64,000 nt of DNA from Levilactobacillus senmaizukei DSM 21775 = NBRC 103853 (GTDB taxonomy: Bacteria; Bacillota; Bacilli; Lactobacillales; Lactobacillaceae). The stretch lies in the NCBI RefSeq assembly GCF_001592085.1, contig NZ_BCWD01000003.1, forward strand, positions 62,001 to 126,000. Reading direction: 5' to 3'. Below the pieces are notes generated by a model. The model was not told the origin of the DNA. It ran no database searches and was given only the letters and a program-made list of their open reading frames with translations. This document shows positions 1 to 64,000 of the stretch, piece by piece. The position numbers were made by a program, and so were the translations under genes. The first letter of the stretch is position 1. Each line of letters opens with the position of its first letter.

Positions 1-375
1 GCCGGTGAACGCCGTTTGAAAGCCCCAGCCAATATCGCCTTGGCCGATGGTTTAATTGGCGCTAGTGGGCCGCTGGTGGTCCATGACATTAGTCATATGC
101 AGGCCATCGTGCATGCTAGTGCGGGGATGCGAGTCTACGGTAGTGCAGGCATCGAATTAATTAATATCATGTTGGGTAAGACCCTGGGTTATATTTCTTA
201 TCTAAAACCCTGGGATATTGCCGCCGGGAAGGTCCTGCTTGAGGCGTTAGGGTGTCAAGTAACAACTATTGACGGGCAACCGCTCAATATGTTATCATCT
301 AACCTTGTACTAGTAGCGACGGAAAAGGCGCAACGTGATATTCTCCAAATTGAAGAAGATGACGTCTCACTGTGA
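1..375 (+). CDS. Inositol monophosphatase family protein, C-terminal part
   Basis: The reading frame is open from the first base, so the 5' part lies outside the window. The last 124 codons carry the family's C-terminal signature: a GSAGIELINIMLGK segment, then KPWDIAAGKVLLEALG, which matches the conserved WDxAAG motif whose Asp helps bind the catalytic metal. Family members are Mg2+-dependent sugar or nucleotide phosphate phosphatases of the SuhB/CysQ fold in the cytoplasm. The exact substrate cannot be told from the tail. The stop codon lies inside the gene's own terminator hairpin. Confidence 0.88.
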   Translation, partial: AGERRLKAPANIALADGLIGASGPLVVHDISHMQAIVHASAGMRVYGSAGIELINIMLGKTLGYISYLKPWDIAAGKVLLEALGCQVTTIDGQPLNMLSSNLVLVATEKAQRDILQIEEDDVSL

Positions 376-393
376 CACTGTCACAGTTTTTTT
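369..393 (+). terminator. Rho-independent terminator of the inositol monophosphatase gene
   Basis: ACTGTGAC, a 3-base loop, GTCACAGT, then seven T. The hairpin begins before the TGA stop (373-375), so the last codons form part of the stem. Confidence 0.85.
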
Positions 394-413
394 ATGCGGC
401 CGGCTGGTATGGA

Positions 414-442
414 TGGACTTTACCAGTTATAGACGCTACACT
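414..442 (+). promoter_or_regulatory. Probable typA promoter
   Basis: TGGACT and TACACT are separated by 17 bases, 70 bases before the typA start. The -35 match is moderate. The leader after it contains a small CTTACT/AGTAAG inverted repeat near 450-463. Confidence 0.5.
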
Positions 443-511
443 AAGCGTACTTACTCAGTAAGCATGCCGTGATTCCATCTAATTCACCAAGCACGAAAGG
501 AAGAAATACAC

Positions 512-2356
512 TTGAAAATCAGAGATGATATCCGCAACATTGCCATCATTGCCCACGTTGACCACGGTAAGACCACCTTGGTTAACGAAATGCTCAAACA
601 GTCCGATACATTAGACGAACACGCGTCTATTGAAGACCGTGCCATGGATACTAATGCTATCGAAAAGGAACGGGGTATTACGATCCTGTCCAAGAACACT
701 GCCGTCCGTTATGGCGACAAACAAGTTAACATCTTGGATACCCCAGGACACGCCGACTTTGGTGGTGAAGTGGAACGGATCATGCGCATGGTTGACGGCG
801 TTTTGCTTGTCGTTGACGCCTACGAAGGAACGATGCCACAAACTCGTTTCGTTCTGAAGAAAGCCCTCGATCAACACTTAACCCCAATCGTGGTTATTAA
901 CAAGGTTGACCGTGAAGGCGCTCGTCCATCCGAAGTCGTTGATGAAGTCTTAGACCTCTTCATCGAGTTGGGTGCTGACGAAGACCAATTAGACTTCCCA
1001 GTTGTTTATGCTTCAGCTATGAACGGGACCTCTAGTTACGAACCAGAAATTTCTTCACAAGAACACACTATGAAGCCAATTTTTGACACTATTATTAAGC
1101 ACATCCCAGCACCAATCGATAACAGCGACGAACCATTACAGTTCCAAGTTGCTATGTTGGATTACAACGACTTCGTTGGTCGGATTGGGATTGGTCGGAT
1201 CTTCCGTGGGAAGATCAAGGTCGGTGACAGTGTTACGGTTATGAAGCTTGACGGTTCTAAGCAAAACTTCCGGGTTACCAAGTTATTTGGTTTCTTCGGG
1301 TTGAAGCGTTTGGAAATCAACGAAGCTCAAGCCGGTGACTTGATTGCCGTTTCTGGGATGGAAGAAATCAACGTTGGTGAAACGGTGGTTGCTCCTGATC
1401 ATCTGGAACCACTCCCAGTTCTGCGGATTGACGAACCAACCTTGCAGATGACTTTCCGGACTAACGACTCACCATTTGCTGGTCGAGAAGGTAAGTTTGT
1501 GACATCTCGTCAAATCGAAGAACGTTTGAAGCGTGAACTTCATACCGACGTTTCTTTACGGGTTGACGATACCGACAATCCTGGTGCCTGGATCGTTTCC
1601 GGTCGTGGTGAACTTCACTTGTCTATCTTGATTGAAACGATGCGGCGTGAGGGTTACGAATTACAAGCTTCTCGTCCAGAAGTTATCTACAGAACGATTG
1701 ATAACGTTCGTTGCGAACCATTTGAATCTGTTCAAATTGATACGCCAGACGAATATACCGGTTCAATCATCGACACGCTTTCTCAACGTAAGGGTGAAAT
1801 GAAGAACATGGAAGCCGTTGGGAATGGTCAAACGCGTTTGACATTCTTGGCGCCTTCTCGAGGGTTGATCGGTTACTCAACTGAATTCCTGTCCTTGACT
1901 CGTGGTTACGGGATCATGAACCATACCTTCTCCAAGTACCTGCCAGTTATCAAGAACTGGAACCCAGGTCGTCACAACGGGACTTTGGTTTCCATCAATT
2001 CCGGTAAGGTTACCACGTACGCCATCATGGCTGTTCAAGACCGTGGATTAATCTTTACCGATGCTGGGACGGAAGTTTACGAAGGAATGATCGTCGGCCA
2101 AAACAGCCGAGACAACGATATCTCCGTTAACATCACGCGTGGTCGTAACCAAACCAACGTCCGGGCCGCTGGGTCTGAAGATATTGCTAAGGTTAAGTCA
2201 CCACTGAAGATGTCACTGGAAGAATCACTTGAATTCATTAACGAAGATGAATACTGTGAAATCACTCCAGAACATGTTCGTTTACGGAAGACTATCCTGA
2301 ACACGGGTGAACGTGAAAAGACCGCTAAGAAGCGCCGGACCGCTGCTCGTAAGTAA
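512..2356 (+). CDS. typA: Ribosome-associated GTPase TypA/BipA
   Basis: This is a 614-residue translational GTPase related to EF-G that acts on the ribosome in stress adaptation and subunit assembly. The P-loop AHVDHGKTT is at residues 14-22. [15 protein letters not shown] (switch II) and NKVDR (guanine specificity) follow, then EF-Tu domain 2, EF-G domain III/V-like segments and the TypA-specific C-terminal domain. The start is TTG at 512, preceded by AAAGGAAG at 496-503. Length is normal for the family. The gene is monocistronic, between two terminators. The basic tail ([12 protein letters not shown]) is usual. Confidence 0.97.
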
Positions 2357-2378
2357 GCCTAACTTTAATTAAAACTTT

Positions 2379-2422
2379 ACCGGTAACAAACGTGGGTAAC
2401 CACGGGTGTTACCGGTTTTTTT
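2379..2422 (+). terminator. typA terminator
   Basis: A long hairpin: ACCGGTAACA at 2379-2388 pairs with TGTTACCGGT at 2407-2416. An inner CGTGG/CCACG stem sits around a GTAA loop. A T run follows. Confidence 0.9.
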
Positions 2423-2445
2423 ATGCAAAAATGGTCGCGGAGCTA

Positions 2446-2454
2446 TGCTATAAT
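2446..2454 (+). promoter_or_regulatory. Extended -10 promoter for ftsW
   Basis: TGCTATAAT (TGn plus a perfect TATAAT) lies about 50 bases before the ftsW start and just after the typA terminator. No good -35 element is visible, as is usual for extended -10 promoters. Confidence 0.65.
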
Positions 2455-2505
2455 ATAAACATTCGATTACCGTGGAGAACGGTAGATTTGGAGCGAACTA
2501 ATCGT

Positions 2506-3660
2506 ATGCGAAAGTTAAAATATCTAGACTATTGGTTATTGGTCCCGTACCTGGTGTTGAGTATCTTCGGAATTGTGATGGTGTACTCGGCCAGTGCGGA
2601 TATTGGCAGTCAAAACGGGGGAAGCCCGCTGAGTTACCTAATCAAGCAAACCATTTACGTCATCATGGGGCTGTGCATTTTGAGTTTCATGACGATGATG
2701 AACATTAATAAGTTACGTAATAAAAACGTATTGAAGTACGCAGGCTACGCGGCTCTGGGTTCCTTGGCGCTGTTGTTAGTCATGGGACAGACCATTAACG
2801 GGGCTGCTGGGTGGTTCCACTTGGGGCCCATTAGCATCCAACCCGCTGAGTTTGTAAAGTTCTACGTGATTATTTGGCTAGCTAACGTCATTGCTAATCG
2901 TCAGGATGAGATTCAGCTTGAAGGTTGGTGGGCGACGATGCGCTGGCCGTTGATCATCTGCCTTGGAATTGTGGGACTGATCTTACTCCAACCGGACCTT
3001 GGTGGAGCCACAATTAATGCCAGCATTATTTTCGTTATGGTTCTGGCCAGTGGTTTTAACTGGAAAGGTGCCATGTTGGTTTTCGGCGGGGCCTTCTTGT
3101 CGGTGGTGGGGATTCTTTTTCCAATCGTCGTCAAAGTTTCTGAAATGGGCTTTGCCAAGAATAATTATCAACTCCAACGGATTGTGGCGTTTATCAATCC
3201 GTTTGAGCATTCCCAATCGGTTGGCCAGCAATTGGTTAACTCCTATTATGCGCTTAGTAATGGGGGGGTCTTCGGGGTTGGCTGGGGGAATAGTATCCAA
3301 AAGACCGGGTACCTACCAGAACCCAATACCGACTTCATCATGGCCATTTTGGCCGAGGAGCTGGGATTGATCACGGCGCTTGGCATCATTGCCCTGCTAT
3401 TCCTGATTATTATTCGGACAGTGTTAATTGGTATCCGGAGTAATTCAGCTTATCAATCATTAATTTGTTATGGTACGGCAACGTATCTGACCGTCCAAAC
3501 GTTGTTTAATTTAGGTGGCGTCCTCGGGATGTTACCGATTACCGGGGTAACCTTTCCATTTATTAGTTATGGGGGGTCCAGTACCTGGACGCTTGCGCTA
3601 GTTATGGGGGTTGTCCTGAATATTGGAACCCGGCAGAAACGTTATCGATTGACCCATTAG
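2506..3660 (+). CDS. ftsW: FtsW/RodA/SpoVE family peptidoglycan polymerase (FtsW type)
   Basis: SEDS-family integral membrane glycosyltransferase that polymerises lipid II, probably at the division septum. About ten hydrophobic segments are visible. Family motifs include QPDLGGATI, the GVGWGNSIQK loop, and LPEPNTDFI next to the last helices. ATG 2506 was chosen because it gives MRKLKYLDYWLL, has GGAGCG upstream, and yields 384 residues, the usual length. A GTG further up at 2392 lies inside the typA terminator and is unlikely. FtsW versus RodA is hard to separate by eye, but this position after typA is the usual ftsW locus in lactobacilli. Confidence 0.88.
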   Translation: MRKLKYLDYWLLVPYLVLSIFGIVMVYSASADIGSQNGGSPLSYLIKQTIYVIMGLCILSFMTMMNINKLRNKNVLKYAGYAALGSLALLLVMGQTINGAAGWFHLGPISIQPAEFVKFYVIIWLANVIANRQDEIQLEGWWATMRWPLIICLGIVGLILLQPDLGGATINASIIFVMVLASGFNWKGAMLVFGGAFLSVVGILFPIVVKVSEMGFAKNNYQLQRIVAFINPFEHSQSVGQQLVNSYYALSNGGVFGVGWGNSIQKTGYLPEPNTDFIMAILAEELGLITALGIIALLFLIIIRTVLIGIRSNSAYQSLICYGTATYLTVQTLFNLGGVLGMLPITGVTFPFISYGGSSTWTLALVMGVVLNIGTRQKRYRLTH

Positions 3661-3671
3661 GAGGTGGACCA

Positions 3672-3956
3672 ATGGCATTTGAAATGCAAGACCGACAAAG
3701 CTTAATTGTTTACACCTACAGCTTGAAACAAACCCGTCAGCTAAAGCGTTATGGGACTGTGATGTATGTCTCGAAGAAGATGCGTTACGTGGTGCTCTAC
3801 GTCAATCGTGACGATATCTCGGCATTGACGGATCAACTGAGTCATCTGCGTTTTGTTAAGCGGGTGGTGGCTTCAAACCGTCCCGACATCAGAGAAACGT
3901 TCAATGGTGTTGCGGAAGACTTAAAAACCCCAGATTTAAAGGATGAGGAAGAATGA
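3672..3956 (+). CDS. ylbG: YlbG family protein (DUF2129)
   Basis: A 94-residue cytoplasmic protein of the conserved Firmicute YlbG family. Its biochemical role is not established. It has a compact alpha/beta region (QSLIVYTYSLKQTRQLKRYG, then RYVVLYVNRDD) and an acidic C-terminus. It lies 11 bases after ftsW, with AGGAGGTGG directly before its ATG. It overlaps rsmD by four bases (ATGA), so translation of the two is probably coupled. The ylbG-rsmD-coaD order is the same as ylbG-ylbH-coaD in Bacillus. Confidence 0.92.
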   Translation: MAFEMQDRQSLIVYTYSLKQTRQLKRYGTVMYVSKKMRYVVLYVNRDDISALTDQLSHLRFVKRVVASNRPDIRETFNGVAEDLKTPDLKDEEE

Positions 3957-4516
3957 GAATTGTTGCAGGAGAATATGGTGGCCGGCGGCTAAAGGCTGTG
4001 CCAGGAATGGCCACGCGGCCAACAACCGATAAGGTTAAGGAAGCCTTGTTCAATATGATTGGACCGTACTTCGACGGTGGTCGCAGCCTAGACCTATTTG
4101 CTGGTTCCGGTGGTTTAAGCATTGAAGCCGTTTCGCGGGGGATTGACGAGGCGGTTTTGATTGACCGGCAGTACGCTGCGATCAAAACGATTAAGGATAA
4201 CGTGGCCGTGACCAAGGCACCGGAGAAGTTTGAGATCCTGAAACGCGACGCCAATCGGGCCATCCCCGAATTAGCAGATCGCGGCGATCAGTTTGACTTG
4301 GTTTTCTTCGATCCACCGTATGCGCAACAAAAGATTATGGCCGAAATGACCCGGCTTCATGAATTGGGGTTATTAAATACTGGTGCTCGGATTATTTGTG
4401 AGACCGATCAACAGGCTCAATTGCCGGATGAAATTCCGGCCTTTGAATTGGTTGAACGGCGAGACTATGGAATTACCGAAATCACTATTTATAAATTGGG
4501 AAGTGACGTGCAATGA
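3953..4516 (+). CDS. rsmD: 16S rRNA (guanine(966)-N(2))-methyltransferase RsmD
   Basis: SAM-dependent Rossmann-fold methyltransferase that modifies G966 of 16S rRNA on the assembling small subunit. The RIVAGEYGGRRLKA start and TRPTTDKVKEALFNM are typical. The SAM motif is LDLFAGSGGLSIEA (about residues 45-58), and the catalytic NPPY-type motif is DPPY in VFFDPPYAQQ. Its 187 residues match the family. Both ends overlap neighbours by four bases (ylbG and coaD), so it sits in the middle of a tightly coupled operon. Confidence 0.95.
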   Translation: MRIVAGEYGGRRLKAVPGMATRPTTDKVKEALFNMIGPYFDGGRSLDLFAGSGGLSIEAVSRGIDEAVLIDRQYAAIKTIKDNVAVTKAPEKFEILKRDANRAIPELADRGDQFDLVFFDPPYAQQKIMAEMTRLHELGLLNTGARIICETDQQAQLPDEIPAFELVERRDYGITEITIYKLGSDVQ

Positions 4517-5007
4517 CCATCGCTGTTTTTCCAGGAAGCTTTGATCCCTTAACCAATGGCCACCTTGATCTGATTCGCCGGGCTAGTCGCCTGTTTGATC
4601 AGCTGATTGTAGCGGTTGGTCAGAATACCAGCAAGGCCAGCGTCTTTACGCCAACTGAACGGGTAGCATTTATCGAAGCAAACGTGCAGGATTTGCCAAA
4701 CGTCAAGGTTCAGATTGAATCCGGACTAACGGTGAGTTTCATGCGGCAGAAGCAGGCCACGGCCCTGGTTCGGGGACTGCGTAACGGCACCGACTTTGAA
4801 TATGAGCAGGGGATTGCCGGGATGAATCGTTCCTTGGCCCCGGAGATTGAGACGGTCTGCCTTCTAGCGGACAGTCAATATCAGTTTGTCTCGTCTAGTT
4901 TGTTAAAGGAAGTGGCACGGTTTGGTGGGGATCTATCAAACTTAGTCCCGCCAGTCGTTGCCGCGGCGTTGGTGGACCGATTAGAAAGTGGGCGGACACG
5001 TGATTAA
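4513..5007 (+). CDS. coaD: Pantetheine-phosphate adenylyltransferase
   Basis: Catalyses the penultimate step of coenzyme A synthesis, joining ATP and 4'-phosphopantetheine to give dephospho-CoA. The nucleotidyltransferase signature PGSFDPLTNGHLDLI, holding the TxGH motif, is near the N-terminus. RGLRNGTDFEYE and the SSSLLKEVA segment (variant of ISSTxxR) follow. The 164-residue length is normal. The ATG overlaps the rsmD stop. Confidence 0.97.
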   Translation: MTIAVFPGSFDPLTNGHLDLIRRASRLFDQLIVAVGQNTSKASVFTPTERVAFIEANVQDLPNVKVQIESGLTVSFMRQKQATALVRGLRNGTDFEYEQGIAGMNRSLAPEIETVCLLADSQYQFVSSSLLKEVARFGGDLSNLVPPVVAAALVDRLESGRTRD

Positions 5008-6049
5008 ACGATTATGGCATCGGGCCGGCCGCCAGATTTTAGTAACGGTGGCGCTAGTAGGGGCCGTATTGGCATTTTTCTTTTGGCCACTGCCTAAGTA
5101 CATTGAGGGACCAGGTGGGGCGGACGACTTGAAGTCGTTTGTCAGTATGCCTGGACATGCTGATAAACGGAGTGGGAAGTTTATGATCACTTCCGTTGCC
5201 TTGGCGCAGGCCCGTCCAGCCTCCTATCTGTATGCCAAGTTTAATCCCACTTTCAGCGTTGAGAGTGCCGATACGGTGACCGGTGGGGAAAGTAATGCCA
5301 CCTATGACCGGGTCCAGAACTTCTACATGCAGAGTGCTATTAACGAATCAATTTATACGGCATATAAGGCGGCTGATAAGACGGTTAGTCGCCAGTACTT
5401 AGGGATTTACGTGCTTAACGTGGCCAAAAATTCGCCGTTTGTCAAATCACTCAAGGTGGGTGACACGGTGACCAAGGTGAATGGTCGACACTTTAACTCG
5501 ATGGTTGGGTATCAACACTACATTCAGAAGCAGGAGGTTGGCCAGCGGGCAACCGTGACCTATCAACATGCCGGCAAAACACGGGAGGCGACGGCCAAGC
5601 TGATGACGTTGCCAGGCACCAAGAAAGCCGGCATTGGGATTACCTTGACCGATAACGTTAAGGTTACCGCTAAGCCGAAGGTAACCGTCAATCCAGGTAA
5701 TATTGGTGGTCCTTCTGGTGGCTTGATGTTTAGCCTACAGATTTATACTCAGGTGACTGGAAAAAATCTGCGTCAGGGTCGAAAGATTGCTGGTACCGGA
5801 ACGGTTGATAGCAATGGCGATGTCGGCGAAATTGGCGGCATTGACAAGAAGATTATTGCTGCCAAGCGGGCTGGTGCAACGGTGTTTTTTGCGCCATACG
5901 TGAAGCCAACCAAGCTCCTGCTGAAGTATGAGGAACATCATCAGACTAATTATCAATTAGCCAAGTCAACAGCAAAAAAGTACGCACCAAATATGAAGGT
6001 TGTTCCGGTCAAGAATTTTAAAGACGCCGTAAACTATTTGGAAAAATAA
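5000..6049 (+). CDS. PDZ domain Lon-like membrane protease (SepM/YlbL family)
   Basis: A membrane-anchored serine protease with one N-terminal transmembrane segment (about residues 8-28), a central PDZ domain (LGIYVLNVAKNSPFVKSLKVGD) and a C-terminal Lon-type catalytic domain. The catalytic dyad is Ser239 in GGPSGGLMF and Lys284 in GGIDKKIIAA. Family members include SepM, which trims competence pheromone in streptococci, and YlbL of Bacillus. The target here is unknown. GTG 5000 was chosen because GGCGG lies just upstream; GTG 4988 is possible and adds four residues. The start overlaps coaD in a different frame. Confidence 0.92.
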   Translation: MIKRLWHRAGRQILVTVALVGAVLAFFFWPLPKYIEGPGGADDLKSFVSMPGHADKRSGKFMITSVALAQARPASYLYAKFNPTFSVESADTVTGGESNATYDRVQNFYMQSAINESIYTAYKAADKTVSRQYLGIYVLNVAKNSPFVKSLKVGDTVTKVNGRHFNSMVGYQHYIQKQEVGQRATVTYQHAGKTREATAKLMTLPGTKKAGIGITLTDNVKVTAKPKVTVNPGNIGGPSGGLMFSLQIYTQVTGKNLRQGRKIAGTGTVDSNGDVGEIGGIDKKIIAAKRAGATVFFAPYVKPTKLLLKYEEHHQTNYQLAKSTAKKYAPNMKVVPVKNFKDAVNYLEK

Positions 6050-6052
6050 TTG

Positions 6053-6079
6053 GATTGCCAGCGATGGCAATCTTTTTTT
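6053..6079 (+). terminator. Terminator of the ylbG-rsmD-coaD-protease operon
   Basis: GATTGCCA, loop GCGA, TGGCAATC, followed by seven T. Confidence 0.9.
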
Positions 6080-6137
6080 GTTGTAGTCAAATAATCGGCA
6101 CGGTTTAACGGAGTTAGTCGATAAGGGAGGCGAGAAC

Positions 6138-6812
6138 ATGCAACGAATTAGTGACTGGTGGATACAATTGCCGCGGGTGTGGCAACTGGGGCTTGGTCTA
6201 GCTGGTGGATTAATCATCGTGATCATGGGATGGGGATTACTTGCGCCATTGAAGGCCCCAGCGGCTGGCCCGCAACCGTTAGTGAGTACGGCGGTTACGT
6301 CGCAAGTGTCTCATAGCCGCTCATCTCTAATGGAGAATTCGACACGATCCGGCAGTGTGGTTAGTCATCCGACCCGAATTTTTGTCGATGTGCAGGGGGC
6401 GGTGCACCATCCGGGTCTGTACCAGTTTACCAATGAAATGCGGGTAGCAGATGCGTTAAAGGCGGCCGGAGGACTGGTCAATCGAGCCGATCGACGACAG
6501 GTGAATTTGGCGGCTCGGCTCACCGATCAGCAACAGCTGTATCTTCCATTAAAAGGGGAAAAGGTTCCACCGACGGCCACGCAAATGACTGGCGCAACCA
6601 GTACTAGCGAAAGCGCGGCAACTGTGGTTAATCTGAATTCAGCAACGGTGGCCGAACTGCAGCAACTCACGGGGGTGGGTGAGAAAAAGGCCGAGAAGAT
6701 TGTTGCCTATCGTAACGATCATGGGTCCTTTCAGTCGGTAAAGGATCTGGCCCAAGTACCGGGCTTTGGCGATAAGACGGTTGCCAATTTAGCCGACCAA
6801 CTGACGACGTGA
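6138..6812 (+). CDS. comEA: Competence protein ComEA (SLBB and helix-hairpin-helix DNA receptor)
   Basis: A membrane-anchored double-stranded DNA receptor for transformation, 224 residues. It has an N-terminal transmembrane segment (LGLAGGLIIVIMGWGLLAPL), a Ser/Thr-rich spacer and a SLBB domain (FVDVQGAVHHPGLYQF). The C-terminal helix-hairpin-helix pair begins at VVNLNSATVAELQQLTGVG and continues with FGDKTVANL. GGGAGGCGAG precedes the ATG. It is the first gene of a comEA-comEB-comEC run with holA behind it. I could not find a competence-regulator box in the 58 bases upstream. Confidence 0.95.
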   Translation: MQRISDWWIQLPRVWQLGLGLAGGLIIVIMGWGLLAPLKAPAAGPQPLVSTAVTSQVSHSRSSLMENSTRSGSVVSHPTRIFVDVQGAVHHPGLYQFTNEMRVADALKAAGGLVNRADRRQVNLAARLTDQQQLYLPLKGEKVPPTATQMTGATSTSESAATVVNLNSATVAELQQLTGVGEKKAEKIVAYRNDHGSFQSVKDLAQVPGFGDKTVANLADQLTT

Positions 6813-6859
6813 CACGTGGTATACTAGCCAACAAAACAATTGAAATGGGGTCATTACTG

Positions 6860-7339
6860 ATGACAGATGAAAGAATTCCATGGGATCAATACTTTATGTT
6901 GCAAGCGCTGGTGATTTCGACGCGAAGTACCTGTAATCGCTTGGCGGTCGGAGCAACTCTAGTCCGGGATAAACGGATCATTGCTGCAGGCTACAACGGG
7001 TCCGTGTCCGGTGATGAGCACTGTCTGGATGAGGGGTGTTATCTGGTTGATGGCCACTGCGTGCGCACGATTCATGCCGAAATGAATGCCGTGTTGCAGT
7101 GTGCCAAGTTTGGTGAGGCCACAGATGGCGCCGAGATTTACGTGACGGACTTTCCGTGTCTTCAATGCACCAAGATGTTGTTGCAAGCCGGAATTAAGAA
7201 GATTAGTTATCTCAGAAATTATCATAATGACCCATACGCGCAGAAGCTGATTGATCTGAAGCGAGTTGAGCTACATCAGGTGACGGTGGATCCCGAATTG
7301 TTGAACCGGATCAAGACTGATTTACCGACTGACAAATAG
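6860..7339 (+). CDS. comEB: ComE operon protein 2, dCMP deaminase family
   Basis: Zinc-dependent cytidine/deoxycytidylate deaminase. The zinc site is HAEMNAVLQ (His and catalytic Glu) plus PCLQCTKML (two Cys). It probably converts dCMP to dUMP for thymidylate synthesis; its part in DNA uptake is unclear even in Bacillus. ATG 6860 was chosen because GGGG at 6847-6850 is well placed and MTDERIPWDQYFM is the usual N-terminus. An upstream ATG at 6845 is possible. Its stop shares one base with the comEC GTG start. Confidence 0.93.
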   Translation: MTDERIPWDQYFMLQALVISTRSTCNRLAVGATLVRDKRIIAAGYNGSVSGDEHCLDEGCYLVDGHCVRTIHAEMNAVLQCAKFGEATDGAEIYVTDFPCLQCTKMLLQAGIKKISYLRNYHNDPYAQKLIDLKRVELHQVTVDPELLNRIKTDLPTDK

Positions 7340-9591
7340 TGCCAGCGGCCTGGTTTTTCTTTGGCCTGACGTTGGCGGCGGTCAGTGTCACGGGCGGTGG
7401 CCACTTTTGGGGTGGTTGCGGACTGTTAGCATTGATTTTGCTGCGGGTGATTAGTCTCAAATCACGGCGGGTCTTGTGTACCGTCTTGATTGGTGGCGGA
7501 TTATTTGGTGGCTGGCTTTGGTTACAGCAACAGCAGTTGGATCGGTGGCGTTTGGCGATGGGGGCCAAACAGACCCAGGCATTGGAGATTAGAGTTCAAC
7601 CCGACGCGATGGTTGTCAGGGGAACCAGTTATTATTTTGTCGGTCGTGATCAAACGCATCACGATTGGGTGACGGTGCACGGGCAGTTACGAACGCCACA
7701 CGAACAAACGACTTTGCAAAACGTTGATCGGGCCATGCTTTGGCGGGTCACAGGGGAAATAAGTGGGATTCTACCAGCAACCAATTTTAATCAGTTTGAC
7801 GCGGCCCGGTACTGGTCACATCGGAGGATTGTGCGATCGGTCAAGGTGACTGCGGTTAATAGCCGGTCCCCCAGTGGGGCGACAATTTGGCAGTACTGGT
7901 CAGATTGGTGGCATCACTGGCGTTCCCAGCTAATTCATTATTGTGAACGACTGCCAGGTGCCCTGTCCGTCTATGCACTTGGTCTATTTCCAGGAAATAA
8001 AAGTGTGGCCTTTGCGGATGAAATGCAGGGAATGCAGCAGTTGGGTTTGCTACATCTATTCGCCATCTCTGGGCTGCATGTGGTCCTGTTGTTAACCGTC
8101 TTGGAATGGTTAGCCGTGCGACTACATTTACCCCGTGAATGGTGGGAATGGGGGCTCTTCGTCTGCTTACCCGGCTATCTGATCCTAGCGGGTGGTGGTA
8201 GTGGGGTCCTGCGGGCGTGTTTGATGCACGGCAGTCAGTTACTGGGAAAACGCTGTGGGTATCGGTTGGATCGGCTGACCGGTTGGTCGATAGCCCTAGT
8301 CGTCGGCTTAATCGTTAACCCAGGATTGCTCTTTGAATTGGGCGGTCAGTTGAGCTATGGCTTGTCGCTAGGGTTAATCTTGTGGGCACGTGAATCTTTG
8401 GTTTGGCGTCAGCTAGGACTGACCTTGTTAAGCCTCCCAGGCATCTTGACGGCCTTCTTTCAATGGCACGTATTGACCCTATTAGCCAACTGGTTGGTGG
8501 TGCCTTTATTTCCCAGTGTGATTTTACCCCTCACGGTGGTGGGAACCGTTTGTTTCAGTTGGTTTCCACGGGTCAGTGTTGCCTGTAGCTGGCTCCTAGG
8601 TAGTTTTGATCAGGGCTTACGAATGGTTGGCCGGCTACCTGGTAATATCTTATTTGGGAAGCCCGTGTGGTGGATTGCCTGGTTGTGGGTTGTTCTGACC
8701 TGGCAGCTGTTCAGTCGACCAGTCAGAGCTCGTCGGCTTTGGTTAATTGGCTTATTCGTTATTTATAGCGGGATGTACGGTTGGAATCACTGGCCGGTTA
8801 CCGGTGAGGTGGCCTACTTTGACGTGGGGCAAGGGGATAGCATTTTATGGCGTGAGCCGTTCAATCGGCGAGTAAGTTTGATCGATACCGGAGGGCGGCT
8901 GGCATTCCCCCAACCGACTTGGGCAACTCGGGCACCAGTCCGGTACGGGGCAGAACGGACTTCAATCAATTATTTACATAGCCGTGGGATTCACCGAATA
9001 GACGACTTGTACCTGACACATCATGATGCGGACCATATTGGGGACTTACCAGCGTTTATAAAACAAATGCAGATAAAGCGACTCCTGGTTCCGGCGGGGA
9101 TGGAACAAGAACCCAGTTGGCAAAGGGGGTTACATCTATCCGGAATTCGGGTCCAACCTATTAAGGTTGGGGTGGCCTTACCGGTTGTGGTGCGCCATCC
9201 CTATGAATCTGCTCCAGCCGAAAATGCCAACTCACTAGCATTACAGACTCAGGCAGGGGGGCTAAACTTTTTGTTTATGGGCGACTTGGATCGGCCGGGA
9301 GAACAAAAGATGATGGCAGCAGATTCCCAGTTGCGAACGGACGTGTTAAAATTAGGACATCACGGAAGCAAGACCGCGTCGGCCCCTGCGTTTATTCAGC
9401 AGCTGCGGCCACGCCTAGCCATCATTTCTGCCGGTCGGGACAACCGTTATGGTCATCCCAATCCGGAAACGTTAACAACGCTGGCACAGGCTCATTTGCC
9501 CGCCCTGAGTACCCAAACTAGTGGGATGATTCGCTACGTTTATCGGGGGAATTGGGGGCAGTGGCAAACTAAACTTGGAGGGAGACCATAA
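7339..9591 (+). CDS. comEC: DNA internalisation-related competence protein ComEC/Rec2
   Basis: A 750-residue polytopic membrane protein forming the channel that carries single-stranded DNA into the cell. The N-terminal half holds a soluble OB-like extracytoplasmic part and the competence domain (HLFAISGLHVVLLL). Many transmembrane segments follow. The C-terminal third is a metallo-beta-lactamase fold with FDVGQGDS, THHDADHIGD and LGHHGSKTAS, thought to degrade the non-transported strand. No frameshift or internal stop is seen, so the gene looks intact. It starts with GTG, overlapping the comEB stop by one base. Confidence 0.96.
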   Translation: MPAAWFFFGLTLAAVSVTGGGHFWGGCGLLALILLRVISLKSRRVLCTVLIGGGLFGGWLWLQQQQLDRWRLAMGAKQTQALEIRVQPDAMVVRGTSYYFVGRDQTHHDWVTVHGQLRTPHEQTTLQNVDRAMLWRVTGEISGILPATNFNQFDAARYWSHRRIVRSVKVTAVNSRSPSGATIWQYWSDWWHHWRSQLIHYCERLPGALSVYALGLFPGNKSVAFADEMQGMQQLGLLHLFAISGLHVVLLLTVLEWLAVRLHLPREWWEWGLFVCLPGYLILAGGGSGVLRACLMHGSQLLGKRCGYRLDRLTGWSIALVVGLIVNPGLLFELGGQLSYGLSLGLILWARESLVWRQLGLTLLSLPGILTAFFQWHVLTLLANWLVVPLFPSVILPLTVVGTVCFSWFPRVSVACSWLLGSFDQGLRMVGRLPGNILFGKPVWWIAWLWVVLTWQLFSRPVRARRLWLIGLFVIYSGMYGWNHWPVTGEVAYFDVGQGDSILWREPFNRRVSLIDTGGRLAFPQPTWATRAPVRYGAERTSINYLHSRGIHRIDDLYLTHHDADHIGDLPAFIKQMQIKRLLVPAGMEQEPSWQRGLHLSGIRVQPIKVGVALPVVVRHPYESAPAENANSLALQTQAGGLNFLFMGDLDRPGEQKMMAADSQLRTDVLKLGHHGSKTASAPAFIQQLRPRLAIISAGRDNRYGHPNPETLTTLAQAHLPALSTQTSGMIRYVYRGNWGQWQTKLGGRP

Positions 9592-9594
9592 GAC

Positions 9595-10629
9595 GTGTCA
9601 ATTACAGAACTTTTAAAGAGTCTACAGGACCAACGAACTTTGAAAAATGTGTATCTCATTCTCGGACAGGCGGATTATCTACAGCAACGGATCAAGTCGA
9701 GCTTGAAGCAATTGGTTCCAGATGAGGAACAGACCATGAACTTTGCCAGTTATGATATGGACACGGTGCCCCTGGCTGTCGCCCTGGATGATGCCATGGC
9801 GGCACCATTCTTTGGTGAACGGCGAGTTGTCTGCATCGACAACCCCCAGTTTTTGACGGGGGAGACCAAAAAGCAAAAAGTGACGCACGATGTTGACAGT
9901 TTACAAAAATATTTAGAGTCCCCGATGCCCAGTACGATTCTGACTTTCTTTGCGCCATATGAGAAGCTGGATGGTCGGAAGAAAGTTGTTAAGCAGTTAA
10001 AAAAGATAGCCACGACCATCGATCTCGGCCAGTTTAATGAGCGGGACACTCGGCAGTTCGTTCAGTCGCGTTTAAAGTCCGATGGCTATACGCTAGAAGA
10101 GGTCGCACTCAATGAGTTAATCCAACGGACCGATGCCGACCTGACGTTGATGATGAGTGAGTTGCCGAAGCTTGAGCTGTTTTCGTTACCTGATAAAGCG
10201 ATCAAGCTCGCGGCGGTTCAGGGATTAGTCACACAGACCTTAACGCAAAATGTTTTCGATCTCGTTAACAAGGTGCTGGCTAAGGATACGGCTGGGGCAG
10301 TGACCTTGTACCGGGAGCTCTTACAAGCTAAAGAAGAACCACTTAAGATTAATGCGATTCTTCAGGGACAGTTTAGATTGTTAATCCAGACGAAAGTCTT
10401 GGCTAAGCAAGGCTATAGTCAGGGAAAATTAGCCAGTATTTTAAAAGTTCATCCGTATCGAATTAAGCTCGCACTTCAGTCACAACGCCGGTTTCAATTA
10501 ACTGACCTGAATCGGGCCTACCTCGGACTCTTTCGGGTGGAGCAGCAAATGAAGTCAACACCGCTTGATCCAGAAATGCTATTTTCGCTGTTTATGACCC
10601 AGTTCGCGGGGCAGTTCGTTCGCGTTTAA
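9595..10629 (+). CDS. holA: DNA polymerase III subunit delta
   Basis: The 344-residue clamp-loader subunit that opens the beta sliding clamp. It has the degenerate AAA+ N-terminal region (VYLILGQADYLQQR), the middle lid, and the C-terminal collar domain (LLQAKEEPLKINAILQGQFR). It lacks a functional P-loop, as normal for delta. It starts with GTG at 9595, three bases after comEC, with GGAGGG at 9577-9582. It is co-transcribed with comEC, as in Bacillus (comEC-holA/yqeN). Confidence 0.95.
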   Translation: MSITELLKSLQDQRTLKNVYLILGQADYLQQRIKSSLKQLVPDEEQTMNFASYDMDTVPLAVALDDAMAAPFFGERRVVCIDNPQFLTGETKKQKVTHDVDSLQKYLESPMPSTILTFFAPYEKLDGRKKVVKQLKKIATTIDLGQFNERDTRQFVQSRLKSDGYTLEEVALNELIQRTDADLTLMMSELPKLELFSLPDKAIKLAAVQGLVTQTLTQNVFDLVNKVLAKDTAGAVTLYRELLQAKEEPLKINAILQGQFRLLIQTKVLAKQGYSQGKLASILKVHPYRIKLALQSQRRFQLTDLNRAYLGLFRVEQQMKSTPLDPEMLFSLFMTQFAGQFVRV

Positions 10630-10635
10630 AAGTAA

Positions 10636-10670
10636 CCAAAAAGGGCGTCAACCATATCGGTTGACGCCCT
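10636..10670 (-). terminator. Terminator of rpsT, between convergent holA and rpsT
   Basis: A perfect 12-base stem: AGGGCGTCAACC (10642-10653), 5-base loop, GGTTGACGCCCT (10659-10670). The A run on the + strand side (T run on the minus strand) makes it a better terminator for rpsT than for holA. Confidence 0.85.
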
Positions 10671-10701
10671 GAATGTATCATCTAATCGTTTGATTAATTG
10701 A

Positions 10702-10956
10702 TTACTTTGCTAAACGTGCAGCCATCCGTGACTTGTCACGAGATGCCTTGTTCCGCTTGATTAAGCCCTTTGAAGCAGCCTTGTCAACGGCAGCACTAGC
10801 TTGACGGTATAATTCTTCCGCGTTGTCAGCACCGGCAGTCTTAGCAGCTTCGAAACGCTTAACAGCAGTCCGCATCGTGCTTAATTGTGCGGAGTTCCGT
10901 TCGTTAGCCTTAACGTTAGTCTTGGCACGTTCGATAGCAGATTTGATAATTGGCAT
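10702..10956 (-). CDS. rpsT: 30S ribosomal protein S20
   Basis: An 84-residue, very basic, alanine-rich helical protein that binds 16S rRNA early in small-subunit assembly. It starts with [21 protein letters not shown] and ends with SRMAARLAK, both typical of S20. GGAGGTG lies just upstream of the ATG. It is a monocistronic gene, convergent with holA and divergent from rpsO. Confidence 0.98.
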
Positions 10957-11016
10957 GAAAATTTCACCTCCGAATGAGAAATCCTGGTACCGGAAATCTT
11001 AATTTCAACGTATGTA

Positions 11017-11045
11017 ATTATACAGAACGAAAAGACTGAATGCAA
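11017..11045 (-). promoter_or_regulatory. rpsT promoter
   Basis: Read on the minus strand: TTGCAT, 17 bases, TATAAT. It lies about 60 bases before the rpsT start. Confidence 0.75.
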
Positions 11046-11103
11046 TACTTTTGACAGATAAATGTAAAGTAATTTTACTTGATAGGCGGATTGACGAAAA
11101 TCC

Positions 11104-11132
11104 TTGCTATTCCGGGTGAACTTCAGTATGAT
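11104..11132 (+). promoter_or_regulatory. rpsO promoter
   Basis: TTGCTA, 17 bases, TATGAT, about 100 bases before the rpsO start. It is divergent from the rpsT promoter. Confidence 0.7.
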
Positions 11133-11139
11133 AGATAAC

Positions 11140-11233
11140 TGTGCTAGGCACAAACCTCTCACTTAGTTCGCTCGCCGGCCACCGACGACTTACTCAGTCT
11201 GAGGCACTTATATTGAAGGGTGGTACATTTACC
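11140..11233 (+). promoter_or_regulatory. rpsO 5' leader, possible S15 autoregulatory element
   Basis: The leader from the predicted start site to the ATG is about 95 bases. It begins with a GTGC-TAG-GCAC hairpin and contains a possible longer CCTC/GAGG pairing (11155-11203). Ribosomal protein S15 controls its own mRNA through leader folds in several bacteria. Whether this leader does so is only an inference. Confidence 0.3.
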
Positions 11234-11503
11234 ATGGCTATTAGTCAAGCAAAGAAAAACGAAATCATCAACCAATACGCACGTCACGAAGGCGACACCG
11301 GTTCTACCGAAGTCCAAGTTGCTGTATTGACTGCTGATATCAACGAAATCAACAACCACATGAAGATTCACCGGAAAGATTTCCATTCACAACGTGGTTT
11401 GATGAAGAAGATTGGTCACCGTCGTAACCTTTTGGCTTACTTACGGAAGACCGACGTTCAACGTTACCGTGAATTGATCAAGAGCTTGGGCCTTCGTCGT
11501 TAA
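11234..11503 (+). CDS. rpsO: 30S ribosomal protein S15
   Basis: An 89-residue primary 16S rRNA-binding protein of the platform. [20 protein letters not shown] and the [11 protein letters not shown] loop are diagnostic, as is the [20 protein letters not shown] end. The start is ATG 11234 with GAAGGGTGG upstream; earlier in-frame codons would read through the leader. It is followed at once by its own terminator. Confidence 0.98.
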
Positions 11504-11520
11504 TCGACAGCCTTGCTCGA

Positions 11521-11551
11521 ACCCATTCTCATTGGAGAATGGGTTTTTTTG
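11521..11551 (+). terminator. rpsO terminator
   Basis: ACCCATTCTC, loop ATTG, GAGAATGGGT, then a run of T. Confidence 0.92.
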
Positions 11552-11600
11552 TGCATTCTGAGTTCACTATGGCTTCGGAGTTCTGTAAATGATTAAAGTA

Positions 11601-11609
11601 TGGTACACT
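11601..11609 (+). promoter_or_regulatory. Extended -10 promoter for the RNase J gene
   Basis: TGGTACACT (TGn plus TACACT), about 115 bases before the start codon. TTCTGT at 11581-11586 is a poor -35. The long leader that follows holds no open reading frame of note. Confidence 0.45.
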
Positions 11610-11722
11610 GAAGAAAGCTTAATCATGGACGACTGGGGCGTTTTTTAGCTCTGAAGATTCTTTCGACGAACAGATTAGTCGAAAAATAAATTGAAACTAT
11701 CGAAGATACTTGAGGTGAACTT

Positions 11723-13573
11723 ATGAGTGCAAATATTAAAATCATTCCGTTTGGCGGTGTCCGCGAAAACGGGAAGAACTTGTACGCCGTTGACATTAAT
11801 GGCGGAATTTATATTTTAGATTGTGGGTTGAAGTACCCTGAAAACGAACTGTTAGGGATTGACGTGGTTATTCCAGATTGGTCCTATTTACGAGAAAATA
11901 AAGACCGGATCGTTGCGGTTTTCTTAACCCATGGGCATGCCGATGCCATTGGGGCCTTACCTTACTTTCTCAGCGAGTTTAAGGTGCCGGTATTTGGGTC
12001 AGAAATGACTATTTCATTGGCTAAGCTGGGGGTTCAGTCCGAAGATAAGCTGAAAAATTATAATGACTTTCACGTGGTTGACGAAAAGACAGAAATTGAC
12101 TTCGGCGACGTGACCGTTTCCTTCTTCTCAACGACACATTCGATTCCAGAATCATTGGGGATTGATTTGAAGACCGACGCAGGCCAGATTGTCTACACCG
12201 GGGATTTCAAATTCGATCAAACAGCTAAACCCGGCTATCAAACAGACTATGCCCGGTTAGGTGCCATTGGTCAGGCCGGTGTATTGGCGTTGCTGGGGGA
12301 CTCCGCGAATGCTGAAAACGCCACGATGAATGCTTCGGAACAAACGATTGCCGAATCAATTGAAGAAACCTTCCATTACCAAGATGGTCGGGTTGTGGTT
12401 GCCTGCGTGGCATCCAACATTTTACGGATTCAACAGGTCTTTGATGCCGCCGTCGAAACGGGACGGAAGGTTTGTCTGACGGGTCAGGATCTCGAAAAGA
12501 TCGTTAATACGGCCATGAAGCTTGGCAAGTTGGAATTTGATGATGACCTGTTAGTCACACCAGAGCAGTTGGACAGCCTGGCTCCTAACCAGATTGTGAT
12601 TTTGCAAACGGGTAAGATGGGTGAACCAATCAAGGCTATTCAACGGATGGCGAACAAGCAGGAAAAGACGATTAACATTCAAAAGGGTGACTTAGTATAC
12701 ATCACCACGACACCTTCGCATGCGATGGATACGACCGTTGCTCGGACCCGGGACATGATTTACCGGGCGGGTGGCGAAGTTAAGGCTATTTCAGATGAGA
12801 TGAATTCATCGGGTCATGCCTACAAGCGTGACTTGCAATTAATGCTAAATCTCTTGAAGCCACAGTATTTGATTCCAATTCAAGGGGAATACCGTTTGCT
12901 GAATGCTCATGCACAAGCCGCTATGGAATTAGGGATTCCGGCTGACCATATCTTCATCTTGGCCAAGGGGGATGTTTTAACCTATGCGAATGGCCAAATG
13001 GGGCTCGGCGATGGCATCGACGTCAGTGACACCATGATTGATGGGATTGGTGTTGGTGATATCGGAAACATTGTCCTACGAGATCGGAAAGTCTTAGCTG
13101 ATGACGGTATCTTTATCGCCGTGGTTACCATTGACCGCAAGAAGAAACAGATTGTGGCAGAACCTAAAATCACTTCACGTGGATTTGTCTACGTGAAGGC
13201 TAACAAGGATTTGATGCAAGAGAGTGCTCAGATTATCAGTAAGGCGGTTCAAAATAACCTGGATAATAAGGAATTTGACTGGGGGCACTTAAAACAAGAT
13301 GTTCGGGAACATTTGAGTCATTACCTCTTTGACCAAACTCACCGGCGTCCAGTGATCTTGCCTGTGATTATGGAAGTCAACCAACATCATCGTCGAACCA
13401 CGCCTAAGGGTAAAGGAAAAGACGGTAAGGAAGTCGGCTCAGCCAAGGAGTCAAAGGCTAAAGATACCAAGGCTAAGGAAGGTAAGTCGGCTAATAAGCC
13501 AGCTCATAAGGCTCACCGTAGCCGCAAACACCATCGGCCAGAAAAGGCTGCAGCGACGGATCAGAAAAAATAA
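11723..13573 (+). CDS. rnjB: Ribonuclease J, J2-like (degenerate active-site motif)
   Basis: A metallo-beta-lactamase/beta-CASP ribonuclease of 616 residues, acting in mRNA turnover and rRNA maturation, usually as a J1/J2 complex. The metal motif reads H70-G-H72-A-D74-A75, so the last His of HxHxDH is Ala. THSIPESLGI and YTGDFKFD follow, then the beta-CASP part and GEYRLLNAHAQ. The loss of His75 points to the weakly active J2 paralogue rather than J1. Its place after rpsO is common in lactobacilli. The final 60 residues are a Lys/Ala/Gly-rich basic tail, longer than in Bacillus. AGGTGA precedes the ATG. Confidence 0.9.
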   Translation: MSANIKIIPFGGVRENGKNLYAVDINGGIYILDCGLKYPENELLGIDVVIPDWSYLRENKDRIVAVFLTHGHADAIGALPYFLSEFKVPVFGSEMTISLAKLGVQSEDKLKNYNDFHVVDEKTEIDFGDVTVSFFSTTHSIPESLGIDLKTDAGQIVYTGDFKFDQTAKPGYQTDYARLGAIGQAGVLALLGDSANAENATMNASEQTIAESIEETFHYQDGRVVVACVASNILRIQQVFDAAVETGRKVCLTGQDLEKIVNTAMKLGKLEFDDDLLVTPEQLDSLAPNQIVILQTGKMGEPIKAIQRMANKQEKTINIQKGDLVYITTTPSHAMDTTVARTRDMIYRAGGEVKAISDEMNSSGHAYKRDLQLMLNLLKPQYLIPIQGEYRLLNAHAQAAMELGIPADHIFILAKGDVLTYANGQMGLGDGIDVSDTMIDGIGVGDIGNIVLRDRKVLADDGIFIAVVTIDRKKKQIVAEPKITSRGFVYVKANKDLMQESAQIISKAVQNNLDNKEFDWGHLKQDVREHLSHYLFDQTHRRPVILPVIMEVNQHHRRTTPKGKGKDGKEVGSAKESKAKDTKAKEGKSANKPAHKAHRSRKHHRPEKAAATDQKK

Positions 13574-13577
13574 CGTC

Positions 13578-13613
13578 ATGGACCGGGAGCCGTTAAGGCC
13601 GTCGGTCCATTTT
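13578..13613 (+). terminator. Terminator after the RNase J gene
   Basis: ATGGACCG at 13578-13585 pairs with CGGTCCAT at 13603-13610, with an inner GCC/GGC stem, and ends in TTTT. The following gene begins 40 bases later. Confidence 0.6.
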
Positions 13614-13649
13614 GATCCTAAAATTATGGCAAAAAAGGAGGAGACCAAC

Positions 13650-14615
13650 GTGCAAGAACAGCCAGATAAGTTCATGGACCAAGAGGCCTTTAAACGGGCG
13701 GTCAGTGCCTTTGATAGTGGCCATTACTCGGAGGCCGGCTCGGCCTTTGAAGCGCTGTATCAGGAGCAACAGGTCACCAGTATTAACCATTATTTAGTAG
13801 CGAGTCTCTACCAAGATCAACAATTTTTGGCGGCGGAACAATATGCGGCGGAAATGGATGCCAGTTACCTGGCGTCGTCGGCGTTATTTACGCGACGACT
13901 GCAGGTTGCTTTGGCCAATCAGCAGTTTATCTTTGCTCGTGAGTTTGTCAGTCTTCCCGCCGCTCGAAATTGGCGTGACCAGGGGTTATTGACGATTGAG
14001 GCGGCCGAGAAGGAGAGTCGCACGTCACTGGCAGCTAAACAACGAGTAATTGCCAAACAATTTTCTCATTTAGGGGATGTATCGTTTGGTGAACAGCGGC
14101 GGCGTTATGAACGAGCCAAGCAACTTCCCTTACAGGAATTTATGCAGGGGTTAAAGTTTCTCTTGGTCGATCCGTTTTTGCACCCGCTGATGAAGGCAAC
14201 CTTACTGGAAGAACTTTTGCGTCTACGGGTGGATGATACGGTCCAGCTCACTTGGCTGGACGGGACCACCCAGTCATTAGACACCAGTACCCTGGAACCT
14301 GTGGGAGCGAGTTACGCCGCCCAGACGATTCAGCAGTATTTGCAAGGTCGACTGGGACAACAGGATCCGGTGAAGGCGGCCGGTCTCCAGCAGACGGTGA
14401 CCTTGCAGTTGATGATGCTTTATCCCTATATTGATCGCATTATTACGAATCCAGTGGCTTGGATTCAAAATCAAGGGGACATCCCGTTCGATCCAGAGCC
14501 TACCAGTAGCGAAATAAAGGGGATTCGGGATTGGCAAGAACGATTGGAAAACTTAATCACAGATTTATTGGGACCCATGGGCCCCGAAAGTGCCGAAAAT
14601 CCCGAAAAACCGTAA
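13650..14615 (+). CDS. Tetratricopeptide-repeat-like protein of unknown function
   Basis: A cytoplasmic helical protein of 321 residues. The N-terminal 130 residues have TPR-like helix pairs (AFKRAVSAFDSGHYSEAGSAFEAL, read in two parts as helix A and B; then HYLVASLYQDQQFLAAEQYA). The rest is helical without a recognisable domain, ending in a Pro/Glu-rich tail. No signal peptide or membrane segment is present. GTG 13650 was chosen because AAGGAGGAG at 13635-13643 is perfectly spaced; an ATG at 13578 lies inside the terminator. Similar genes sit between rnj and tuf in other lactobacilli. Function unknown. Confidence 0.75.
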   Translation: MQEQPDKFMDQEAFKRAVSAFDSGHYSEAGSAFEALYQEQQVTSINHYLVASLYQDQQFLAAEQYAAEMDASYLASSALFTRRLQVALANQQFIFAREFVSLPAARNWRDQGLLTIEAAEKESRTSLAAKQRVIAKQFSHLGDVSFGEQRRRYERAKQLPLQEFMQGLKFLLVDPFLHPLMKATLLEELLRLRVDDTVQLTWLDGTTQSLDTSTLEPVGASYAAQTIQQYLQGRLGQQDPVKAAGLQQTVTLQLMMLYPYIDRIITNPVAWIQNQGDIPFDPEPTSSEIKGIRDWQERLENLITDLLGPMGPESAENPEKP

Positions 14616-14632
14616 ATTCATTGATTTTTTAG

Positions 14633-14661
14633 TTTACAAATAATTCTTCAGCATATATACT
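14633..14661 (+). promoter_or_regulatory. tuf promoter P1
   Basis: TTTACA, 17 bases, TATACT. It begins 18 bases after the stop of the TPR gene and gives a leader of about 130 bases. Confidence 0.75.
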
Positions 14662-14693
14662 GGTCAAGGATTCTTTTTTGAGAGGGCTCCAGC

Positions 14694-14722
14694 TTTCCCT
14701 TTCCGAAAAGAAGTAGTATAAT
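14694..14722 (+). promoter_or_regulatory. tuf promoter P2
   Basis: A perfect TATAAT at 14717-14722 with a weak TTTCCC 17 bases upstream. The expected start site is near 14729, at the foot of a long hairpin. Confidence 0.5.
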
Positions 14723-14726
14723 TTTA

Positions 14727-14771
14727 CGCAAAGGGTGGTTAGTTTTCTAACGGGAACTAGTTATCCTTGCG
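14727..14771 (+). promoter_or_regulatory. Long stem-loop at the 5' end of the tuf mRNA
   Basis: Bases 14727-14744 pair with 14755-14771: 17 base pairs, one bulged A, and about four G-U pairs, with a 10-base loop. No T run follows, so it is not a terminator. It could stabilise the 5' end of the mRNA. Confidence 0.6.
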
Positions 14772-14795
14772 ATAAAATACAGGAGGGTTTCATTA

Positions 14796-15986
14796 ATGGC
14801 TGAAAAAGAACATTATGAAAGAACTAAACCCCATGTAAATATTGGTACTATTGGCCATATTGACCATGGGAAAACGACGTTAACTGCTGCAATTACTAAG
14901 GTACTTGCTGACAAAGGTTTGGCAAAGGCCGAAGATTACGCTGATATCGATGCAGCTCCAGAAGAACGTGAACGTGGTATCACGATCAACACCGCCCACG
15001 TTGAATACGAAACTGAAAAGCGTCACTATGCGCATATCGATGCCCCAGGACACGCTGACTACATCAAGAACATGATCACTGGTGCTGCCCAAATGGACGG
15101 TGCTATCTTGGTTGTTGCCGCAACTGATGGTCCTATGCCACAAACTCGTGAACACATTTTGCTTGCTCGCCAAGTTGGTGTTAACTACATCGTTGTCTTC
15201 TTAAACAAGACCGACTTAGTTGACGATGACGAATTGGTTGACTTAGTTGAAATGGAAGTTCGTGAGTTGCTTTCAGAATACGATTACCCTGGTGATGACA
15301 TTCCTGTTATCCGCGGTTCTGCTTTGAAGGCTCTTGAAGGCGACGAAGAACAAGAAAAGGTTATCCTTCACTTGATGGATGTTGTTGATGATTACATCCC
15401 AACGCCAGAACGTGAAAACGACAAGCCTTTCTTGATGCCAGTTGAAGACGTCTTCACGATCACTGGTCGTGGGACTGTTGCTTCTGGTCGTATCGACCGT
15501 GGGCAAGTCAAGGTTGGTGACGAAGTTGAAGTTGTTGGTTTACATGACGACGTACTGAAGACGACTGTTACTGGTCTTGAAATGTTCCGTAAGACGCTTG
15601 ACCTTGGTGAAGCTGGGGACAACGTTGGTGCCTTACTTCGTGGTATTAACCGTGAACAAGTTGTTCGTGGCCAAGTACTTGCAAAGCCAGGTTCGATCCA
15701 AACCCACAAGAAGTTCAAGGGTGAAGTCTACATCTTGAGCAAAGAAGAAGGTGGCCGTCATACGCCATTCTTCTCAAACTACCGTCCACAATTCTACTTC
15801 CACACCACTGATATCACTGGTGTTATCGAATTGCCTGATGGCGTAGAAATGGTTATGCCTGGTGATAACGTGACGTTCACTGTTGAACTGATCCAGCCAG
15901 CTGCCATTGAAAAGGGTACTAAGTTTACTGTTCGTGAAGGTGGCCACACTGTTGGTGCCGGTACTGTTACGGTAATCGACGACTAA
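14796..15986 (+). CDS. tuf: Translation elongation factor Tu
   Basis: The 396-residue GTPase that delivers aminoacyl-tRNA to the ribosome. The P-loop [21 protein letters not shown] and NKTDLVDD motifs are all intact; domains 2 and 3 follow. The GTPase sequence GHIDHGK has Ile where many bacteria have Val, a harmless change common in lactobacilli. AGGAGGG precedes the ATG. Codon use is strongly biased (GTT, GGT, CGT, AAG, GAA), as expected for a very highly expressed gene. The gene stands alone rather than in a str operon. Confidence 0.99.
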
Positions 15987-16008
15987 TTTAATTAGTCGTA
16001 CCTTAAAG

Positions 16009-16045
16009 AGGGACCGAGAAGCTATGCTTCTGGGTCCCTTTTTAT
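16009..16045 (+). terminator. tuf terminator
   Basis: AGGGACC-g-AGAAGC, loop TAT, GCTTCT-g-GGTCCCT, then five T. A strong two-part stem with a single internal mismatch. Confidence 0.92.
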
Positions 16046-16182
16046 TGTCCTGACATGACTCGTCGATGACGCGGGTGGCGTCACCGGTAATTCGATACGA
16101 GCGTTGTAGCCAAATTGAACGTGGATCTTTGGAATAAAATTACGGGAAACCGCGTCATTCACGGCGTTTAAGCAAAAATCAT
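16046..16182. other. Intergenic region with no recognised feature
   Basis: Together with the flanking terminator and the tig promoter, 286 bases separate tuf from tig. The middle part has a short open frame on the minus strand (about 45 codons, no ribosome binding site) but no recognisable gene or RNA. Confidence 0.5.
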
Positions 16183-16211
16183 TTTACAATTTTGGCCGTA
16201 TAAGGTACACT
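16183..16211 (+). promoter_or_regulatory. tig promoter
   Basis: TTTACA, 17 bases, TACACT, about 60 bases before the start codon. Confidence 0.75.
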
Positions 16212-16272
16212 AATACAGTATGCAATTGCTAGAATTGTAAATAGTAATATCTTTCATTTCGGAGGGAAAACA

Positions 16273-17583
16273 ATGACTGCAAAGTGGGAAAAACAGGAAG
16301 GCAACAAAGGCGAATTGACCTTTGAAATCGCCCCTGAACAAATCAGTGAAGGTTTAGACAAAGCCTTCCAACGGACTAAAAAGAACTTATCTGTACCAGG
16401 TTTCCGTAAGGGCCGGGTACCTCGCCAAGTCTTTAACCAGATGTACGGCGAAGAAGCATTGTACGAAGATGCTTTGAACATTGTTTTACCAGATGCTTAT
16501 GATGAAGCAATTAAAGAAACCAACATCAAGCCAGTTGATCAACCACAAGTTGACGTTTCCTCAATGGACAAGGGCAAGCCTTGGGTATTGAAGGCCGTTG
16601 TCACGGTTGAACCAGAAGTTAAGCTTGGTGAATACAAAGGCTTGAGCGTTACTAAGCAAAACACCCGCGTATACCAAAAAGATATTGACGCTGAATTAGA
16701 AAAGCAACGTCAACAACAAGCTGAATTGGTTCTTAAGGAAGACGAACCAGCAGCTAAGGGCGATACGGTCGTTATCGACTTCGAAGGGTACGTTGACGGT
16801 AAGCCATTTGAAGGTGGCCAAGCTGACAACTACTCACTCGAATTAGGTTCTAACTCCTTCATCCCTGGTTTTGAAGACCAATTAGTTGGTCACAAGGCTG
16901 GCGAAGATGTTGAAGTTAAGGTAACCTTCCCTAAGGATTACCAAGCCGAAGACTTACGTGAAAAGGAAGCAACCTTCAAGGTTACGATTCACGAAGTTAA
17001 GGAAAAGCAATTACCAGAATTGGACGATGAATTTGCCAAAGACGTTGACGAAGAAGTTGACAGCTTAGACGAATTAAAGGCCAAGACTAAAGATCGCTTG
17101 AAGGAAGAAAAGGTTTCCGGTTCTCGTGAGGCCATCGAAGATGAAGCCGTTAGCGAAGCCACTGACAACGCTGAAATTGGCGAAATTCCTGCAACCATGA
17201 TCGAAGCCGACATCAACCGTCAAGTAGAACAATACCTTGCTAACATGCAACAACAAGGGATTGAACCAAAGATGTACTACCAATTGACTGGGACTACTCA
17301 AGATGACCTGCGGAAGCAATTCGCCGACGGTGCCGAAAAGCGCGTTAAGACGAACATGGTTCTGGAAGCCGTTGTTGAAGCTGAAAAGATTGAACCAACG
17401 GAAGACGAAATCAACGCAGAAATCAAGGACTTGGCTAGCCAATATGGTATGGAAGAAAGCGCTGTTCGCAGTGCCCTTTCAGACGATATGTTGAAGCATG
17501 ACATCACGGTTAAGCATGCTGTCGACTTGATTGCCGATTCTGCTAAGCAAGACAAGAAGAAGGATGCTGACGATAAGGATTAA
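16273..17583 (+). CDS. tig: Trigger factor (peptidyl-prolyl isomerase chaperone)
   Basis: A 436-residue ribosome-bound chaperone that meets nascent chains at the exit tunnel. The ribosome-binding signature [14 protein letters not shown] is near residue 40. The FKBP-type isomerase domain spans about residues 160-245 ([20 protein letters not shown], then [17 protein letters not shown]). The C-terminal chaperone arms follow, with a short Lys/Asp tail. GGAGGG precedes the ATG. It has its own promoter and terminator; clpX follows as a separate unit, as in many Firmicutes. Confidence 0.98.
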
Positions 17584-17604
17584 TTTCAAGTCGAATGCAT
17601 TTGG

Positions 17605-17641
17605 AACCGGGATGACAGTCAGTTATCCCGGTTTTCTTTTT
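17605..17641 (+). terminator. tig terminator
   Basis: AACCGGGATGAC pairs with GTTATCCCGGTT (one G-U), loop AGTCA, then TTTTCTTTTT. Confidence 0.88.
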
Positions 17642-17697
17642 GACTAGCCTAGACAAATAGTCAACGAGGCCAATTGATTTTCTAAAAGCGTCAGTTG

Positions 17698-17706
17698 TGG
17701 TATAGT
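17698..17706 (+). promoter_or_regulatory. Extended -10 promoter for clpX
   Basis: TGGTATAGT (TGn plus TATAGT), about 100 bases before the start. No clear -35 is present. I did not see a CtsR-type heptad repeat. Confidence 0.5.
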
Positions 17707-17804
17707 ACACGATTGACAGGGAAATCGGTTAGTTTGTCGCGCTTACTGACTAGATTATAGGCAAACTAAGCCGATTCTTAGCCGAATGAGAAAGGGTGAG
17801 TTTA

Positions 17805-19061
17805 TTGTTTGAAAACACCGAAACTGATGGCACAGTGACCTGCTCGTTCTGTGGTAAAACACAAGACCAAGTTCAGAAAATTGTTGCTGGCCCGGGTGTT
17901 TACATCTGTAATGAATGTATTGACCTCTGTAAAGAAATCATCGATGAAGAGTTTAACCAAGACAATGCACAGGAGGACTTGGAAGTTCCAACGCCTGCTG
18001 ACATCGTCAACACGTTAGATGACTACGTCATTGGCCAAACTGAAGCCAAGCGGACGCTCTCTGTGGCGGTTTACAATCACTACAAGCGAGTTAACGAAAT
18101 GGCTAAGGCGGACGCCGAGGATGGTCCTGAATTACAGAAAAGTAACATTGCTGTGATCGGGCCCACTGGTTCTGGGAAGACTTACCTGGCCCAAAGCCTC
18201 GCTAAGATCTTGAACGTTCCATTTGCCATTGCGGATGCCACGACCTTGACTGAGGCGGGTTATGTCGGTGAAGACGTTGAAAATATCCTCTTGAAGCTGC
18301 TGCAAAATGCGGATTACGATGTTGATCGCGCCGAAAAGGGCATTATTTACATCGACGAAATCGATAAGATTGCCAAGAAGGCCGAAAACGTTTCGATTAC
18401 TCGTGACGTTTCTGGTGAAGGGGTTCAACAAGCCTTGTTGAAGATCTTGGAAGGAACGATTGCCAACGTGCCGCCGCAGGGTGGTCGTAAGCATCCCCAA
18501 CAAGAATTCATTCAAATTGACACAACCAACATTTTATTTATCGTTGGTGGGGCCTTTGACGGTATCGACAGCATCGTCAAGCGTCGCCTGGGTGACCAGA
18601 CCATTGGATTTGGTGCTGATTCCAAGGAACAAGATGTGCTGGCATCCGGTGATAGCCTAATGCAACACATCATTCCAGAAGACCTCTTGCAATTTGGTTT
18701 GATTCCAGAATTTATTGGTCGGTTGCCGATCTTGACTGCTCTGGAAAAGCTGGATGAAAACGACCTGGTTCGCATTTTAACTGAACCTAAGAACGCCCTG
18801 GTTAAGCAGTACGTGAAGTTGCTGTCGCTGGATGGTGTTGGTCTGCAGTTCCAGCCTGATGCTTTGCGTGAAATGGCCAAGTTGGCGATTGCGCGGAACA
18901 CCGGAGCTCGTGGTTTACGGTCGATCATTGAAGATGTTATGCGTGACATCATGTTCGACTTGCCAAGTCGTGACGATGTGGATAAGGTGATTGTCACCGC
19001 CAAGACCGTCACTGATCATGAGGAACCTGAGTTGGTCTTGAAGGACCAAAAGGCTTCATAA
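17805..19061 (+). CDS. clpX: ATP-dependent Clp protease ATP-binding subunit ClpX
   Basis: AAA+ unfoldase that feeds proteins to ClpP. The N-terminal zinc domain has CSFC and CNECIDLC. Walker A is GPTGSGKT, Walker B is IIYIDEIDK, and sensor/Arg-finger regions follow ([17 protein letters not shown]). TTG 17805 (MFENTETDG) was chosen because AAAGGGTGAG at 17791-17800 is then well spaced; the GTG at 17796 would sit inside that site. The resulting 418 residues are normal. Confidence 0.96.
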
Positions 19062-19084
19062 TAAAGTTGACGAGTTGTGACTAA

Positions 19085-19112
19085 AAAGATCGGCATACGC
19101 CGATCTTTTTTT
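19085..19112 (+). terminator. clpX terminator
   Basis: AAAGATCGGC, loop ATAC, GCCGATCTTT, continuing into a T run. Confidence 0.92.
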
Positions 19113-19230
19113 GTGGGGTGAAAGCTTGTTGCGAGGGGCTTTGCCCTCATCGTTAAAAAAAGGCTCCCGGATTTTCGGTTTTTCTGTGTTAGAATGATGA
19201 AAGATATTTTGGAGAGGATGACACGAACGA

Positions 19231-19824
19231 ATGGAAGTCAATCATGTTGAATTAGTGATGAGTGCGGTTGATCCCGCGCAGTACCCAACGACAGGGTACC
19301 CAGAGATTGCCTTTGTTGGGCGGTCAAACGTTGGCAAGTCGTCCTTGACCAACGTTTTAATCAATCGGCATTCCTATGCCCGGACGTCCAGTCAACCAGG
19401 GAAAACACAGACGTTGAACTTCTATAATGTGGAGGATCAGTTATACTTTGTGGATGTTCCTGGATATGGCTATGCGAAGGTGTCTAAGGCCGAACGAGAG
19501 AAGTGGGGCCAGATGATCGAAACCTATTTAACACAGCGTGAGCAGCTGCGTGGGGTTGTTTCACTGGTCGATGCTCGGCATGCTCCCACCGAAGCCGATG
19601 TTCAAATGTATCAGTGGTTGGCTTACTATGATTTGCCAACGTTGATCGTTGCCACGAAGGGTGATAAGGTTGCCCGGGGCAAATGGAACCAAACCATGAG
19701 TCAGATTAAAAAGACGATGGACTTACCCAATACGGATAATATCGTGGTCTTCTCAGCACCCAAGAAGATTGGGAATGACCAGGTTTGGGATTGGATTGAA
19801 CAACAAGCGTTTGGGGGGCAATAA
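19231..19824 (+). CDS. ysxC: Ribosome biogenesis GTP-binding protein YsxC/EngB
   Basis: An essential TRAFAC-class GTPase needed for 50S assembly, 197 residues. G1 is GRSNVGKSS, switch I region is [15 protein letters not shown]3 is DVPGYGYA and G4 is TKGDK. GGAGAGG lies 13 bases before the ATG. A TGTTAGAAT extended -10 box at 19187-19195 could be its promoter. The clpX-ysxC order is conserved in Firmicutes. It is followed after two bases by a MazG-like gene. Confidence 0.96.
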
Positions 19825-19826
19825 CA

Positions 19827-20126
19827 GTGGAATTCAATGACTATCAAAAGGCCGCAAACCGGACCTTATACGGGAATGAACAGGTTTTAACCAACTGTGC
19901 TTTGGGGCTGGCTGGTGAAACGGGTCAGGTTGTTGACCTCGTTAAGCGCTACACGTTCCATGGTCAGGACTTGGATCATGAGGCGATCGTCAAAGAAATG
20001 GGCGACGTGCTCTGGTACCTGAGCCAAATTGCTCAGTGGGCCGACATCGACTTCGATGAAATCGCTCAGGATAATATCAAGCGGTTAAACGCCCGTTATC
20101 CAGACGGTTATCAACCTAATCATTAA
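19827..20126 (+). CDS. MazG-like nucleotide pyrophosphohydrolase
   Basis: A 99-residue all-helical protein of the MazG/dUTPase-2 superfamily, which hydrolyses non-canonical nucleoside triphosphates to monophosphates. The Mg2+-binding residues show in LAGETGQVVDLVKR and KEMGDVLWYLSQIA, matching the ExxE...ExxD pattern. The GTG start lies three bases after ysxC, with GGGGGG upstream, so it is translated from the ysxC transcript. The substrate is unknown. Confidence 0.85.
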   Translation: MEFNDYQKAANRTLYGNEQVLTNCALGLAGETGQVVDLVKRYTFHGQDLDHEAIVKEMGDVLWYLSQIAQWADIDFDEIAQDNIKRLNARYPDGYQPNH

Positions 20127-20133
20127 GGCAAAC

Positions 20134-20167
20134 AAAAAACCTTGGCGCTTAAACGCCAAGGTTTTTT
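20134..20167. terminator. Bidirectional terminator between the MazG-like gene and the small minus-strand gene
   Basis: AAAACCTTGGCG, loop CTTAAA, CGCCAAGGTTTT, with A and T runs on both sides. The T run touches the stop codon of the small minus-strand gene. Confidence 0.92.
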
Positions 20168-20351
20168 AGTCATTTTTTTTGGATGCGTGCCTTGATTTAT
20201 CGTCGTCGATGAGGCCTTTGGAACGTTTGTTGTCCTTGTGAGCATCATCGCGCTTGAGAAACTTGTCACGCTTAACATCGGTGGGGTCCATTTCGGCAAA
20301 TTTACCGAACATGGAATCCAGGTCGTCTTGTCGTTTAACCTTTAAAGCCAA
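20166..20351 (-). CDS. Small highly charged protein, SPJ_0845-like family (tentative)
   Basis: A 61-residue, Lys/Asp-rich soluble protein starting MALKVKRQDDLDSMFGKFAE. TTG (20349-20351) was chosen as start because AAGGAGGTGG lies eight to ten bases before it; longer in-frame starts would ignore this very strong site. The N-terminal KRQDDLxxMFxxFA pattern resembles a short conserved family in streptococci and lactobacilli named after SPJ_0845, of unknown role. No membrane segment or signal peptide is seen. It is a stand-alone gene, convergent with the MazG-like gene. Confidence 0.7.
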   Translation of the reverse strand: MALKVKRQDDLDSMFGKFAEMDPTDVKRDKFLKRDDAHKDNKRSKGLIDDDKSRHASKKND

Positions 20352-20444
20352 TTCAGCCACCTCCTTGCCATTTCCAGTAATCATAGCAGAATTTTTGCGA
20401 TTTGTCATGGATGAGTCAAGACTCGACGGTTGGGAGTGAATTGC

Positions 20445-20473
20445 TTGCGCCAAACACGCATTCGGCCTATACT
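20445..20473 (+). promoter_or_regulatory. uvrC promoter
   Basis: TTGCGC, 17 bases, TATACT, 40 bases before the start. No LexA box is apparent nearby. Confidence 0.6.
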
Positions 20474-20512
20474 TTATAGGCTAATTAACGATTTGAACAG
20501 GAGGGATTGTCC

Positions 20513-22330
20513 GTGGCATCGGAATATTTAGAACATAAATTGGCGTTGTTACCGGGACTACCCGGGTGTTACCTGATGAAAAATATCAATAGTCAGATCA
20601 TTTATGTGGGTAAGGCGAAGAACCTGAAGAACCGCGTGCGGTCCTATTTCAAGAGTAGCCATACCGGAAAGACGGCCCAACTGGTGAGTGAGATCGTTGA
20701 TTTTGAAACGATTATCACGTCGACGGACAAGGAAGCCTTCTTGCTTGAAATTACGTTGATCCAGAAACATCAACCCTACTTTAATATCAAGTTAAAGCGA
20801 GGGACGGGTTACCCCTACATTAAGATTACCAAGGAACGGGACCCGCAAATTTTGTTGGTGAGTGATATTCGTAAGGATGGGGCCTATTACTTTGGACCAT
20901 ATCCCAACGTATACGCTGCCGAGGAAACCATTCATTTTATTCAGAAGGTTTACCCGTTGCGGCGGTGCACCGGTTTTCAAGGTCGGCCCTGCCTGTATTA
21001 TCATATGGGACAGTGTTTGGGTGCCTGTTTTAAAGAGGTGCCAGAGAAGGATTATGAGCGGCAAATCACTAAAATTAAGTCATTTTTGAATGGCAACGTT
21101 GGTCACGCGGAGAAGGAATTGACGACCCGGATGGAGCAGGCAGCAGCAACGATGGAATTCGAGCGGGCAGCCGATTTGCGAGATCAGATTCGCTACATCG
21201 AAGCGACCGTTGAAAAGCAAAAAATTATTTCAAATGATAGCACGCCACGAGATATTTTTAATTTCTATCTGGACAAGGGCTGGTTGTCCATTCAGGTCTT
21301 CTTCATTCGCCAAGCGCGATTGATGAAGCGTGAAAAGCGGCTCTTTCCAATCGTGAATACCGCGGAGGAAGAAATTGCCAGCTTCATCGTGCAGTTCTAT
21401 CAACGGAAGAATACGGTGCTGCCGCGAGAAATCTTAGTTCCCGCCAGCATTGATGGTGAGGTTATTGAGGAACTACTCCATGTCCCCGTACGGACGCCCA
21501 AGCGGGGGACTAAACGGGATCTGTTGGAAATGGCTGGTAAGAATGCGCGCCTAGTCCTGGAAGAAAAGTTCCGGTTACTTGAACTGGATGAAAGCAAGAC
21601 GACCGGGGCAATGAAAGAGATCACCGATGCCCTGGGGATTAAGCCCGGCCACAAAATCGAAGCGTTTGACCACTCCCACATTCAGGGGGCGGACCTAGTT
21701 TCTGCAATGGTGGTGTTCGTTGACGGTCAACCCAATAAGAAGCTTTATCGTAAATATAAATTACGGACGGTCGATCACGCCGATGAAACGGCCAGTACCA
21801 TTGAAGTTATTCGCCGGCGCTATACTCGGCTCTTAAAGGAGCATGCGGCGATGCCCGACCTGATTTTGATGGATGGGGGCGACATTCAAATGAATGCCGT
21901 CAAGGATGTCCTAGAAAACGAATTGGACCTGCACATTCCGGTAGCCGGGATGGTGAAAAACGATCATCACAAGACCGCGGATCTGTTATTTGGGGAAGAT
22001 GATCATCATATTCATTTGGACCCTAAGAGTCAGGGCTTCTACCTGGTACAGCGAGTCCAAGATGAAGTTCACCGTTTTGCCATCACCTTCCATCGCCAGG
22101 TCCACTCGAAGCATTCCCTAGGATCGCGCCTTGACCGGATTCCCGGTGTGGGACCCAAGACACGAAATAAGCTGTTAAAGAAATTCGGTTCGATGAAGAA
22201 AATTAGTGACGCCAGTCTGGATGACCTTCAGGCCTTAGGAATCAGTAAGACGGTGGCGCAAACCATTCGTCTGAGTCTTCAGGCCGATCCGGCGGAAGTT
22301 AAGAGTCCCCGGACGCCAACGAACCTTTGA
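20513..22330 (+). CDS. uvrC: Excinuclease ABC subunit C
   Basis: The nuclease of nucleotide excision repair, cutting both sides of a lesion handed over by UvrA/UvrB. The N-terminal GIY-YIG domain is PGCYLMKN plus IIYVGKAKNLKNRVRSYF. The UVR motif (FERAADLRDQIRYIE) binds UvrB. The C-terminal RNase H-like half carries DHSHIQG and the helix-hairpin-helix IPGVGPKTRNKLLKKFG. GTG 20513 was chosen over TTG 20507 because GGAGGG ends at 20505. Length 605 is normal. Confidence 0.97.
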   Translation: MASEYLEHKLALLPGLPGCYLMKNINSQIIYVGKAKNLKNRVRSYFKSSHTGKTAQLVSEIVDFETIITSTDKEAFLLEITLIQKHQPYFNIKLKRGTGYPYIKITKERDPQILLVSDIRKDGAYYFGPYPNVYAAEETIHFIQKVYPLRRCTGFQGRPCLYYHMGQCLGACFKEVPEKDYERQITKIKSFLNGNVGHAEKELTTRMEQAAATMEFERAADLRDQIRYIEATVEKQKIISNDSTPRDIFNFYLDKGWLSIQVFFIRQARLMKREKRLFPIVNTAEEEIASFIVQFYQRKNTVLPREILVPASIDGEVIEELLHVPVRTPKRGTKRDLLEMAGKNARLVLEEKFRLLELDESKTTGAMKEITDALGIKPGHKIEAFDHSHIQGADLVSAMVVFVDGQPNKKLYRKYKLRTVDHADETASTIEVIRRRYTRLLKEHAAMPDLILMDGGDIQMNAVKDVLENELDLHIPVAGMVKNDHHKTADLLFGEDDHHIHLDPKSQGFYLVQRVQDEVHRFAITFHRQVHSKHSLGSRLDRIPGVGPKTRNKLLKKFGSMKKISDASLDDLQALGISKTVAQTIRLSLQADPAEVKSPRTPTNL

Positions 22331-22355
22331 CGTGCCGGGACTTTGCCGGTATACT
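22327..22355 (+). promoter_or_regulatory. obgE promoter
   Basis: TTGACG, 17 bases, TATACT. The -35 box overlaps the uvrC stop codon. The match is strong. Confidence 0.75.
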
Positions 22356-22417
22356 GTCAAACAGGAGTCTCAGCGCGAAGACGGGGATGACCGTCTTAGA
22401 AATCGAGGAAAATTAAT

Positions 22418-23713
22418 ATGTTTGTAGACCAAGTGAAAATTAATGTGAAGGCCGGAAACGGTGGCAACGGAATGGTTGCCTTCCGGCGTGAAAAATTCGT
22501 GCCGAATGGTGGCCCAGCCGGCGGTGACGGCGGCCGTGGAGGGGACATTGTCTTCGTCGTTGACGAAGGTTTGCGGACCCTGATGGACTTCCGTTACCAG
22601 CGTAAGTTTAAGGCTAAGAGTGGTGGCAATGGGGCCATCAAGTCGATGACGGGTCGGGGTGCCGACGACACCATTATCAAGGTGCCTCAGGGTACGACCG
22701 TGATGGATGACGAGAGTGGTCAGGTTATTGGTGACCTGGTAGACAACGGCGATTCCGTAGTCGTGGCGCATGGTGGCCGTGGCGGTCGGGGTAATATCCA
22801 TTTTGCATCCCCAAAGAATCCCGCTCCCGAGATTGCCGAGAATGGTGAACCTGGTGAAGAAAAGGAAATTCGCCTAGAATTAAAAGTCCTAGCCGATGTT
22901 GGCCTGGTAGGCTTTCCTTCTGTTGGGAAGTCCACGCTCCTGTCGACGGTGACGAGTGCTAAGCCTAAGATTGCGGAATATCACTTTACCACCCTGGTGC
23001 CTAACCTGGGGATGGTCCGCTTACCCGATGGTCAAGACTTCGTCATGGCTGACTTACCAGGGTTGATCGAAGGTGCCGCAACCGGTGTCGGACTGGGTTT
23101 TCAGTTCTTACGGCACGTTGAACGGACGCGAGTTATCTTACATTTGATCGATATGAGTGGGGTTGAAGGACGAGACCCGTACGATGACTTCGAAAAGATT
23201 AACCATGAGCTGGCAACCTATGATCCAGATATCTTGAAGCGGCCACAGATTGTGGTTGCCAACAAGATGGACATGCCGGATTCAGCAGATAACTTGGCCA
23301 AGTTCAAGGAAGACCTGAAACAAGATGAGCTATTAGCCGAAGAGCCTGAAATCTTTGCCATTTCAGCTTTGACGCATGATGGGTTAACGCCATTGATGCA
23401 ACGGACGGCTGAGGTGTTGGCCGCGACACCGAAGTTTCCAGTCAAGCAAGAAGAAGTTTCGACCGAAGCCTCCTATGAATTTAAGGAAGCCCCAGCGTTC
23501 ACGATTGATCGTGATAAGGATGGGACCTGGATTCTTGGTGGTGAAAAGCTAGAGAAGCTGTTTAAGATGACGGATATCAATCACGATGAAAGCCTCCTGC
23601 GGTTTGCCCGGCAAATGCGGGGACTGGGAGTCGACGACGGTTTGCGTAAGCAGGGTGCCAAGACCGGAGATTCCGTTCAAATCGACGATTTTGTTTTTGA
23701 ATATTTAGCCTAA
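22418..23713 (+). CDS. obgE: GTPase ObgE/CgtA
   Basis: A 431-residue essential GTPase of late 50S assembly and stress control. It has a glycine-rich Obg fold in residues 1-158 ([15 protein letters not shown]-like start, [13 protein letters not shown]) and a G domain with [20 protein letters not shown] and NKMD. The C-terminal OCT domain begins near residue 355 ([14 protein letters not shown]). GAGGAAAA precedes the ATG. It is followed by a perfect palindromic terminator. Confidence 0.97.
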
Positions 23714-23720
23714 CTAAAAA

Positions 23721-23750
23721 AAACGACGATGACCGCGGTCATCGTCGTTT
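23721..23750. terminator. Bidirectional terminator between obgE and the lipoprotein gene
   Basis: A perfect 30-base palindrome (two 15-base halves, arms AAACGACGATGACC and its complement around GC), flanked by A and T runs. It serves both convergent genes. Confidence 0.92.
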
Positions 23751-23755
23751 TGTGT

Positions 23756-24508
23756 TTAAAGGGTTAATTTTAGCCAGCCGGTTGGGTCGACGACTCGTTG
23801 ATGCTTGCTGTCAAAAGCAGCGGCAAAGGCGACTTTGACGCTCTTAAACGTTGGTTTAGTCTTCTCATTGGCGAGTCCCGTGGCAAAGGTATTTAATTTG
23901 CCCTCGGCCGGAATGGTTTTACCCGCACTGGCATCGCTAAGTTGGCCGGCGGCATTTAGATCATGGTCACCCGTCAGCCGAATGGTCTTGATGCCATCGG
24001 TAGTCACGGCCTGTTTTCCGCGATTAGAAATGGTAAACTTGAGTTGAATCGTGTAATAAGGACTCTTGATCGTGGCTAGGTTCAAGGCAGAGGCAGCCAT
24101 ACGCTTAGCAGCGGCCGTTTCCGCGGTGTTTTTGATTAACCGCACCGTGGTCACCTTGTAGGTCAGTTGCCCGCTCTTAATCGTGGTCTTGGGATGACTG
24201 ACACTCGTCAGTTGCAGACGGGTGCCAACCTTATCGAAGGTATATTGGCCGGTCTTCTTCAGGTTACCAGACTTCACATACTTGGCCCCCTTGATTGCGG
24301 CGGCCTTAGGCTTGTAAGTCTGGGCTTCCTTCTTAGACGAGGAGGCGGTGACCGCCGCGTCCGGTTCCGGCGCCTGGTAGCTACTGCTGGTCTTGCTACT
24401 ACTGTTTTTGAAGCTAGCGGTACTCTTAGCGGCGTTATCTCCACAGGCGGTCAGGCCTAAGGTCAGAAGACTAATTCCTGCGAGAACCATTACTTTTGTA
24501 AAACGCAT
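23756..24508 (-). CDS. Secreted lipoprotein of unknown function
   Basis: A 250-residue protein with a lipoprotein signal peptide: MRFTKVMVLAGISLLTLGL followed by the lipobox LTAC (Cys22). A Ser/Lys/Ala-rich linker covers about residues 28-75. The C-terminal 175 residues are beta-rich and carry repeated small-residue strands (YKVTTVRLIKN, YYTIQLKFTISNRGKQAV), which recall the Ig-like DUF4352 fold, though I cannot confirm this. AAAGGAG precedes the ATG and overlaps the end of the 91-residue gene upstream, so the two form an operon. The family is not identified. Confidence 0.78.
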   Translation of the reverse strand: MRFTKVMVLAGISLLTLGLTACGDNAAKSTASFKNSSSKTSSSYQAPEPDAAVTASSSKKEAQTYKPKAAAIKGAKYVKSGNLKKTGQYTFDKVGTRLQLTSVSHPKTTIKSGQLTYKVTTVRLIKNTAETAAAKRMAASALNLATIKSPYYTIQLKFTISNRGKQAVTTDGIKTIRLTGDHDLNAAGQLSDASAGKTIPAEGKLNTFATGLANEKTKPTFKSVKVAFAAAFDSKHQRVVDPTGWLKLTL

Positions 24509-24523
24509 GAAAATATACTCCTT

Positions 24524-24799
24524 TCAGCCAAACAAAATTTGATGGGGGACCAAACGATAGCCATAGAGGCGTTGCGGTGGGTTTCCGGCAATGAACAAGT
24601 TGGCATGGCCAGAAACCTGCTGGACTCGTGCTCGGAACTGGTCGAGCGTTAGTGGCGATGTGCCTTCAGTCATGAGCCGGAGTTGCCCGGGTTGTGCCTG
24701 CAGATCCGTAATCGGCAATTGTTGACCCGCATGCTCCCAGAATAGCTTCAAGCTGGGATGTAGGTCGATGGTTGAGAGATTGAAGTCGGTTAGTTGCAT
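24524..24799 (-). CDS. Hypothetical 91-residue protein
   Basis: A short soluble protein (MQLTDFNLSTIDLHPSLKLF start, LYGYRLVPHQILFG end). No domain, signal or membrane segment is recognised. A GGGGGAGTTCCAC ribosome binding site lies before its ATG on the minus strand. It is the first gene of a pair with the lipoprotein, 15 bases apart, and it diverges from rnz. I do not recognise the family. Confidence 0.6.
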   Translation of the reverse strand: MQLTDFNLSTIDLHPSLKLFWEHAGQQLPITDLQAQPGQLRLMTEGTSPLTLDQFRARVQQVSGHANLFIAGNPPQRLYGYRLVPHQILFG

Positions 24800-24902
24800 A
24801 GTGGAACTCCCCCGAATTTAACTTGTTTCTAGGTCAAGTATACCTAATTTTTTCGTGGAACCCTAATGATATTTCTGCCAAGGGAAGCAAATGGGGGAAA
24901 AG

Positions 24903-24931
24903 TTGCGCTTTACGCAGAAATCCCCTAAAAT
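24903..24931 (+). promoter_or_regulatory. rnz promoter
   Basis: TTGCGC, 17 bases, TAAAAT, 40 bases before the rnz start. Confidence 0.65.
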
Positions 24932-24971
24932 AGTGAACGGACTTTAATTATAGAATAGGATCGAAAAAAAT

Positions 24972-25925
24972 ATGGAAATTGAATTTTTAGGGACGGGCGC
25001 TGGCTCTCCCGGAAAGTTTCGCAATGTGACCAGTACGGCGTTACGTTTGCTTGATGAGCGTAACTCGGTTTGGCTGTTTGACGTTGGTGAAGCCACGCAA
25101 CATCAAATCTTACGGACCACATTAAAACCACGAAAGATTGATAAAATTTTTATTACCCACTTACATGGTGACCATATTTTTGGGTTGCCCGGGTTGTTAA
25201 GTAGTCGTTCCTTCCAGGGCGGCAATGAACCTTTGACGATTTACGGACCAAAAGGAATTCGTAACTTTGTGGAGGTTAGTCTACGGGTGTCCGAGACGAA
25301 ACTCTCCTATAAGATTCATTATCAAGAATTGAGTTCCGATGGGATGATTTTTGAAGACCAGAAGTTCCGGGTCTATGCGCAACATCTAGACCACCGGATC
25401 GAATGTTTTGGCTACCGGATTGTTGAGAAGGACCATCCGGGTGAGCTGCAGGTTGACCGGCTACGAGCTGATCAGATTCCGTCCGGTCCAATCTATGGAG
25501 ACTTGAAGGCTGGCAAGACGGTGACGTTACCGGATGGCCGTCAGGTCAATGGTCGAGATTACCTGGGACCTGCTCAACCAGGTCGTATCGTGGCGATCTT
25601 AGGGGATACCCGGCAGACGCCGAACGCCGAACGGTTGGTAAAGGATGCCGACGTGCTGGTCCATGAGAGTACGTTTGCCAAGGGTGAAAGCAAGTTGGCA
25701 CATTCCTATTACCACTCGACAAATATTCAGGCAGCCGAATTGGCTAAGCGGATGCATGTGAAGATGCTCCTATTGAACCACATTTCGGCTCGTTATACCG
25801 GCAAGATGGCGGTCGAACTTCAACAGCAGGCGCGAGATGTCTTCAGGAATACGCGAGTTGTGAAGGATTTTGATGAGGTGACCGTTCCATTTCAGAAGGT
25901 ACCAGCCCAGGAGGCTAAATCATGA
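24972..25925 (+). CDS. rnz: Ribonuclease Z
   Basis: The tRNA 3' processing endonuclease, a 317-residue metallo-beta-lactamase protein. The zinc motif is H63-L-H65-G-D67-H68, followed by the [15 protein letters not shown] segment of the family. The later metal ligands appear in ILGDTRQT and LLNHISARY. This route is needed for tRNA genes that do not encode CCA, such as the tRNA-Ser in this window. The next gene overlaps by four bases. Confidence 0.97.
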
Positions 25926-26311
25926 AAAATCAATGGCGGATCGTGGTCACCATTTTGTTAATTATTGTTGTGGCAATTTTTGCCATTCTTAACGTCGAAA
26001 GTGTTCCGGTCTCATTCGGTTTTACGACCGTTCACTGGCCATTAATCTTATTGTTATTGGTTTCAATCCTGATTGGTGCAGTTCTGGTCTTACTCTTTTC
26101 TGCCATCACAAACGTGCAGCGGAACCGCGCCTATAAAAATTTGGAAAAAACGACTGATGCCAAAATTGCCAGCCTGACAGATGAGAATGACCGGCTTAAG
26201 ATGCGGCTACAAAATTCTTCAAGCAAACAGGCCAATGGTCAACAAACTAAGCAAATTGAAGCCTTACAAAGTGAAATTGCGAGTCTAAAGGACCAGTTAG
26301 CAGCTAAATAG
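25922..26311 (+). CDS. LapA family membrane protein
   Basis: A 129-residue protein with two transmembrane helices (about residues 6-26 and 38-62) separated by the family segment [15 protein letters not shown] cytoplasmic coiled coil follows (KLRxxLxx-type heptads through residue 128). This is the LapA/DUF1049 layout; E. coli LapB/LapA work in lipopolysaccharide control, which cannot apply here, so the role is unknown. It overlaps rnz by four bases (ATGA). Confidence 0.85.
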
Positions 26312-26323
26312 GAAATGAACGTG

Positions 26324-26349
26324 GAGTGGTGTGGTGAGCACCACTCTTT
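26324..26349 (+). terminator. Weak terminator after the rnz operon
   Basis: GAGTGGTG pairs with CACCACTC around a 7-base loop. Only three T follow, so read-through into recJ is plausible. Confidence 0.6.
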
Positions 26350-26373
26350 CAAGTTAGAAAGGATGTTTTGCTG

Positions 26374-28689
26374 GTGATTATGCCACAGTACCGTTGGCAA
26401 ATTAAGAACGTCGACCAACCGAGTTCCGCAGCTCAAGAGTTAGCAACGGCAGAAAGTATTTCGCCATTGGTAGCCCAGATCCTGTGGAATCGCGGCTATC
26501 AATCACAATCTGCCGCGCATGAATTCCTGAATCCAGGGCCAGAACAATTACACGACCCCAACTTGTTGCATGATATGCAAAAGGGAATCGAACGCATTGA
26601 ACAGGCGATTGGGAGTGACCAACAGATCACGATCTATGGCGACTATGATGCCGATGGCGTCACCAGCACGGCCATTCTTTACGAAACGTTAAATGAGATG
26701 GGCGCCAAGGTGAATTATTATATTCCTAATCGATTCACCGATGGCTATGGTCCGAATACGGCGGCCTTTAAGCGGTTAATCGAAGCGGGGACGCAACTAT
26801 TTGTTACCGTGGATAATGGCGTTGCCGGTAACGAGGCCATTGCGGCGGCTAATGAGGCCGGCGTGGATGTCGTCGTGACCGATCACCATGAGTTGCCCGC
26901 TGAATTACCGGCAGCCTATGCGATTATCCATCCCCGTTATCCAGGTGCCGAATATCCCTTCGGTGGGCTTTCCGGTGCTGGGGTAGCCTTCAAGGTTGCT
27001 CAGACCATCCGGGAAGAAATTCCCCAAGATGTTCTTGATTTAGCTGCCATTGGCACCGTGGCCGATTTGGTCCCACTCGTTGATGAGAATCGGGTGCTGG
27101 TTCATTTTGGCCTGCAACTCCTGCAACAAGACGAGCGGCCAGGCCTACAGGCACTGATGAAGGGGGCCGGCCTGAATCCGGCAGAGTTGACCGAACAATC
27201 GATTGGGTTCGGCATCGCACCACGACTGAATGCACTCGGTCGCTTAGACGATGCCAGTCCAGCGGTTGAGTTATTGACGACGCTAGACGATACCCAGGCT
27301 GAGGAGCTGGCGTCGACGACCGAGCAGAAGAATCGGCAACGGCAAGATCTGGTCAAGTCGATCAGTACCAGTGCCCTTGAACAGGCTCAGGATGCCGATC
27401 ATCAACAACGGCCAGCTCTCGTGATCAGTGGCCATGATTGGCATGAAGGGGTGCTAGGGATTGTGGCCAGTAAGGTTGTTGAGGCGACCGGTAAACCGAC
27501 ACTGGTTTTGAATGTGAATGATGAAGGGCGCGCCAAAGGTTCCGGTCGGAGTGTCCCGGCATTTAACCTCTTTATGGCCCTAGATGGTCACCGTGACCTT
27601 ATGACGGCTTTTGGCGGTCATCACATGGCTGTTGGGTTAACGGTGCCAGAGGACCAATTAGGGGCTTTGGCGGATGTCTTAGCTGAAGAGGCAGTCGCCC
27701 AGAAGTTGACCGAGAGTGGCCCCAGCGAATTAGCGGTGGCGGCCACGTTGAAGGTGGACCAGGTGACGCCGCGGCTGTACCAAGAATTGGCTAAATTAGC
27801 CCCATTTGGCACGGATAATGACCAACCACTCTTTGCCTTTGAAACGGCGGCGGTTACTCAACCTAAGGCGATTGGTAAGGACCAGTCCCACCTGAAGTTC
27901 CAGCTACAGGAGGGGACGCACCAACTCAATGCCATTCAGTTTGGTGCTGGATCGGCTGTGGCGGCCCTCAGCGCGGTCGATAGTCAAACGGCCGTGGTCG
28001 GGGCCATCGAAGACAATGTCTGGCAAGGCCGACATTCGCTGCAGTTGATGGTCAAGGACCTGAAGGTTACCACGCCACCGGTTGTCGATGCCCGAACCAA
28101 GCAGCTCTCAGCGGGCTTATTTCAGGCGTCAGGGATCTACGTGTTCTTCCACCGGAATATCTATCGGCAGTTACTCAAACAGTTACCAGCGGACGCTCAG
28201 GCCGTTTTGTTCGATGGTAGTCAGGTGACCGAACCAACTGGTGGGGAGTTATTTCTCGTGGATTGTCCAGATGCAACGACGGACCTGGAACAGGTTCTCA
28301 GCCAGCTACAACCGCAACATGTGACGGCGTATCTTTATAAAAAGGAAAGTCTTGAGCGATTAGGGATGCCAACACGCGAACAATATGCTAAACTATTTAA
28401 GTTCGTTGAATCACATCAACAGGTTGATGTGGGGCATCAATTGGCGGAACTCGTTAAATTTTTGCAGATTCCGCGAACCCAGTTGGTATTTATGATTCAG
28501 GTCTTCTTTGAATGTGGTTTCGTGACCATTGATCATGGGGTGATGAATGGTGTCGTCCATCCAGAACACCATGATTTGGCCACCGCGCCAAGTTACCAGC
28601 TTCGGCAACAACAGATGCAAACTGAAAAAGATCTATTACTCTGTTCAAGCGCTGACTTACTGCAGCGTCTCCGTGCCCCATTGAACTAA
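26374..28689 (+). CDS. recJ: Single-stranded-DNA-specific exonuclease RecJ
   Basis: The 5'-3' exonuclease of recombination and mismatch repair. The DHH motifs are [20 protein letters not shown] and VTDHHELP. The DHHA1 domain has the GSGRS-type glycine motif followed by [10 protein letters not shown]. An OB-like domain and the Firmicute-specific C-terminal extension bring it to 771 residues. AAAGGA at 26358-26363 best supports GTG 26374; ATG 26380 and TTG 26368 are alternatives differing by two residues. The apt gene follows 22 bases later, a conserved pairing. Confidence 0.95.
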
Positions 28690-28711
28690 AATAAAGGAGC
28701 TACACATTCTT

Positions 28712-29230
28712 ATGGCAACTGATTTTACGAAGTATATTGCAAGCGTTCCGGATTATCCCGAAAAGGGCATCATGTTCCGGGACATTTCCCCACTGATGGC
28801 AGATGGCAAGGCCTTTCATGCCGCTACTGATGAAATTGTCGCCTATGCGAAGGATAAGGGCGTTGAAATGGTCGTGGGTCCTGAAGCCCGGGGCTTCATC
28901 GTTGGTTGTCCAGTGGCGTACGAAATGGGCATCGGGTTTGCTCCTGCCCGTAAACAAGGGAAGTTGCCTCGCGAAACGGTCAAGGCAACCTATGACCTTG
29001 AATACGGTCAATCTGCCTTGTACATGCATAAGGACGCCATCAAGCCAGGCCAACGCGTTTTGGTTACCGACGACCTTCTGGCTACCGGTGGGACCATTCA
29101 GGCCACGATCCAATTGGTCGAGGACCTTGGTGGTATCGTGGTTGGGACGGCCTTTCTAATCGAATTGGCTGACCTGCACGGTCGCGACAAGCTTAAGGGC
29201 TACGATATCTTTACTTTAATGGATTACTAA
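28712..29230 (+). CDS. apt: Adenine phosphoribosyltransferase
   Basis: A 172-residue purine salvage enzyme that joins adenine and PRPP to form AMP. The PRPP-binding motif is [14 protein letters not shown]. The N-terminal [19 protein letters not shown] is the adenine-binding hallmark. AAAGGAG precedes the ATG. It is probably co-transcribed with recJ, as in many Gram-positive bacteria. Confidence 0.98.
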
Positions 29231-29239
29231 AAATAATTA

Positions 29240-29278
29240 GGCGGCGGTTTTTCAGTAATGAGAAGCCGTCGTTTTTCT
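29240..29278 (+). terminator. apt terminator
   Basis: GGCGGC at 29240-29245 pairs with GCCGTC at 29265-29270 (one G-U), with further inner pairs, then GTTTTTC. Confidence 0.65.
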
Positions 29279-29286
29279 TTAACGAA

Positions 29287-29322
29287 AAACCGTCAGTTAC
29301 TGCCTCGCAGTCCTGACGGTTT
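29287..29322. terminator. Terminator of the MFS gene (works on both strands)
   Basis: AAACCGTCAG pairs with CTGACGGTTT. A T run follows on the minus strand and a shorter T-rich tract on the plus strand. Confidence 0.8.
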
Positions 29323-29337
29323 ATTTTGAACCTTAGA

Positions 29338-30516
29338 TTATTCGACAATTGACCCGTGCCGTTGAATCAGCACACCAGTAGCGGTTAGAGCGACGGCGCA
29401 GGCGGCCATGATCCCGAGGACCAGCACCCATGATTGAGTGAAGCCATGAATGAAGCCAAAGACTAGTGGACCAAATGCGGCCAAAAGATAACCGGCCGAT
29501 TGGGCCATCCCGGATACCGCCGCCGTTTGGTAGGGGTTGGTCGTCTTTTCTGTAAAGAAGAGAATAGCCAGGTTGAAGGCAGCACCGGAACCGAAGCCAA
29601 TGATTAACGCGGTGATGGTCAACAGGACCAGTGATTGGGTGGGAATCAAGAGGGATAATGGGGCGACCACGTAACCCAGGCTCATGACGCTGAGGAGAAT
29701 GGTCACGCCGTGGCGCCGGCCATACAATAATGGCACCATGAAGGATAAGGGCAGGCCACTGAGTTGGAGTAACGTGAGTAGATTACTGGCCGCGATAGTT
29801 GAGACCCCGTGAGTGGTGAGAATTGCGGGCAACCAGGTGATGATGGCGTAGTAAACTAACGACTGTAACCCGAAGAACAAGGTGATTCGCCAACCCTGAC
29901 GTTGCGTCCATACACTGTGATAGTGCGGCCGTTCGAGCGGATGACCGGGAGCAGTATCTCGTTGGTTGGCTCGTAAGTTGGGTATCCAGGCCACTAAGGC
30001 AATGATGCCGATGGTGGCCAGTAGGCCTTGGGTCACGGCAAACGATGTATGTGAGATAAGCAGGCCGGCGACGGCGGTTCCGATGGCCCCGACGAGTAAC
30101 ATGGACAGGGTGTACAGGCTCATGCCTAGTCGTAATTGCGTGGGTAGGTGGTCCTTGATGAGAGCGGGGACCAGGACGTTTCCGCTGTCGATGCCGATAC
30201 CGACGAGGAAGGTTCCCAGAAATAGGGCCAGTGTCGTGGGAATAATCCGCACGTAGGAACCGATGACCAGAAGTGTAAAGAGCACGAATACCGTGAGCTC
30301 GTTGCCCCAGCGTTGAGCAATTTTCACGATGATGGGCGAGCAAATGGCAAAGGTGACCAGCGGGATGGATGTGATTAAGCCGGCCATACTGCTGGGCAGC
30401 CCGAGGTCGTGCTCAATAGCGGGTAACAGGGGTGGAATAATGGTGATGGGTAGTCGGAGATTGGCGGCAATGAGCATCATGCCGATCAGGAACCACCGTC
30501 GCTTTGAATCTGGCAA
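29338..30516 (-). CDS. MFS transporter, CynX/NimT family
   Basis: A 392-residue polytopic protein with 12 predicted membrane segments. The start of helix 1 (MMLIAANLRLPITIIPPLLP) and the SMAGLITSIPLVTFAICSP segment resemble the cyanate/2-nitroimidazole exporter subfamily. The substrate cannot be told from sequence. TTG is the start codon, with AGGAGG eight bases before it. No regulator gene sits next to it. It is transcribed alone, convergent with apt. Confidence 0.85.
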   Translation of the reverse strand: MPDSKRRWFLIGMMLIAANLRLPITIIPPLLPAIEHDLGLPSSMAGLITSIPLVTFAICSPIIVKIAQRWGNELTVFVLFTLLVIGSYVRIIPTTLALFLGTFLVGIGIDSGNVLVPALIKDHLPTQLRLGMSLYTLSMLLVGAIGTAVAGLLISHTSFAVTQGLLATIGIIALVAWIPNLRANQRDTAPGHPLERPHYHSVWTQRQGWRITLFFGLQSLVYYAIITWLPAILTTHGVSTIAASNLLTLLQLSGLPLSFMVPLLYGRRHGVTILLSVMSLGYVVAPLSLLIPTQSLVLLTITALIIGFGSGAAFNLAILFFTEKTTNPYQTAAVSGMAQSAGYLLAAFGPLVFGFIHGFTQSWVLVLGIMAACAVALTATGVLIQRHGSIVE

Positions 30517-30718
30517 AATTGTTTCCTCCTAATATGGTTGGCCTAAGAAAATAAAGGTCGATTTAGTGTCTTATGTAAATGTGGCAGCAATTCAGAACGC
30601 TCACATGAATTTTTTTTATTCAGTGAAGTCGTGAAGAAACTCTGATAGAGTATACGCTGTGTGGGAGGATTTGGCCAGATTGATGATTAGTGATGAGGAG
30701 TGAGGTTTTAAACAAAGC
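30517..30718. other. Intergenic region, no gene seen
   Basis: The space between the MFS gene and the tRNA promoter. It holds the MFS ribosome binding site and an AT-rich stretch. No coding frame or stable RNA fold is evident. Confidence 0.5.
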
Positions 30719-30746
30719 TTGCATTTATACTCATTATTGGTAAAAT
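30719..30746 (+). promoter_or_regulatory. tRNA-Ser promoter
   Basis: TTGCAT, 16 bases, TAAAAT, with an extended TGn (TGG) before the -10. It ends 16 bases before the tRNA. Confidence 0.65.
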
Positions 30747-30762
30747 ATATTAGTAGTTACTT

Positions 30763-30850
30763 GGAGAGTTGGCAGAGTGGTAATGCAACGGACTCGAAAT
30801 CCGTCGAACCGGCTAATACCGGCGCGCAGGTTCAAATCCTGTACTCTCCT
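30763..30850 (+). tRNA. tRNA-Ser(CGA)
   Basis: A complete class II tRNA fold. The acceptor stem is GGAGAGT/ACTCTCC. The anticodon stem ACGGA/TCCGT holds the loop CTCGAAA with anticodon CGA at 30795-30797. A long variable arm (CCGGCTAATACCGG) and a T arm with TTCAAAT follow. CCA is not encoded, so 3' maturation needs RNase Z and a CCA-adding enzyme. The discriminator base after the stem is T, not the G usual for serine tRNAs. Confidence 0.95.
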
Positions 30851-30951
30851 TCAAGTAGTTATTCATATCGCTGTAAGACGCCGCTAACCGTTGGATTTAC
30901 GGCGTTTTTGTTTGTCTTAAGGCGGATTAGAACGAGATAAAACGAGAACTT

Positions 30952-31092
30952 GGTGCACTTTTCGGTGCACTTTTACAAAAAGTGCACCGAATTTGCTTTT
31001 TTCGAAAAAATAAAGTGCACCATTTAGGTACTGAAATCAATCGTAATCCCTTTAGTACCATGCGATCTGACGAGTGCACCAAATGCACTTTT
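30952..31092. repeat. Cluster of GTGCAC-type repeats between the tRNA and the integrase tail
   Basis: GGTGCACTTTT occurs at 30952-30962 and 30964-30974. The inverted form AAAAGTGCACC is at 30978-30988 and AAAGTGCACC at 31012-31021. GTGCACC (31074-31080) and TGCACTTTT (31084-31092) close the cluster. Copies two and three form a perfect 11-base stem with a 3-base loop. Position and layout fit arm-type integrase binding sites. Confidence 0.8.
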
Positions 31093-31175
31093 TAGTTGAT
31101 GTTTTCGAGTGCTTTCAGAGTCAAAGCCTCCTCTTGTTGCTGGTCTTCTTGCATCAAATGAGCGTATACATTATT
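31092..31175 (-). pseudogene. C-terminal remnant of a tyrosine-type integrase
   Basis: The minus strand has a 27-codon open tail reading NNVYAHLMQEDQQQEE and on to ALENIN before its stop at 31092. VYAHLMQ matches the segment around the catalytic tyrosine near the end of phage integrases (typically TxxxYAHL). A stop codon lies directly upstream (31176-31178), so the rest of the gene is gone. Its stop faces the tRNA, the usual order in tRNA-integrated prophages (tRNA, att core, arm sites, int reading towards att). The call rests on a short match. Confidence 0.6.
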
Positions 31176-31285
31176 TTAATTCACCTAGGCGGGTAGAATT
31201 GTGGATTAAGGTTGTGGCAACACCTCCTTTAAGTTAATATTGAATATGTAAAAAGGGTTCACTAATCCTTTGGATCTTATATGAT
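31176..31285. other. Non-coding stretch of the accessory segment, unexplained
   Basis: No frame longer than about 20 codons with a start signal is seen. On the minus strand an AAAGGAGGTG ribosome-binding-like sequence (31225-31234) is followed by a TTG codon and a stop after four codons. Nothing recognisable is encoded. Confidence 0.4.
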
Positions 31286-31328
31286 GCGCATCTCCACTGT
31301 CTTGGCGGGTAGGGGGATGCGCTTTTTT
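31286..31328 (+). terminator. Terminator-like hairpin in the accessory segment
   Basis: GCGCATCTCC (31286-31295) pairs with GGGGATGCGC (31313-31322), one G-U, followed by six T. No plus-strand gene lies upstream except the tRNA, so it may end a small RNA or tRNA read-through. Confidence 0.7.
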
Positions 31329-31411
31329 ATTTTCATAATTAAATACCTATGGTCTAGCATCAGTGGTGTACCGGCGTTCATTTATTTTACGAATTAAAAA
31401 CGAGTACAGAA

Positions 31412-31996
31412 TTAATTAGATTCACTTAAATCGGTTTTAGATTTTGTTACTAGTTTGTCATTCATAAAGGAGAAAGAAACAGATTTTGTTCCTTGAACGT
31501 AAGAGAGATCTTGGGCGTTCATTGAACCTATCTTAGAAATAGATTCGCCTTCGGGTGTTCCAAGCTGCTTTTTTACATCCTTAACGGTAGTGCCAGTTTG
31601 AACGGCCTTATATTTTGCATCGCTTATCTTGTGACTGATTGAAGCTGAGACGTAACCTTTTCCGACAGCGACACCATCAATAAAGTCGACGTTAACCGTA
31701 GCACCCTTCAAAGAAGACGCGACTTTGTTCCAAGAGTATTGGGTTGCTTTCTTAGTGGCCCCGGGTACTTCGGTCTCAGTCTCGATGGTTGCCTTACCAA
31801 ACATCTTTTTAACTTGTTTTTTGGTGGTTCCATTGTCGCCAAGCTTGACTGAATTATATTGAGATAACGTCACACCAATCTCTTTCTTGCTACTAGAGTT
31901 ACTAGAAGTCTTGGATGAGCTTGATGTGTCACTTGAGCAGGCAGCTAGGGACAAGCTGGCTAAAAGGGTAATACCAATGGTAAGAATACGTTTCAT
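31412..31996 (-). CDS. DUF3862-type lipoprotein
   Basis: A 194-residue exported lipoprotein. The signal peptide is MKRILTIGITLLASLSL with lipobox LAAC (Cys20), then a Ser-rich linker. The mature part has two related beta-lactamase-inhibitor-like (BLIP/SmpA) units: VKLGDNGTTKKQVKKMFG, and VQTGTTVKDVKKQLGTPEG, each an alpha-turn-alpha start followed by strands. This matches the DUF3862 class often seen in the lysogeny modules of lactobacillar prophages. AAGGAGG precedes the ATG. Its base composition is AT-richer than the core genes around it. It lies 69 bases behind the SAP-domain gene in the same direction. Confidence 0.8.
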   Translation of the reverse strand: MKRILTIGITLLASLSLAACSSDTSSSSKTSSNSSSKKEIGVTLSQYNSVKLGDNGTTKKQVKKMFGKATIETETEVPGATKKATQYSWNKVASSLKGATVNVDFIDGVAVGKGYVSASISHKISDAKYKAVQTGTTVKDVKKQLGTPEGESISKIGSMNAQDLSYVQGTKSVSFSFMNDKLVTKSKTDLSESN

Positions 31997-32065
31997 GATA
32001 TTGCCTCCTTATTGGGAGTTATGTATTTGCAGCTTTTAATGCCTTCAGCAGTATTGGGCGGGCAT

Positions 32066-33013
32066 TTATGATTTGGATGAAGCGATAAGTTCATTGACAC
32101 GGTCTAGTCTTTTAGTGAAGTCCTTGCGTGCAACCCCAGGATTGCGCTTAGTTCGCTCGATTCCGATTTCTAAGATTCTAGCTTCATCCTCGAGACGTTG
32201 CTGCTTTCTGTAGAGCATAGCCAAAGTGTGAAAGATAACGGGATACCAATTACCCTCCTGTATGGCGCGTAAACCAAGTGATTCAACTTGGTTTAATTTT
32301 TTTTGGCTCCAAAGCCCCGATAAAGTCTGACCTTGACGGAAGAAGTAATCTTCTGTGAATGTAGCTTTATCTACTCGAGTTGAATTAATATGTTTCGCTA
32401 GCAGCGATTCCTTAGTTGTGGTTAGAGCATTAGCTACATTGATTATGCCGTCTTTTGAATTATTTTTATGTGCCCATACTAAATAGCTGTATTTTTCTAA
32501 AAGACTGTTACCAGTTGGCGTACATATGAGAGACCGGTTCACAAAAGAAGTAGAGTACGAACTTTCGCCGATATTGTCAGTGATACGCTGAATTAAGTCA
32601 GGTTTCTTTCCTGATACTTTTTGGTTGTTCTCCCGAAGGATATCTTTAAGTTCAGGTACTCTTAAAGATTTTAGTGATTCAGAAGGTGAGGCAACTGTTA
32701 GGTAGCCCAGTCTGATAAGGTTATGCCTGTCTTTGGCCGCATTGAGTCCGTATTCGTATTTAAAGTAGGCGGGTATACTGGCAGTTTCGCTTTTATGGTT
32801 AGCCCAATCCAAAAGAATAACTTCGCCAGGTAACAATCCTTCCTCAAGGGGGGGCATTAATCGCTTGTCTGGTACGTTTGTTTGGTTATTGTGTGGCTGC
32901 GCATCATTATGTTTGGGGCGGTTGATCGACGAATGTTCAGGGCTATTATTAGCATTAGATACTTCTCGGACGGGATCGAAAATTTGTTTTCGTATCCATG
33001 AAAAAATACTCAT
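32066..33013 (-). CDS. SAP-domain-containing protein of unknown function
   Basis: A 315-residue soluble protein. Residues 20-60 are a low-complexity Asn/His/Pro linker. Residues 114-148 form a SAP motif (LRVPELKDILRENN, then VSGKKPDLIQRI), a helix-turn-helix fold known to bind DNA or RNA. Residues 240-312 are helical and TPR-like (YPVIFHTLAMLYRKQQRLED). The middle part is not recognised. A weak ribosome binding site (AGTAGGCG) lies before the ATG. AT-rich, with codon use unlike the neighbouring core genes; probably prophage- or island-derived. SAP proteins of this kind occur near prophage integrases, but its job is unknown. Confidence 0.75.
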   Translation of the reverse strand: MSIFSWIRKQIFDPVREVSNANNSPEHSSINRPKHNDAQPHNNQTNVPDKRLMPPLEEGLLPGEVILLDWANHKSETASIPAYFKYEYGLNAAKDRHNLIRLGYLTVASPSESLKSLRVPELKDILRENNQKVSGKKPDLIQRITDNIGESSYSTSFVNRSLICTPTGNSLLEKYSYLVWAHKNNSKDGIINVANALTTTKESLLAKHINSTRVDKATFTEDYFFRQGQTLSGLWSQKKLNQVESLGLRAIQEGNWYPVIFHTLAMLYRKQQRLEDEARILEIGIERTKRNPGVARKDFTKRLDRVNELIASSKS

Positions 33014-33223
33014 TGACTAAACGCCTACTTTCGGTCAAGTTTGATTCGTTAGCGTTAATAACGAAGACTGTACGGGGTGTGCTTTCACTGAATTTCATGG
33101 GAATTGAATTCGGAACTGGTTGTCGTCTATACTCCTGACATAGCCTAAATGAAAAATAGAAATTTGGACTCTATGATATTTGAATATTGTATTTATTTTA
33201 AGTTTTTTTAATACCTCAGGCAT
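33014..33223. other. AT-rich intergenic stretch, nothing recognised
   Basis: About 210 bases between the SAP gene and the ndk terminator. It should contain the promoter of the SAP/lipoprotein genes but no convincing box pair is visible. No copy of the tRNA-Ser 3' end (attR) was found here. Confidence 0.5.
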
Positions 33224-33269
33224 AAAAAACCTCCTAGGATTAAAGTGTTTTCACTTTAACTCTAGGAGG
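33224..33269 (-). terminator. ndk terminator
   Basis: On the minus strand CCTCCTAG-AGT-TAAAGTG pairs with its counterpart around an AAAA loop (33230-33269), with a two-base internal mismatch, then six T. Confidence 0.88.
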
Positions 33270-33301
33270 ACACTTCGGTTTAAAGTCATTCAAATAATAA
33301 T

Positions 33302-33763
33302 TTATTTCTTCCCAGCACTCTTTTCATGAGCGGCAACTGCTAATTCAGGGAACCAGATGGCAATTTCATGGTGGGCGTTTTCACGGCTATCTGACGTGTG
33401 GACCACGTTACGGAGAACACCGTCAGGGTAGGAGTGGGCGTAGTCGCCCCGAATCGTCCCTGGTTGCGCATCGTTTGGCCGTGTCTTGCCGGCTAGGTTA
33501 TGAACCGCCTTGACGATGTCAGTCCCAGTGGCGATGATGGCCACCAGTGGACCTTCTTGCATGTACGTTTCAATTTCGTGGAAAAATGGTTTGTCGACTT
33601 GGTCAATGTAGTGCTTCTTCAATTGCTCGGAAGTCGCGTTAACCACCTTGAGCGCGGTAATCTGATAATTTTTACGTTCCAAACGGCTGATGATATCGCC
33701 AATGTGTCCCTCAGCGACCCCGTCCGGTTTGACTAACAGTAACGTTTTTTCAGAATTTGCCAT
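33302..33763 (-). CDS. ndk: Nucleoside diphosphate kinase
   Basis: A 153-residue enzyme that balances nucleoside triphosphates by transferring the gamma-phosphate from ATP through a phosphohistidine. The ATP-binding KPDGVAEGHIGDII start, RPNDAQPGTIRGDY and the catalytic His in NVVHTSDS are present. The residue after the catalytic His is Thr where many enzymes have Gly, which is seen in other lactobacilli. GGGGG precedes the ATG. It is monocistronic. It marks the return to core chromosome after the accessory segment. Confidence 0.97.
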   Translation of the reverse strand: MANSEKTLLLVKPDGVAEGHIGDIISRLERKNYQITALKVVNATSEQLKKHYIDQVDKPFFHEIETYMQEGPLVAIIATGTDIVKAVHNLAGKTRPNDAQPGTIRGDYAHSYPDGVLRNVVHTSDSRENAHHEIAIWFPELAVAAHEKSAGKK

Positions 33764-33876
33764 GACAGAAACCCCCTTGAATTTTTAAACAATGCAAAGG
33801 CAATCGTTTAGCTTTCAACAAGTTGCTACCTTAAAGTGTAAATGAAAACGCTTCCATAGTCAACTATGTTCAGTAG

Positions 33877-33906
33877 AAAAGCGTGCCAGTGTTAACCAGC
33901 ACGCTT
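33877..33906 (-). terminator. Terminator of the phosphatase-PspC operon
   Basis: AAGCGTGC pairs with GCACGCTT, followed on the minus strand by TTTTC. Confidence 0.75.
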
Positions 33907-33914
33907 AGTCAGTT

Positions 33915-34100
33915 CTATTCGGGATCGCCCATAATCATCCACAAAATGAGGTAGGCAATTAAGCCGGGAACAACCGGCGTGATGGCGAGCACAACGAATA
34001 GGAGTCGGGCGACGCCAACATTCCAATCGTAGTGTTCGGCGAGGCCGCCGATAACACCAGCAACGATGCGATTATCTTTTGAACGATGGATATTTTTCAT
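33915..34100 (-). CDS. PspC domain-containing protein
   Basis: A 61-residue small membrane protein made only of the PspC domain: RSKDNRIVAGVIGGLAEHY, then a hydrophobic helix (LLFVVLAITPVVPGLIAYLI) and WMIMG. In Gram-negatives PspC senses envelope stress with PspA/B; the short Firmicute forms are implicated in LiaRS-type or envelope stress responses. AGGAGG lies before the ATG. It is 11 bases after the phosphatase gene, in one operon. Confidence 0.92.
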   Translation of the reverse strand: MKNIHRSKDNRIVAGVIGGLAEHYDWNVGVARLLFVVLAITPVVPGLIAYLILWMIMGDPE

Positions 34101-34111
34101 AAGAATACCTC

Positions 34112-34774
34112 CTAGGATTGAAAATCGGTCTTGTTAAAGAAGACGACATGGATATCATCATCGGTAATTTCCAACTTGGTAATACTGCCATTGATTGTGG
34201 CCACACCCTCATCAAGTTCTGGCGTGTAGCGGTCCACAATGGAACGAATCGTCATGCCATGAGAGACAACCAGAACCTGGTCGCCATCCTTTGAATTGGC
34301 CCGTAACTTGTCGAAGCCCCGGTCCAAGCGTTTCCAGAACATAGCGTTATCCTCGGCATCGCCATACAGGTCAGCCTGATGGATGAGGTCTCGTGCTCGT
34401 TCCAAGCCGTAGGTCCCTAGGACATCGGACTCGGAAGTCATCTTGACTTGTTCACCGACGAATTGCCACATTTGATTGGCATCATTGCCCTCAAAGTAGC
34501 CGTGACATTGTTCGCGGAACTCGGGGTATTGATAACTCACAATATTCATATTATTAGGATTTTCGCGAAGGGCAATTCGTGCCGTTTCGATGGCCCGGCC
34601 AGAATCGCTACTGTAGGCAGCGGCGAAGGGAATGTTGCTGAGCTGCTTGCCGGCCCGTTTTGCGTCCGCACGACCCTTTTCGGTTAGGGGGGAGTCAATC
34701 CACCCTTGAATTTTATTATAGTGGTTGAGCATGGTTTGTCCGTGACGAACAAAGTACGCAGTGACCTTTTTCAT
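34112..34774 (-). CDS. Histidine phosphatase family protein
   Basis: A 220-residue phosphoglycerate-mutase-like phosphatase. The catalytic RHG motif is VRHGQTMLN, and the second His is in VVSHGMTIRSI. WIDSPLTEKGRADAKRAG is a family mark. The first codon was set at ATG 34774, as AAAGGAAG lies about ten bases upstream; an ATG seven codons earlier would overlap this site. The substrate is not known; it lacks features of the glycolytic dPGM dimer interface that I can identify. Confidence 0.9.
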   Translation of the reverse strand: MKKVTAYFVRHGQTMLNHYNKIQGWIDSPLTEKGRADAKRAGKQLSNIPFAAAYSSDSGRAIETARIALRENPNNMNIVSYQYPEFREQCHGYFEGNDANQMWQFVGEQVKMTSESDVLGTYGLERARDLIHQADLYGDAEDNAMFWKRLDRGFDKLRANSKDGDQVLVVSHGMTIRSIVDRYTPELDEGVATINGSITKLEITDDDIHVVFFNKTDFQS

Positions 34775-34939
34775 AGACTCACGACTTCCTTTCATGGAAC
34801 TTCATCAGTAGAACCACTTTCAGTATAGCAAGCTACTGCCGTGATTGCGAAATTTTTGCCAGAAATATTCAGGAGAATGCAAGCCTTTTCAAGTAGGATG
34901 GATCATGCTACAGTAATGGCATAACAGGAGATGATTGGT

Positions 34940-35821
34940 ATGAGTACGGAAGCGAGTTACCGGTACACGGGTGAAACGGATATCGACCTGAGTCAATTAG
35001 CCACACAGGTTGGCCGCGTTCCTGAACAGGCGATTATCGAAAATGCCTTACAAGCCAACGGGGTTAAATTGGCCGACTTGCAGGGGCGATTGTATTCCGA
35101 AAAGCAGACCGGAGTTATTATCATTCTGCAAGGGATGGACACCGCCGGTAAGGATGGGTTGATTCGTCACGTCTTTACCGGATTGAACCCCTCGGGGACC
35201 AGTGTGGTCAGTTTCAAACAACCGACGCAGGTTCAACTGGATCACGATTTTCTGTGGCGCATTAACGAAGCGTTGCCAGAACGCGGGGGAATTCGGGTCT
35301 TCAATCGCTCACAATACGAGGACGTCTTAATTAGTCGCGTACATCCGGAAATGTTACTCCACCAAAATCTCCCAGGGGTTAACGACTTGACCGACGTGGA
35401 TGAGGCTTTCTTCCAAAAGCGCTATCACGATCTGCGTCATTTCGAAAAATATTTGCGGCACCAAGGCTTTGTCACGATCAAGTTCTTCTTACACTTGTCG
35501 AAGGAAGAACAAACTCGGCGCTTTGAAAGACGGATTCAGATTCCCAGTAAAAATTGGAAATTCTCGCCCAGTGACATGCAGGAACGGGCATTTTGGAATG
35601 ATTATCAAACAGCCTATCAACAAATGTTAGAGAATACCGCGACCAAGAAAAATCCGTGGTATTTAATCCCGGCGGATGACAAAGGGATTGCCCGGTTGAT
35701 CGTCTCCAACATCTTGGTCAAACGACTGAAAGACCTGAATCCGCAGTATCCAGCCGTGAGTGACGATGAACGCCAGCATTTGAATGCGATTTTAAAGGAC
35801 TTGAAGTCTGGTAAATTGTAA
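34940..35821 (+). CDS. ppk2: Polyphosphate kinase 2 family nucleotide phosphotransferase
   Basis: A 293-residue P-loop kinase that uses polyphosphate to phosphorylate nucleotides (AMP/ADP or GDP). Walker A is LQGMDTAGKDG, Walker B region is FNRSQYEDVLISRV, and the lid has RRFERRIQIPSKNWKFS. These match PPK2, and the GMDTAGKDG form suggests class III or I, which cannot be fixed by eye. ATG 34940 was chosen because AGGAG at 34926-34930 is nine bases upstream; an ATG at 34931 touches it. No ppk1 or ppx gene is nearby. Confidence 0.9.
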   Translation: MSTEASYRYTGETDIDLSQLATQVGRVPEQAIIENALQANGVKLADLQGRLYSEKQTGVIIILQGMDTAGKDGLIRHVFTGLNPSGTSVVSFKQPTQVQLDHDFLWRINEALPERGGIRVFNRSQYEDVLISRVHPEMLLHQNLPGVNDLTDVDEAFFQKRYHDLRHFEKYLRHQGFVTIKFFLHLSKEEQTRRFERRIQIPSKNWKFSPSDMQERAFWNDYQTAYQQMLENTATKKNPWYLIPADDKGIARLIVSNILVKRLKDLNPQYPAVSDDERQHLNAILKDLKSGKL

Positions 35822-35907
35822 TTAGCAATTTGCCATTTTAAAGGGTGAAAACTCTTTGCATAAACCATAAGATTGCTAGATACAACTGGTCGGTGGTTGC
35901 CTTGGAC

Positions 35908-35936
35908 TTGACATTAATGCTAGAGTTAATGATAAC
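35908..35936 (+). promoter_or_regulatory. Probable mvaS promoter
   Basis: A perfect TTGACA, 17 bases, then a weak GATAAC -10. About 37 bases before the start codon. Confidence 0.5.
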
Positions 35937-35973
35937 GAATTTTGCCCGGTTGGGCGCAAGGAGGCGTCAGTGA

Positions 35974-37155
35974 ATGAGCGTCAAGGTCGGCATTGATCAG
36001 ATCGGGTTTTACACACCCGACCACTATTTGCCATTAGCGGATCTGGCAGTGGCCAGAGGGGATGATCCCAACAAGTACCTCATTGGTATTGGTCAGACGA
36101 AGCAGGCGGTGATTCCACCTACCCAGGACGTGGTCACCATGGCCGCAAACGCGGCTGAGCAGATTTTGACTGATACAAGTAAGTCGGAAATAGCCATGGT
36201 GCTTTTTGGTACGGAATCGGGGGTCGACAACTCTAAGGCCAGCGCAGTCTACCTGGCCCATTTGCTGGGACTGCCCGCGAATACGCGAGCGATTGAACTC
36301 AAACAGGCCTGTTATGGGGCCACGGCCGGATTACAAATTGCGGCCGACTTCGTGCGAGTTCATCCGGCAGCTAAGGTGTTGGTCATCGGGGCGGACATTG
36401 CCCGGTATGGCTTGCACAGTGCCGGTGAAGTGACCCAGGGTGGTGGGGCCATCGCCATGCTGGTGACGGCCGATCCACGCATCCTAACGCTGGATGAGGT
36501 CAGCAGTTATCACACCGAAGATGTCATGGACTTTTGGCGACCGGTCTATCGGACCGAAGCCCTCGTTGATGGCCGTTACTCGACCAATGTTTACCTCAAG
36601 TTTTTCGAAAAAGTTTGGCGGGATTATCAGAATCAAACCGGTAAAACCATTGCCGACTTTGCGGCGTTTGTCTTTCATTTACCTTTTACCAAAATGGGTC
36701 GGAAGGGATTGCAGCAAATTCTGCCCAGTGCATCGGCCGACCAGCAAGTGAGTCTAACGGCTAACTTTGAGGCGAGCCAGGAGGACAACCGCAATGTCGG
36801 GAATCTGTATACTGGCTCCCTGTATCTGAGCTTTTTGTCCTTGTTGCGCCACGGTCCACTCCAAGGCGGTGAGACTATTGGGCTCTTCAGTTATGGGTCG
36901 GGTGCCGAAGGAGAGTTCTTCAGTGGCACCGTTGAACCCACTTATCACGAAGGATTTGCCGAGGCCAAGATTGCGGCAATGCTGGATCATCGGACGGCGG
37001 TTATCGTTGATGAATATGAAGAACTCTTCAACGAACAATTACCCAACGATGCCGAGGACGTGCGTTTGCCGGTTGGGACGGAGCATGCTCAATATTACTT
37101 AGCGGGACGCCGTGGTGAACAACGGTTGTATCGGCAACAAGGGACTAATAAATAG
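35974..37155 (+). CDS. mvaS: Hydroxymethylglutaryl-CoA synthase
   Basis: Condenses acetyl-CoA and acetoacetyl-CoA to HMG-CoA, the entry to the mevalonate pathway that supplies isoprenoids (for example for UppS in this window). Thiolase fold of 393 residues. The catalytic Cys113 is in ELKQACYGATAGL. The general base Glu is in GTESGVD, and the His is in FHLPFTKMG. AAGGAGGCG precedes the ATG. It is a single gene, without mvaA or mvaE beside it. Confidence 0.97.
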   Translation: MSVKVGIDQIGFYTPDHYLPLADLAVARGDDPNKYLIGIGQTKQAVIPPTQDVVTMAANAAEQILTDTSKSEIAMVLFGTESGVDNSKASAVYLAHLLGLPANTRAIELKQACYGATAGLQIAADFVRVHPAAKVLVIGADIARYGLHSAGEVTQGGGAIAMLVTADPRILTLDEVSSYHTEDVMDFWRPVYRTEALVDGRYSTNVYLKFFEKVWRDYQNQTGKTIADFAAFVFHLPFTKMGRKGLQQILPSASADQQVSLTANFEASQEDNRNVGNLYTGSLYLSFLSLLRHGPLQGGETIGLFSYGSGAEGEFFSGTVEPTYHEGFAEAKIAAMLDHRTAVIVDEYEELFNEQLPNDAEDVRLPVGTEHAQYYLAGRRGEQRLYRQQGTNK

Positions 37156-37165
37156 TGATTGATCA

Positions 37166-37200
37166 AAAGGAGACTGCGATTTTTTATCGCAGTCTCCTTT
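37166..37200. terminator. Bidirectional terminator between mvaS and the 195-residue gene
   Basis: A perfect 15-base stem (AAAGGAGACTGCGAT and complement) with a TTTTT loop. The T runs are short on both sides. Confidence 0.85.
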
Positions 37201-37215
37201 AGCTTGGGCAGATAA

Positions 37216-37803
37216 TTAATCAAATTCGTTCTTCGTCACGGTCCCGTCCTTGAAGACCAACACCGGTGATTCATTCTTGATGCCGAGGGTTAGGGTGTAA
37301 CCATCGCCGAGCGACTTTTGAATAGATTTACTGGTTTTCGTGAAATTATCCGTGAACCGTGGCCATTTAGCGCGCTTAGCCTGACTCGGATCTTCTTCCA
37401 AGGCCTTGATGGTCTTGATCAGGTCCTTATTGGTTACGGTGATGACGTAGGTCTTGCTGTCGCTGTCGAAGGTAATGGTACCGATCGACTTCAAGGCCTT
37501 GCCAAGTTGTTGACGAATAAGCTTTTCGGCTTCAGGTCGTGACATGGTCGAGCTGGATGAGGCCCCAAAGGTTTGGCTACCGCTGGAACTCATTGAAGAC
37601 TTTTGTGACATCGAAGTCGTCGGTTTTGAGTCGTTATTCGACCAGTAGGGTAACTTCCAAATAGAAAAGCCCGTACCAATGACGGCAACCACTAATAGTA
37701 GAGTAGCCCCGATCCAGGAATCATGTTGCTGAATGGCAGTCATAAGCGAAAAGGCTGCGATGATGGCGATAATCGCCCCAAAAATTGCAAAACCTAGAAA
37801 CAT
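37216..37803 (-). CDS. Membrane-anchored protein of unknown function
   Basis: A 195-residue protein with two N-terminal transmembrane helices (about residues 2-24 and 32-52). A Ser-rich linker (TSMSQKSSMSSSGSQT) follows, then a soluble alpha/beta domain of about 105 residues (AEKLIRQQLGKALKSIGTIT, then TYVITVTNKDLIKTI). The soluble part is probably outside the cell. The ATG at 37801-37803 has GGGAGG just upstream; an in-frame codon seven residues earlier is less likely. The domain is not recognised. Confidence 0.75.
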   Translation of the reverse strand: MFLGFAIFGAIIAIIAAFSLMTAIQQHDSWIGATLLLVVAVIGTGFSIWKLPYWSNNDSKPTTSMSQKSSMSSSGSQTFGASSSSTMSRPEAEKLIRQQLGKALKSIGTITFDSDSKTYVITVTNKDLIKTIKALEEDPSQAKRAKWPRFTDNFTKTSKSIQKSLGDGYTLTLGIKNESPVLVFKDGTVTKNEFD

Positions 37804-37960
37804 AGTAAACCTCCCACAACACAATTTAAATCCAGTATAACACGTTGGTTCGTTTGCTGAGCGTTCAAGAAATATTTTGGAATAAAGTCGAATTATTTCA
37901 GATATAAAAGGAATTATGGCCCTCTAAGCGAAATATAACCGAATATTAATGTTAAAGTAG

Positions 37961-37989
37961 TCGCCAAAAGTTAATGTTTCCAGTATAAT
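37961..37989 (+). promoter_or_regulatory. Promoter of the deoxyribosyltransferase gene
   Basis: A perfect TATAAT at 37984-37989 with TCGCCA 17 bases upstream (four of six matches). It lies 31 bases before the start. Confidence 0.55.
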
Positions 37990-38020
37990 ACTCGTATACC
38001 AGAGAAATGAGGAGATTAGT

Positions 38021-38461
38021 GTGACCAATATCTATTTAGCAGGACCATTTTTTGATGATGAACAGATCGAACGAATCGAACGGGTGGAAAAGGCCTTAGC
38101 TGCCAACCCGAAAATTGGCCATGTCTTTAGCCCTCGTTTGGACGAAATCCCTGGCTTAACCATGGGAACGCCAGAATGGGCAACGCAAACCTTCCAAATG
38201 GATGTCTCGCAGATTGATAAGGCTGATGTTGTCGTCGCTTTATCAGACTTCGTGGACGATCAAGTGGACTCGGGGACAGCCTTCGAAATTGGTTATGCCT
38301 TCCACAGTAAAAAGCCGATTGTCTTGCTACATGAAAAGAAAACGATTCTGAACTTGATGTTAGCTGAAAGTCTCCATGCGCACCTAACGGATGCTGCGGA
38401 CCTCGCAACCTATGATTTTTCGACTTTACCTGAAAGTCACTACGAAGGTAAGGTTATCTAA
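38021..38461 (+). CDS. ntd: Nucleoside 2-deoxyribosyltransferase
   Basis: A 146-residue enzyme of deoxynucleoside salvage, typical of lactobacilli, which swaps the base of a 2'-deoxynucleoside. IYLAGPFFDDEQIER holds the glycine/proline substrate loop. DQVDSGTAFEIGYAF carries the Asp and catalytic Glu. GTG start, with GAGGAGA upstream. Single gene, convergent with lexA. The 146-residue form is shorter than the 157-residue L. leichmannii enzyme but keeps all core motifs. Confidence 0.93.
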   Translation: MTNIYLAGPFFDDEQIERIERVEKALAANPKIGHVFSPRLDEIPGLTMGTPEWATQTFQMDVSQIDKADVVVALSDFVDDQVDSGTAFEIGYAFHSKKPIVLLHEKKTILNLMLAESLHAHLTDAADLATYDFSTLPESHYEGKVI

Positions 38462-38474
38462 GACTGAACGAAGA

Positions 38475-38510
38475 AAAAGAGCTGTTACCTTCATTGGTAA
38501 CAGCTCTTTT
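38475..38510. terminator. Bidirectional terminator between ntd and lexA
   Basis: A perfect 15-base stem, AAAAGAGCTGTTACC and its complement, around TTCATT. Confidence 0.9.
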
Positions 38511-38514
38511 GTCG

Positions 38515-39144
38515 TTAGTGGACGTCGTCGCGGAATAGACCCACGACCTTACCCAAGACACTGACGTGATTCAGAATAATTGGTGCCATGGTGTCATTTT
38601 CAGGTTGTAAACGGAAGTGGTCGGCTTCCTTAAAGAATCGCTTGCAAGTTGCTTCGTTTTCCTCCGTCATGGCAATGACGATGTCGCCGTTGTCGGCGGA
38701 TTGCTGGCGACGAACGATGACTTGGTCACCGTTCAAGATGCCAATGTTAATCATGCTTTCGCCACGAATGGTTAGCATGAACAACTGGTCGTCGTCACGT
38801 TCAAATTCAGGTGGAATGGGAAAGTAATCGGTGGCCTCTTGTACGGCCAGAATGGGTTCCCCAGCTGTGACTGTTCCCAAGACGGGAATTTGCGTTTGTT
38901 TTTCGTGGACGCCCAGTTCGTCCAGGCCGGCAGGGGTGACTTCGAGTGCTCGGGGCTTGGTCGGGTCCTTCGTCAGCAACCCTTTCTTTTCCAAGCGAGC
39001 GATGTGACCGTGAACGGTCGACGTTGAAGACAGTGAAACGGCTTCGCCAATTTCACGAACCGTTGGCGGGTATCCTTTTTCGTTAACGCGTTCCCAAATG
39101 AAGCGCAGAACCGCGAGTTGTTTACTTTCTGATGCTTTGCTCAT
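38515..39144 (-). CDS. lexA: LexA repressor (SOS regulator)
   Basis: Represses SOS genes and cleaves itself when RecA filaments form. The winged helix DNA-binding domain covers about residues 1-65 ([19 protein letters not shown]). The Ala-Gly cleavage site is in TVTAGEPI. The catalytic Ser is in RGESMIN and the Lys in EATCKRF. ATG at 39142-39144 was chosen because GAGGTGG precedes it; an earlier ATG would take this site into the gene. A SOS box upstream shows that it regulates itself. Confidence 0.97.
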
Positions 39145-39215
39145 CTTATTTTGCCACCTCATTCGTCAGTCATAGTTTGGTTTAAAGCAATTGTAGCATA
39201 GGGTTACGGCTTTTT

Positions 39216-39229
39216 CAAACAGATGTTCG
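39216..39229. promoter_or_regulatory. LexA operator (SOS box)
   Basis: CAAACAGATGTTCG matches the Gram-positive consensus CGAACRNRYGTTYG at 13 of 14 positions. It lies in the space between lexA and the divergent UPF0291 gene, 72 bases before lexA and 96 before the other. Confidence 0.8.
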
Positions 39230-39324
39230 GGTAGATTGGTTGAATTCACGAATCAACCCTGATATCATATGAGCTAGTGAAAAATCAGTGAAAATAATAA
39301 ATTTGAGACAGAGGAGTGGATTTG

Positions 39325-39573
39325 ATGGCTGAAACCACGATGGACACGTTGCTGGTTCGGATTAACGAACTGGCGCACAAGGCGAAGGGGACCGGATTAA
39401 CCGATGATGAAACGGCGGAACGGGCCGATCTTCGACAACAATACCTAAAGCTCTTCCGGGCCAGCTTTAAGAGTCAGATTGAAACGATGGCGGTTTTTGA
39501 TAAGGATGGCAACGAAGTCACCCCTAAAAAAGTCCAAAAGCTACAACGTGCCAAGGGACTTCGCGATAATTAA
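39325..39573 (+). CDS. DUF896/UPF0291 family protein (YnzC-like)
   Basis: A small helical cytoplasmic protein, 82 residues. LLVRINELAHKAKGTGLTDD and LRQQYLKLFRASFK are the family's helix-hairpin motif. In Bacillus, ynzC sits in the LexA-controlled yneA operon beside lexA, and this gene has the same position and a shared SOS box. The role is unknown. ATG 39325 was chosen because GAGGAG at 39311-39316 is eight bases upstream. Confidence 0.93.
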   Translation: MAETTMDTLLVRINELAHKAKGTGLTDDETAERADLRQQYLKLFRASFKSQIETMAVFDKDGNEVTPKKVQKLQRAKGLRDN

Positions 39574-39579
39574 TTGGCT

Positions 39580-39610
39580 GAGTGAGTCTTTTTTGAAGAT
39601 TCACTCTTTT
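39580..39610 (+). terminator. Terminator after the UPF0291 gene
   Basis: GAGTGA-g-TCTT pairs with AAGA-t-TCACTC, then TTTT. Confidence 0.75.
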
Positions 39611-39672
39611 ATTTTGCCCGGTATTTGTGTAAAATTGACAAATGAATGACTTCAAGCGAGGAGGAACACGCT

Positions 39673-39906
39673 TTGGCTAATATTGCACCTTGGATTTGGA
39701 TTTTGATTATTATTGTGGTTGCGATTGCAAGTGCGCTTGCCGGATTCTTTGGCGCCCGTAAGTACATGCAAAATTACTTAAAAGATAATCCACCAATTAA
39801 CGAAGACCAGCTGCGGGCAATGATGCTGCAGATGGGTCAAAAACCATCTCAACGTAAGCTTCATCAAATGATGACGGCTATGAAACAAAACGCTCACGAG
39901 AAGTAA
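39673..39906 (+). CDS. yneF: YneF family small membrane protein
   Basis: A 77-residue protein with one N-terminal transmembrane helix ([20 protein letters not shown]), a [16 protein letters not shown] segment and the conserved [18 protein letters not shown] tail. This is the UPF0154 pattern. TTG 39673 is the start, as GAGGAGG at 39660-39666 fits; upstream codons would destroy this. The role is unknown. Its place after lexA and ynzC matches Bacillus (lexA-yneA-yneB-ynzC-...-yneF). Confidence 0.92.
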
Positions 39907-39922
39907 GCGTCGACATACTGAG

Positions 39923-39958
39923 GCTCACCCTGTCAGTTCAGACAGGGTGAGCTTTTTT
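39923..39958 (+). terminator. yneF terminator
   Basis: GCTCACCCTGTC, loop AGTTCA, GACAGGGTGAGC, then six T. Confidence 0.92.
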
Positions 39959-39960
39959 AG

Positions 39961-39988
39961 TTGCATTTTGCAGAAAGTTGGGTAAACT
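39961..39988 (+). promoter_or_regulatory. Possible promoter of the ABC exporter operon
   Basis: TTGCAT, 16 bases, TAAACT, about 50 bases before the start of the first ABC gene. Confidence 0.45.
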
Positions 39989-40039
39989 TATTAAGTCTGT
40001 AATATTTTTAATCGTATTCTAATTTAAGGAGGGATCGAC

Positions 40040-41797
40040 ATGAGTATTTTTCGCAAGTTGGCGTGGTATTTCCGTCTCGAGTGGCGGCAGTATCTCGTTG
40101 GGATCGTGGGCCTCTTACTAACCGCGATTATTGCGATTATCCCGCCACGGATTATTGGGAATCTGGTCGATGGGATTCATGGTCAAACAATGTCGGGACG
40201 ACAGTTGGCCTTAGACATTGGGCTGATTATTCTGGCAGCCATTGGCCAATACGCCACGCGGTACATGTGGCGTAATGCTATCTGGGGTGGCGCGGCTCAT
40301 CTGGAACAGCTACTCCGTAATCGGTTGTTTAATCACTTCATGAAGATGGACCGGGTTTTCTATCAAAAGTATCGAACGGGGGATCTGATGGCCCATGCCA
40401 CCAATGACCTTGAGGCGATCCAACGAGTAGCTGGCGGGGGTATTTTGCAGTTTGCCGACGCCATTATTACCGGTGGGACGACCCTGATTGCTATGATGAC
40501 CCTGATTGACTGGCGGTTGACACTTTTAGCTATTATTCCATTTCCATTCTTGGCGGTTATTTCACGTTACCTAGGTCAAAGGATTCATCGGGCTTTCAGT
40601 GCCTCTCAGGCGGCCTTTTCACGCCTGAATAACAAGGCTCAAGAAAGTATTAGCGGCATCAAGGTTATTAAGGCCTTGGGCCAGGGTGAGGCCGATGTGG
40701 CTGACTTTGACCAGCAGGTTGACGAAACCATCAAGATTAATCGCCGGGTGAACCGACTGGATTCCATGTTCGATCCCGCCATTACGCTAATCATCTCGAT
40801 TTCTTATGTGGCGACAATTGTCTTGGGGGGCTTGTTTGTCACCCATCACGTGATCACCATTGGTAACCTGGTTTCCTTCATTAGTTATTTGGCCATGATG
40901 ATCTGGCCCATGTTTGCTGTGGGGATGTTATTCAATACCATGGAACGGGGTAATGCCAGTTATGACCGAGTCATGGAGCTCTTGGAGCAGGAGACCCACA
41001 TTATTGACCGGAAGAATGGTTTGACGATTCGGCCGACCGGGACGATTGATTATCATATCAATCGTTTCGATTATCCCGAGAATGCTGGGGCCAGTCTCAA
41101 ACAAATCGATTTTAATTTGCCTGCTGGCCACACGCTAGGAATTGTCGGTCGAGTGGGTGCCGGCAAGTCGACGATTATGAAGTTGTTGTTACGTGAGTTT
41201 GACCAATACGATGGCGAAATTGCCTTTGGTGGGCATTCCATCAAGGACTATGCACTAGACAGCTACCTACCAGCCATCGGTTACGTACCCCAGGAAAGTT
41301 TCCTGTTTTCGAGCACCGTGTTTGAAAATATTCGTTTTGCTCGGCCGGAAGCCAGTAAGAAAACGGTTGAGGCGGCAGCCGCCAAGAGTGACTTGGCGGG
41401 TCAAATCGACCAGTTACCGGCGGGATATGAAACCCAAGTTGGAGAGCAGGGAATTTCACTGTCCGGTGGGCAACGACAACGGCTAGCTATCGCACGGGCC
41501 TTGTTGATCGATCCCGAATTGTTAATCTTAGACGATGCGCTATCCGCGGTAGACGCTGAGACAGAAGCAGAAATCTTACAAAATTTGAAGACCGAACGGG
41601 CGAACAAAACAACCATTATCTCGGCACATCGACTAAGTTCCGTGATGAATGCCGATGAGATTCTCGTGTTAGACGAGGGTGCCGTGGCTGAACGCGGGAC
41701 GCACGCTGAACTCATGGCCCAGGGGGGCTGGTATCAAAAGATGTTTACCGAACAACAATTAGAGACCCAAGCGAAGGGAGGGATCACCAATGGCTGA
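40040..41797 (+). CDS. ABC exporter subunit with degenerate ATP site (LmrC/BmrC-like)
   Basis: A 585-residue half-transporter: six transmembrane segments (residues 1-310), then a nucleotide-binding domain. Walker A is GRVGAGKST and the signature is ISLSGGQRQRLAIA. Walker B reads LLILDDALSAVD, so the catalytic Glu is Asp. That is the mark of the degenerate half in heterodimeric multidrug exporters such as LmrCD, BmrCD and TM287/288. GGAGGGATC precedes the ATG. It overlaps the second subunit gene by eight bases. The substrate is unknown; drugs or lipids are likely. Confidence 0.93.
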   Translation: MSIFRKLAWYFRLEWRQYLVGIVGLLLTAIIAIIPPRIIGNLVDGIHGQTMSGRQLALDIGLIILAAIGQYATRYMWRNAIWGGAAHLEQLLRNRLFNHFMKMDRVFYQKYRTGDLMAHATNDLEAIQRVAGGGILQFADAIITGGTTLIAMMTLIDWRLTLLAIIPFPFLAVISRYLGQRIHRAFSASQAAFSRLNNKAQESISGIKVIKALGQGEADVADFDQQVDETIKINRRVNRLDSMFDPAITLIISISYVATIVLGGLFVTHHVITIGNLVSFISYLAMMIWPMFAVGMLFNTMERGNASYDRVMELLEQETHIIDRKNGLTIRPTGTIDYHINRFDYPENAGASLKQIDFNLPAGHTLGIVGRVGAGKSTIMKLLLREFDQYDGEIAFGGHSIKDYALDSYLPAIGYVPQESFLFSSTVFENIRFARPEASKKTVEAAAAKSDLAGQIDQLPAGYETQVGEQGISLSGGQRQRLAIARALLIDPELLILDDALSAVDAETEAEILQNLKTERANKTTIISAHRLSSVMNADEILVLDEGAVAERGTHAELMAQGGWYQKMFTEQQLETQAKGGITNG

Positions 41798-43583
41798 TAA
41801 ATCTCATCAATCCGCGTGGGCTAAGAGTATGACCACCAAGGAACAACTGACTGTGATCCGTCGCTTGATGGGTTTCGCGGGCCCGTACAAATGGTTTTTC
41901 ATCTGGTCGGTCGTCCTGTCCGCCACTATCAGTGGGATCAATGTATTCCTGCCATGGTTGTTACAAACCTACATGGACCGCTATTTGCGAACTAGCAACG
42001 CCACGATTCAAATCATGTGGATGTTTGCGGGCTTCTATTTTGGTGGCATGCTGGTACGAGCGATCATGCAATTCTGGCAAAACTATTCGAGTACGATGGG
42101 TGCCGAGTATATGTTGGAAAATGTGCGGCGAAAGTTGTTCAGTCAACTGCACGCCAAGGGCATGCGGTATTTTGACCAGACGCCGGGTGGGTCGATTCTT
42201 TCTCGGCTAATGAACGACACCATGACGTTTGCCAACTTCTGGGCGCTGCTAAACACGTTGATTCTGGCGTTGTTTGCGGTGGTCTCGTCGTTTATCGCGA
42301 TGTATCTGACCGACGTTAAGGTGGCACTGTGGACGCTGATCTTGGTGCCATTCCTGGTCATGACCATCTGGTATTATCAACACTACAGTTCCAAGGTTTA
42401 TCGTCGGATGCGGGAACGGCTGAGTCAACTTAATACCAAGTTGGCTGAAGCCATCACTGGGATTACGGTTATTCAGGAATTCCGGCAAGAGGATCGGACA
42501 TCCAAACGGTTTCAGAAGACCAATCAGTCCTATTACGATACTCGTAAGGCCATGATTAAGACGAACACTTTACTGTTAAGCCCCATGATTAATTTGTTCT
42601 ATGCGTTGGGAACAGCGCTGGTCTTGGGCCTATTCGGGGTTCGCGGGCTCCATGAAATTGTGGCGGCCGGGGTCATTTATGCCTTTATTACGTACCTAAA
42701 TAATTTTTACAGCCCAATGAGTAACATGATGGATAGCTTGAGTGACTTCCAAAATGGGATGGTTGCGGGTTCACGGGTCTTACGGATCGTGGATGACCAA
42801 ACGCTGGCTCCCCAGCAGCATCCGGTTGCCGGTGCCACCATTACCCGGGGGAAGGTTGAGTTCCGACACGTCACATTTGCCTATGATCAGGAGCACCCGG
42901 TCCTAAAGGATGTTTCGTTCGTGGTGGAACCCGGACAAACGGTGGCGCTAGTGGGCCAAACTGGTTCGGGGAAGACGTCAACGATTAATGTCTTGATGCG
43001 GTTCTATGAGTTCCAATCCGGTGAGGTCTTGGTGGATGATCGGGATATTCGGGACTATCCGGCCGCAGAGCTCCGCTCGAAGCTGGGGTTAGTCCTCCAG
43101 GAGCCGCAACTCTTTTACGGCGATATTCAAACCAACATTCGGATGTACAACACGGCGATCTCGGACGAGGAGGTTCGACAGGCGGCGCGGTTCGTCCAGG
43201 CGGATGAGTTCATTGAACGGTTACCACAGGGCTATACAACACCGGTCCTCGAACGGGGAACGGAGTATTCTGCCGGTGAGCGGCAACTAATTACCTTTGC
43301 GCGAACGGTGGTTACCGATCCCAAGATTCTGATCTTGGATGAAGCGACGGCCAACGTCGATACCGAGACGGAAACGATGATTCAAACTGGATTGAACAAG
43401 ATTCAAGAGAATCGGACAACGATTGCCATCGCACACCGGTTATCAACGATTCAAAATGCGGACCAGATTTTGGTCCTTCATCAGGGCCAGATTGTGGAAC
43501 GTGGGACCAATGATGAGTTGATGGCCCAAGCGGGGTACTATTACGATATGATTCAACTTCAAAATGCCGCACACAAAGATTGA
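41790..43583 (+). CDS. ABC exporter subunit with canonical Walker B (LmrD/BmrD-like)
   Basis: The 597-residue partner half-transporter. A longer cytoplasmic N-terminus leads to six transmembrane segments and a nucleotide-binding domain with GQTGSGKTS (Walker A) and ILILDEATANVD (Walker B with catalytic Glu). Its signature is altered to YSAGERQLI. In the dimer this altered signature faces the degenerate Walker site of the partner, so exactly one ATP site stays fully competent. GAGGGATC lies before the ATG inside the previous gene. Confidence 0.93.
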   Translation: MADKSHQSAWAKSMTTKEQLTVIRRLMGFAGPYKWFFIWSVVLSATISGINVFLPWLLQTYMDRYLRTSNATIQIMWMFAGFYFGGMLVRAIMQFWQNYSSTMGAEYMLENVRRKLFSQLHAKGMRYFDQTPGGSILSRLMNDTMTFANFWALLNTLILALFAVVSSFIAMYLTDVKVALWTLILVPFLVMTIWYYQHYSSKVYRRMRERLSQLNTKLAEAITGITVIQEFRQEDRTSKRFQKTNQSYYDTRKAMIKTNTLLLSPMINLFYALGTALVLGLFGVRGLHEIVAAGVIYAFITYLNNFYSPMSNMMDSLSDFQNGMVAGSRVLRIVDDQTLAPQQHPVAGATITRGKVEFRHVTFAYDQEHPVLKDVSFVVEPGQTVALVGQTGSGKTSTINVLMRFYEFQSGEVLVDDRDIRDYPAAELRSKLGLVLQEPQLFYGDIQTNIRMYNTAISDEEVRQAARFVQADEFIERLPQGYTTPVLERGTEYSAGERQLITFARTVVTDPKILILDEATANVDTETETMIQTGLNKIQENRTTIAIAHRLSTIQNADQILVLHQGQIVERGTNDELMAQAGYYYDMIQLQNAAHKD

Positions 43584-43595
43584 TTGTGTCATGCA

Positions 43596-43633
43596 AAAAT
43601 GGAGCCAGATATAATCTCTGGCTCCATTTTTTT
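43596..43633. terminator. Bidirectional terminator between the ABC operon and plsC
   Basis: AAAATGGAGCCAGA pairs with TCTGGCTCCATTTT, loop TATAATC, with T-rich flanks. Confidence 0.9.
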
Positions 43634-43641
43634 AGTGGTAT

Positions 43642-44298
43642 TTATTTAAGCTTGTTCTGTTGCTTGGCGGCCTGTTCTTCACCAGTGACATCCACGTAGT
43701 GAAAGTTGGGGTTAATTTCCTTATCCAAATTATCAAAGGCGGCCTGCATCTGTTGCTCAATTTGTTTTTGACCGGATTCGTCTAATTTTAATTTACGATC
43801 AATGGTAATTGGTTTCCCAAAGGCCACTGTGACCCGTTGTCGTGAGAAGAGGCGCTTAAAGGTCAGCGGCCCCTGATAAACGGCGGGAACCAGGGGTACC
43901 CGAGCCATCTTGGCGATGACGGCGGCGCCGCCCTTTAGTTCGGCCGAGTGACGGGAACCCGAGGGAAACATGATCAAAGACAGGTCTCCTGTTCGTAAAA
44001 TGCGAACGGGGGTCTTGATGGCCGAGGGCCCCGGATGATCACGATTTACCGAAAAACCATTGACGCGAACCAAAATCCATCGCAGAATTGGATTCTGGAA
44101 GAGTTCTTCTTTAGCCATGAAGCTAAATTTTCGAGGGCTAGCCGCCAATGCAAAATAGACCGGGTCGAACCAAGTTCGGTGGGGACCGACTAAGACGTAA
44201 GGCCCATCGGGTAGATCCTCTCGATGCAGGTAGGTTGCCCGCCCGTTAATTAGAAAGAGTAAGACGCGAATGATTCCGCGCAAAAACGAATAAAACAT
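43642..44298 (-). CDS. plsC: 1-acyl-sn-glycerol-3-phosphate acyltransferase
   Basis: A 218-residue membrane-associated enzyme making phosphatidic acid from lysophosphatidic acid. The catalytic HX4D motif is GPHRTWFDPVYF. The glycerophosphate-binding motif appears as FPSGSRHSAELKGG, with Ser where FPEGTRS has Glu and Thr. The VPLVPAVYQGP motif follows. Several PlsC paralogues occur in lactobacilli and this one could have another acceptor. It diverges from the methyltransferase gene. Confidence 0.88.
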   Translation of the reverse strand: MFYSFLRGIIRVLLFLINGRATYLHREDLPDGPYVLVGPHRTWFDPVYFALAASPRKFSFMAKEELFQNPILRWILVRVNGFSVNRDHPGPSAIKTPVRILRTGDLSLIMFPSGSRHSAELKGGAAVIAKMARVPLVPAVYQGPLTFKRLFSRQRVTVAFGKPITIDRKLKLDESGQKQIEQQMQAAFDNLDKEINPNFHYVDVTGEEQAAKQQNKLK

Positions 44299-44398
44299 GA
44301 GTGCACTCCTCTCGCAGCGTTTCTATATTAGACTAGTATGCAAAAAAAATGCTGGCGTTGCAAGTGATCTGCGAGGGTTTGCCGAGAGGAAGAGTAGA

Positions 44399-45148
44399 AT
44401 GACTAGCTTAAAAGCAGACGAACGAATCGACCAGCTGTATAGTCAGGATGTTCAAATCATCCAGAGCCCCAGTGTCTTTGCCTTTTCATTGGATGCCGTT
44501 TTGTTGGCAGACTTTGCTACGTTGCCGGTCCGCGCCAAGAGCCTGACGGTCGACCTCTGTGCGGGAAATGGTGCCGTGGGCCTATTCATGAGTGGTAAAA
44601 CCCACGGACAGATTGCGGAGGTGGAGCTCCAACCGCGCTTAGCAGATATGGCGCGACGCAGTGTCACCTTGAATGGTCTGGATGACCAGATGACCGTCTA
44701 TGAAGGCGATCTGGCCAAGGTTAACGACTGGATTCCTAAGGATTCGGCCGACGTGGTTACCTGTAATCCGCCATACTTTGCAGATCTACCTGATAGTCAA
44801 AAGAATCCCAATCAGTATTTGGCGATTGCCCGTCATGAGATTACCACGAATTTAGCGACGATTGTGGCAACGACCAGTGGCTTGCTTAAGATGAACGGGA
44901 AAGCCTACTTTGTCCATCGACCAGACCGTTTTCTAGAATTAACGCAACTGATGACTGCCAATCGTTTGGCGCCCAAGCGAGTCCGTTTGGTTCATCCAAA
45001 GCCGGGAAAAGAAGCCAATATGGTTCTCGTTGAGGCGATCAAGGATGGTCGTCCAGGAGGGATGCGGTTCTTGGCACCGCTCACGGTATACAACCAACAG
45101 GGGGACTACTCCTCCGAAGTGGAGGCGTTGCTCTATGGCCGACACTGA
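44399..45148 (+). CDS. tRNA1(Val) adenine-N6 methyltransferase-like protein (YabB/TrmN6 type)
   Basis: A 249-residue SAM-dependent methyltransferase. The SAM motif is [15 protein letters not shown] and the catalytic motif is [17 protein letters not shown] and the C-terminal [10 protein letters not shown] match the YfiC/YabB group that modifies A37 of tRNA-Val in E. coli; the Gram-positive substrate is less certain. ATG 44399 was set because AGAGGAAGAG lies just upstream. It overlaps the GIY-YIG gene by 14 bases. Confidence 0.9.
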
Positions 45149-45410
45149 TGCTTATTTTTTCTATGTGTTGCTATGCGAGGATCATTCCTTGTACGGGGGA
45201 TTTACGACCGATGTCGCCAAAAGATTTGCGACCCATTTGGCTGGCAAGGGGGCCAAATACACCCGGGTCCACCGACCGGTCAAGGTCTTGTTCAGCCAGG
45301 GTTTCGACAACAAGCACGACGCCTTACATGCCGAGTGGGCGTTTAAGCACCAGACTCGTCGCCGTAAGTTAGTTTTCCTCGCCGACCACGGGGTACGGTT
45401 ACCCGAATAG
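45135..45410 (+). CDS. GIY-YIG nuclease family protein (UPF0213)
   Basis: A 91-residue single-domain protein. The GIY-YIG motif shows as [18 protein letters not shown], followed by [18 protein letters not shown] with the conserved Arg, and [13 protein letters not shown] with the Glu region. This is the YhbQ/YazA form. YazA of Bacillus also follows the methyltransferase gene yabB, so the pair is conserved. The function is unknown. ATG 45135 has GGAGG at 45121-45125. Confidence 0.93.
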
Positions 45411-45439
45411 GTCTTTGACTAAGCAAACAACTGACGCTG

Positions 45440-45448
45440 TGTTAGAAT
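45440..45448 (+). promoter_or_regulatory. Extended -10 promoter for ldhD
   Basis: TGTTAGAAT (TGn plus TAGAAT), about 55 bases before the start. TTGACT at 45415 is 22 bases away, too far for a normal -35. Confidence 0.5.
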
Positions 45449-45502
45449 AAAACCGTACCGAATACTGAATCATTTATAAATGGATATAAGGAGGAACTTA
45501 CT

Positions 45503-46498
45503 GTGAAAATTATTGCTTATGGCATCCGTGACGATGAACGCCCATACTTAGATCAATGGTCCAAGGACCAAGGGATTGACGTTAAGGCAGTCGGAGACTT
45601 ACTAGACGACACGACGGTTGATCTTGCTAAAGGCTATGACGGGGCAGTGGTTTACCAACAAAAGCCTTACACGGCATCCGTACTCGACAAGTTAGCCGCT
45701 AATGGCATTACCAACCTGTCACTGCGTAACGTTGGGGTCGATAACGTCGATACCGATGCAGTCAAGCGCAATGGGTTTAAGGTGACCAACGTGCCAGCAT
45801 ACTCACCGGCGGCAATTGCCGAATTTACGGTAACCGAATTAATGCGGCTATTGCGACGGACACCAACCTTCGACCGCAAGCAAGCGGCCGGGGACCTGAC
45901 CTGGGCGCCAGACATTGCGGACGAACTGAACTCGATGACGGTCGGGATTGTTGCCACCGGACGAATTGGCCGGGCAGCCATGAAGATCTACCAAGGTTTT
46001 GGGGCTAAGGTGATTGCCTACGATGTTTATCACAATCCGGAATTGGAAAAGGCCGGCATCTACGTGGACTCCTTGGATGAACTTTACGCAAAGGCCGATG
46101 TGATTTCACTTCACACCCCAGCGACGAAGGACAACAACAAGATGTTGGATGACGCGGCTTTTGCCAAGATGAAGGATGGCGTCTGGATCTTGAATCCAGC
46201 CCGTGGAGCCTTAATTGATACCGATGCTTTGATTCGGGCACTGGACAGTGGCAAGGTTGCCGGTGCAGCTCTGGATGTCTATGAAGACGAGGTCGGGATT
46301 TTCAATACCGACTTTGGCAGCTTCGAGGCCATTCCCGATGAGCGACTGAAGAACCTGATGAAACGAGACAACGTGTTGGTTAGTCCCCACATTGCCTTCT
46401 ACACCAAGACGGCTGTTAAGAATATGGTGCAATTTGCCTTGAACAACAATAAACAACTGATTGAAACTGGCCATGCCGATAACCAAGTTAACTTTTAG
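45503..46498 (+). CDS. ldhD: D-lactate dehydrogenase / D-2-hydroxyacid dehydrogenase
   Basis: A 331-residue NAD-dependent enzyme, probably reducing pyruvate to D-lactate. MKIIAYGIRDDERPYL and SLRNVGVDNVD follow the lactobacillar D-LDH pattern. Catalytic residues are Arg234 (NPARGAL), Glu263 (DVYEDEVGIF) and His296 (SPHIAFYT). Asp174 ends the second strand, marking NAD preference. The dinucleotide motif is A151-T-G153-R-I-G156, so the first Gly of GxGxxG is Ala. AYSPAAIAEF has Phe where D-LDH usually has His. It may be a paralogue with another 2-oxoacid substrate. GGAGG precedes the ATG. Confidence 0.85.
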   Translation: MKIIAYGIRDDERPYLDQWSKDQGIDVKAVGDLLDDTTVDLAKGYDGAVVYQQKPYTASVLDKLAANGITNLSLRNVGVDNVDTDAVKRNGFKVTNVPAYSPAAIAEFTVTELMRLLRRTPTFDRKQAAGDLTWAPDIADELNSMTVGIVATGRIGRAAMKIYQGFGAKVIAYDVYHNPELEKAGIYVDSLDELYAKADVISLHTPATKDNNKMLDDAAFAKMKDGVWILNPARGALIDTDALIRALDSGKVAGAALDVYEDEVGIFNTDFGSFEAIPDERLKNLMKRDNVLVSPHIAFYTKTAVKNMVQFALNNNKQLIETGHADNQVNF

Positions 46499-46520
46499 GG
46501 CTATTAGATAAGCCAGTTGG

Positions 46521-46553
46521 GGGTCCGAAAAGCACTTGCTTCGGACCCCTTTG
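46521..46553 (+). terminator. ldhD terminator
   Basis: GGGGTCCGAA pairs with TTCGGACCCC around a 10-base loop; only TTT follows. Confidence 0.8.
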
Positions 46554-46604
46554 CGTGGTCTTGGCAGTCAGCTAGGATAAATTTGACAAAGATCAGATTT
46601 TAAC

Positions 46605-46633
46605 TTGTGTTTAGACGGCTAGTTTTGTATAAT
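46605..46633 (+). promoter_or_regulatory. rpsB promoter
   Basis: TTGTGT, 17 bases, TATAAT, giving a leader of about 115 bases. Confidence 0.72.
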
Positions 46634-46639
46634 TACTTT

Positions 46640-46754
46640 CGGTGCGTATGCGCCAATTCACACCTCATGTGATGATCGAATGGGTGCTCGGAAGAGTTCT
46701 TTGGTCGTGTGAGCATGGGGGAGGAAATCAAAAACTATTTGGAGGCATTTTATC
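46640..46754 (+). promoter_or_regulatory. rpsB 5' leader, possible S2 autoregulatory element
   Basis: The long leader can form GGTGC/GCGCC and a longer TCACAC/GTGTGA pairing (46660 to 46714). Ribosomal protein S2 represses its own operon through a leader in E. coli. Whether this unrelated leader does the same is an inference. Confidence 0.3.
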
Positions 46755-47558
46755 ATGGCTGTTATTTCAATGAAACAACTGCTCGAAGCCGGTGTCCACT
46801 TTGGTCACCAAACTCGTCGTTGGAACCCTAAGATGAAGCAATACATCTTCACGGAACGTAACGGTATCTACATCATCGACTTACAAAAGACGGTGAAGTT
46901 AATCGATGCTGCTTACACTTACATGAAGGACGAAGCTGCTAAGGGCGCCGTTGTTCTGTTTGTTGGGACTAAGAAGCAAGCACAAGACTCTATCGAAGAA
47001 GAAGCTACCCGTGCTGGTCAATTCTACGTTAACCATCGTTGGTTAGGTGGGACTTTGACTAACTGGGAAACCATCCAAACGCGGATCAAGCGTCTTAAGT
47101 CATTGAAGAAGATGGCGACTGACGGAACGTTTGATGTTCTTCCTAAGAAAGAAGTTTCCTTGCTTAAGAAGTCTCAAGACAAGTTGGAACGTTTCTTAGG
47201 CGGTATCGAAGATATGCCTAAGCTTCCTGACGTTATGTTCATCGTTGACCCTCGTAAGGAACAAATCGCCGTTCACGAAGCTCAAAAGCTGAACATTCCG
47301 ATTGTTGCTATGGTTGACACGAACACTGACCCAGATGAAATTGACGTGGTTATCCCATCTAACGATGACGCTATCCGTGCCGTTCGTCTGATCACTTCAA
47401 AGATGGCTGACGCTATCGTTGAAGGTCGTCAGGGTGAAGACGAAGTTGACGAAAAGACCTTCGATGGTCAAAAGTCTGCTGCCGCTGATGGCGACAAGAA
47501 GGCTGCTGACAACTCGATGGAAGACATCGTCAACGCTGTTGAAGGCGACAACAAGTAA
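46755..47558 (+). CDS. rpsB: 30S ribosomal protein S2
   Basis: 267 residues. [20 protein letters not shown] and [20 protein letters not shown] are the S2 hallmarks, followed by [20 protein letters not shown]. The C-terminal 35 residues are acidic and Ala/Asp-rich, longer than in E. coli. TTTGGAGG lies before the ATG. Codon use is strongly biased, as for other highly expressed genes. It is first in the rpsB-tsf-pyrH-frr block. Confidence 0.98.
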
Positions 47559-47614
47559 TTAAATGCAAAGTACCGGTAACGGTACTTTCCAAATACTAGA
47601 TTTAAAGCACCTTA

Positions 47615-47670
47615 GGCTGGCTTAATGTTTAGGACCGTTGATGGCCTGAGATATTGAGTCAGTCTTTTTT
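47615..47670 (+). terminator. Terminator or attenuator between rpsB and tsf
   Basis: GGCTGGCTTAAT (47615-47626) pairs with ATTGAGTCAGTC (47653-47664) with three G-U pairs. An inner AGG..CC/GG..CCT stem is possible. Six T follow. A second hairpin, AAAGTACC-GGTAAC-GGTACTTT (47567-47588), sits right after the rpsB stop. No promoter is visible between this structure and tsf. Confidence 0.7.
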
Positions 47671-47709
47671 GATGCCTTGAATGAAATGAAAATAAGGAGG
47701 CCATTACAC

Positions 47710-48594
47710 ATGGCAAGTAAGATCACTGCAGCACAAGTTAAAGAGTTACGTGACAAGACTCAAGTTGGGATGATGGATGCTAAAAAGGCCCTTGTTGCTT
47801 CTGAAGGCGACATGGACAAGGCCATCGACTTCTTACGTGAAAAAGGGATTGCTAAGGCTAAGAAGAAGAGTGGCAACATTGCTGCTAACGGTTTAGCTCG
47901 CGTGAAGGTCAACGGTAACACCGCTGCCATCATCGAAGTTAACTCTGAAACTGACTTCGTGGCAACCAACGATACGTTCAACGGATTAGTTGATGCTATC
48001 TCAGATGCTATTGCTGCTAACCAGCCAGCGGATATGGATGCCGCATTGGCATTACCAACTGCTGATGGCACCACGGTTAACGATGCGATCATCAAGACGA
48101 CTCAAGTAACGAGTGAAAACGTTAAGTTACGTCGCTTTGCGGTTGTTAACAAGACTGACGGCCAAGTATTTGGTGCTTACTTACACCAAGGTGGTCAAAT
48201 CGCTGCGGTTGTTGTCTTAGACGGTGCTGACGAAGCCACTGCCAAGGATGTTGCGATGCATGTTGCGGCGATCAACCCTGAATTCGTTTCTAAGGATGAC
48301 ATTCCAGCAGACCGTTTGGACCACGAACGCGAAGTTCTGAAGCAAGAAGCTTTAAACGAAGGCAAGCCTGAAAAGATCGTTGAAAAGATGGTCGAAGGTC
48401 GTCTTCACAAGTTCTTGTCAGAAATCAGTTTAGCTGACCAACCATTCGTTAAGGATGGCGACCAAACTGTTGGCCAATTTGTTGCCAGCAAGGGTGGCAA
48501 GTTAGTTAGCTTCGTCCGTTATGAAGTTGGCGAAGGGATCGAAAAGAAGACGGTTGACTTAGCTAAGGAAGTTCAAGACCAAATCAACGGTTAA
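47710..48594 (+). CDS. tsf: Elongation factor Ts
   Basis: The 294-residue nucleotide exchange factor for EF-Tu. The TDF/ANDT region is [15 protein letters not shown], and the N-terminal UBA-like domain is [23 protein letters not shown] 47710 was chosen because AAGGAGG at 47694-47700 is nine bases upstream and [17 protein letters not shown] is the normal start. The gene follows rpsB as in most bacteria, but here after a terminator-like hairpin. Confidence 0.98.
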
Positions 48595-48604
48595 TTTCAT
48601 AACC

Positions 48605-48642
48605 AAAGCGTGGATTTCCGTAAGGAGACCCGCGCTTTTTTT
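48605..48642 (+). terminator. tsf terminator
   Basis: AAAGCGTGG pairs with CCGCGCTTT (one G-U), loop of 16 bases, then a T run. Confidence 0.75.
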
Positions 48643-48760
48643 ATGAAATTTGCTGGGTGGCCGGACCACGCCAGTGAAAATTGCAGATTTGGTAAGGATT
48701 TTGTTAGAAATCAAGGGTTTTCCTGTCCCGTTACTATCACTCATCCGGGGTTTATGATAA

Positions 48761-49516
<756 letters not shown>

Positions 49517-49518
49517 TA

Positions 49519-50076
49519 ATGGCAGATCAGATAATTACAAACGCTCAAGACAAGATGAAAAAGGCCGAAGACGCCCTCACTCGTGAGTTAGGAACGATTC
49601 GGGCCGGTCGGGCTAACGCTAGCATCTTGAACCGGGTCATGGTGGACTACTATGGTGCCGCAACGCCACTGAACCAAGTGGCTTCAATCACGATTCCCGA
49701 AGCACGGATTTTGATGGTAACACCTTACGATAAGTCAGCTTTGGAAGATATCGAAAAGGGTATCATGGAATCCGATGTTGGGATTACCCCAGCTAACGAC
49801 GGGACTGCTATTCGGTTGGTGATTCCACAATTAACTGAAGAACGTCGTAAGGAAATTGCCAAGAACGTTAAGGCCAAGGCCGAAGAAGGCAAAGTTGCCG
49901 TCCGTAACGTTCGTCGCGATGCCATGGACAGTATCAAGAAGGGTCACAAGAACGGTGATTATACCGATGACGACCTGCACAACTTGGAAGAACAAGTTCA
50001 AAAGGTCACGGACAAGGCGATTAAAGGCGTGGATGCCATCGCCGCGGCCAAAGAAAAAGAAATTATGACCGACTAA
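49519..50076 (+). CDS. frr: Ribosome recycling factor
   Basis: A 185-residue tRNA-shaped protein that splits the post-termination ribosome with [35 protein letters not shown] and [15 protein letters not shown] are conserved. The ATG starts two bases after pyrH, with translation probably coupled (AGGGGT upstream). Confidence 0.98.
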
Positions 50077-50107
50077 ATTTTTACCTAAAAAGTGAGGAGT
50101 GCTTAGA

Positions 50108-50524
50108 ATGGCAGAAGAAAATAACCAAGACAACGTTGAAATCACCCCAGGTTCCAAGGAATTTGGGAAGATGGTCTTCCGTTTAAACAATCCTGTAAAC
50201 GCGGAAAACGTTTCTAGCTTGAACTACAATGGGGCCGAACTTGAAGAAATTCAAGACGGTGTATACGCACAACCAGCCTTCGTTAGCGATGAATTCAACT
50301 TATTCTTCGTGGTTACCCAATTAATTGGGGATGACTGGATCATTGCCTTCTCTAAGGCAACCATTGAAAACGGTAATGAAATTACCGATCTTTCCGACCC
50401 AATCCCAACCGGTGAAGGTTTGAACATGTTGGGCGATGCTAGTGCTGATGATGCCAACAATCTGTTGAGCTACTTCGGCACGTTAGTAGACGCTAAGCGT
50501 GGGGAATGGCGGCTAATCGAGTAA
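50108..50524 (+). CDS. Acidic protein of unknown function between frr and uppS
   Basis: A 138-residue, acidic, soluble protein with no Cys and no signal or membrane segment. It starts MAEENNQDNVEITPGSKEFG. It has a mixed alpha/beta pattern (NLFFVVTQLIGDDWIIAFSK; LLSYFGTLVDAKRGEWRLIE). I do not recognise the family. GTGAGGAGTG lies just before ATG 50108. It is read from the pyrH-frr transcript and ends in a terminator, so uppS has a separate start. frr and uppS are usually adjacent in related bacteria, so this gene looks like an insertion. Confidence 0.75.
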   Translation: MAEENNQDNVEITPGSKEFGKMVFRLNNPVNAENVSSLNYNGAELEEIQDGVYAQPAFVSDEFNLFFVVTQLIGDDWIIAFSKATIENGNEITDLSDPIPTGEGLNMLGDASADDANNLLSYFGTLVDAKRGEWRLIE

Positions 50525-50547
50525 TCTTAAAGATTTCGCTCAATTTG

Positions 50548-50579
50548 AGAGCCGGGATAGTTTCCCGGTTCTTTTTTTG
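50548..50579 (+). terminator. Terminator before uppS
   Basis: AGAGCCGGGA pairs with TCCCGGTTCT (one G-U), loop TAGTT, then a run of T. Confidence 0.9.
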
Positions 50580-50617
50580 TTATGATTAGGGGTTGTAGCG
50601 ACCAATGGAGGTGCACT

Positions 50618-51403
50618 GTGTTTTCATTTTTAAATAAGGATCAAGTTACCGGCGAAGTCGCCGAACAGGCGTTAGACGAATCTAAGATTCCAGCGCATAT
50701 TGCAATCATTATGGATGGTAACGGCCGATGGGCCCAACAGCGTCATTTGCCCCGTATTGCCGGTCATAAACAAGGTATGAATACCGTAAAAACGGTGGCT
50801 AAGGCAGCCAGTCACTTAGGGGTCAAGGTTTTAACCCTCTATGCCTTTTCAACCGAAAACTGGAAACGACCAGCGGCAGAGGTTAATTACTTGATGAAAC
50901 TGCCCGTAGACTTTTTCGGTACTTTTGTGCCAGACCTGGTTAAAAATAATATTCGCGTTAAGGTTATGGGCTACACGGATCAGTTGCCGGCGTCAACTCA
51001 ACAGGCGGTGCACCAGGCGATCGCGGACACTGCTCACTGTACGGGGATGGTCTTAAACTTTGCTCTGAACTATGGCGGTCGGGCCGAAATTGTGACAGCC
51101 GTCCATGGGTTAGCCCAACAGGTCAAGGATGGAGAGCTAGAACCAGACGATATTGATGATGAATTGATTAGTGATCGCTTGATGACGGCCGACCTAGGCG
51201 AATTACGCGATCCCGATTTGTTAATCCGGACAAGCGGGGAGCTCCGTCTATCGAATTTCATGCTCTGGCAGGTGGCCTACAGCGAGTTTGTCTTCACCGA
51301 ACAACATTGGCCCGACTTTGATCAGACGTCGTTAGAGACCGCGATTTATGAATATCAACAGCGCCACCGTCGTTTTGGCGGCTTGGCTTCAAAAAAAAGC
51401 TAA
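50618..51403 (+). CDS. uppS: Isoprenyl transferase (undecaprenyl diphosphate synthase)
   Basis: A 261-residue cis-prenyltransferase making the C55 lipid carrier for peptidoglycan. HIAIIMDGNGRWAQQRHLPR holds the catalytic Asp. LYAFSTENWKRP and RTSGELRLSNFMLWQ complete the signature. GTG 50618 is the start, as GGAGGTG ends five bases upstream; an earlier ATG lies within the terminator tail. It is followed by cdsA, as usual. Confidence 0.97.
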   Translation: MFSFLNKDQVTGEVAEQALDESKIPAHIAIIMDGNGRWAQQRHLPRIAGHKQGMNTVKTVAKAASHLGVKVLTLYAFSTENWKRPAAEVNYLMKLPVDFFGTFVPDLVKNNIRVKVMGYTDQLPASTQQAVHQAIADTAHCTGMVLNFALNYGGRAEIVTAVHGLAQQVKDGELEPDDIDDELISDRLMTADLGELRDPDLLIRTSGELRLSNFMLWQVAYSEFVFTEQHWPDFDQTSLETAIYEYQQRHRRFGGLASKKS

Positions 51404-51430
51404 AATAAGAGAAATTGAGGAGCAATTAAA

Positions 51431-52219
51431 ATGAAACAACGGGTTATTACGGCGGTTATCGCCTTGATTATATTTATTCCCATCATCATCGCGGGTGGCA
51501 TTTGGATCGATATTGCCGGCTTTGCCTTGGGATTAGTGGCCTTGTCGGAAGTTTTGGTCATGCGTAAGAAACTATTGGTGAGTCCGGAGGCCATTATCTC
51601 TGGTGTTGGGATTTTGGTGGTCATTGCCCCACAAAATTGGTGGAATCATTTACCTCATTTCTTAGATCCCTGGTACATCGTGTACCTATTCATCCTATTA
51701 TTGTTAATCCGCACAGTGGTTTCACGGAACCGATTCTCGTTTGATGATGCCAGTGTGATTACGCTAAGTATGCTTTATATCGGGATTGGCTTTCACTTTT
51801 TCATCGCTGCACGGGGTGTGGGGCTGACAGCCTTGTTATACGCATTGTTCATTGTCTGGACGACGGACTCCGGTGCTTACATGATTGGTCGGAAGCTTGG
51901 GCGTCACAAGCTGGCGCCACACATCAGTCCTAACAAGACCTGGGAAGGTTCCATTGGTGGGTCCCTGGTGGCCACCATCGTTGGTAGTTTGTTCTGGTAC
52001 TTCTTCCCATTCGGTCACTTTAACCTAGCCATCATGATTATCTTAACGTTAGGCTTCTCGGTGGTTGGCCAACTTGGTGACCTGGTAGAGTCAGCCTTGA
52101 AACGGTATTACGGCGTTAAGGACTCTGGAAAGATTCTGCCCGGTCACGGCGGTATCTTGGATCGGTTCGACAGCCTGCTCTTAGTATTGCCGGTCATTCA
52201 CCTTTTTGGTCTGATTTAG
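51431..52219 (+). CDS. cdsA: Phosphatidate cytidylyltransferase
   Basis: A 262-residue integral membrane enzyme that makes CDP-diacylglycerol from CTP and phosphatidate. About seven transmembrane segments are visible. The family signature is SALKRYYGVKDSGKILPGHG followed by GILDRFDSLL, with its metal-binding Asp. TGAGGAGC precedes the ATG. Confidence 0.97.
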   Translation: MKQRVITAVIALIIFIPIIIAGGIWIDIAGFALGLVALSEVLVMRKKLLVSPEAIISGVGILVVIAPQNWWNHLPHFLDPWYIVYLFILLLLIRTVVSRNRFSFDDASVITLSMLYIGIGFHFFIAARGVGLTALLYALFIVWTTDSGAYMIGRKLGRHKLAPHISPNKTWEGSIGGSLVATIVGSLFWYFFPFGHFNLAIMIILTLGFSVVGQLGDLVESALKRYYGVKDSGKILPGHGGILDRFDSLLLVLPVIHLFGLI

Positions 52220-52322
52220 ACCATAGGCAGGGGTGGCGCTTGCACCGTTCGGGGTGCTTAGGGTATGCTAGGTAGCAGACAAATTTGTTGCACACAGCAA
52301 GACTGAAGAAGGGACGACATCT

Positions 52323-55344
<3,022 letters not shown>

Positions 55345-55353
55345 CTCACTGTA

Positions 55354-55382
55354 AAGGCCAGCGAGACTTGCTGGTCTTTTTT
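55354..55382 (+). terminator. proS terminator
   Basis: AAGGCCAGC pairs with GCTGGTCTT (one G-U) around a GAGACTT loop, then a T run. Confidence 0.88.
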
Positions 55383-55405
55383 AGACAAATGAAAGGAGTT
55401 TCCTC

Positions 55406-58400
55406 GTGGACGAAGATCGCCAGGCATTATTTGACAAGCTTTTACAACAATTAGATTTGCAGCCCACTCCCGAGCAAGCAGTACTGAAGACGGCGGCTAT
55501 CGACCATTTGACGGTGCACGAACAGTCCCGGCGCTGGCATTTTTATCTACAGGTGTCTGAGATTTTACCATTCGTAACCTTTGCAGAATTCTCACAACAT
55601 TTACAGGTGGCCTTCCAAGATATCGCCACCGTCGAAGCCACTTGGCTCGTGGCTGAACCCGCCATGACCAACCGTTTGCTCGGTGATTACTGGGAATGGA
55701 TTGTTAAGAACAGTGGTTTAACGGGCAGTTTGGTACAGGAACTCTGTCAATCGCAGGTTCCGCAGCTGGACGATGACGGACGGGTCCTCTTGTATGCGCA
55801 AAATGAAGTTGTTAAGGAATTCCTGAGCAACCAGGCTCTGGGGCCGATCGAGGCTAGTTATCGGGCTGCCGGTTTCCCCAAATTCAACATTCAAGTGATG
55901 GTTGATGAGACCAAATCACAGGCGAAGATTGAGGAATTCCGGGCGCGCCAAGAAAAGACGGATGCTCAATTGGCCCAGCAAGCGGCTGCTGCCATTGAAA
56001 AGGCCAATAAGCAGCGCCAGAGTGACCAACCGGCGGCGACCGGACCCACCCAAATTGGGAAGACCATTAAGGGTGATCAACCGTTGACCCAGATGGTCGA
56101 TATCACGCAAGAGGAGCGGTCCGTCATTGTGGAAGGCTATGTCTTCGACAAGGAGGTCCGTAAATTACGGTCTGGCCGTCAGCTACTGACGATTAAGATT
56201 ACCGATTACACCTCGTCGATTGTGGTCAAGAAATTCTCACGGGGTGCCGAAGATGAGGCCCAGTTTGCCGGAGTTAACGAGGGGAGTTGGGTCAAGGTTC
56301 GTGGGAGCGTCCAAGAGGATAGCTTTATGCGGGATCTTGCGCTCAACGCCTATGACATCAATGAAGTTAAGCATGCTAGTCGTCAGGACACCGCACCGGA
56401 GGGTGAAAAGCGAGTAGAATTACATCTTCACACCACGATGAGCCAGATGGATGCGACCAATCCGATTGGTGACTACGTTTCGCAGGCAAGTAAATGGGGG
56501 ATGCCGGCGATTGCGATCACCGACCACGCCGATGTCCAAGGCTTCCCCGGGGCTTTTAATACAGCAGCTAAGGCTGGCATCAAGATGCTCTATGGTGTCG
56601 AGGCCAACCTGGTGGATGACGGGGTACCAATTGGGTACAACAGCGCCCATGAGGCCCTTGATGGTGCAACTTACGTGGTCTTCGATACCGAAACCACGGG
56701 ACTCTCGGCCATCTACGACAAGGTCATTGAACTTTCTGCGGTGAAGATGCAGCATCAAAATGTCATCGACCAATTTGAAGAGTTCATCGATCCGGGGTTC
56801 CCGCTTTCCGAGCAGACCACTAACCTGACCAGTATCACCGATGATATGGTGGCCGGCTCCAAGTCTGAGGAGGAGGTCTTCAAGGCCTTCCGCGAGTTTT
56901 GTGGCGATGCAATTATTGTTGGACATAACGTGACCTTCGATATGGGCTTTATGAATACGGGGTACCAGCGCCACGGCATGTCAGAGATTCCCAATCCGAT
57001 TATCGATACCTTAACGTTGGCCCGGTTCCTGTACCCAACGTTAAAGAGTTACCGGTTGAACACATTAGCTAAACGGTTCCATGTTAGCTTGGAACATCAT
57101 CACCGGGCCGTGTACGATGCCGAATCTACTGGGCACTTAAATTACTTATTCCTGAAGGATGCCGAGAAACGCTATGACATCCAGTACCACGACCAACTGA
57201 ACGATCACATGACGGATAACGATGCGTATAAACGTGCCCGTCCTAGCCATGCCATCTTAATTGCTAAGACCCAAGAGGGCTTGAAGAACATGTTCAAGTT
57301 GGTTTCGGCTTCGAACGTGGATTACTTTTACCGGGTTCCACGGGTACCGCGTAGCGTTTTGGACCATTATCGGGAGGGCATCATTGTGGGTTCGGCTTGT
57401 TCATCCGGTGAGGTTTTCACCGCCATGATGCAAAAGGGACAGGTTGAAGCTGCCGATAAGGCCAAGTACTACGATTACCTGGAAGTGCAGCCCAAGGCCG
57501 CCTATCAACCGTTGATTGATTCGGGGTTGATTGCGGGTGAAGCGAACCTCGAAGAAATTGTGAAGAATATGGTTCAATTGGGCCACGACCTTAAAAAGCC
57601 CGTGGTTGCAACCGGCGATGTTCACTACCTCAATCCCGAAGACGCTATTTATCGTAAAATTTTGATTCACTCTCAAGGGGGTGCGAACCCGCTCAATCGC
57701 CAGGAGCTACCCGATTCGCATTTCATGACAACGGATGAGATGCTGGATGATTTTTCCTACCTGGGCGAAGAGACCGCCAAGGAAATTGTGGTCACCAACA
57801 CTCAGAAGATTGCCAATGACGTGGACGACATTCATCCATTGAAGGATAAACTATACACGCCACGAATGGATGGGGCTGAAGATGAAATTCGTCAACGGAC
57901 CATGGACACGGCTCATGCCTGGTATGGGAATCCTTTGCCCGAATTGGTGCAACACCGAGTTGACCGGGAACTAAAATCGATCATTGGGAATGGATTCTCC
58001 GTGATTTATTTGATTGCGCAACGGCTAGTGGCTAAGTCCAATAAGGACGGTTACTTGGTTGGGTCGCGGGGGTCCGTTGGTTCCAGTGTGGTCGCGACCT
58101 TCACGGGGATTACGGAAGTTAATCCGTTACCACCACATTACCGGTGTCCCAACTGTCAGTATTCTCACTTCTATACCAAGGGTGAGTACAGCTCGGGCTA
58201 TGATTTACCCGAAAAGAATTGTCCAAAATGTGGGACATTGATGATTGGTGATGGCCATAACATCCCGTTCGAAACGTTCTTGGGCTTCAAAGGAAACAAG
58301 GTTCCCGATATTGACTTGAACTTCTCGGGTGACTACCAACCGATTGCCCACAACTACACCAAGGTGTTGTTTGGCGAAAAGAATGTTTACCGGGCCGGAA

Positions 58401-59737
58401 CGATTGGGACGGTTGCCGACAAGACGGGGTATGGTTACGTGAAGGCCTACGAACGGGATACAGAACAGACTCTGCGTGGTGCCGAGGTCGATCGGCTGGC
58501 TAAGGGAGTGACCGGGGTTAAACGAAATACCGGTCAACACCCCGCGGGAATTATTGTTGTGCCCGATTACATGGACATTTATGATTTCACGCCGATCCAG
58601 TATCCCGCCGACGACCAAACGGCCGCCTGGCAAACGACCCACTTTGATTTTCATTCGATCCATGATAATATTTTAAAAATTGATATTCTGGGGCATGATG
58701 ATCCCACGATGATTCGGACGCTACAAGACTTGTCCGGGGTCGATCCCCAGACGATTCCGATGGATGATCCGGGCGTTATGGCGTTATTCTCGGGGACGGA
58801 TTCATTGGGAGTTACGCCGGAACAAATTCAGTCGAAGACGGGGACACTTGGCGTACCCGAGTTTGGGACGCGGTTTGTTCGGGGGATGCTCGAGGAAACC
58901 CATCCGCAAAACTATTCGCAATTGCTACAAATTTCCGGCCTGTCTCATGGGACTGACGTGTGGTTAGGGAATGCCGAAGAGTTGATCAAGAACGGTACCG
59001 CGACGATTGCCAACGTGATTGGGTGTCGGGATAACATCATGACCGACTTGATTAACTTCGGTCTGGATTCCGAAACGTCGTTCCAAGTGATGGAACACGT
59101 GCGGAAAGGCCGTGGGATTCCAGACGAATGGCAAGAGAAGATGAAGGAGACCGATTGTCCCGATTGGTACATCGACTCCTGCTTGAAGATTAAGTACATG
59201 TTCCCGCGGGCCCATGCCGCAGCCTACGTGCTGATGGCACTGCGGGTCGCTTACTTCAAGGTTTATTTCCCAATTATTTACTACGCGGCTTACTTCTCCG
59301 TTCGGGCGGATGACTTCGATGTCGTCGCCATGTCACAGGGGAAGCCGGCGGTTAAGGCAGCTATGAAGGCAATCAATGACCAAGGAATGGACGCCTCCGC
59401 CAAGGATAAGAACCTATTAACGGTTCTCGAGTTGGCTAACGAAATGTTGGAACGGGGTTTCAAGTTCAAGATGATTGATCTGAACAAGTCCGATGCTGCC
59501 GATTGGATTATCGATGGCGATACCTTAATTGCGCCATTCCAGTCTGCTCCTGGACTCGGGCTAAACGTGGCCAAGCAGATTGTGGCGGCGCGTAACGACC
59601 GGCCATTCCTGTCGAAGGAAGACCTAGCCAAACGGGGGAAAGTCTCTAAGACGTTGATTGACTTCATGACGGAAAATGGTGTGCTTGATGGCTTACCAGA
59701 TGAGAATCAGTTAAGTCTTTTCGATGACTTAATGTAG
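55406..59737 (+). CDS. polC: DNA polymerase III subunit alpha, PolC type
   Basis: A 1443-residue replicative polymerase of low-GC Gram-positive bacteria. Order: N-terminal domain, OB fold (about 235-325), split PHP domain ([17 protein letters not shown]), and a DEDD 3'-5' exonuclease (FDTETTGL, Asp427). The PHP rest, palm, fingers and tail follow. A four-Cys zinc site is present (C914, C917, C939, C942). [12 protein letters not shown] carries catalytic Asp residues. GTG start with AAAGGAG upstream. Intact. Confidence 0.98.
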
Positions 59738-59758
59738 GGAACGGCCAGTGCGATAGCG

Positions 59759-59787
59759 CTTACAATTTGGCGGGTTCATGTTATAAT
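59759..59787 (+). promoter_or_regulatory. Promoter of the small membrane protein gene
   Basis: CTTACA, 17 bases, perfect TATAAT with an extended TGT before it. No terminator separates it from polC. Confidence 0.65.
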
Positions 59788-59840
59788 ATGGTGAGTACTA
59801 ATAAGACCATTAACAACTCGACTGAAAGTAGGTGTTCATC

Positions 59841-60116
59841 ATGCTACGGCGATTTGCGAGGCTACCAGATGGCTGGTTATTCTTAGCAGGTTACTGTTTG
59901 ATTGGGCTCGGTTATCTTGTATTTGGTTTGTTAGCAACGGTCACGGCGGTGCCATTCTTGATTGTCGTGATCGGTTATTTCTTGGTGGCGGCCGTGTTAA
60001 CTGCGATCAAGTCGATTAGTTTACGAGACATGGACTTAACACGATTGAATTTCTTGATTTTTGAATTGGTAACGGTGGCGGGCTTCTTGATTTTACTCTT
60101 CACAATCGAGCGCTAA
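59841..60116 (+). CDS. Small membrane protein of unknown function
   Basis: A 91-residue protein with three hydrophobic helices (about residues 12-32, 37-58, 72-88), joined by a short basic loop (KSISLRDMDLTR). It starts MLRRFARLPDGWLF. AAAGTAGGTG precedes ATG 59841; a GTG three codons earlier is possible. It has its own promoter between polC and rimP. No family is recognised. Confidence 0.7.
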   Translation: MLRRFARLPDGWLFLAGYCLIGLGYLVFGLLATVTAVPFLIVVIGYFLVAAVLTAIKSISLRDMDLTRLNFLIFELVTVAGFLILLFTIER

Positions 60117-60128
60117 CCCCCGTAATGG

Positions 60129-60157
60129 TTGCAATCACACGCTAGATGTAGTAAAGT
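60129..60157 (+). promoter_or_regulatory. Promoter of the rimP-nusA-infB operon
   Basis: TTGCAA, 17 bases, TAAAGT. The expected transcript starts near 60164 and runs straight into the terminator hairpin at 60188. Confidence 0.6.
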
Positions 60158-60187
60158 GAGTCTTGTAGTTAAACTCGTTTTTTAAAT

Positions 60188-60215
60188 GAGTGAGCAGTCT
60201 CTGCTCACTCTTTTT
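60188..60215 (+). terminator. Leader terminator (probable attenuator) before rimP
   Basis: A perfect 10-base stem GAGTGAGCAG, loop TCT, CTGCTCACTC, then five T, only 28 bases before the rimP start and downstream of the only visible promoter. ACTC at 60172-60175 could pair with the first GAGT and compete with it. Confidence 0.85.
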
Positions 60216-60243
60216 AATGGATAAATGTAGGAGGCGGAAATCT

Positions 60244-60717
60244 TTGAGTAGTGTCGTCGAGACGGTGACGGCTTTGGCCCAACCCATTGTGACGCAACAT
60301 CAGTTTGAACTGGTGGATGTCGAATTTGTCAAAGAAGGCAAGAGCTGGTATTTACGGCTATACATTGACAAGCCCGGTGGAATTAACATCGAGGAATGTG
60401 CCATGGTCAGTGATGAAATGTCAGAAAAGTTGGATACCTTGGATCCGGATCCTATTCCCCAAGCCTATTTTCTAGAAGTGTCCTCTCCAGGTGCCGAACG
60501 GCCACTGAAGAAGCCCGCGGATTTTGAAAAAGCAGTCGGTGATTACATTCACGTCTCGCTTTATCAAAAGATTGGTCAAAGTAAGGTTTATGAAGGAACG
60601 TTGTTAAACCTCACCGATGACAGCATGGATCTTGAAGTCAACTTAAAGGGACGGATCAAGACCTTGCAGATTCCACGGGACGCAGTTGCCCAAGCCCGGT
60701 TAGCGATCAAGTTCTAA
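60244..60717 (+). CDS. rimP: Ribosome maturation factor RimP
   Basis: A 157-residue 30S assembly factor with an N-terminal alpha/beta domain ([22 protein letters not shown]) read as two strands and a C-terminal Sm-like beta barrel ([15 protein letters not shown]). The [15 protein letters not shown] segment is diagnostic. TTG 60244 was chosen because AGGAGGCGG at 60229-60237 is just upstream; an ATG at 60190 lies in the terminator hairpin. First gene of the rimP-nusA-ylxR-ylxQ-infB operon. Confidence 0.95.
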
Positions 60718-60740
60718 CTAAATAAGGAGCGAAACAGACA

Positions 60741-61949
60741 ATGAGTAAAGAATTATTGGGCGCCCTAGACGTGCTCGAAACTGAAAAAGGAATTGACAAG
60801 GAAGTCGTCATCGACGCCTTGGAAGCAGCCCTGGTTTCTGCCTACAAGCGGAATTACGACCAAGCCCAAAATGTTGAAGTTCAATTCGACCAAAAGAAGG
60901 GTGACATTCACGTCTTTGCCGTGAAGAAAGTGGTTGACCAAGTCTACGACTCCCGCCTGGAAGTTGGCTTGGATGAGGCGCTGACCATTAACAAAGGTTA
61001 TGAATTAGGCGACGATATTAAGTTTGAAGTAACGCCTAAGAATTTCGGTCGGATTGCTGCCCAAACGGCTAAGCAAGTCATCTTGCAACGAGTTCGGGAA
61101 GCAGAACGCAGTATCATTTTTAACCAATACAGCCAATACGAAAATGAAATCGTGACCGGTGAAGTTGAACGTCAAGATTCTCGCTTTGTTTATGTGAGCC
61201 TGGGGAAGGTCGAAGCCGTCATGGGTCGTCAGGACCAAATGCCTAACGAAACCTACCGGATTCATGACCGGATCAAGGTTTACGTAACGCGGGTTGAAAA
61301 CGCCACGAAGGGTCCTCAAGTCTTTGTTAGTCGGACACATGCCGACTTGCTGAAGCGGCTCTTCGAACAAGAAGTTCCGGAAATCTATGATGGGACCGTT
61401 GAGATTATGGCGATTGCGCGTGAAGCGGGTGACCGGGCTAAGGTTGCCGTCCGCTCAAACAACCCTGACATCGATCCCGTTGGGACCAGTGTTGGGCCGC
61501 GTGGACAACGGGTTCAAACCATCGTTAACGAACTTGGTGGCGAAAACATGGATATCGTTGAATGGACTGATGATGAAGCGAAGTTCATTGCGAATGCCTT
61601 GAACCCAGCCGAGGTTCTTGATGTGATCTTTGATCCCAACAATGAACGGGCCTGTGAAGTCATCGTGCCAGATTATCAATTGTCCTTGGCCATTGGTAAG
61701 CGGGGCCAAAATGCTCGTCTAGCTGCAAAGTTGACGGGTTACAAGATTGATATTAAATCAGAATCTGAAGCTTCTGCTATAATGGAAGCTGATGAGGGCG
61801 CGGATGACGCCACTGACCCGGCAGAAGCTGCCAGTGCAAGTGACACGTCAGCCACTGATGATGACACCGCAACCGTTGACGATACGCCAACCGTTGATGC
61901 CGCCACCGATTCAGCTGCACCAGCTGACGATGAACAAGCGACCGACTAA
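60741..61949 (+). CDS. nusA: Transcription termination/antitermination protein NusA
   Basis: An RNA-polymerase-binding factor that controls pausing and termination. The N-terminal domain covers residues 1-125, S1 about 135-200 (VTGEVERQDSRFVYVSLG), then KH1 and KH2 (GTSVGPRGQRVQTIVNELGG; IGKRGQNARLAAKLTGYKID). After residue 345 comes an acidic, Ala/Asp/Thr-rich tail of about 57 residues, not found in Bacillus NusA. AAGGAGCG precedes the ATG. Confidence 0.97.
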   Translation: MSKELLGALDVLETEKGIDKEVVIDALEAALVSAYKRNYDQAQNVEVQFDQKKGDIHVFAVKKVVDQVYDSRLEVGLDEALTINKGYELGDDIKFEVTPKNFGRIAAQTAKQVILQRVREAERSIIFNQYSQYENEIVTGEVERQDSRFVYVSLGKVEAVMGRQDQMPNETYRIHDRIKVYVTRVENATKGPQVFVSRTHADLLKRLFEQEVPEIYDGTVEIMAIAREAGDRAKVAVRSNNPDIDPVGTSVGPRGQRVQTIVNELGGENMDIVEWTDDEAKFIANALNPAEVLDVIFDPNNERACEVIVPDYQLSLAIGKRGQNARLAAKLTGYKIDIKSESEASAIMEADEGADDATDPAEAASASDTSATDDDTATVDDTPTVDAATDSAAPADDEQATD

Positions 61950-61974
61950 CCAGAATTAAAGGAGGTTCGGGTCC

Positions 61975-62271
61975 ATGAAACAGCGAAAGGTTCCCCTGCG
62001 GAAAGATATCGTGACGGGGGAAATGGCACCTAAGAAGCAACTGGTCCGCGTCGTGCGGAACCAGGATCAAGAGGTTAGCATTGACCCTACCGGGAAGCAA
62101 TCGGGTCGAGGGGCATATATCTCCCTTGATGTTAAGGTTGCCGAGCAGGCGAAGCACGAAAAGACCTTTGACCGTGTCTTTGGCGTCAAGATTGACGACC
62201 AGTTCTATGATGACCTGATCGCCTACGTTGACCATCAGCAGGCTCGTAAGGAATTATTCGACAATGACTAA
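61975..62271 (+). CDS. ylxR: YlxR family protein (RNase P modulator RnpM)
   Basis: A 98-residue RNA-binding protein. KRKVPLRKDIVTGEMAPKKQ-like start (RKVPLRKDIVTG) and GKQSGRGAYIS are the family motifs. In Bacillus the protein has been linked to RNase P RNA. The usual Cys of the family's CxGC-type start is absent here, replaced by DIVTGE. AAAGGAGGTT precedes the ATG. It overlaps the next gene by eight bases. Confidence 0.95.
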   Translation: MKQRKVPLRKDIVTGEMAPKKQLVRVVRNQDQEVSIDPTGKQSGRGAYISLDVKVAEQAKHEKTFDRVFGVKIDDQFYDDLIAYVDHQQARKELFDND

Positions 62272-62569
62272 TTCCGACAAGGCTTTGCAACTTTTGGGAT
62301 TGGTCCGGCGGGCCGGTAAGTTAGTTACGGGTGAATCATTCGTCTTAGCTGCCGTCCGGGATGGATCTGCAAAGATGGTCTTACTGGCAAACGATGCTGG
62401 TAAGAGTAGCCAAAAACAATTTCGTGATAAAACGACCAGTTACCAGGTCGAATTAATAGAAACTTTTACTAAAGACCAGTTGAGTACCGCCATTGGGGCG
62501 GCACGCACGGTTATAGCCATTACCGATCCGGGTTTCGTCCGGAAGTTACACCAGTTGTTGTCAGCGTAG
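62264..62569 (+). CDS. YlxQ-related RNA-binding protein (L7Ae/L30e fold)
   Basis: A 101-residue protein: ALQLLGLVRRAGKLVTGESFVL and AKMVLLANDAGKSSQKQF are the L7Ae-family RNA-binding pattern, which recognises kink-turns. The ATG at 62264 overlaps the ylxR stop, with AAGGAA upstream. It sits between ylxR and infB as in Bacillus (ylxQ). The RNA partner is unknown. Confidence 0.93.
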   Translation: MTNSDKALQLLGLVRRAGKLVTGESFVLAAVRDGSAKMVLLANDAGKSSQKQFRDKTTSYQVELIETFTKDQLSTAIGAARTVIAITDPGFVRKLHQLLSA

Positions 62570-62616
62570 CCGCTTGACGTTCTCGTGATCGATAGAATAT
62601 TAAGGAGAGTGAAGAT

Positions 62617-64000
62617 ATGGGGAAAAAGCGAATTTATGAACTCGCAAAGGAAATTAATGTCTCCAGTAAACAGATCATTGCGAAGGCCGAAGAAAAGGGC
62701 TTCCCAGTGAAAAACCATATGTCTACGCTCGGCGAGAACGAGGAACGTCAATTGCGGGCTGCCTTGCAACCAAAGGGCCAAGCCACGAAGCCGGCTACTA
62801 AACCAGCAGCTAAGCCCACGCATGCGGCCAAGCCAAGTCAGTCAATGACTCAGGGTCACAGCAAGCCTGCGACCAAACCTGCTCAGTCAAAGGGGCAGGC
62901 CCGGGATAATCGAAATGCGAATAGCACGCATGCCCGTCCCCAGAACCAGCAAGCGTCTCACGGCCAGCAGAGCCAGCGGACTAGTAACAAAAATAACAGC
63001 CAGACCGGCAGTAACCACAGTGATTCACGGAACTCCGGTACCGGCAGATTTGGTGGAAGTTTGAATAATAATACTAATAATAGCAGTAATAACCGGCGTG
63101 GCGGCAATGGCGGCGGCAACAGTCGTGGCGGCCGGAATAATCGGAATAACCGCAACAATCGTCGTCGGAACACTAATAATAACAACCGTTACAAGAAGAA
63201 CCAACGGATTAAAGACACGAACCAACACAAGGGCGCGCCGGAACGGAAGAATAAGGCCTTACCAGAAACCTTGGTCTTCACGGATGGCATGAACGCCCAA
63301 GACTTGGCAAAAATTTTACACCGTTCTTCAGCAGAAATCGTGAAGAAACTCTTTATGTTGGGGGTTATGGTCAACCAAAATCAATCCTTGGATAAGGACA
63401 CGATTGAAATTTTGGCCGATGACTACGGTATTAAAGCAGAAGAAAAGGTTGAAGTCGACGTAACTGATATCGATAAGTTCTTCGATGCTGAAATGGCTAA
63501 TACGGATCATCTAGAACCTCGGGCCCCCGTGGTTACGATCATGGGCCACGTTGACCATGGTAAGACGACTTTGCTTGACCACTTACGTCACTCTCACATT
63601 ACCGAGGGTGAAGCCGGTGGGATCACGCAAGCCATTGGGGCTTACCAAGTTCATTACAATGATAAGCAGATCACGTTCCTGGATACCCCAGGACACGCAG
63701 CCTTTACTGAAATGCGGGCTCGTGGTGCTGAAATTACCGACATCACGGTGCTGGTTGTGGCCGCTGATGATGGTGTGATGCCACAAACTATCGAAGCTAT
63801 TCACCATGCGAAGGCTGCTGGAACGCCTATTATCGTTGCCGTTAACAAGATCGATAAGCCGGGTGCTAACCCTAACCATGTGATGGAACAGCTGACGGAA
63901 TATGAATTAATTCCTGAAGACTGGGGTGGTGACACCATCTTCGTTGAAATTTCGGCGAAGTTTGGGAAGAACATCGATGAATTATTAGATATGATTCTCT
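62617..64000 (+). CDS. infB: Translation initiation factor IF-2 (5' part; runs off the window)
   Basis: The first 461 codons are present and the frame is open at the edge. The order is: an IF2N domain ([20 protein letters not shown]), then a 150-residue low-complexity linker (Lys/Pro/Ala/Thr, then Asn/Arg/Gly). A second IF2N domain ([17 protein letters not shown]) follows, then the G domain with [20 protein letters not shown] and NKIDKPG. The ATG has AAGGAGAG upstream. The linker is composed mainly of AAC/AAT and CGG/CGT codons. Confidence 0.97.

Follow-up and report, generated by a model that had tools for sequence, protein, structure and literature searches.

Related phages and organization of the locus

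Lactobacillus phage mv4 integrates at the 3′ end of a tRNA-Ser gene, and it is this choice of site that likens it to the locus considered here. The phages with the most similar integrase outside the genus are those with integrase WP_196241630 or WP_013355651, namely the circular records NZ_AP028154 (L. plantarum) and NZ_CP015341 (L. brevis) and 37 IMG/VR loci, the latter encoding relatives of the L. plantarum integrase (78–99%). Their order is integrase, arm, core, P′ arm. The core, CTGTACTCTCCTT, starts 83 bases past the integrase stop codon in eight of the eight phage loci that extend that far (L037, L038 and all six of the 37 IMG/VR loci that are long enough) and the same eight carry GTGCAC sites at +5 and +16. 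Beyond the core, L037, L038 and L180 continue with a P′ arm, which has a terminator and a further three sites. In L170, L182, L195 and L197 the core is followed by other DNA, and L176 stops just past it. This other DNA can be read as that of the host, which would place the integrase at the end of the lysogen far from the tRNA.

The locus lies in the window, by which we mean the whole 64-kb stretch of DNA analysed, part of contig C3 of a 2.21-Mb genome in 74 contigs (G000). The sole tRNA gene of the window is tRNA-Ser(CGA) (Table 1), and a search of three loci with Rfam found nothing besides the tRNA. Bases 30740–30851 are matched in all 35 genomes of the genus sample, which comprises the window's own genome and 34 others, with a single such match in each. 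Among named loci the closest ndk genes are from Levilactobacillus, the top one being that of L. tangyuanensis (97%). Approximately 2.4 kb of AT-rich DNA, containing two intact genes, separates the side of the integrase tail from ndk. In a profile of 28–36 kb the G+C content per counting window is 37–43% over 30.75–33.25 kb as opposed to 44–56% elsewhere, which bears out the preliminary description of an AT-rich segment after tRNA-Ser.

Table 1. Features at the tRNA-Ser(CGA) locus, with positions in the window
Feature	Position	Strand	Evidence
tRNA-Ser(CGA), intact, integration target	30763–30850	+	ARAGORN
13-bp att core CTGTACTCTCCTT, common to the tRNA 3′ end and phage attachment sites	30839–30851	+	Phage-locus alignment
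Core-adjacent phage arm (P′) with arm-type sites and a terminator-like hairpin at ~30878–30909 (by eye)	30852–31010	+	Alignment scores
Arm-type repeats GGTGCACTTTT	30952–31021	30952, 30964 (+); 30978, 31011 (−)	Motif search
Integrase-side arm, directly abutting the P′ arm without an intervening core	31011–31091	−	Alignment scores
Tyrosine integrase end: last 26 codons and stop, plus one junction codon	31092–31175	−	Homology to G005 and phage integrases
DNA lying just upstream of the integrase start in relatives	31175–31340	−	Matches G005 1420–1595
Intact ORF, DUF3862 lipoprotein, lysogeny-module position	31412–31996	−	Pfam DUF3862 2.5e-9; phrog_6148 ('moron' family) 2e-20
Intact ORF, SAP-domain protein, lysogeny-module position	32066–33013	−	Pfam SAP 4.4e-10
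ndk, first core gene on the right	33302–33763	−	Pfam NDK 6.9e-48

We are highly confident that 30851–33013 represents the tRNA-side stump of a temperate phage with a tyrosine integrase, which would have entered the tRNA-Ser(CGA) gene at the 13-bp core in its 3′ end, a reading drawn from sequence comparison. Integrase homology is found at the tRNA, the core is shared with phage attachment sites, and in relatives the element is absent or more complete. The full integrase, repressor and structural genes of an intact prophage are not seen in the window, nor does its 64 kb hold a second copy of the core, the right end, at up to 3 mismatches in 19; such a copy marks an intact element, not a remnant. 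The observation made in the preliminary description is thus confirmed and its interpretation, supported by these data, is right in essence: this is an ordinary prophage scar.

The integrase tail

The frame NNVYAHLMQEDQQQEEALTLKALENIN*, of 27 codons, runs with its stop towards the tRNA. Seven records of the phage collection match it, the best at 61.5% identity (E 2e-3), the other six at less than 60% with E values of 0.8 or worse. Identity to the integrase of NZ_CP015341, a phage-plasmid, is 61% over 26 residues, and to the integrase at the same tRNA in G005 it is 88% (E 7e-11 within 34 fetched loci). The BLASTP comparison against phage integrases that had been proposed as a check therefore does return an integrase end. 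Searched alone against HMM libraries, the tail matches no family in PHROGs or Pfam.

Comparison with G005 places the junction. Homology is unbroken from upstream of the tRNA to position 31172 of the window (G005 325) and restarts at 31175, which corresponds to G005 1420, just upstream of the start of the G005 integrase (1406). Measured against this one relative, the window integrase lacks residues 1 to about 361, some 1.09 kb, in one gap, with the flanking DNA retained on both sides; the G005 integrase is nearly complete but is itself frameshifted near 465. That the body of the integrase is gone, as first described, holds in this comparison. The tail had also been taken for the last 27 codons of an integrase, and here the identification and the direction of the stop stand, while the count needs a correction in that 26 codons are homologous and the remaining one is a junction codon. 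The segment that follows the tail also matches the 5′ side of the integrase in L037 and in NZ_AP028154, and other integrases of the genus, those of G009, G011 and G022 among them, also have this segment nearby.

The attachment region

The hexamer GTGCAC occurs 13 times in 64 kb, and five of these copies fall within approximately 30940–31095. With up to one mismatch allowed, GGTGCACTTTT has four copies in the window, all of them in the cluster listed in Table 1. Four copies are also attained in 12 of 100 shuffled versions of the full window, so the signal lies in the clustering of the motif and not in its number. The same motif flanks the core on both sides in L037, L038 and L180.

Alignment with the same three loci identifies both arms. 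The P′ region of the window scores 96–99 against their P′ arms, with none of 500 shuffles as high, and even its reverse complement scores 40 (0 of 500), an effect of the inverted-repeat nature of the arm sites. Window 31011–31097 scores 44, 42 and 34 against the reverse-complemented integrase-side arms of L037, L038 and L180 (0 of 500 shuffles as high for each), whereas against the same arms read forward 45, 107 and 89 of 500 shuffles score as high. G005 resembles the window across the arms (score 65, 0 of 500), and its arm matches L037 weakly (score 23; 8 of 500 shuffles as high).

Read from the tRNA, the window has the core, then the P′ arm, then the integrase-side arm and the integrase, both reversed, and the order of the L. 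plantarum and L. brevis phages, with the core between the arms, is not found in it. On the basis of these alignments the block of core and P′ arm is turned relative to the integrase when set against those phage relatives, and in this comparison the attachment region is rearranged. The layout is not odd for the site itself, since in G003 and G023, which have an integrase of another subfamily, the stop is also towards the tRNA. An earlier statement that the order is that seen at attL accordingly fits other integrases at this site but not the closest phages from outside the genus, in which the integrase would lie at the end far from the tRNA.

Two further observations concern phage records. In an unannotated Hujiaoplasma phage record the positions at which tail and core match, worked out by hand, imply the same order and distance as in the eight phage loci. 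In L037, inspection by eye places CACCTAGGCGGGTA upstream of the integrase and again, reversed, beyond the P′ arm, which might have some connection with a rearranged attachment region.

Other occupants of the site

A scan with three query integrases (E up to 1e-3) gives matches at the tRNA in six of the 35 genomes (G000, G003, G005, G023, G029 and G032), all on the 3′ side of the tRNA; several contigs end near the tRNA. The second check proposed in the preliminary description, a comparison of the interval between tRNA-Ser and ndk in relatives, also comes out in its favour. G003 carries an intact integrase at the tRNA and, further on, terminase, portal, major and minor head and tail sheath genes, with a right end beyond the reach of the stretch. 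G005 has the frameshifted integrase. In G007 a 12-kb stump extends from the tRNA as far as a core-like copy at +12212 (2 mismatches in 19); its genes read, from their translations, as terminase, portal, head, holin and lysin. Outside that copy, and before ndk, come a piece resembling a terminator and then genes for a lipoprotein and a SAP protein. G017 has a short interval, with 966 bp from tRNA to ndk. A short segment conserved in all relatives would have spoken against a prophage origin, and DNA similarity extends past the tRNA and its edge in only five of the 34 other genomes (G005, G007, G015, G029 and G031).

G008 (L060/L112) has a copy of the 3′ part of the tRNA gene in the same direction approximately 2.5 kb upstream of the complete tRNA, a trace either of an element or of a tandem copy. 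In G026 (L045) a stretch resembling a truncated tRNA 3′ end is seen by eye near +1500 from the tRNA end, near MFS.

Accessory genes and origin of the segment

Two accessory genes had been described beyond the tail. Both are present and intact, and to this can be added that both occupy the position of a lysogeny module. Relatives of the SAP-domain protein are encoded in four of 50,697 phage records, and in each of the three that were opened (Javan617, TMW 1.46 P2 and TMW 1.1447 P1) a CI-type repressor lies on one side of the gene and the integrase on the other, with further genes intervening in the last two. A prophage in G009 shows the order repressor-like, ImmA-like, a frame resembling the SAP C-terminus, lipoprotein, another frame and integrase, where the first two labels come from a reading of the sequences and not from a search. 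The SAP matches in G022 and G007 cover the N-terminal two thirds of the protein, whereas in G009 and G011 the match is confined to the C-terminal third and does not include the SAP domain; in G009, G011 and G022 a partial SAP relative, the upstream segment and the integrase occur in the order of the window. A search of the phage collection with the lipoprotein gives nothing at 1e-5, and its relatives in two of the 34 other genus genomes lie, to judge by the translations, amid apparently ordinary chromosomal genes.

A history compatible with these features can be proposed. With its tyrosine integrase, a temperate phage would have inserted itself at the core in the 3′ end of the tRNA-Ser(CGA) gene. 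The repressor, the structural genes and the right-hand core would then have been lost by one or more further deletions, so that the remnant would have lost its own mobility. The two accessory genes, whose frames are still open, may be kept for a role in superinfection or regulation.

Could the segment have arisen in another way? It might consist of stacked elements, with the lipoprotein and SAP genes left from an older outer remnant and the core, arms and integrase tail from a younger inner one. The lipoprotein and SAP genes of G007 do lie outside the core-to-core element, and the window's two genes too could therefore stem from an older outer element; in the window, however, the integrase-upstream segment passes into both genes without an intervening core, in the order of the G009 prophage, and we regard stacking as doubtful. 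An integrative element other than a phage, such as a satellite, ICE or island, employing an integrase of the phage type would account for the lack of any recognized structural phage gene in the interval, of which the two large ORFs and the tail were scanned. Such an origin is nevertheless very improbable given that holin and lysozyme genes lie beside the attachment site in two records with related integrases, that the integrase family is encoded on 37 viral-contig loci and that G003 has phage structural genes at the same tRNA. That a chance frame happens to resemble an integrase end beside the tRNA, as the E value of 2e-3 and lack of an HMM match for 27 residues alone might suggest, is virtually inconceivable and is refuted by the DNA homology, which continues past either end of the tail into sequence that flanks integrases.

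As the stump of a prophage, then, the scar is a matter of routine annotation, yet it belongs to a decay series at one tRNA (intact integrase, frameshift, stump and short interval) and shows a phage attachment region ordered differently from that of its relatives.

Direction of the tRNA gene across the genus

The scar is ordinary; what is unusual is the recurrent inversion of the tRNA gene beside it. Among the 35 genomes (orthologues in L040–L073) tRNA-Ser(CGA) faces ndk in 19 and MFS/Apt in 15, with G014 unplaceable. The neighbours are constant in side and strand: ndk in 24/24, MFS in 20/20, Apt in 17/17, GpmB and PspC each in 31/31 and PPK2 in 29/29. The side of each was read in the frame of the tRNA call, and the result is one of mutual consistency among neighbours. 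In eight of the 34 placed genomes the stretch used shows a neighbour on just one side.

On a RecJ tree of the 35 species, which represents one gene near the locus, at least nine changes of direction are required, likewise when only well-supported branches are counted. Randomly dealt labels give 11.4 changes on average, and 52–56 of 500 deals have as few as observed. For the 26 genomes with both sides on one stretch there are 8 changes versus 8.2 at random. In G018 and G019 the flanks are colinear at 95% and approximately 684 bases including the tRNA are reversed at 98.1%; G033 and G001, and other pairs, display the same in-place reversal at greater distance. The window and its nearest relative G026 have opposite tRNA directions. 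The turning is recurrent, local and in place.

The control was tRNA-Lys(CTT), an isolated gene in the window's genome, which keeps its direction relative to the flanks in 33 of 33 other genomes (both flanks in 32, the left only in G004). The query was matched in 34 of the 35 genomes, its own included, G008 being the exception. This control is one tRNA gene, the sole other one found in approximately 334 kb (overlaps included) of the window's genome.

A small TIR-like gene adjoins tRNA-Ser(CGA) in 33 of the 35 genomes, for example at −543 to −148 relative to the tRNA end in L067, and the copy in G018 matches ThsB_TIR at 1.6e-11. It was not found in the window, nor beside the tRNA of G026. In G009 and G025 the tRNA has turned without this gene.

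How the tRNA gene might turn

It is probable that tRNA-Ser(CGA) with its promoter, and usually the TIR-like gene, turns repeatedly between fixed neighbours (at least nine times in 34 species) leaving no inverted repeats, that in complete chromosomes its transcription is thereby placed with or against the replication fork, that the landing side for phages is moved between ndk and MFS/Apt, and that insertion and loss of elements at the tRNA may drive the turns. Positions of dnaA and the dif-like site indicate that a gene facing ndk would run with the fork (G005, G030, G032 and G034) and one facing MFS/Apt against it (G019). Integrase matches lie beside the tRNA in six of the 19 genomes facing ndk and in none of the 15 facing MFS/Apt, where several contigs end early.

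Several routes were considered. Site-specific inversion at inverted repeats is not supported: the two ends of a genome's own segment resemble each other no more than ends taken from different genomes (mean score 18.7 versus 19.7, with two of 32 above the 95th percentile), and no inverted repeats were found at the G018/G019 breakpoints; any such reaction would have used short repeats or repeats since lost. Inversion at the replication terminus is rejected. Each of the six genomes searched has a single dif-like site, ACTTTCGATAATATATATTATGTAAAGT or one base off (G000, at C27:13924–13951, and five complete chromosomes), and in the five complete chromosomes the locus is 168–220 kb from it (calculated by hand from the coordinates), on one replichore. 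Against inversion by integrase between cores, no convincing inverted core copy is present in the stretches of the 35 genomes, where extra copies amount to three direct ones (G007, G008 and G031) and one reversed with 3 mismatches (G003), the expectation being 0.2 in all per shuffled core. Differential loss of two old inverted tRNA copies is disfavoured by the one full tRNA match per genome; a tree of 33 TIR-like sequences, 32 of which have a direction, also counts against it, with nine changes of direction, seven of them forced by well-supported branches. Replacement by transfer is disfavoured in G018/G019, with the inverted segment at 98.1% and the flanks at 95%.

The likeliest route may be that breaks are repaired where DNA is repeatedly inserted and deleted, with selection keeping only those turns that would move promoter and tRNA together. 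Among the titles and abstract openings listed by literature searches, none describes the tRNA inversion or the integration site. As a natural experiment, recurrent inversion would show how small inversions can come about in the absence of repeats, whether a tRNA gene can be transcribed head-on to the replication fork without harm, and by what means a hotspot of integration switches from one side to the other.

Comparison with known systems

The phages with integrase WP_196241630 or WP_013355651 share with the window the integrase family, the 13-bp core, the flanking GTGCAC sites and the integrase-upstream segment. They differ in that the window has its order reversed at arm and integrase, with no core between the arms, and is without the integrase body, the right end and the body of the phage. 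The element in G005 is like that of the window in locus, direction, arms and integrase end (88%). Unlike the window, G005 has an almost complete, frameshifted integrase, no match to the lipoprotein or SAP gene, and 6.6 kb to ndk with ORFs that read as transposases. The G003 prophage also lies beside tRNA-Ser(CGA) with its integrase stop towards the tRNA, but its integrase is of another subfamily (34% to that of NZ_CP015341) and the structural phage genes are present.
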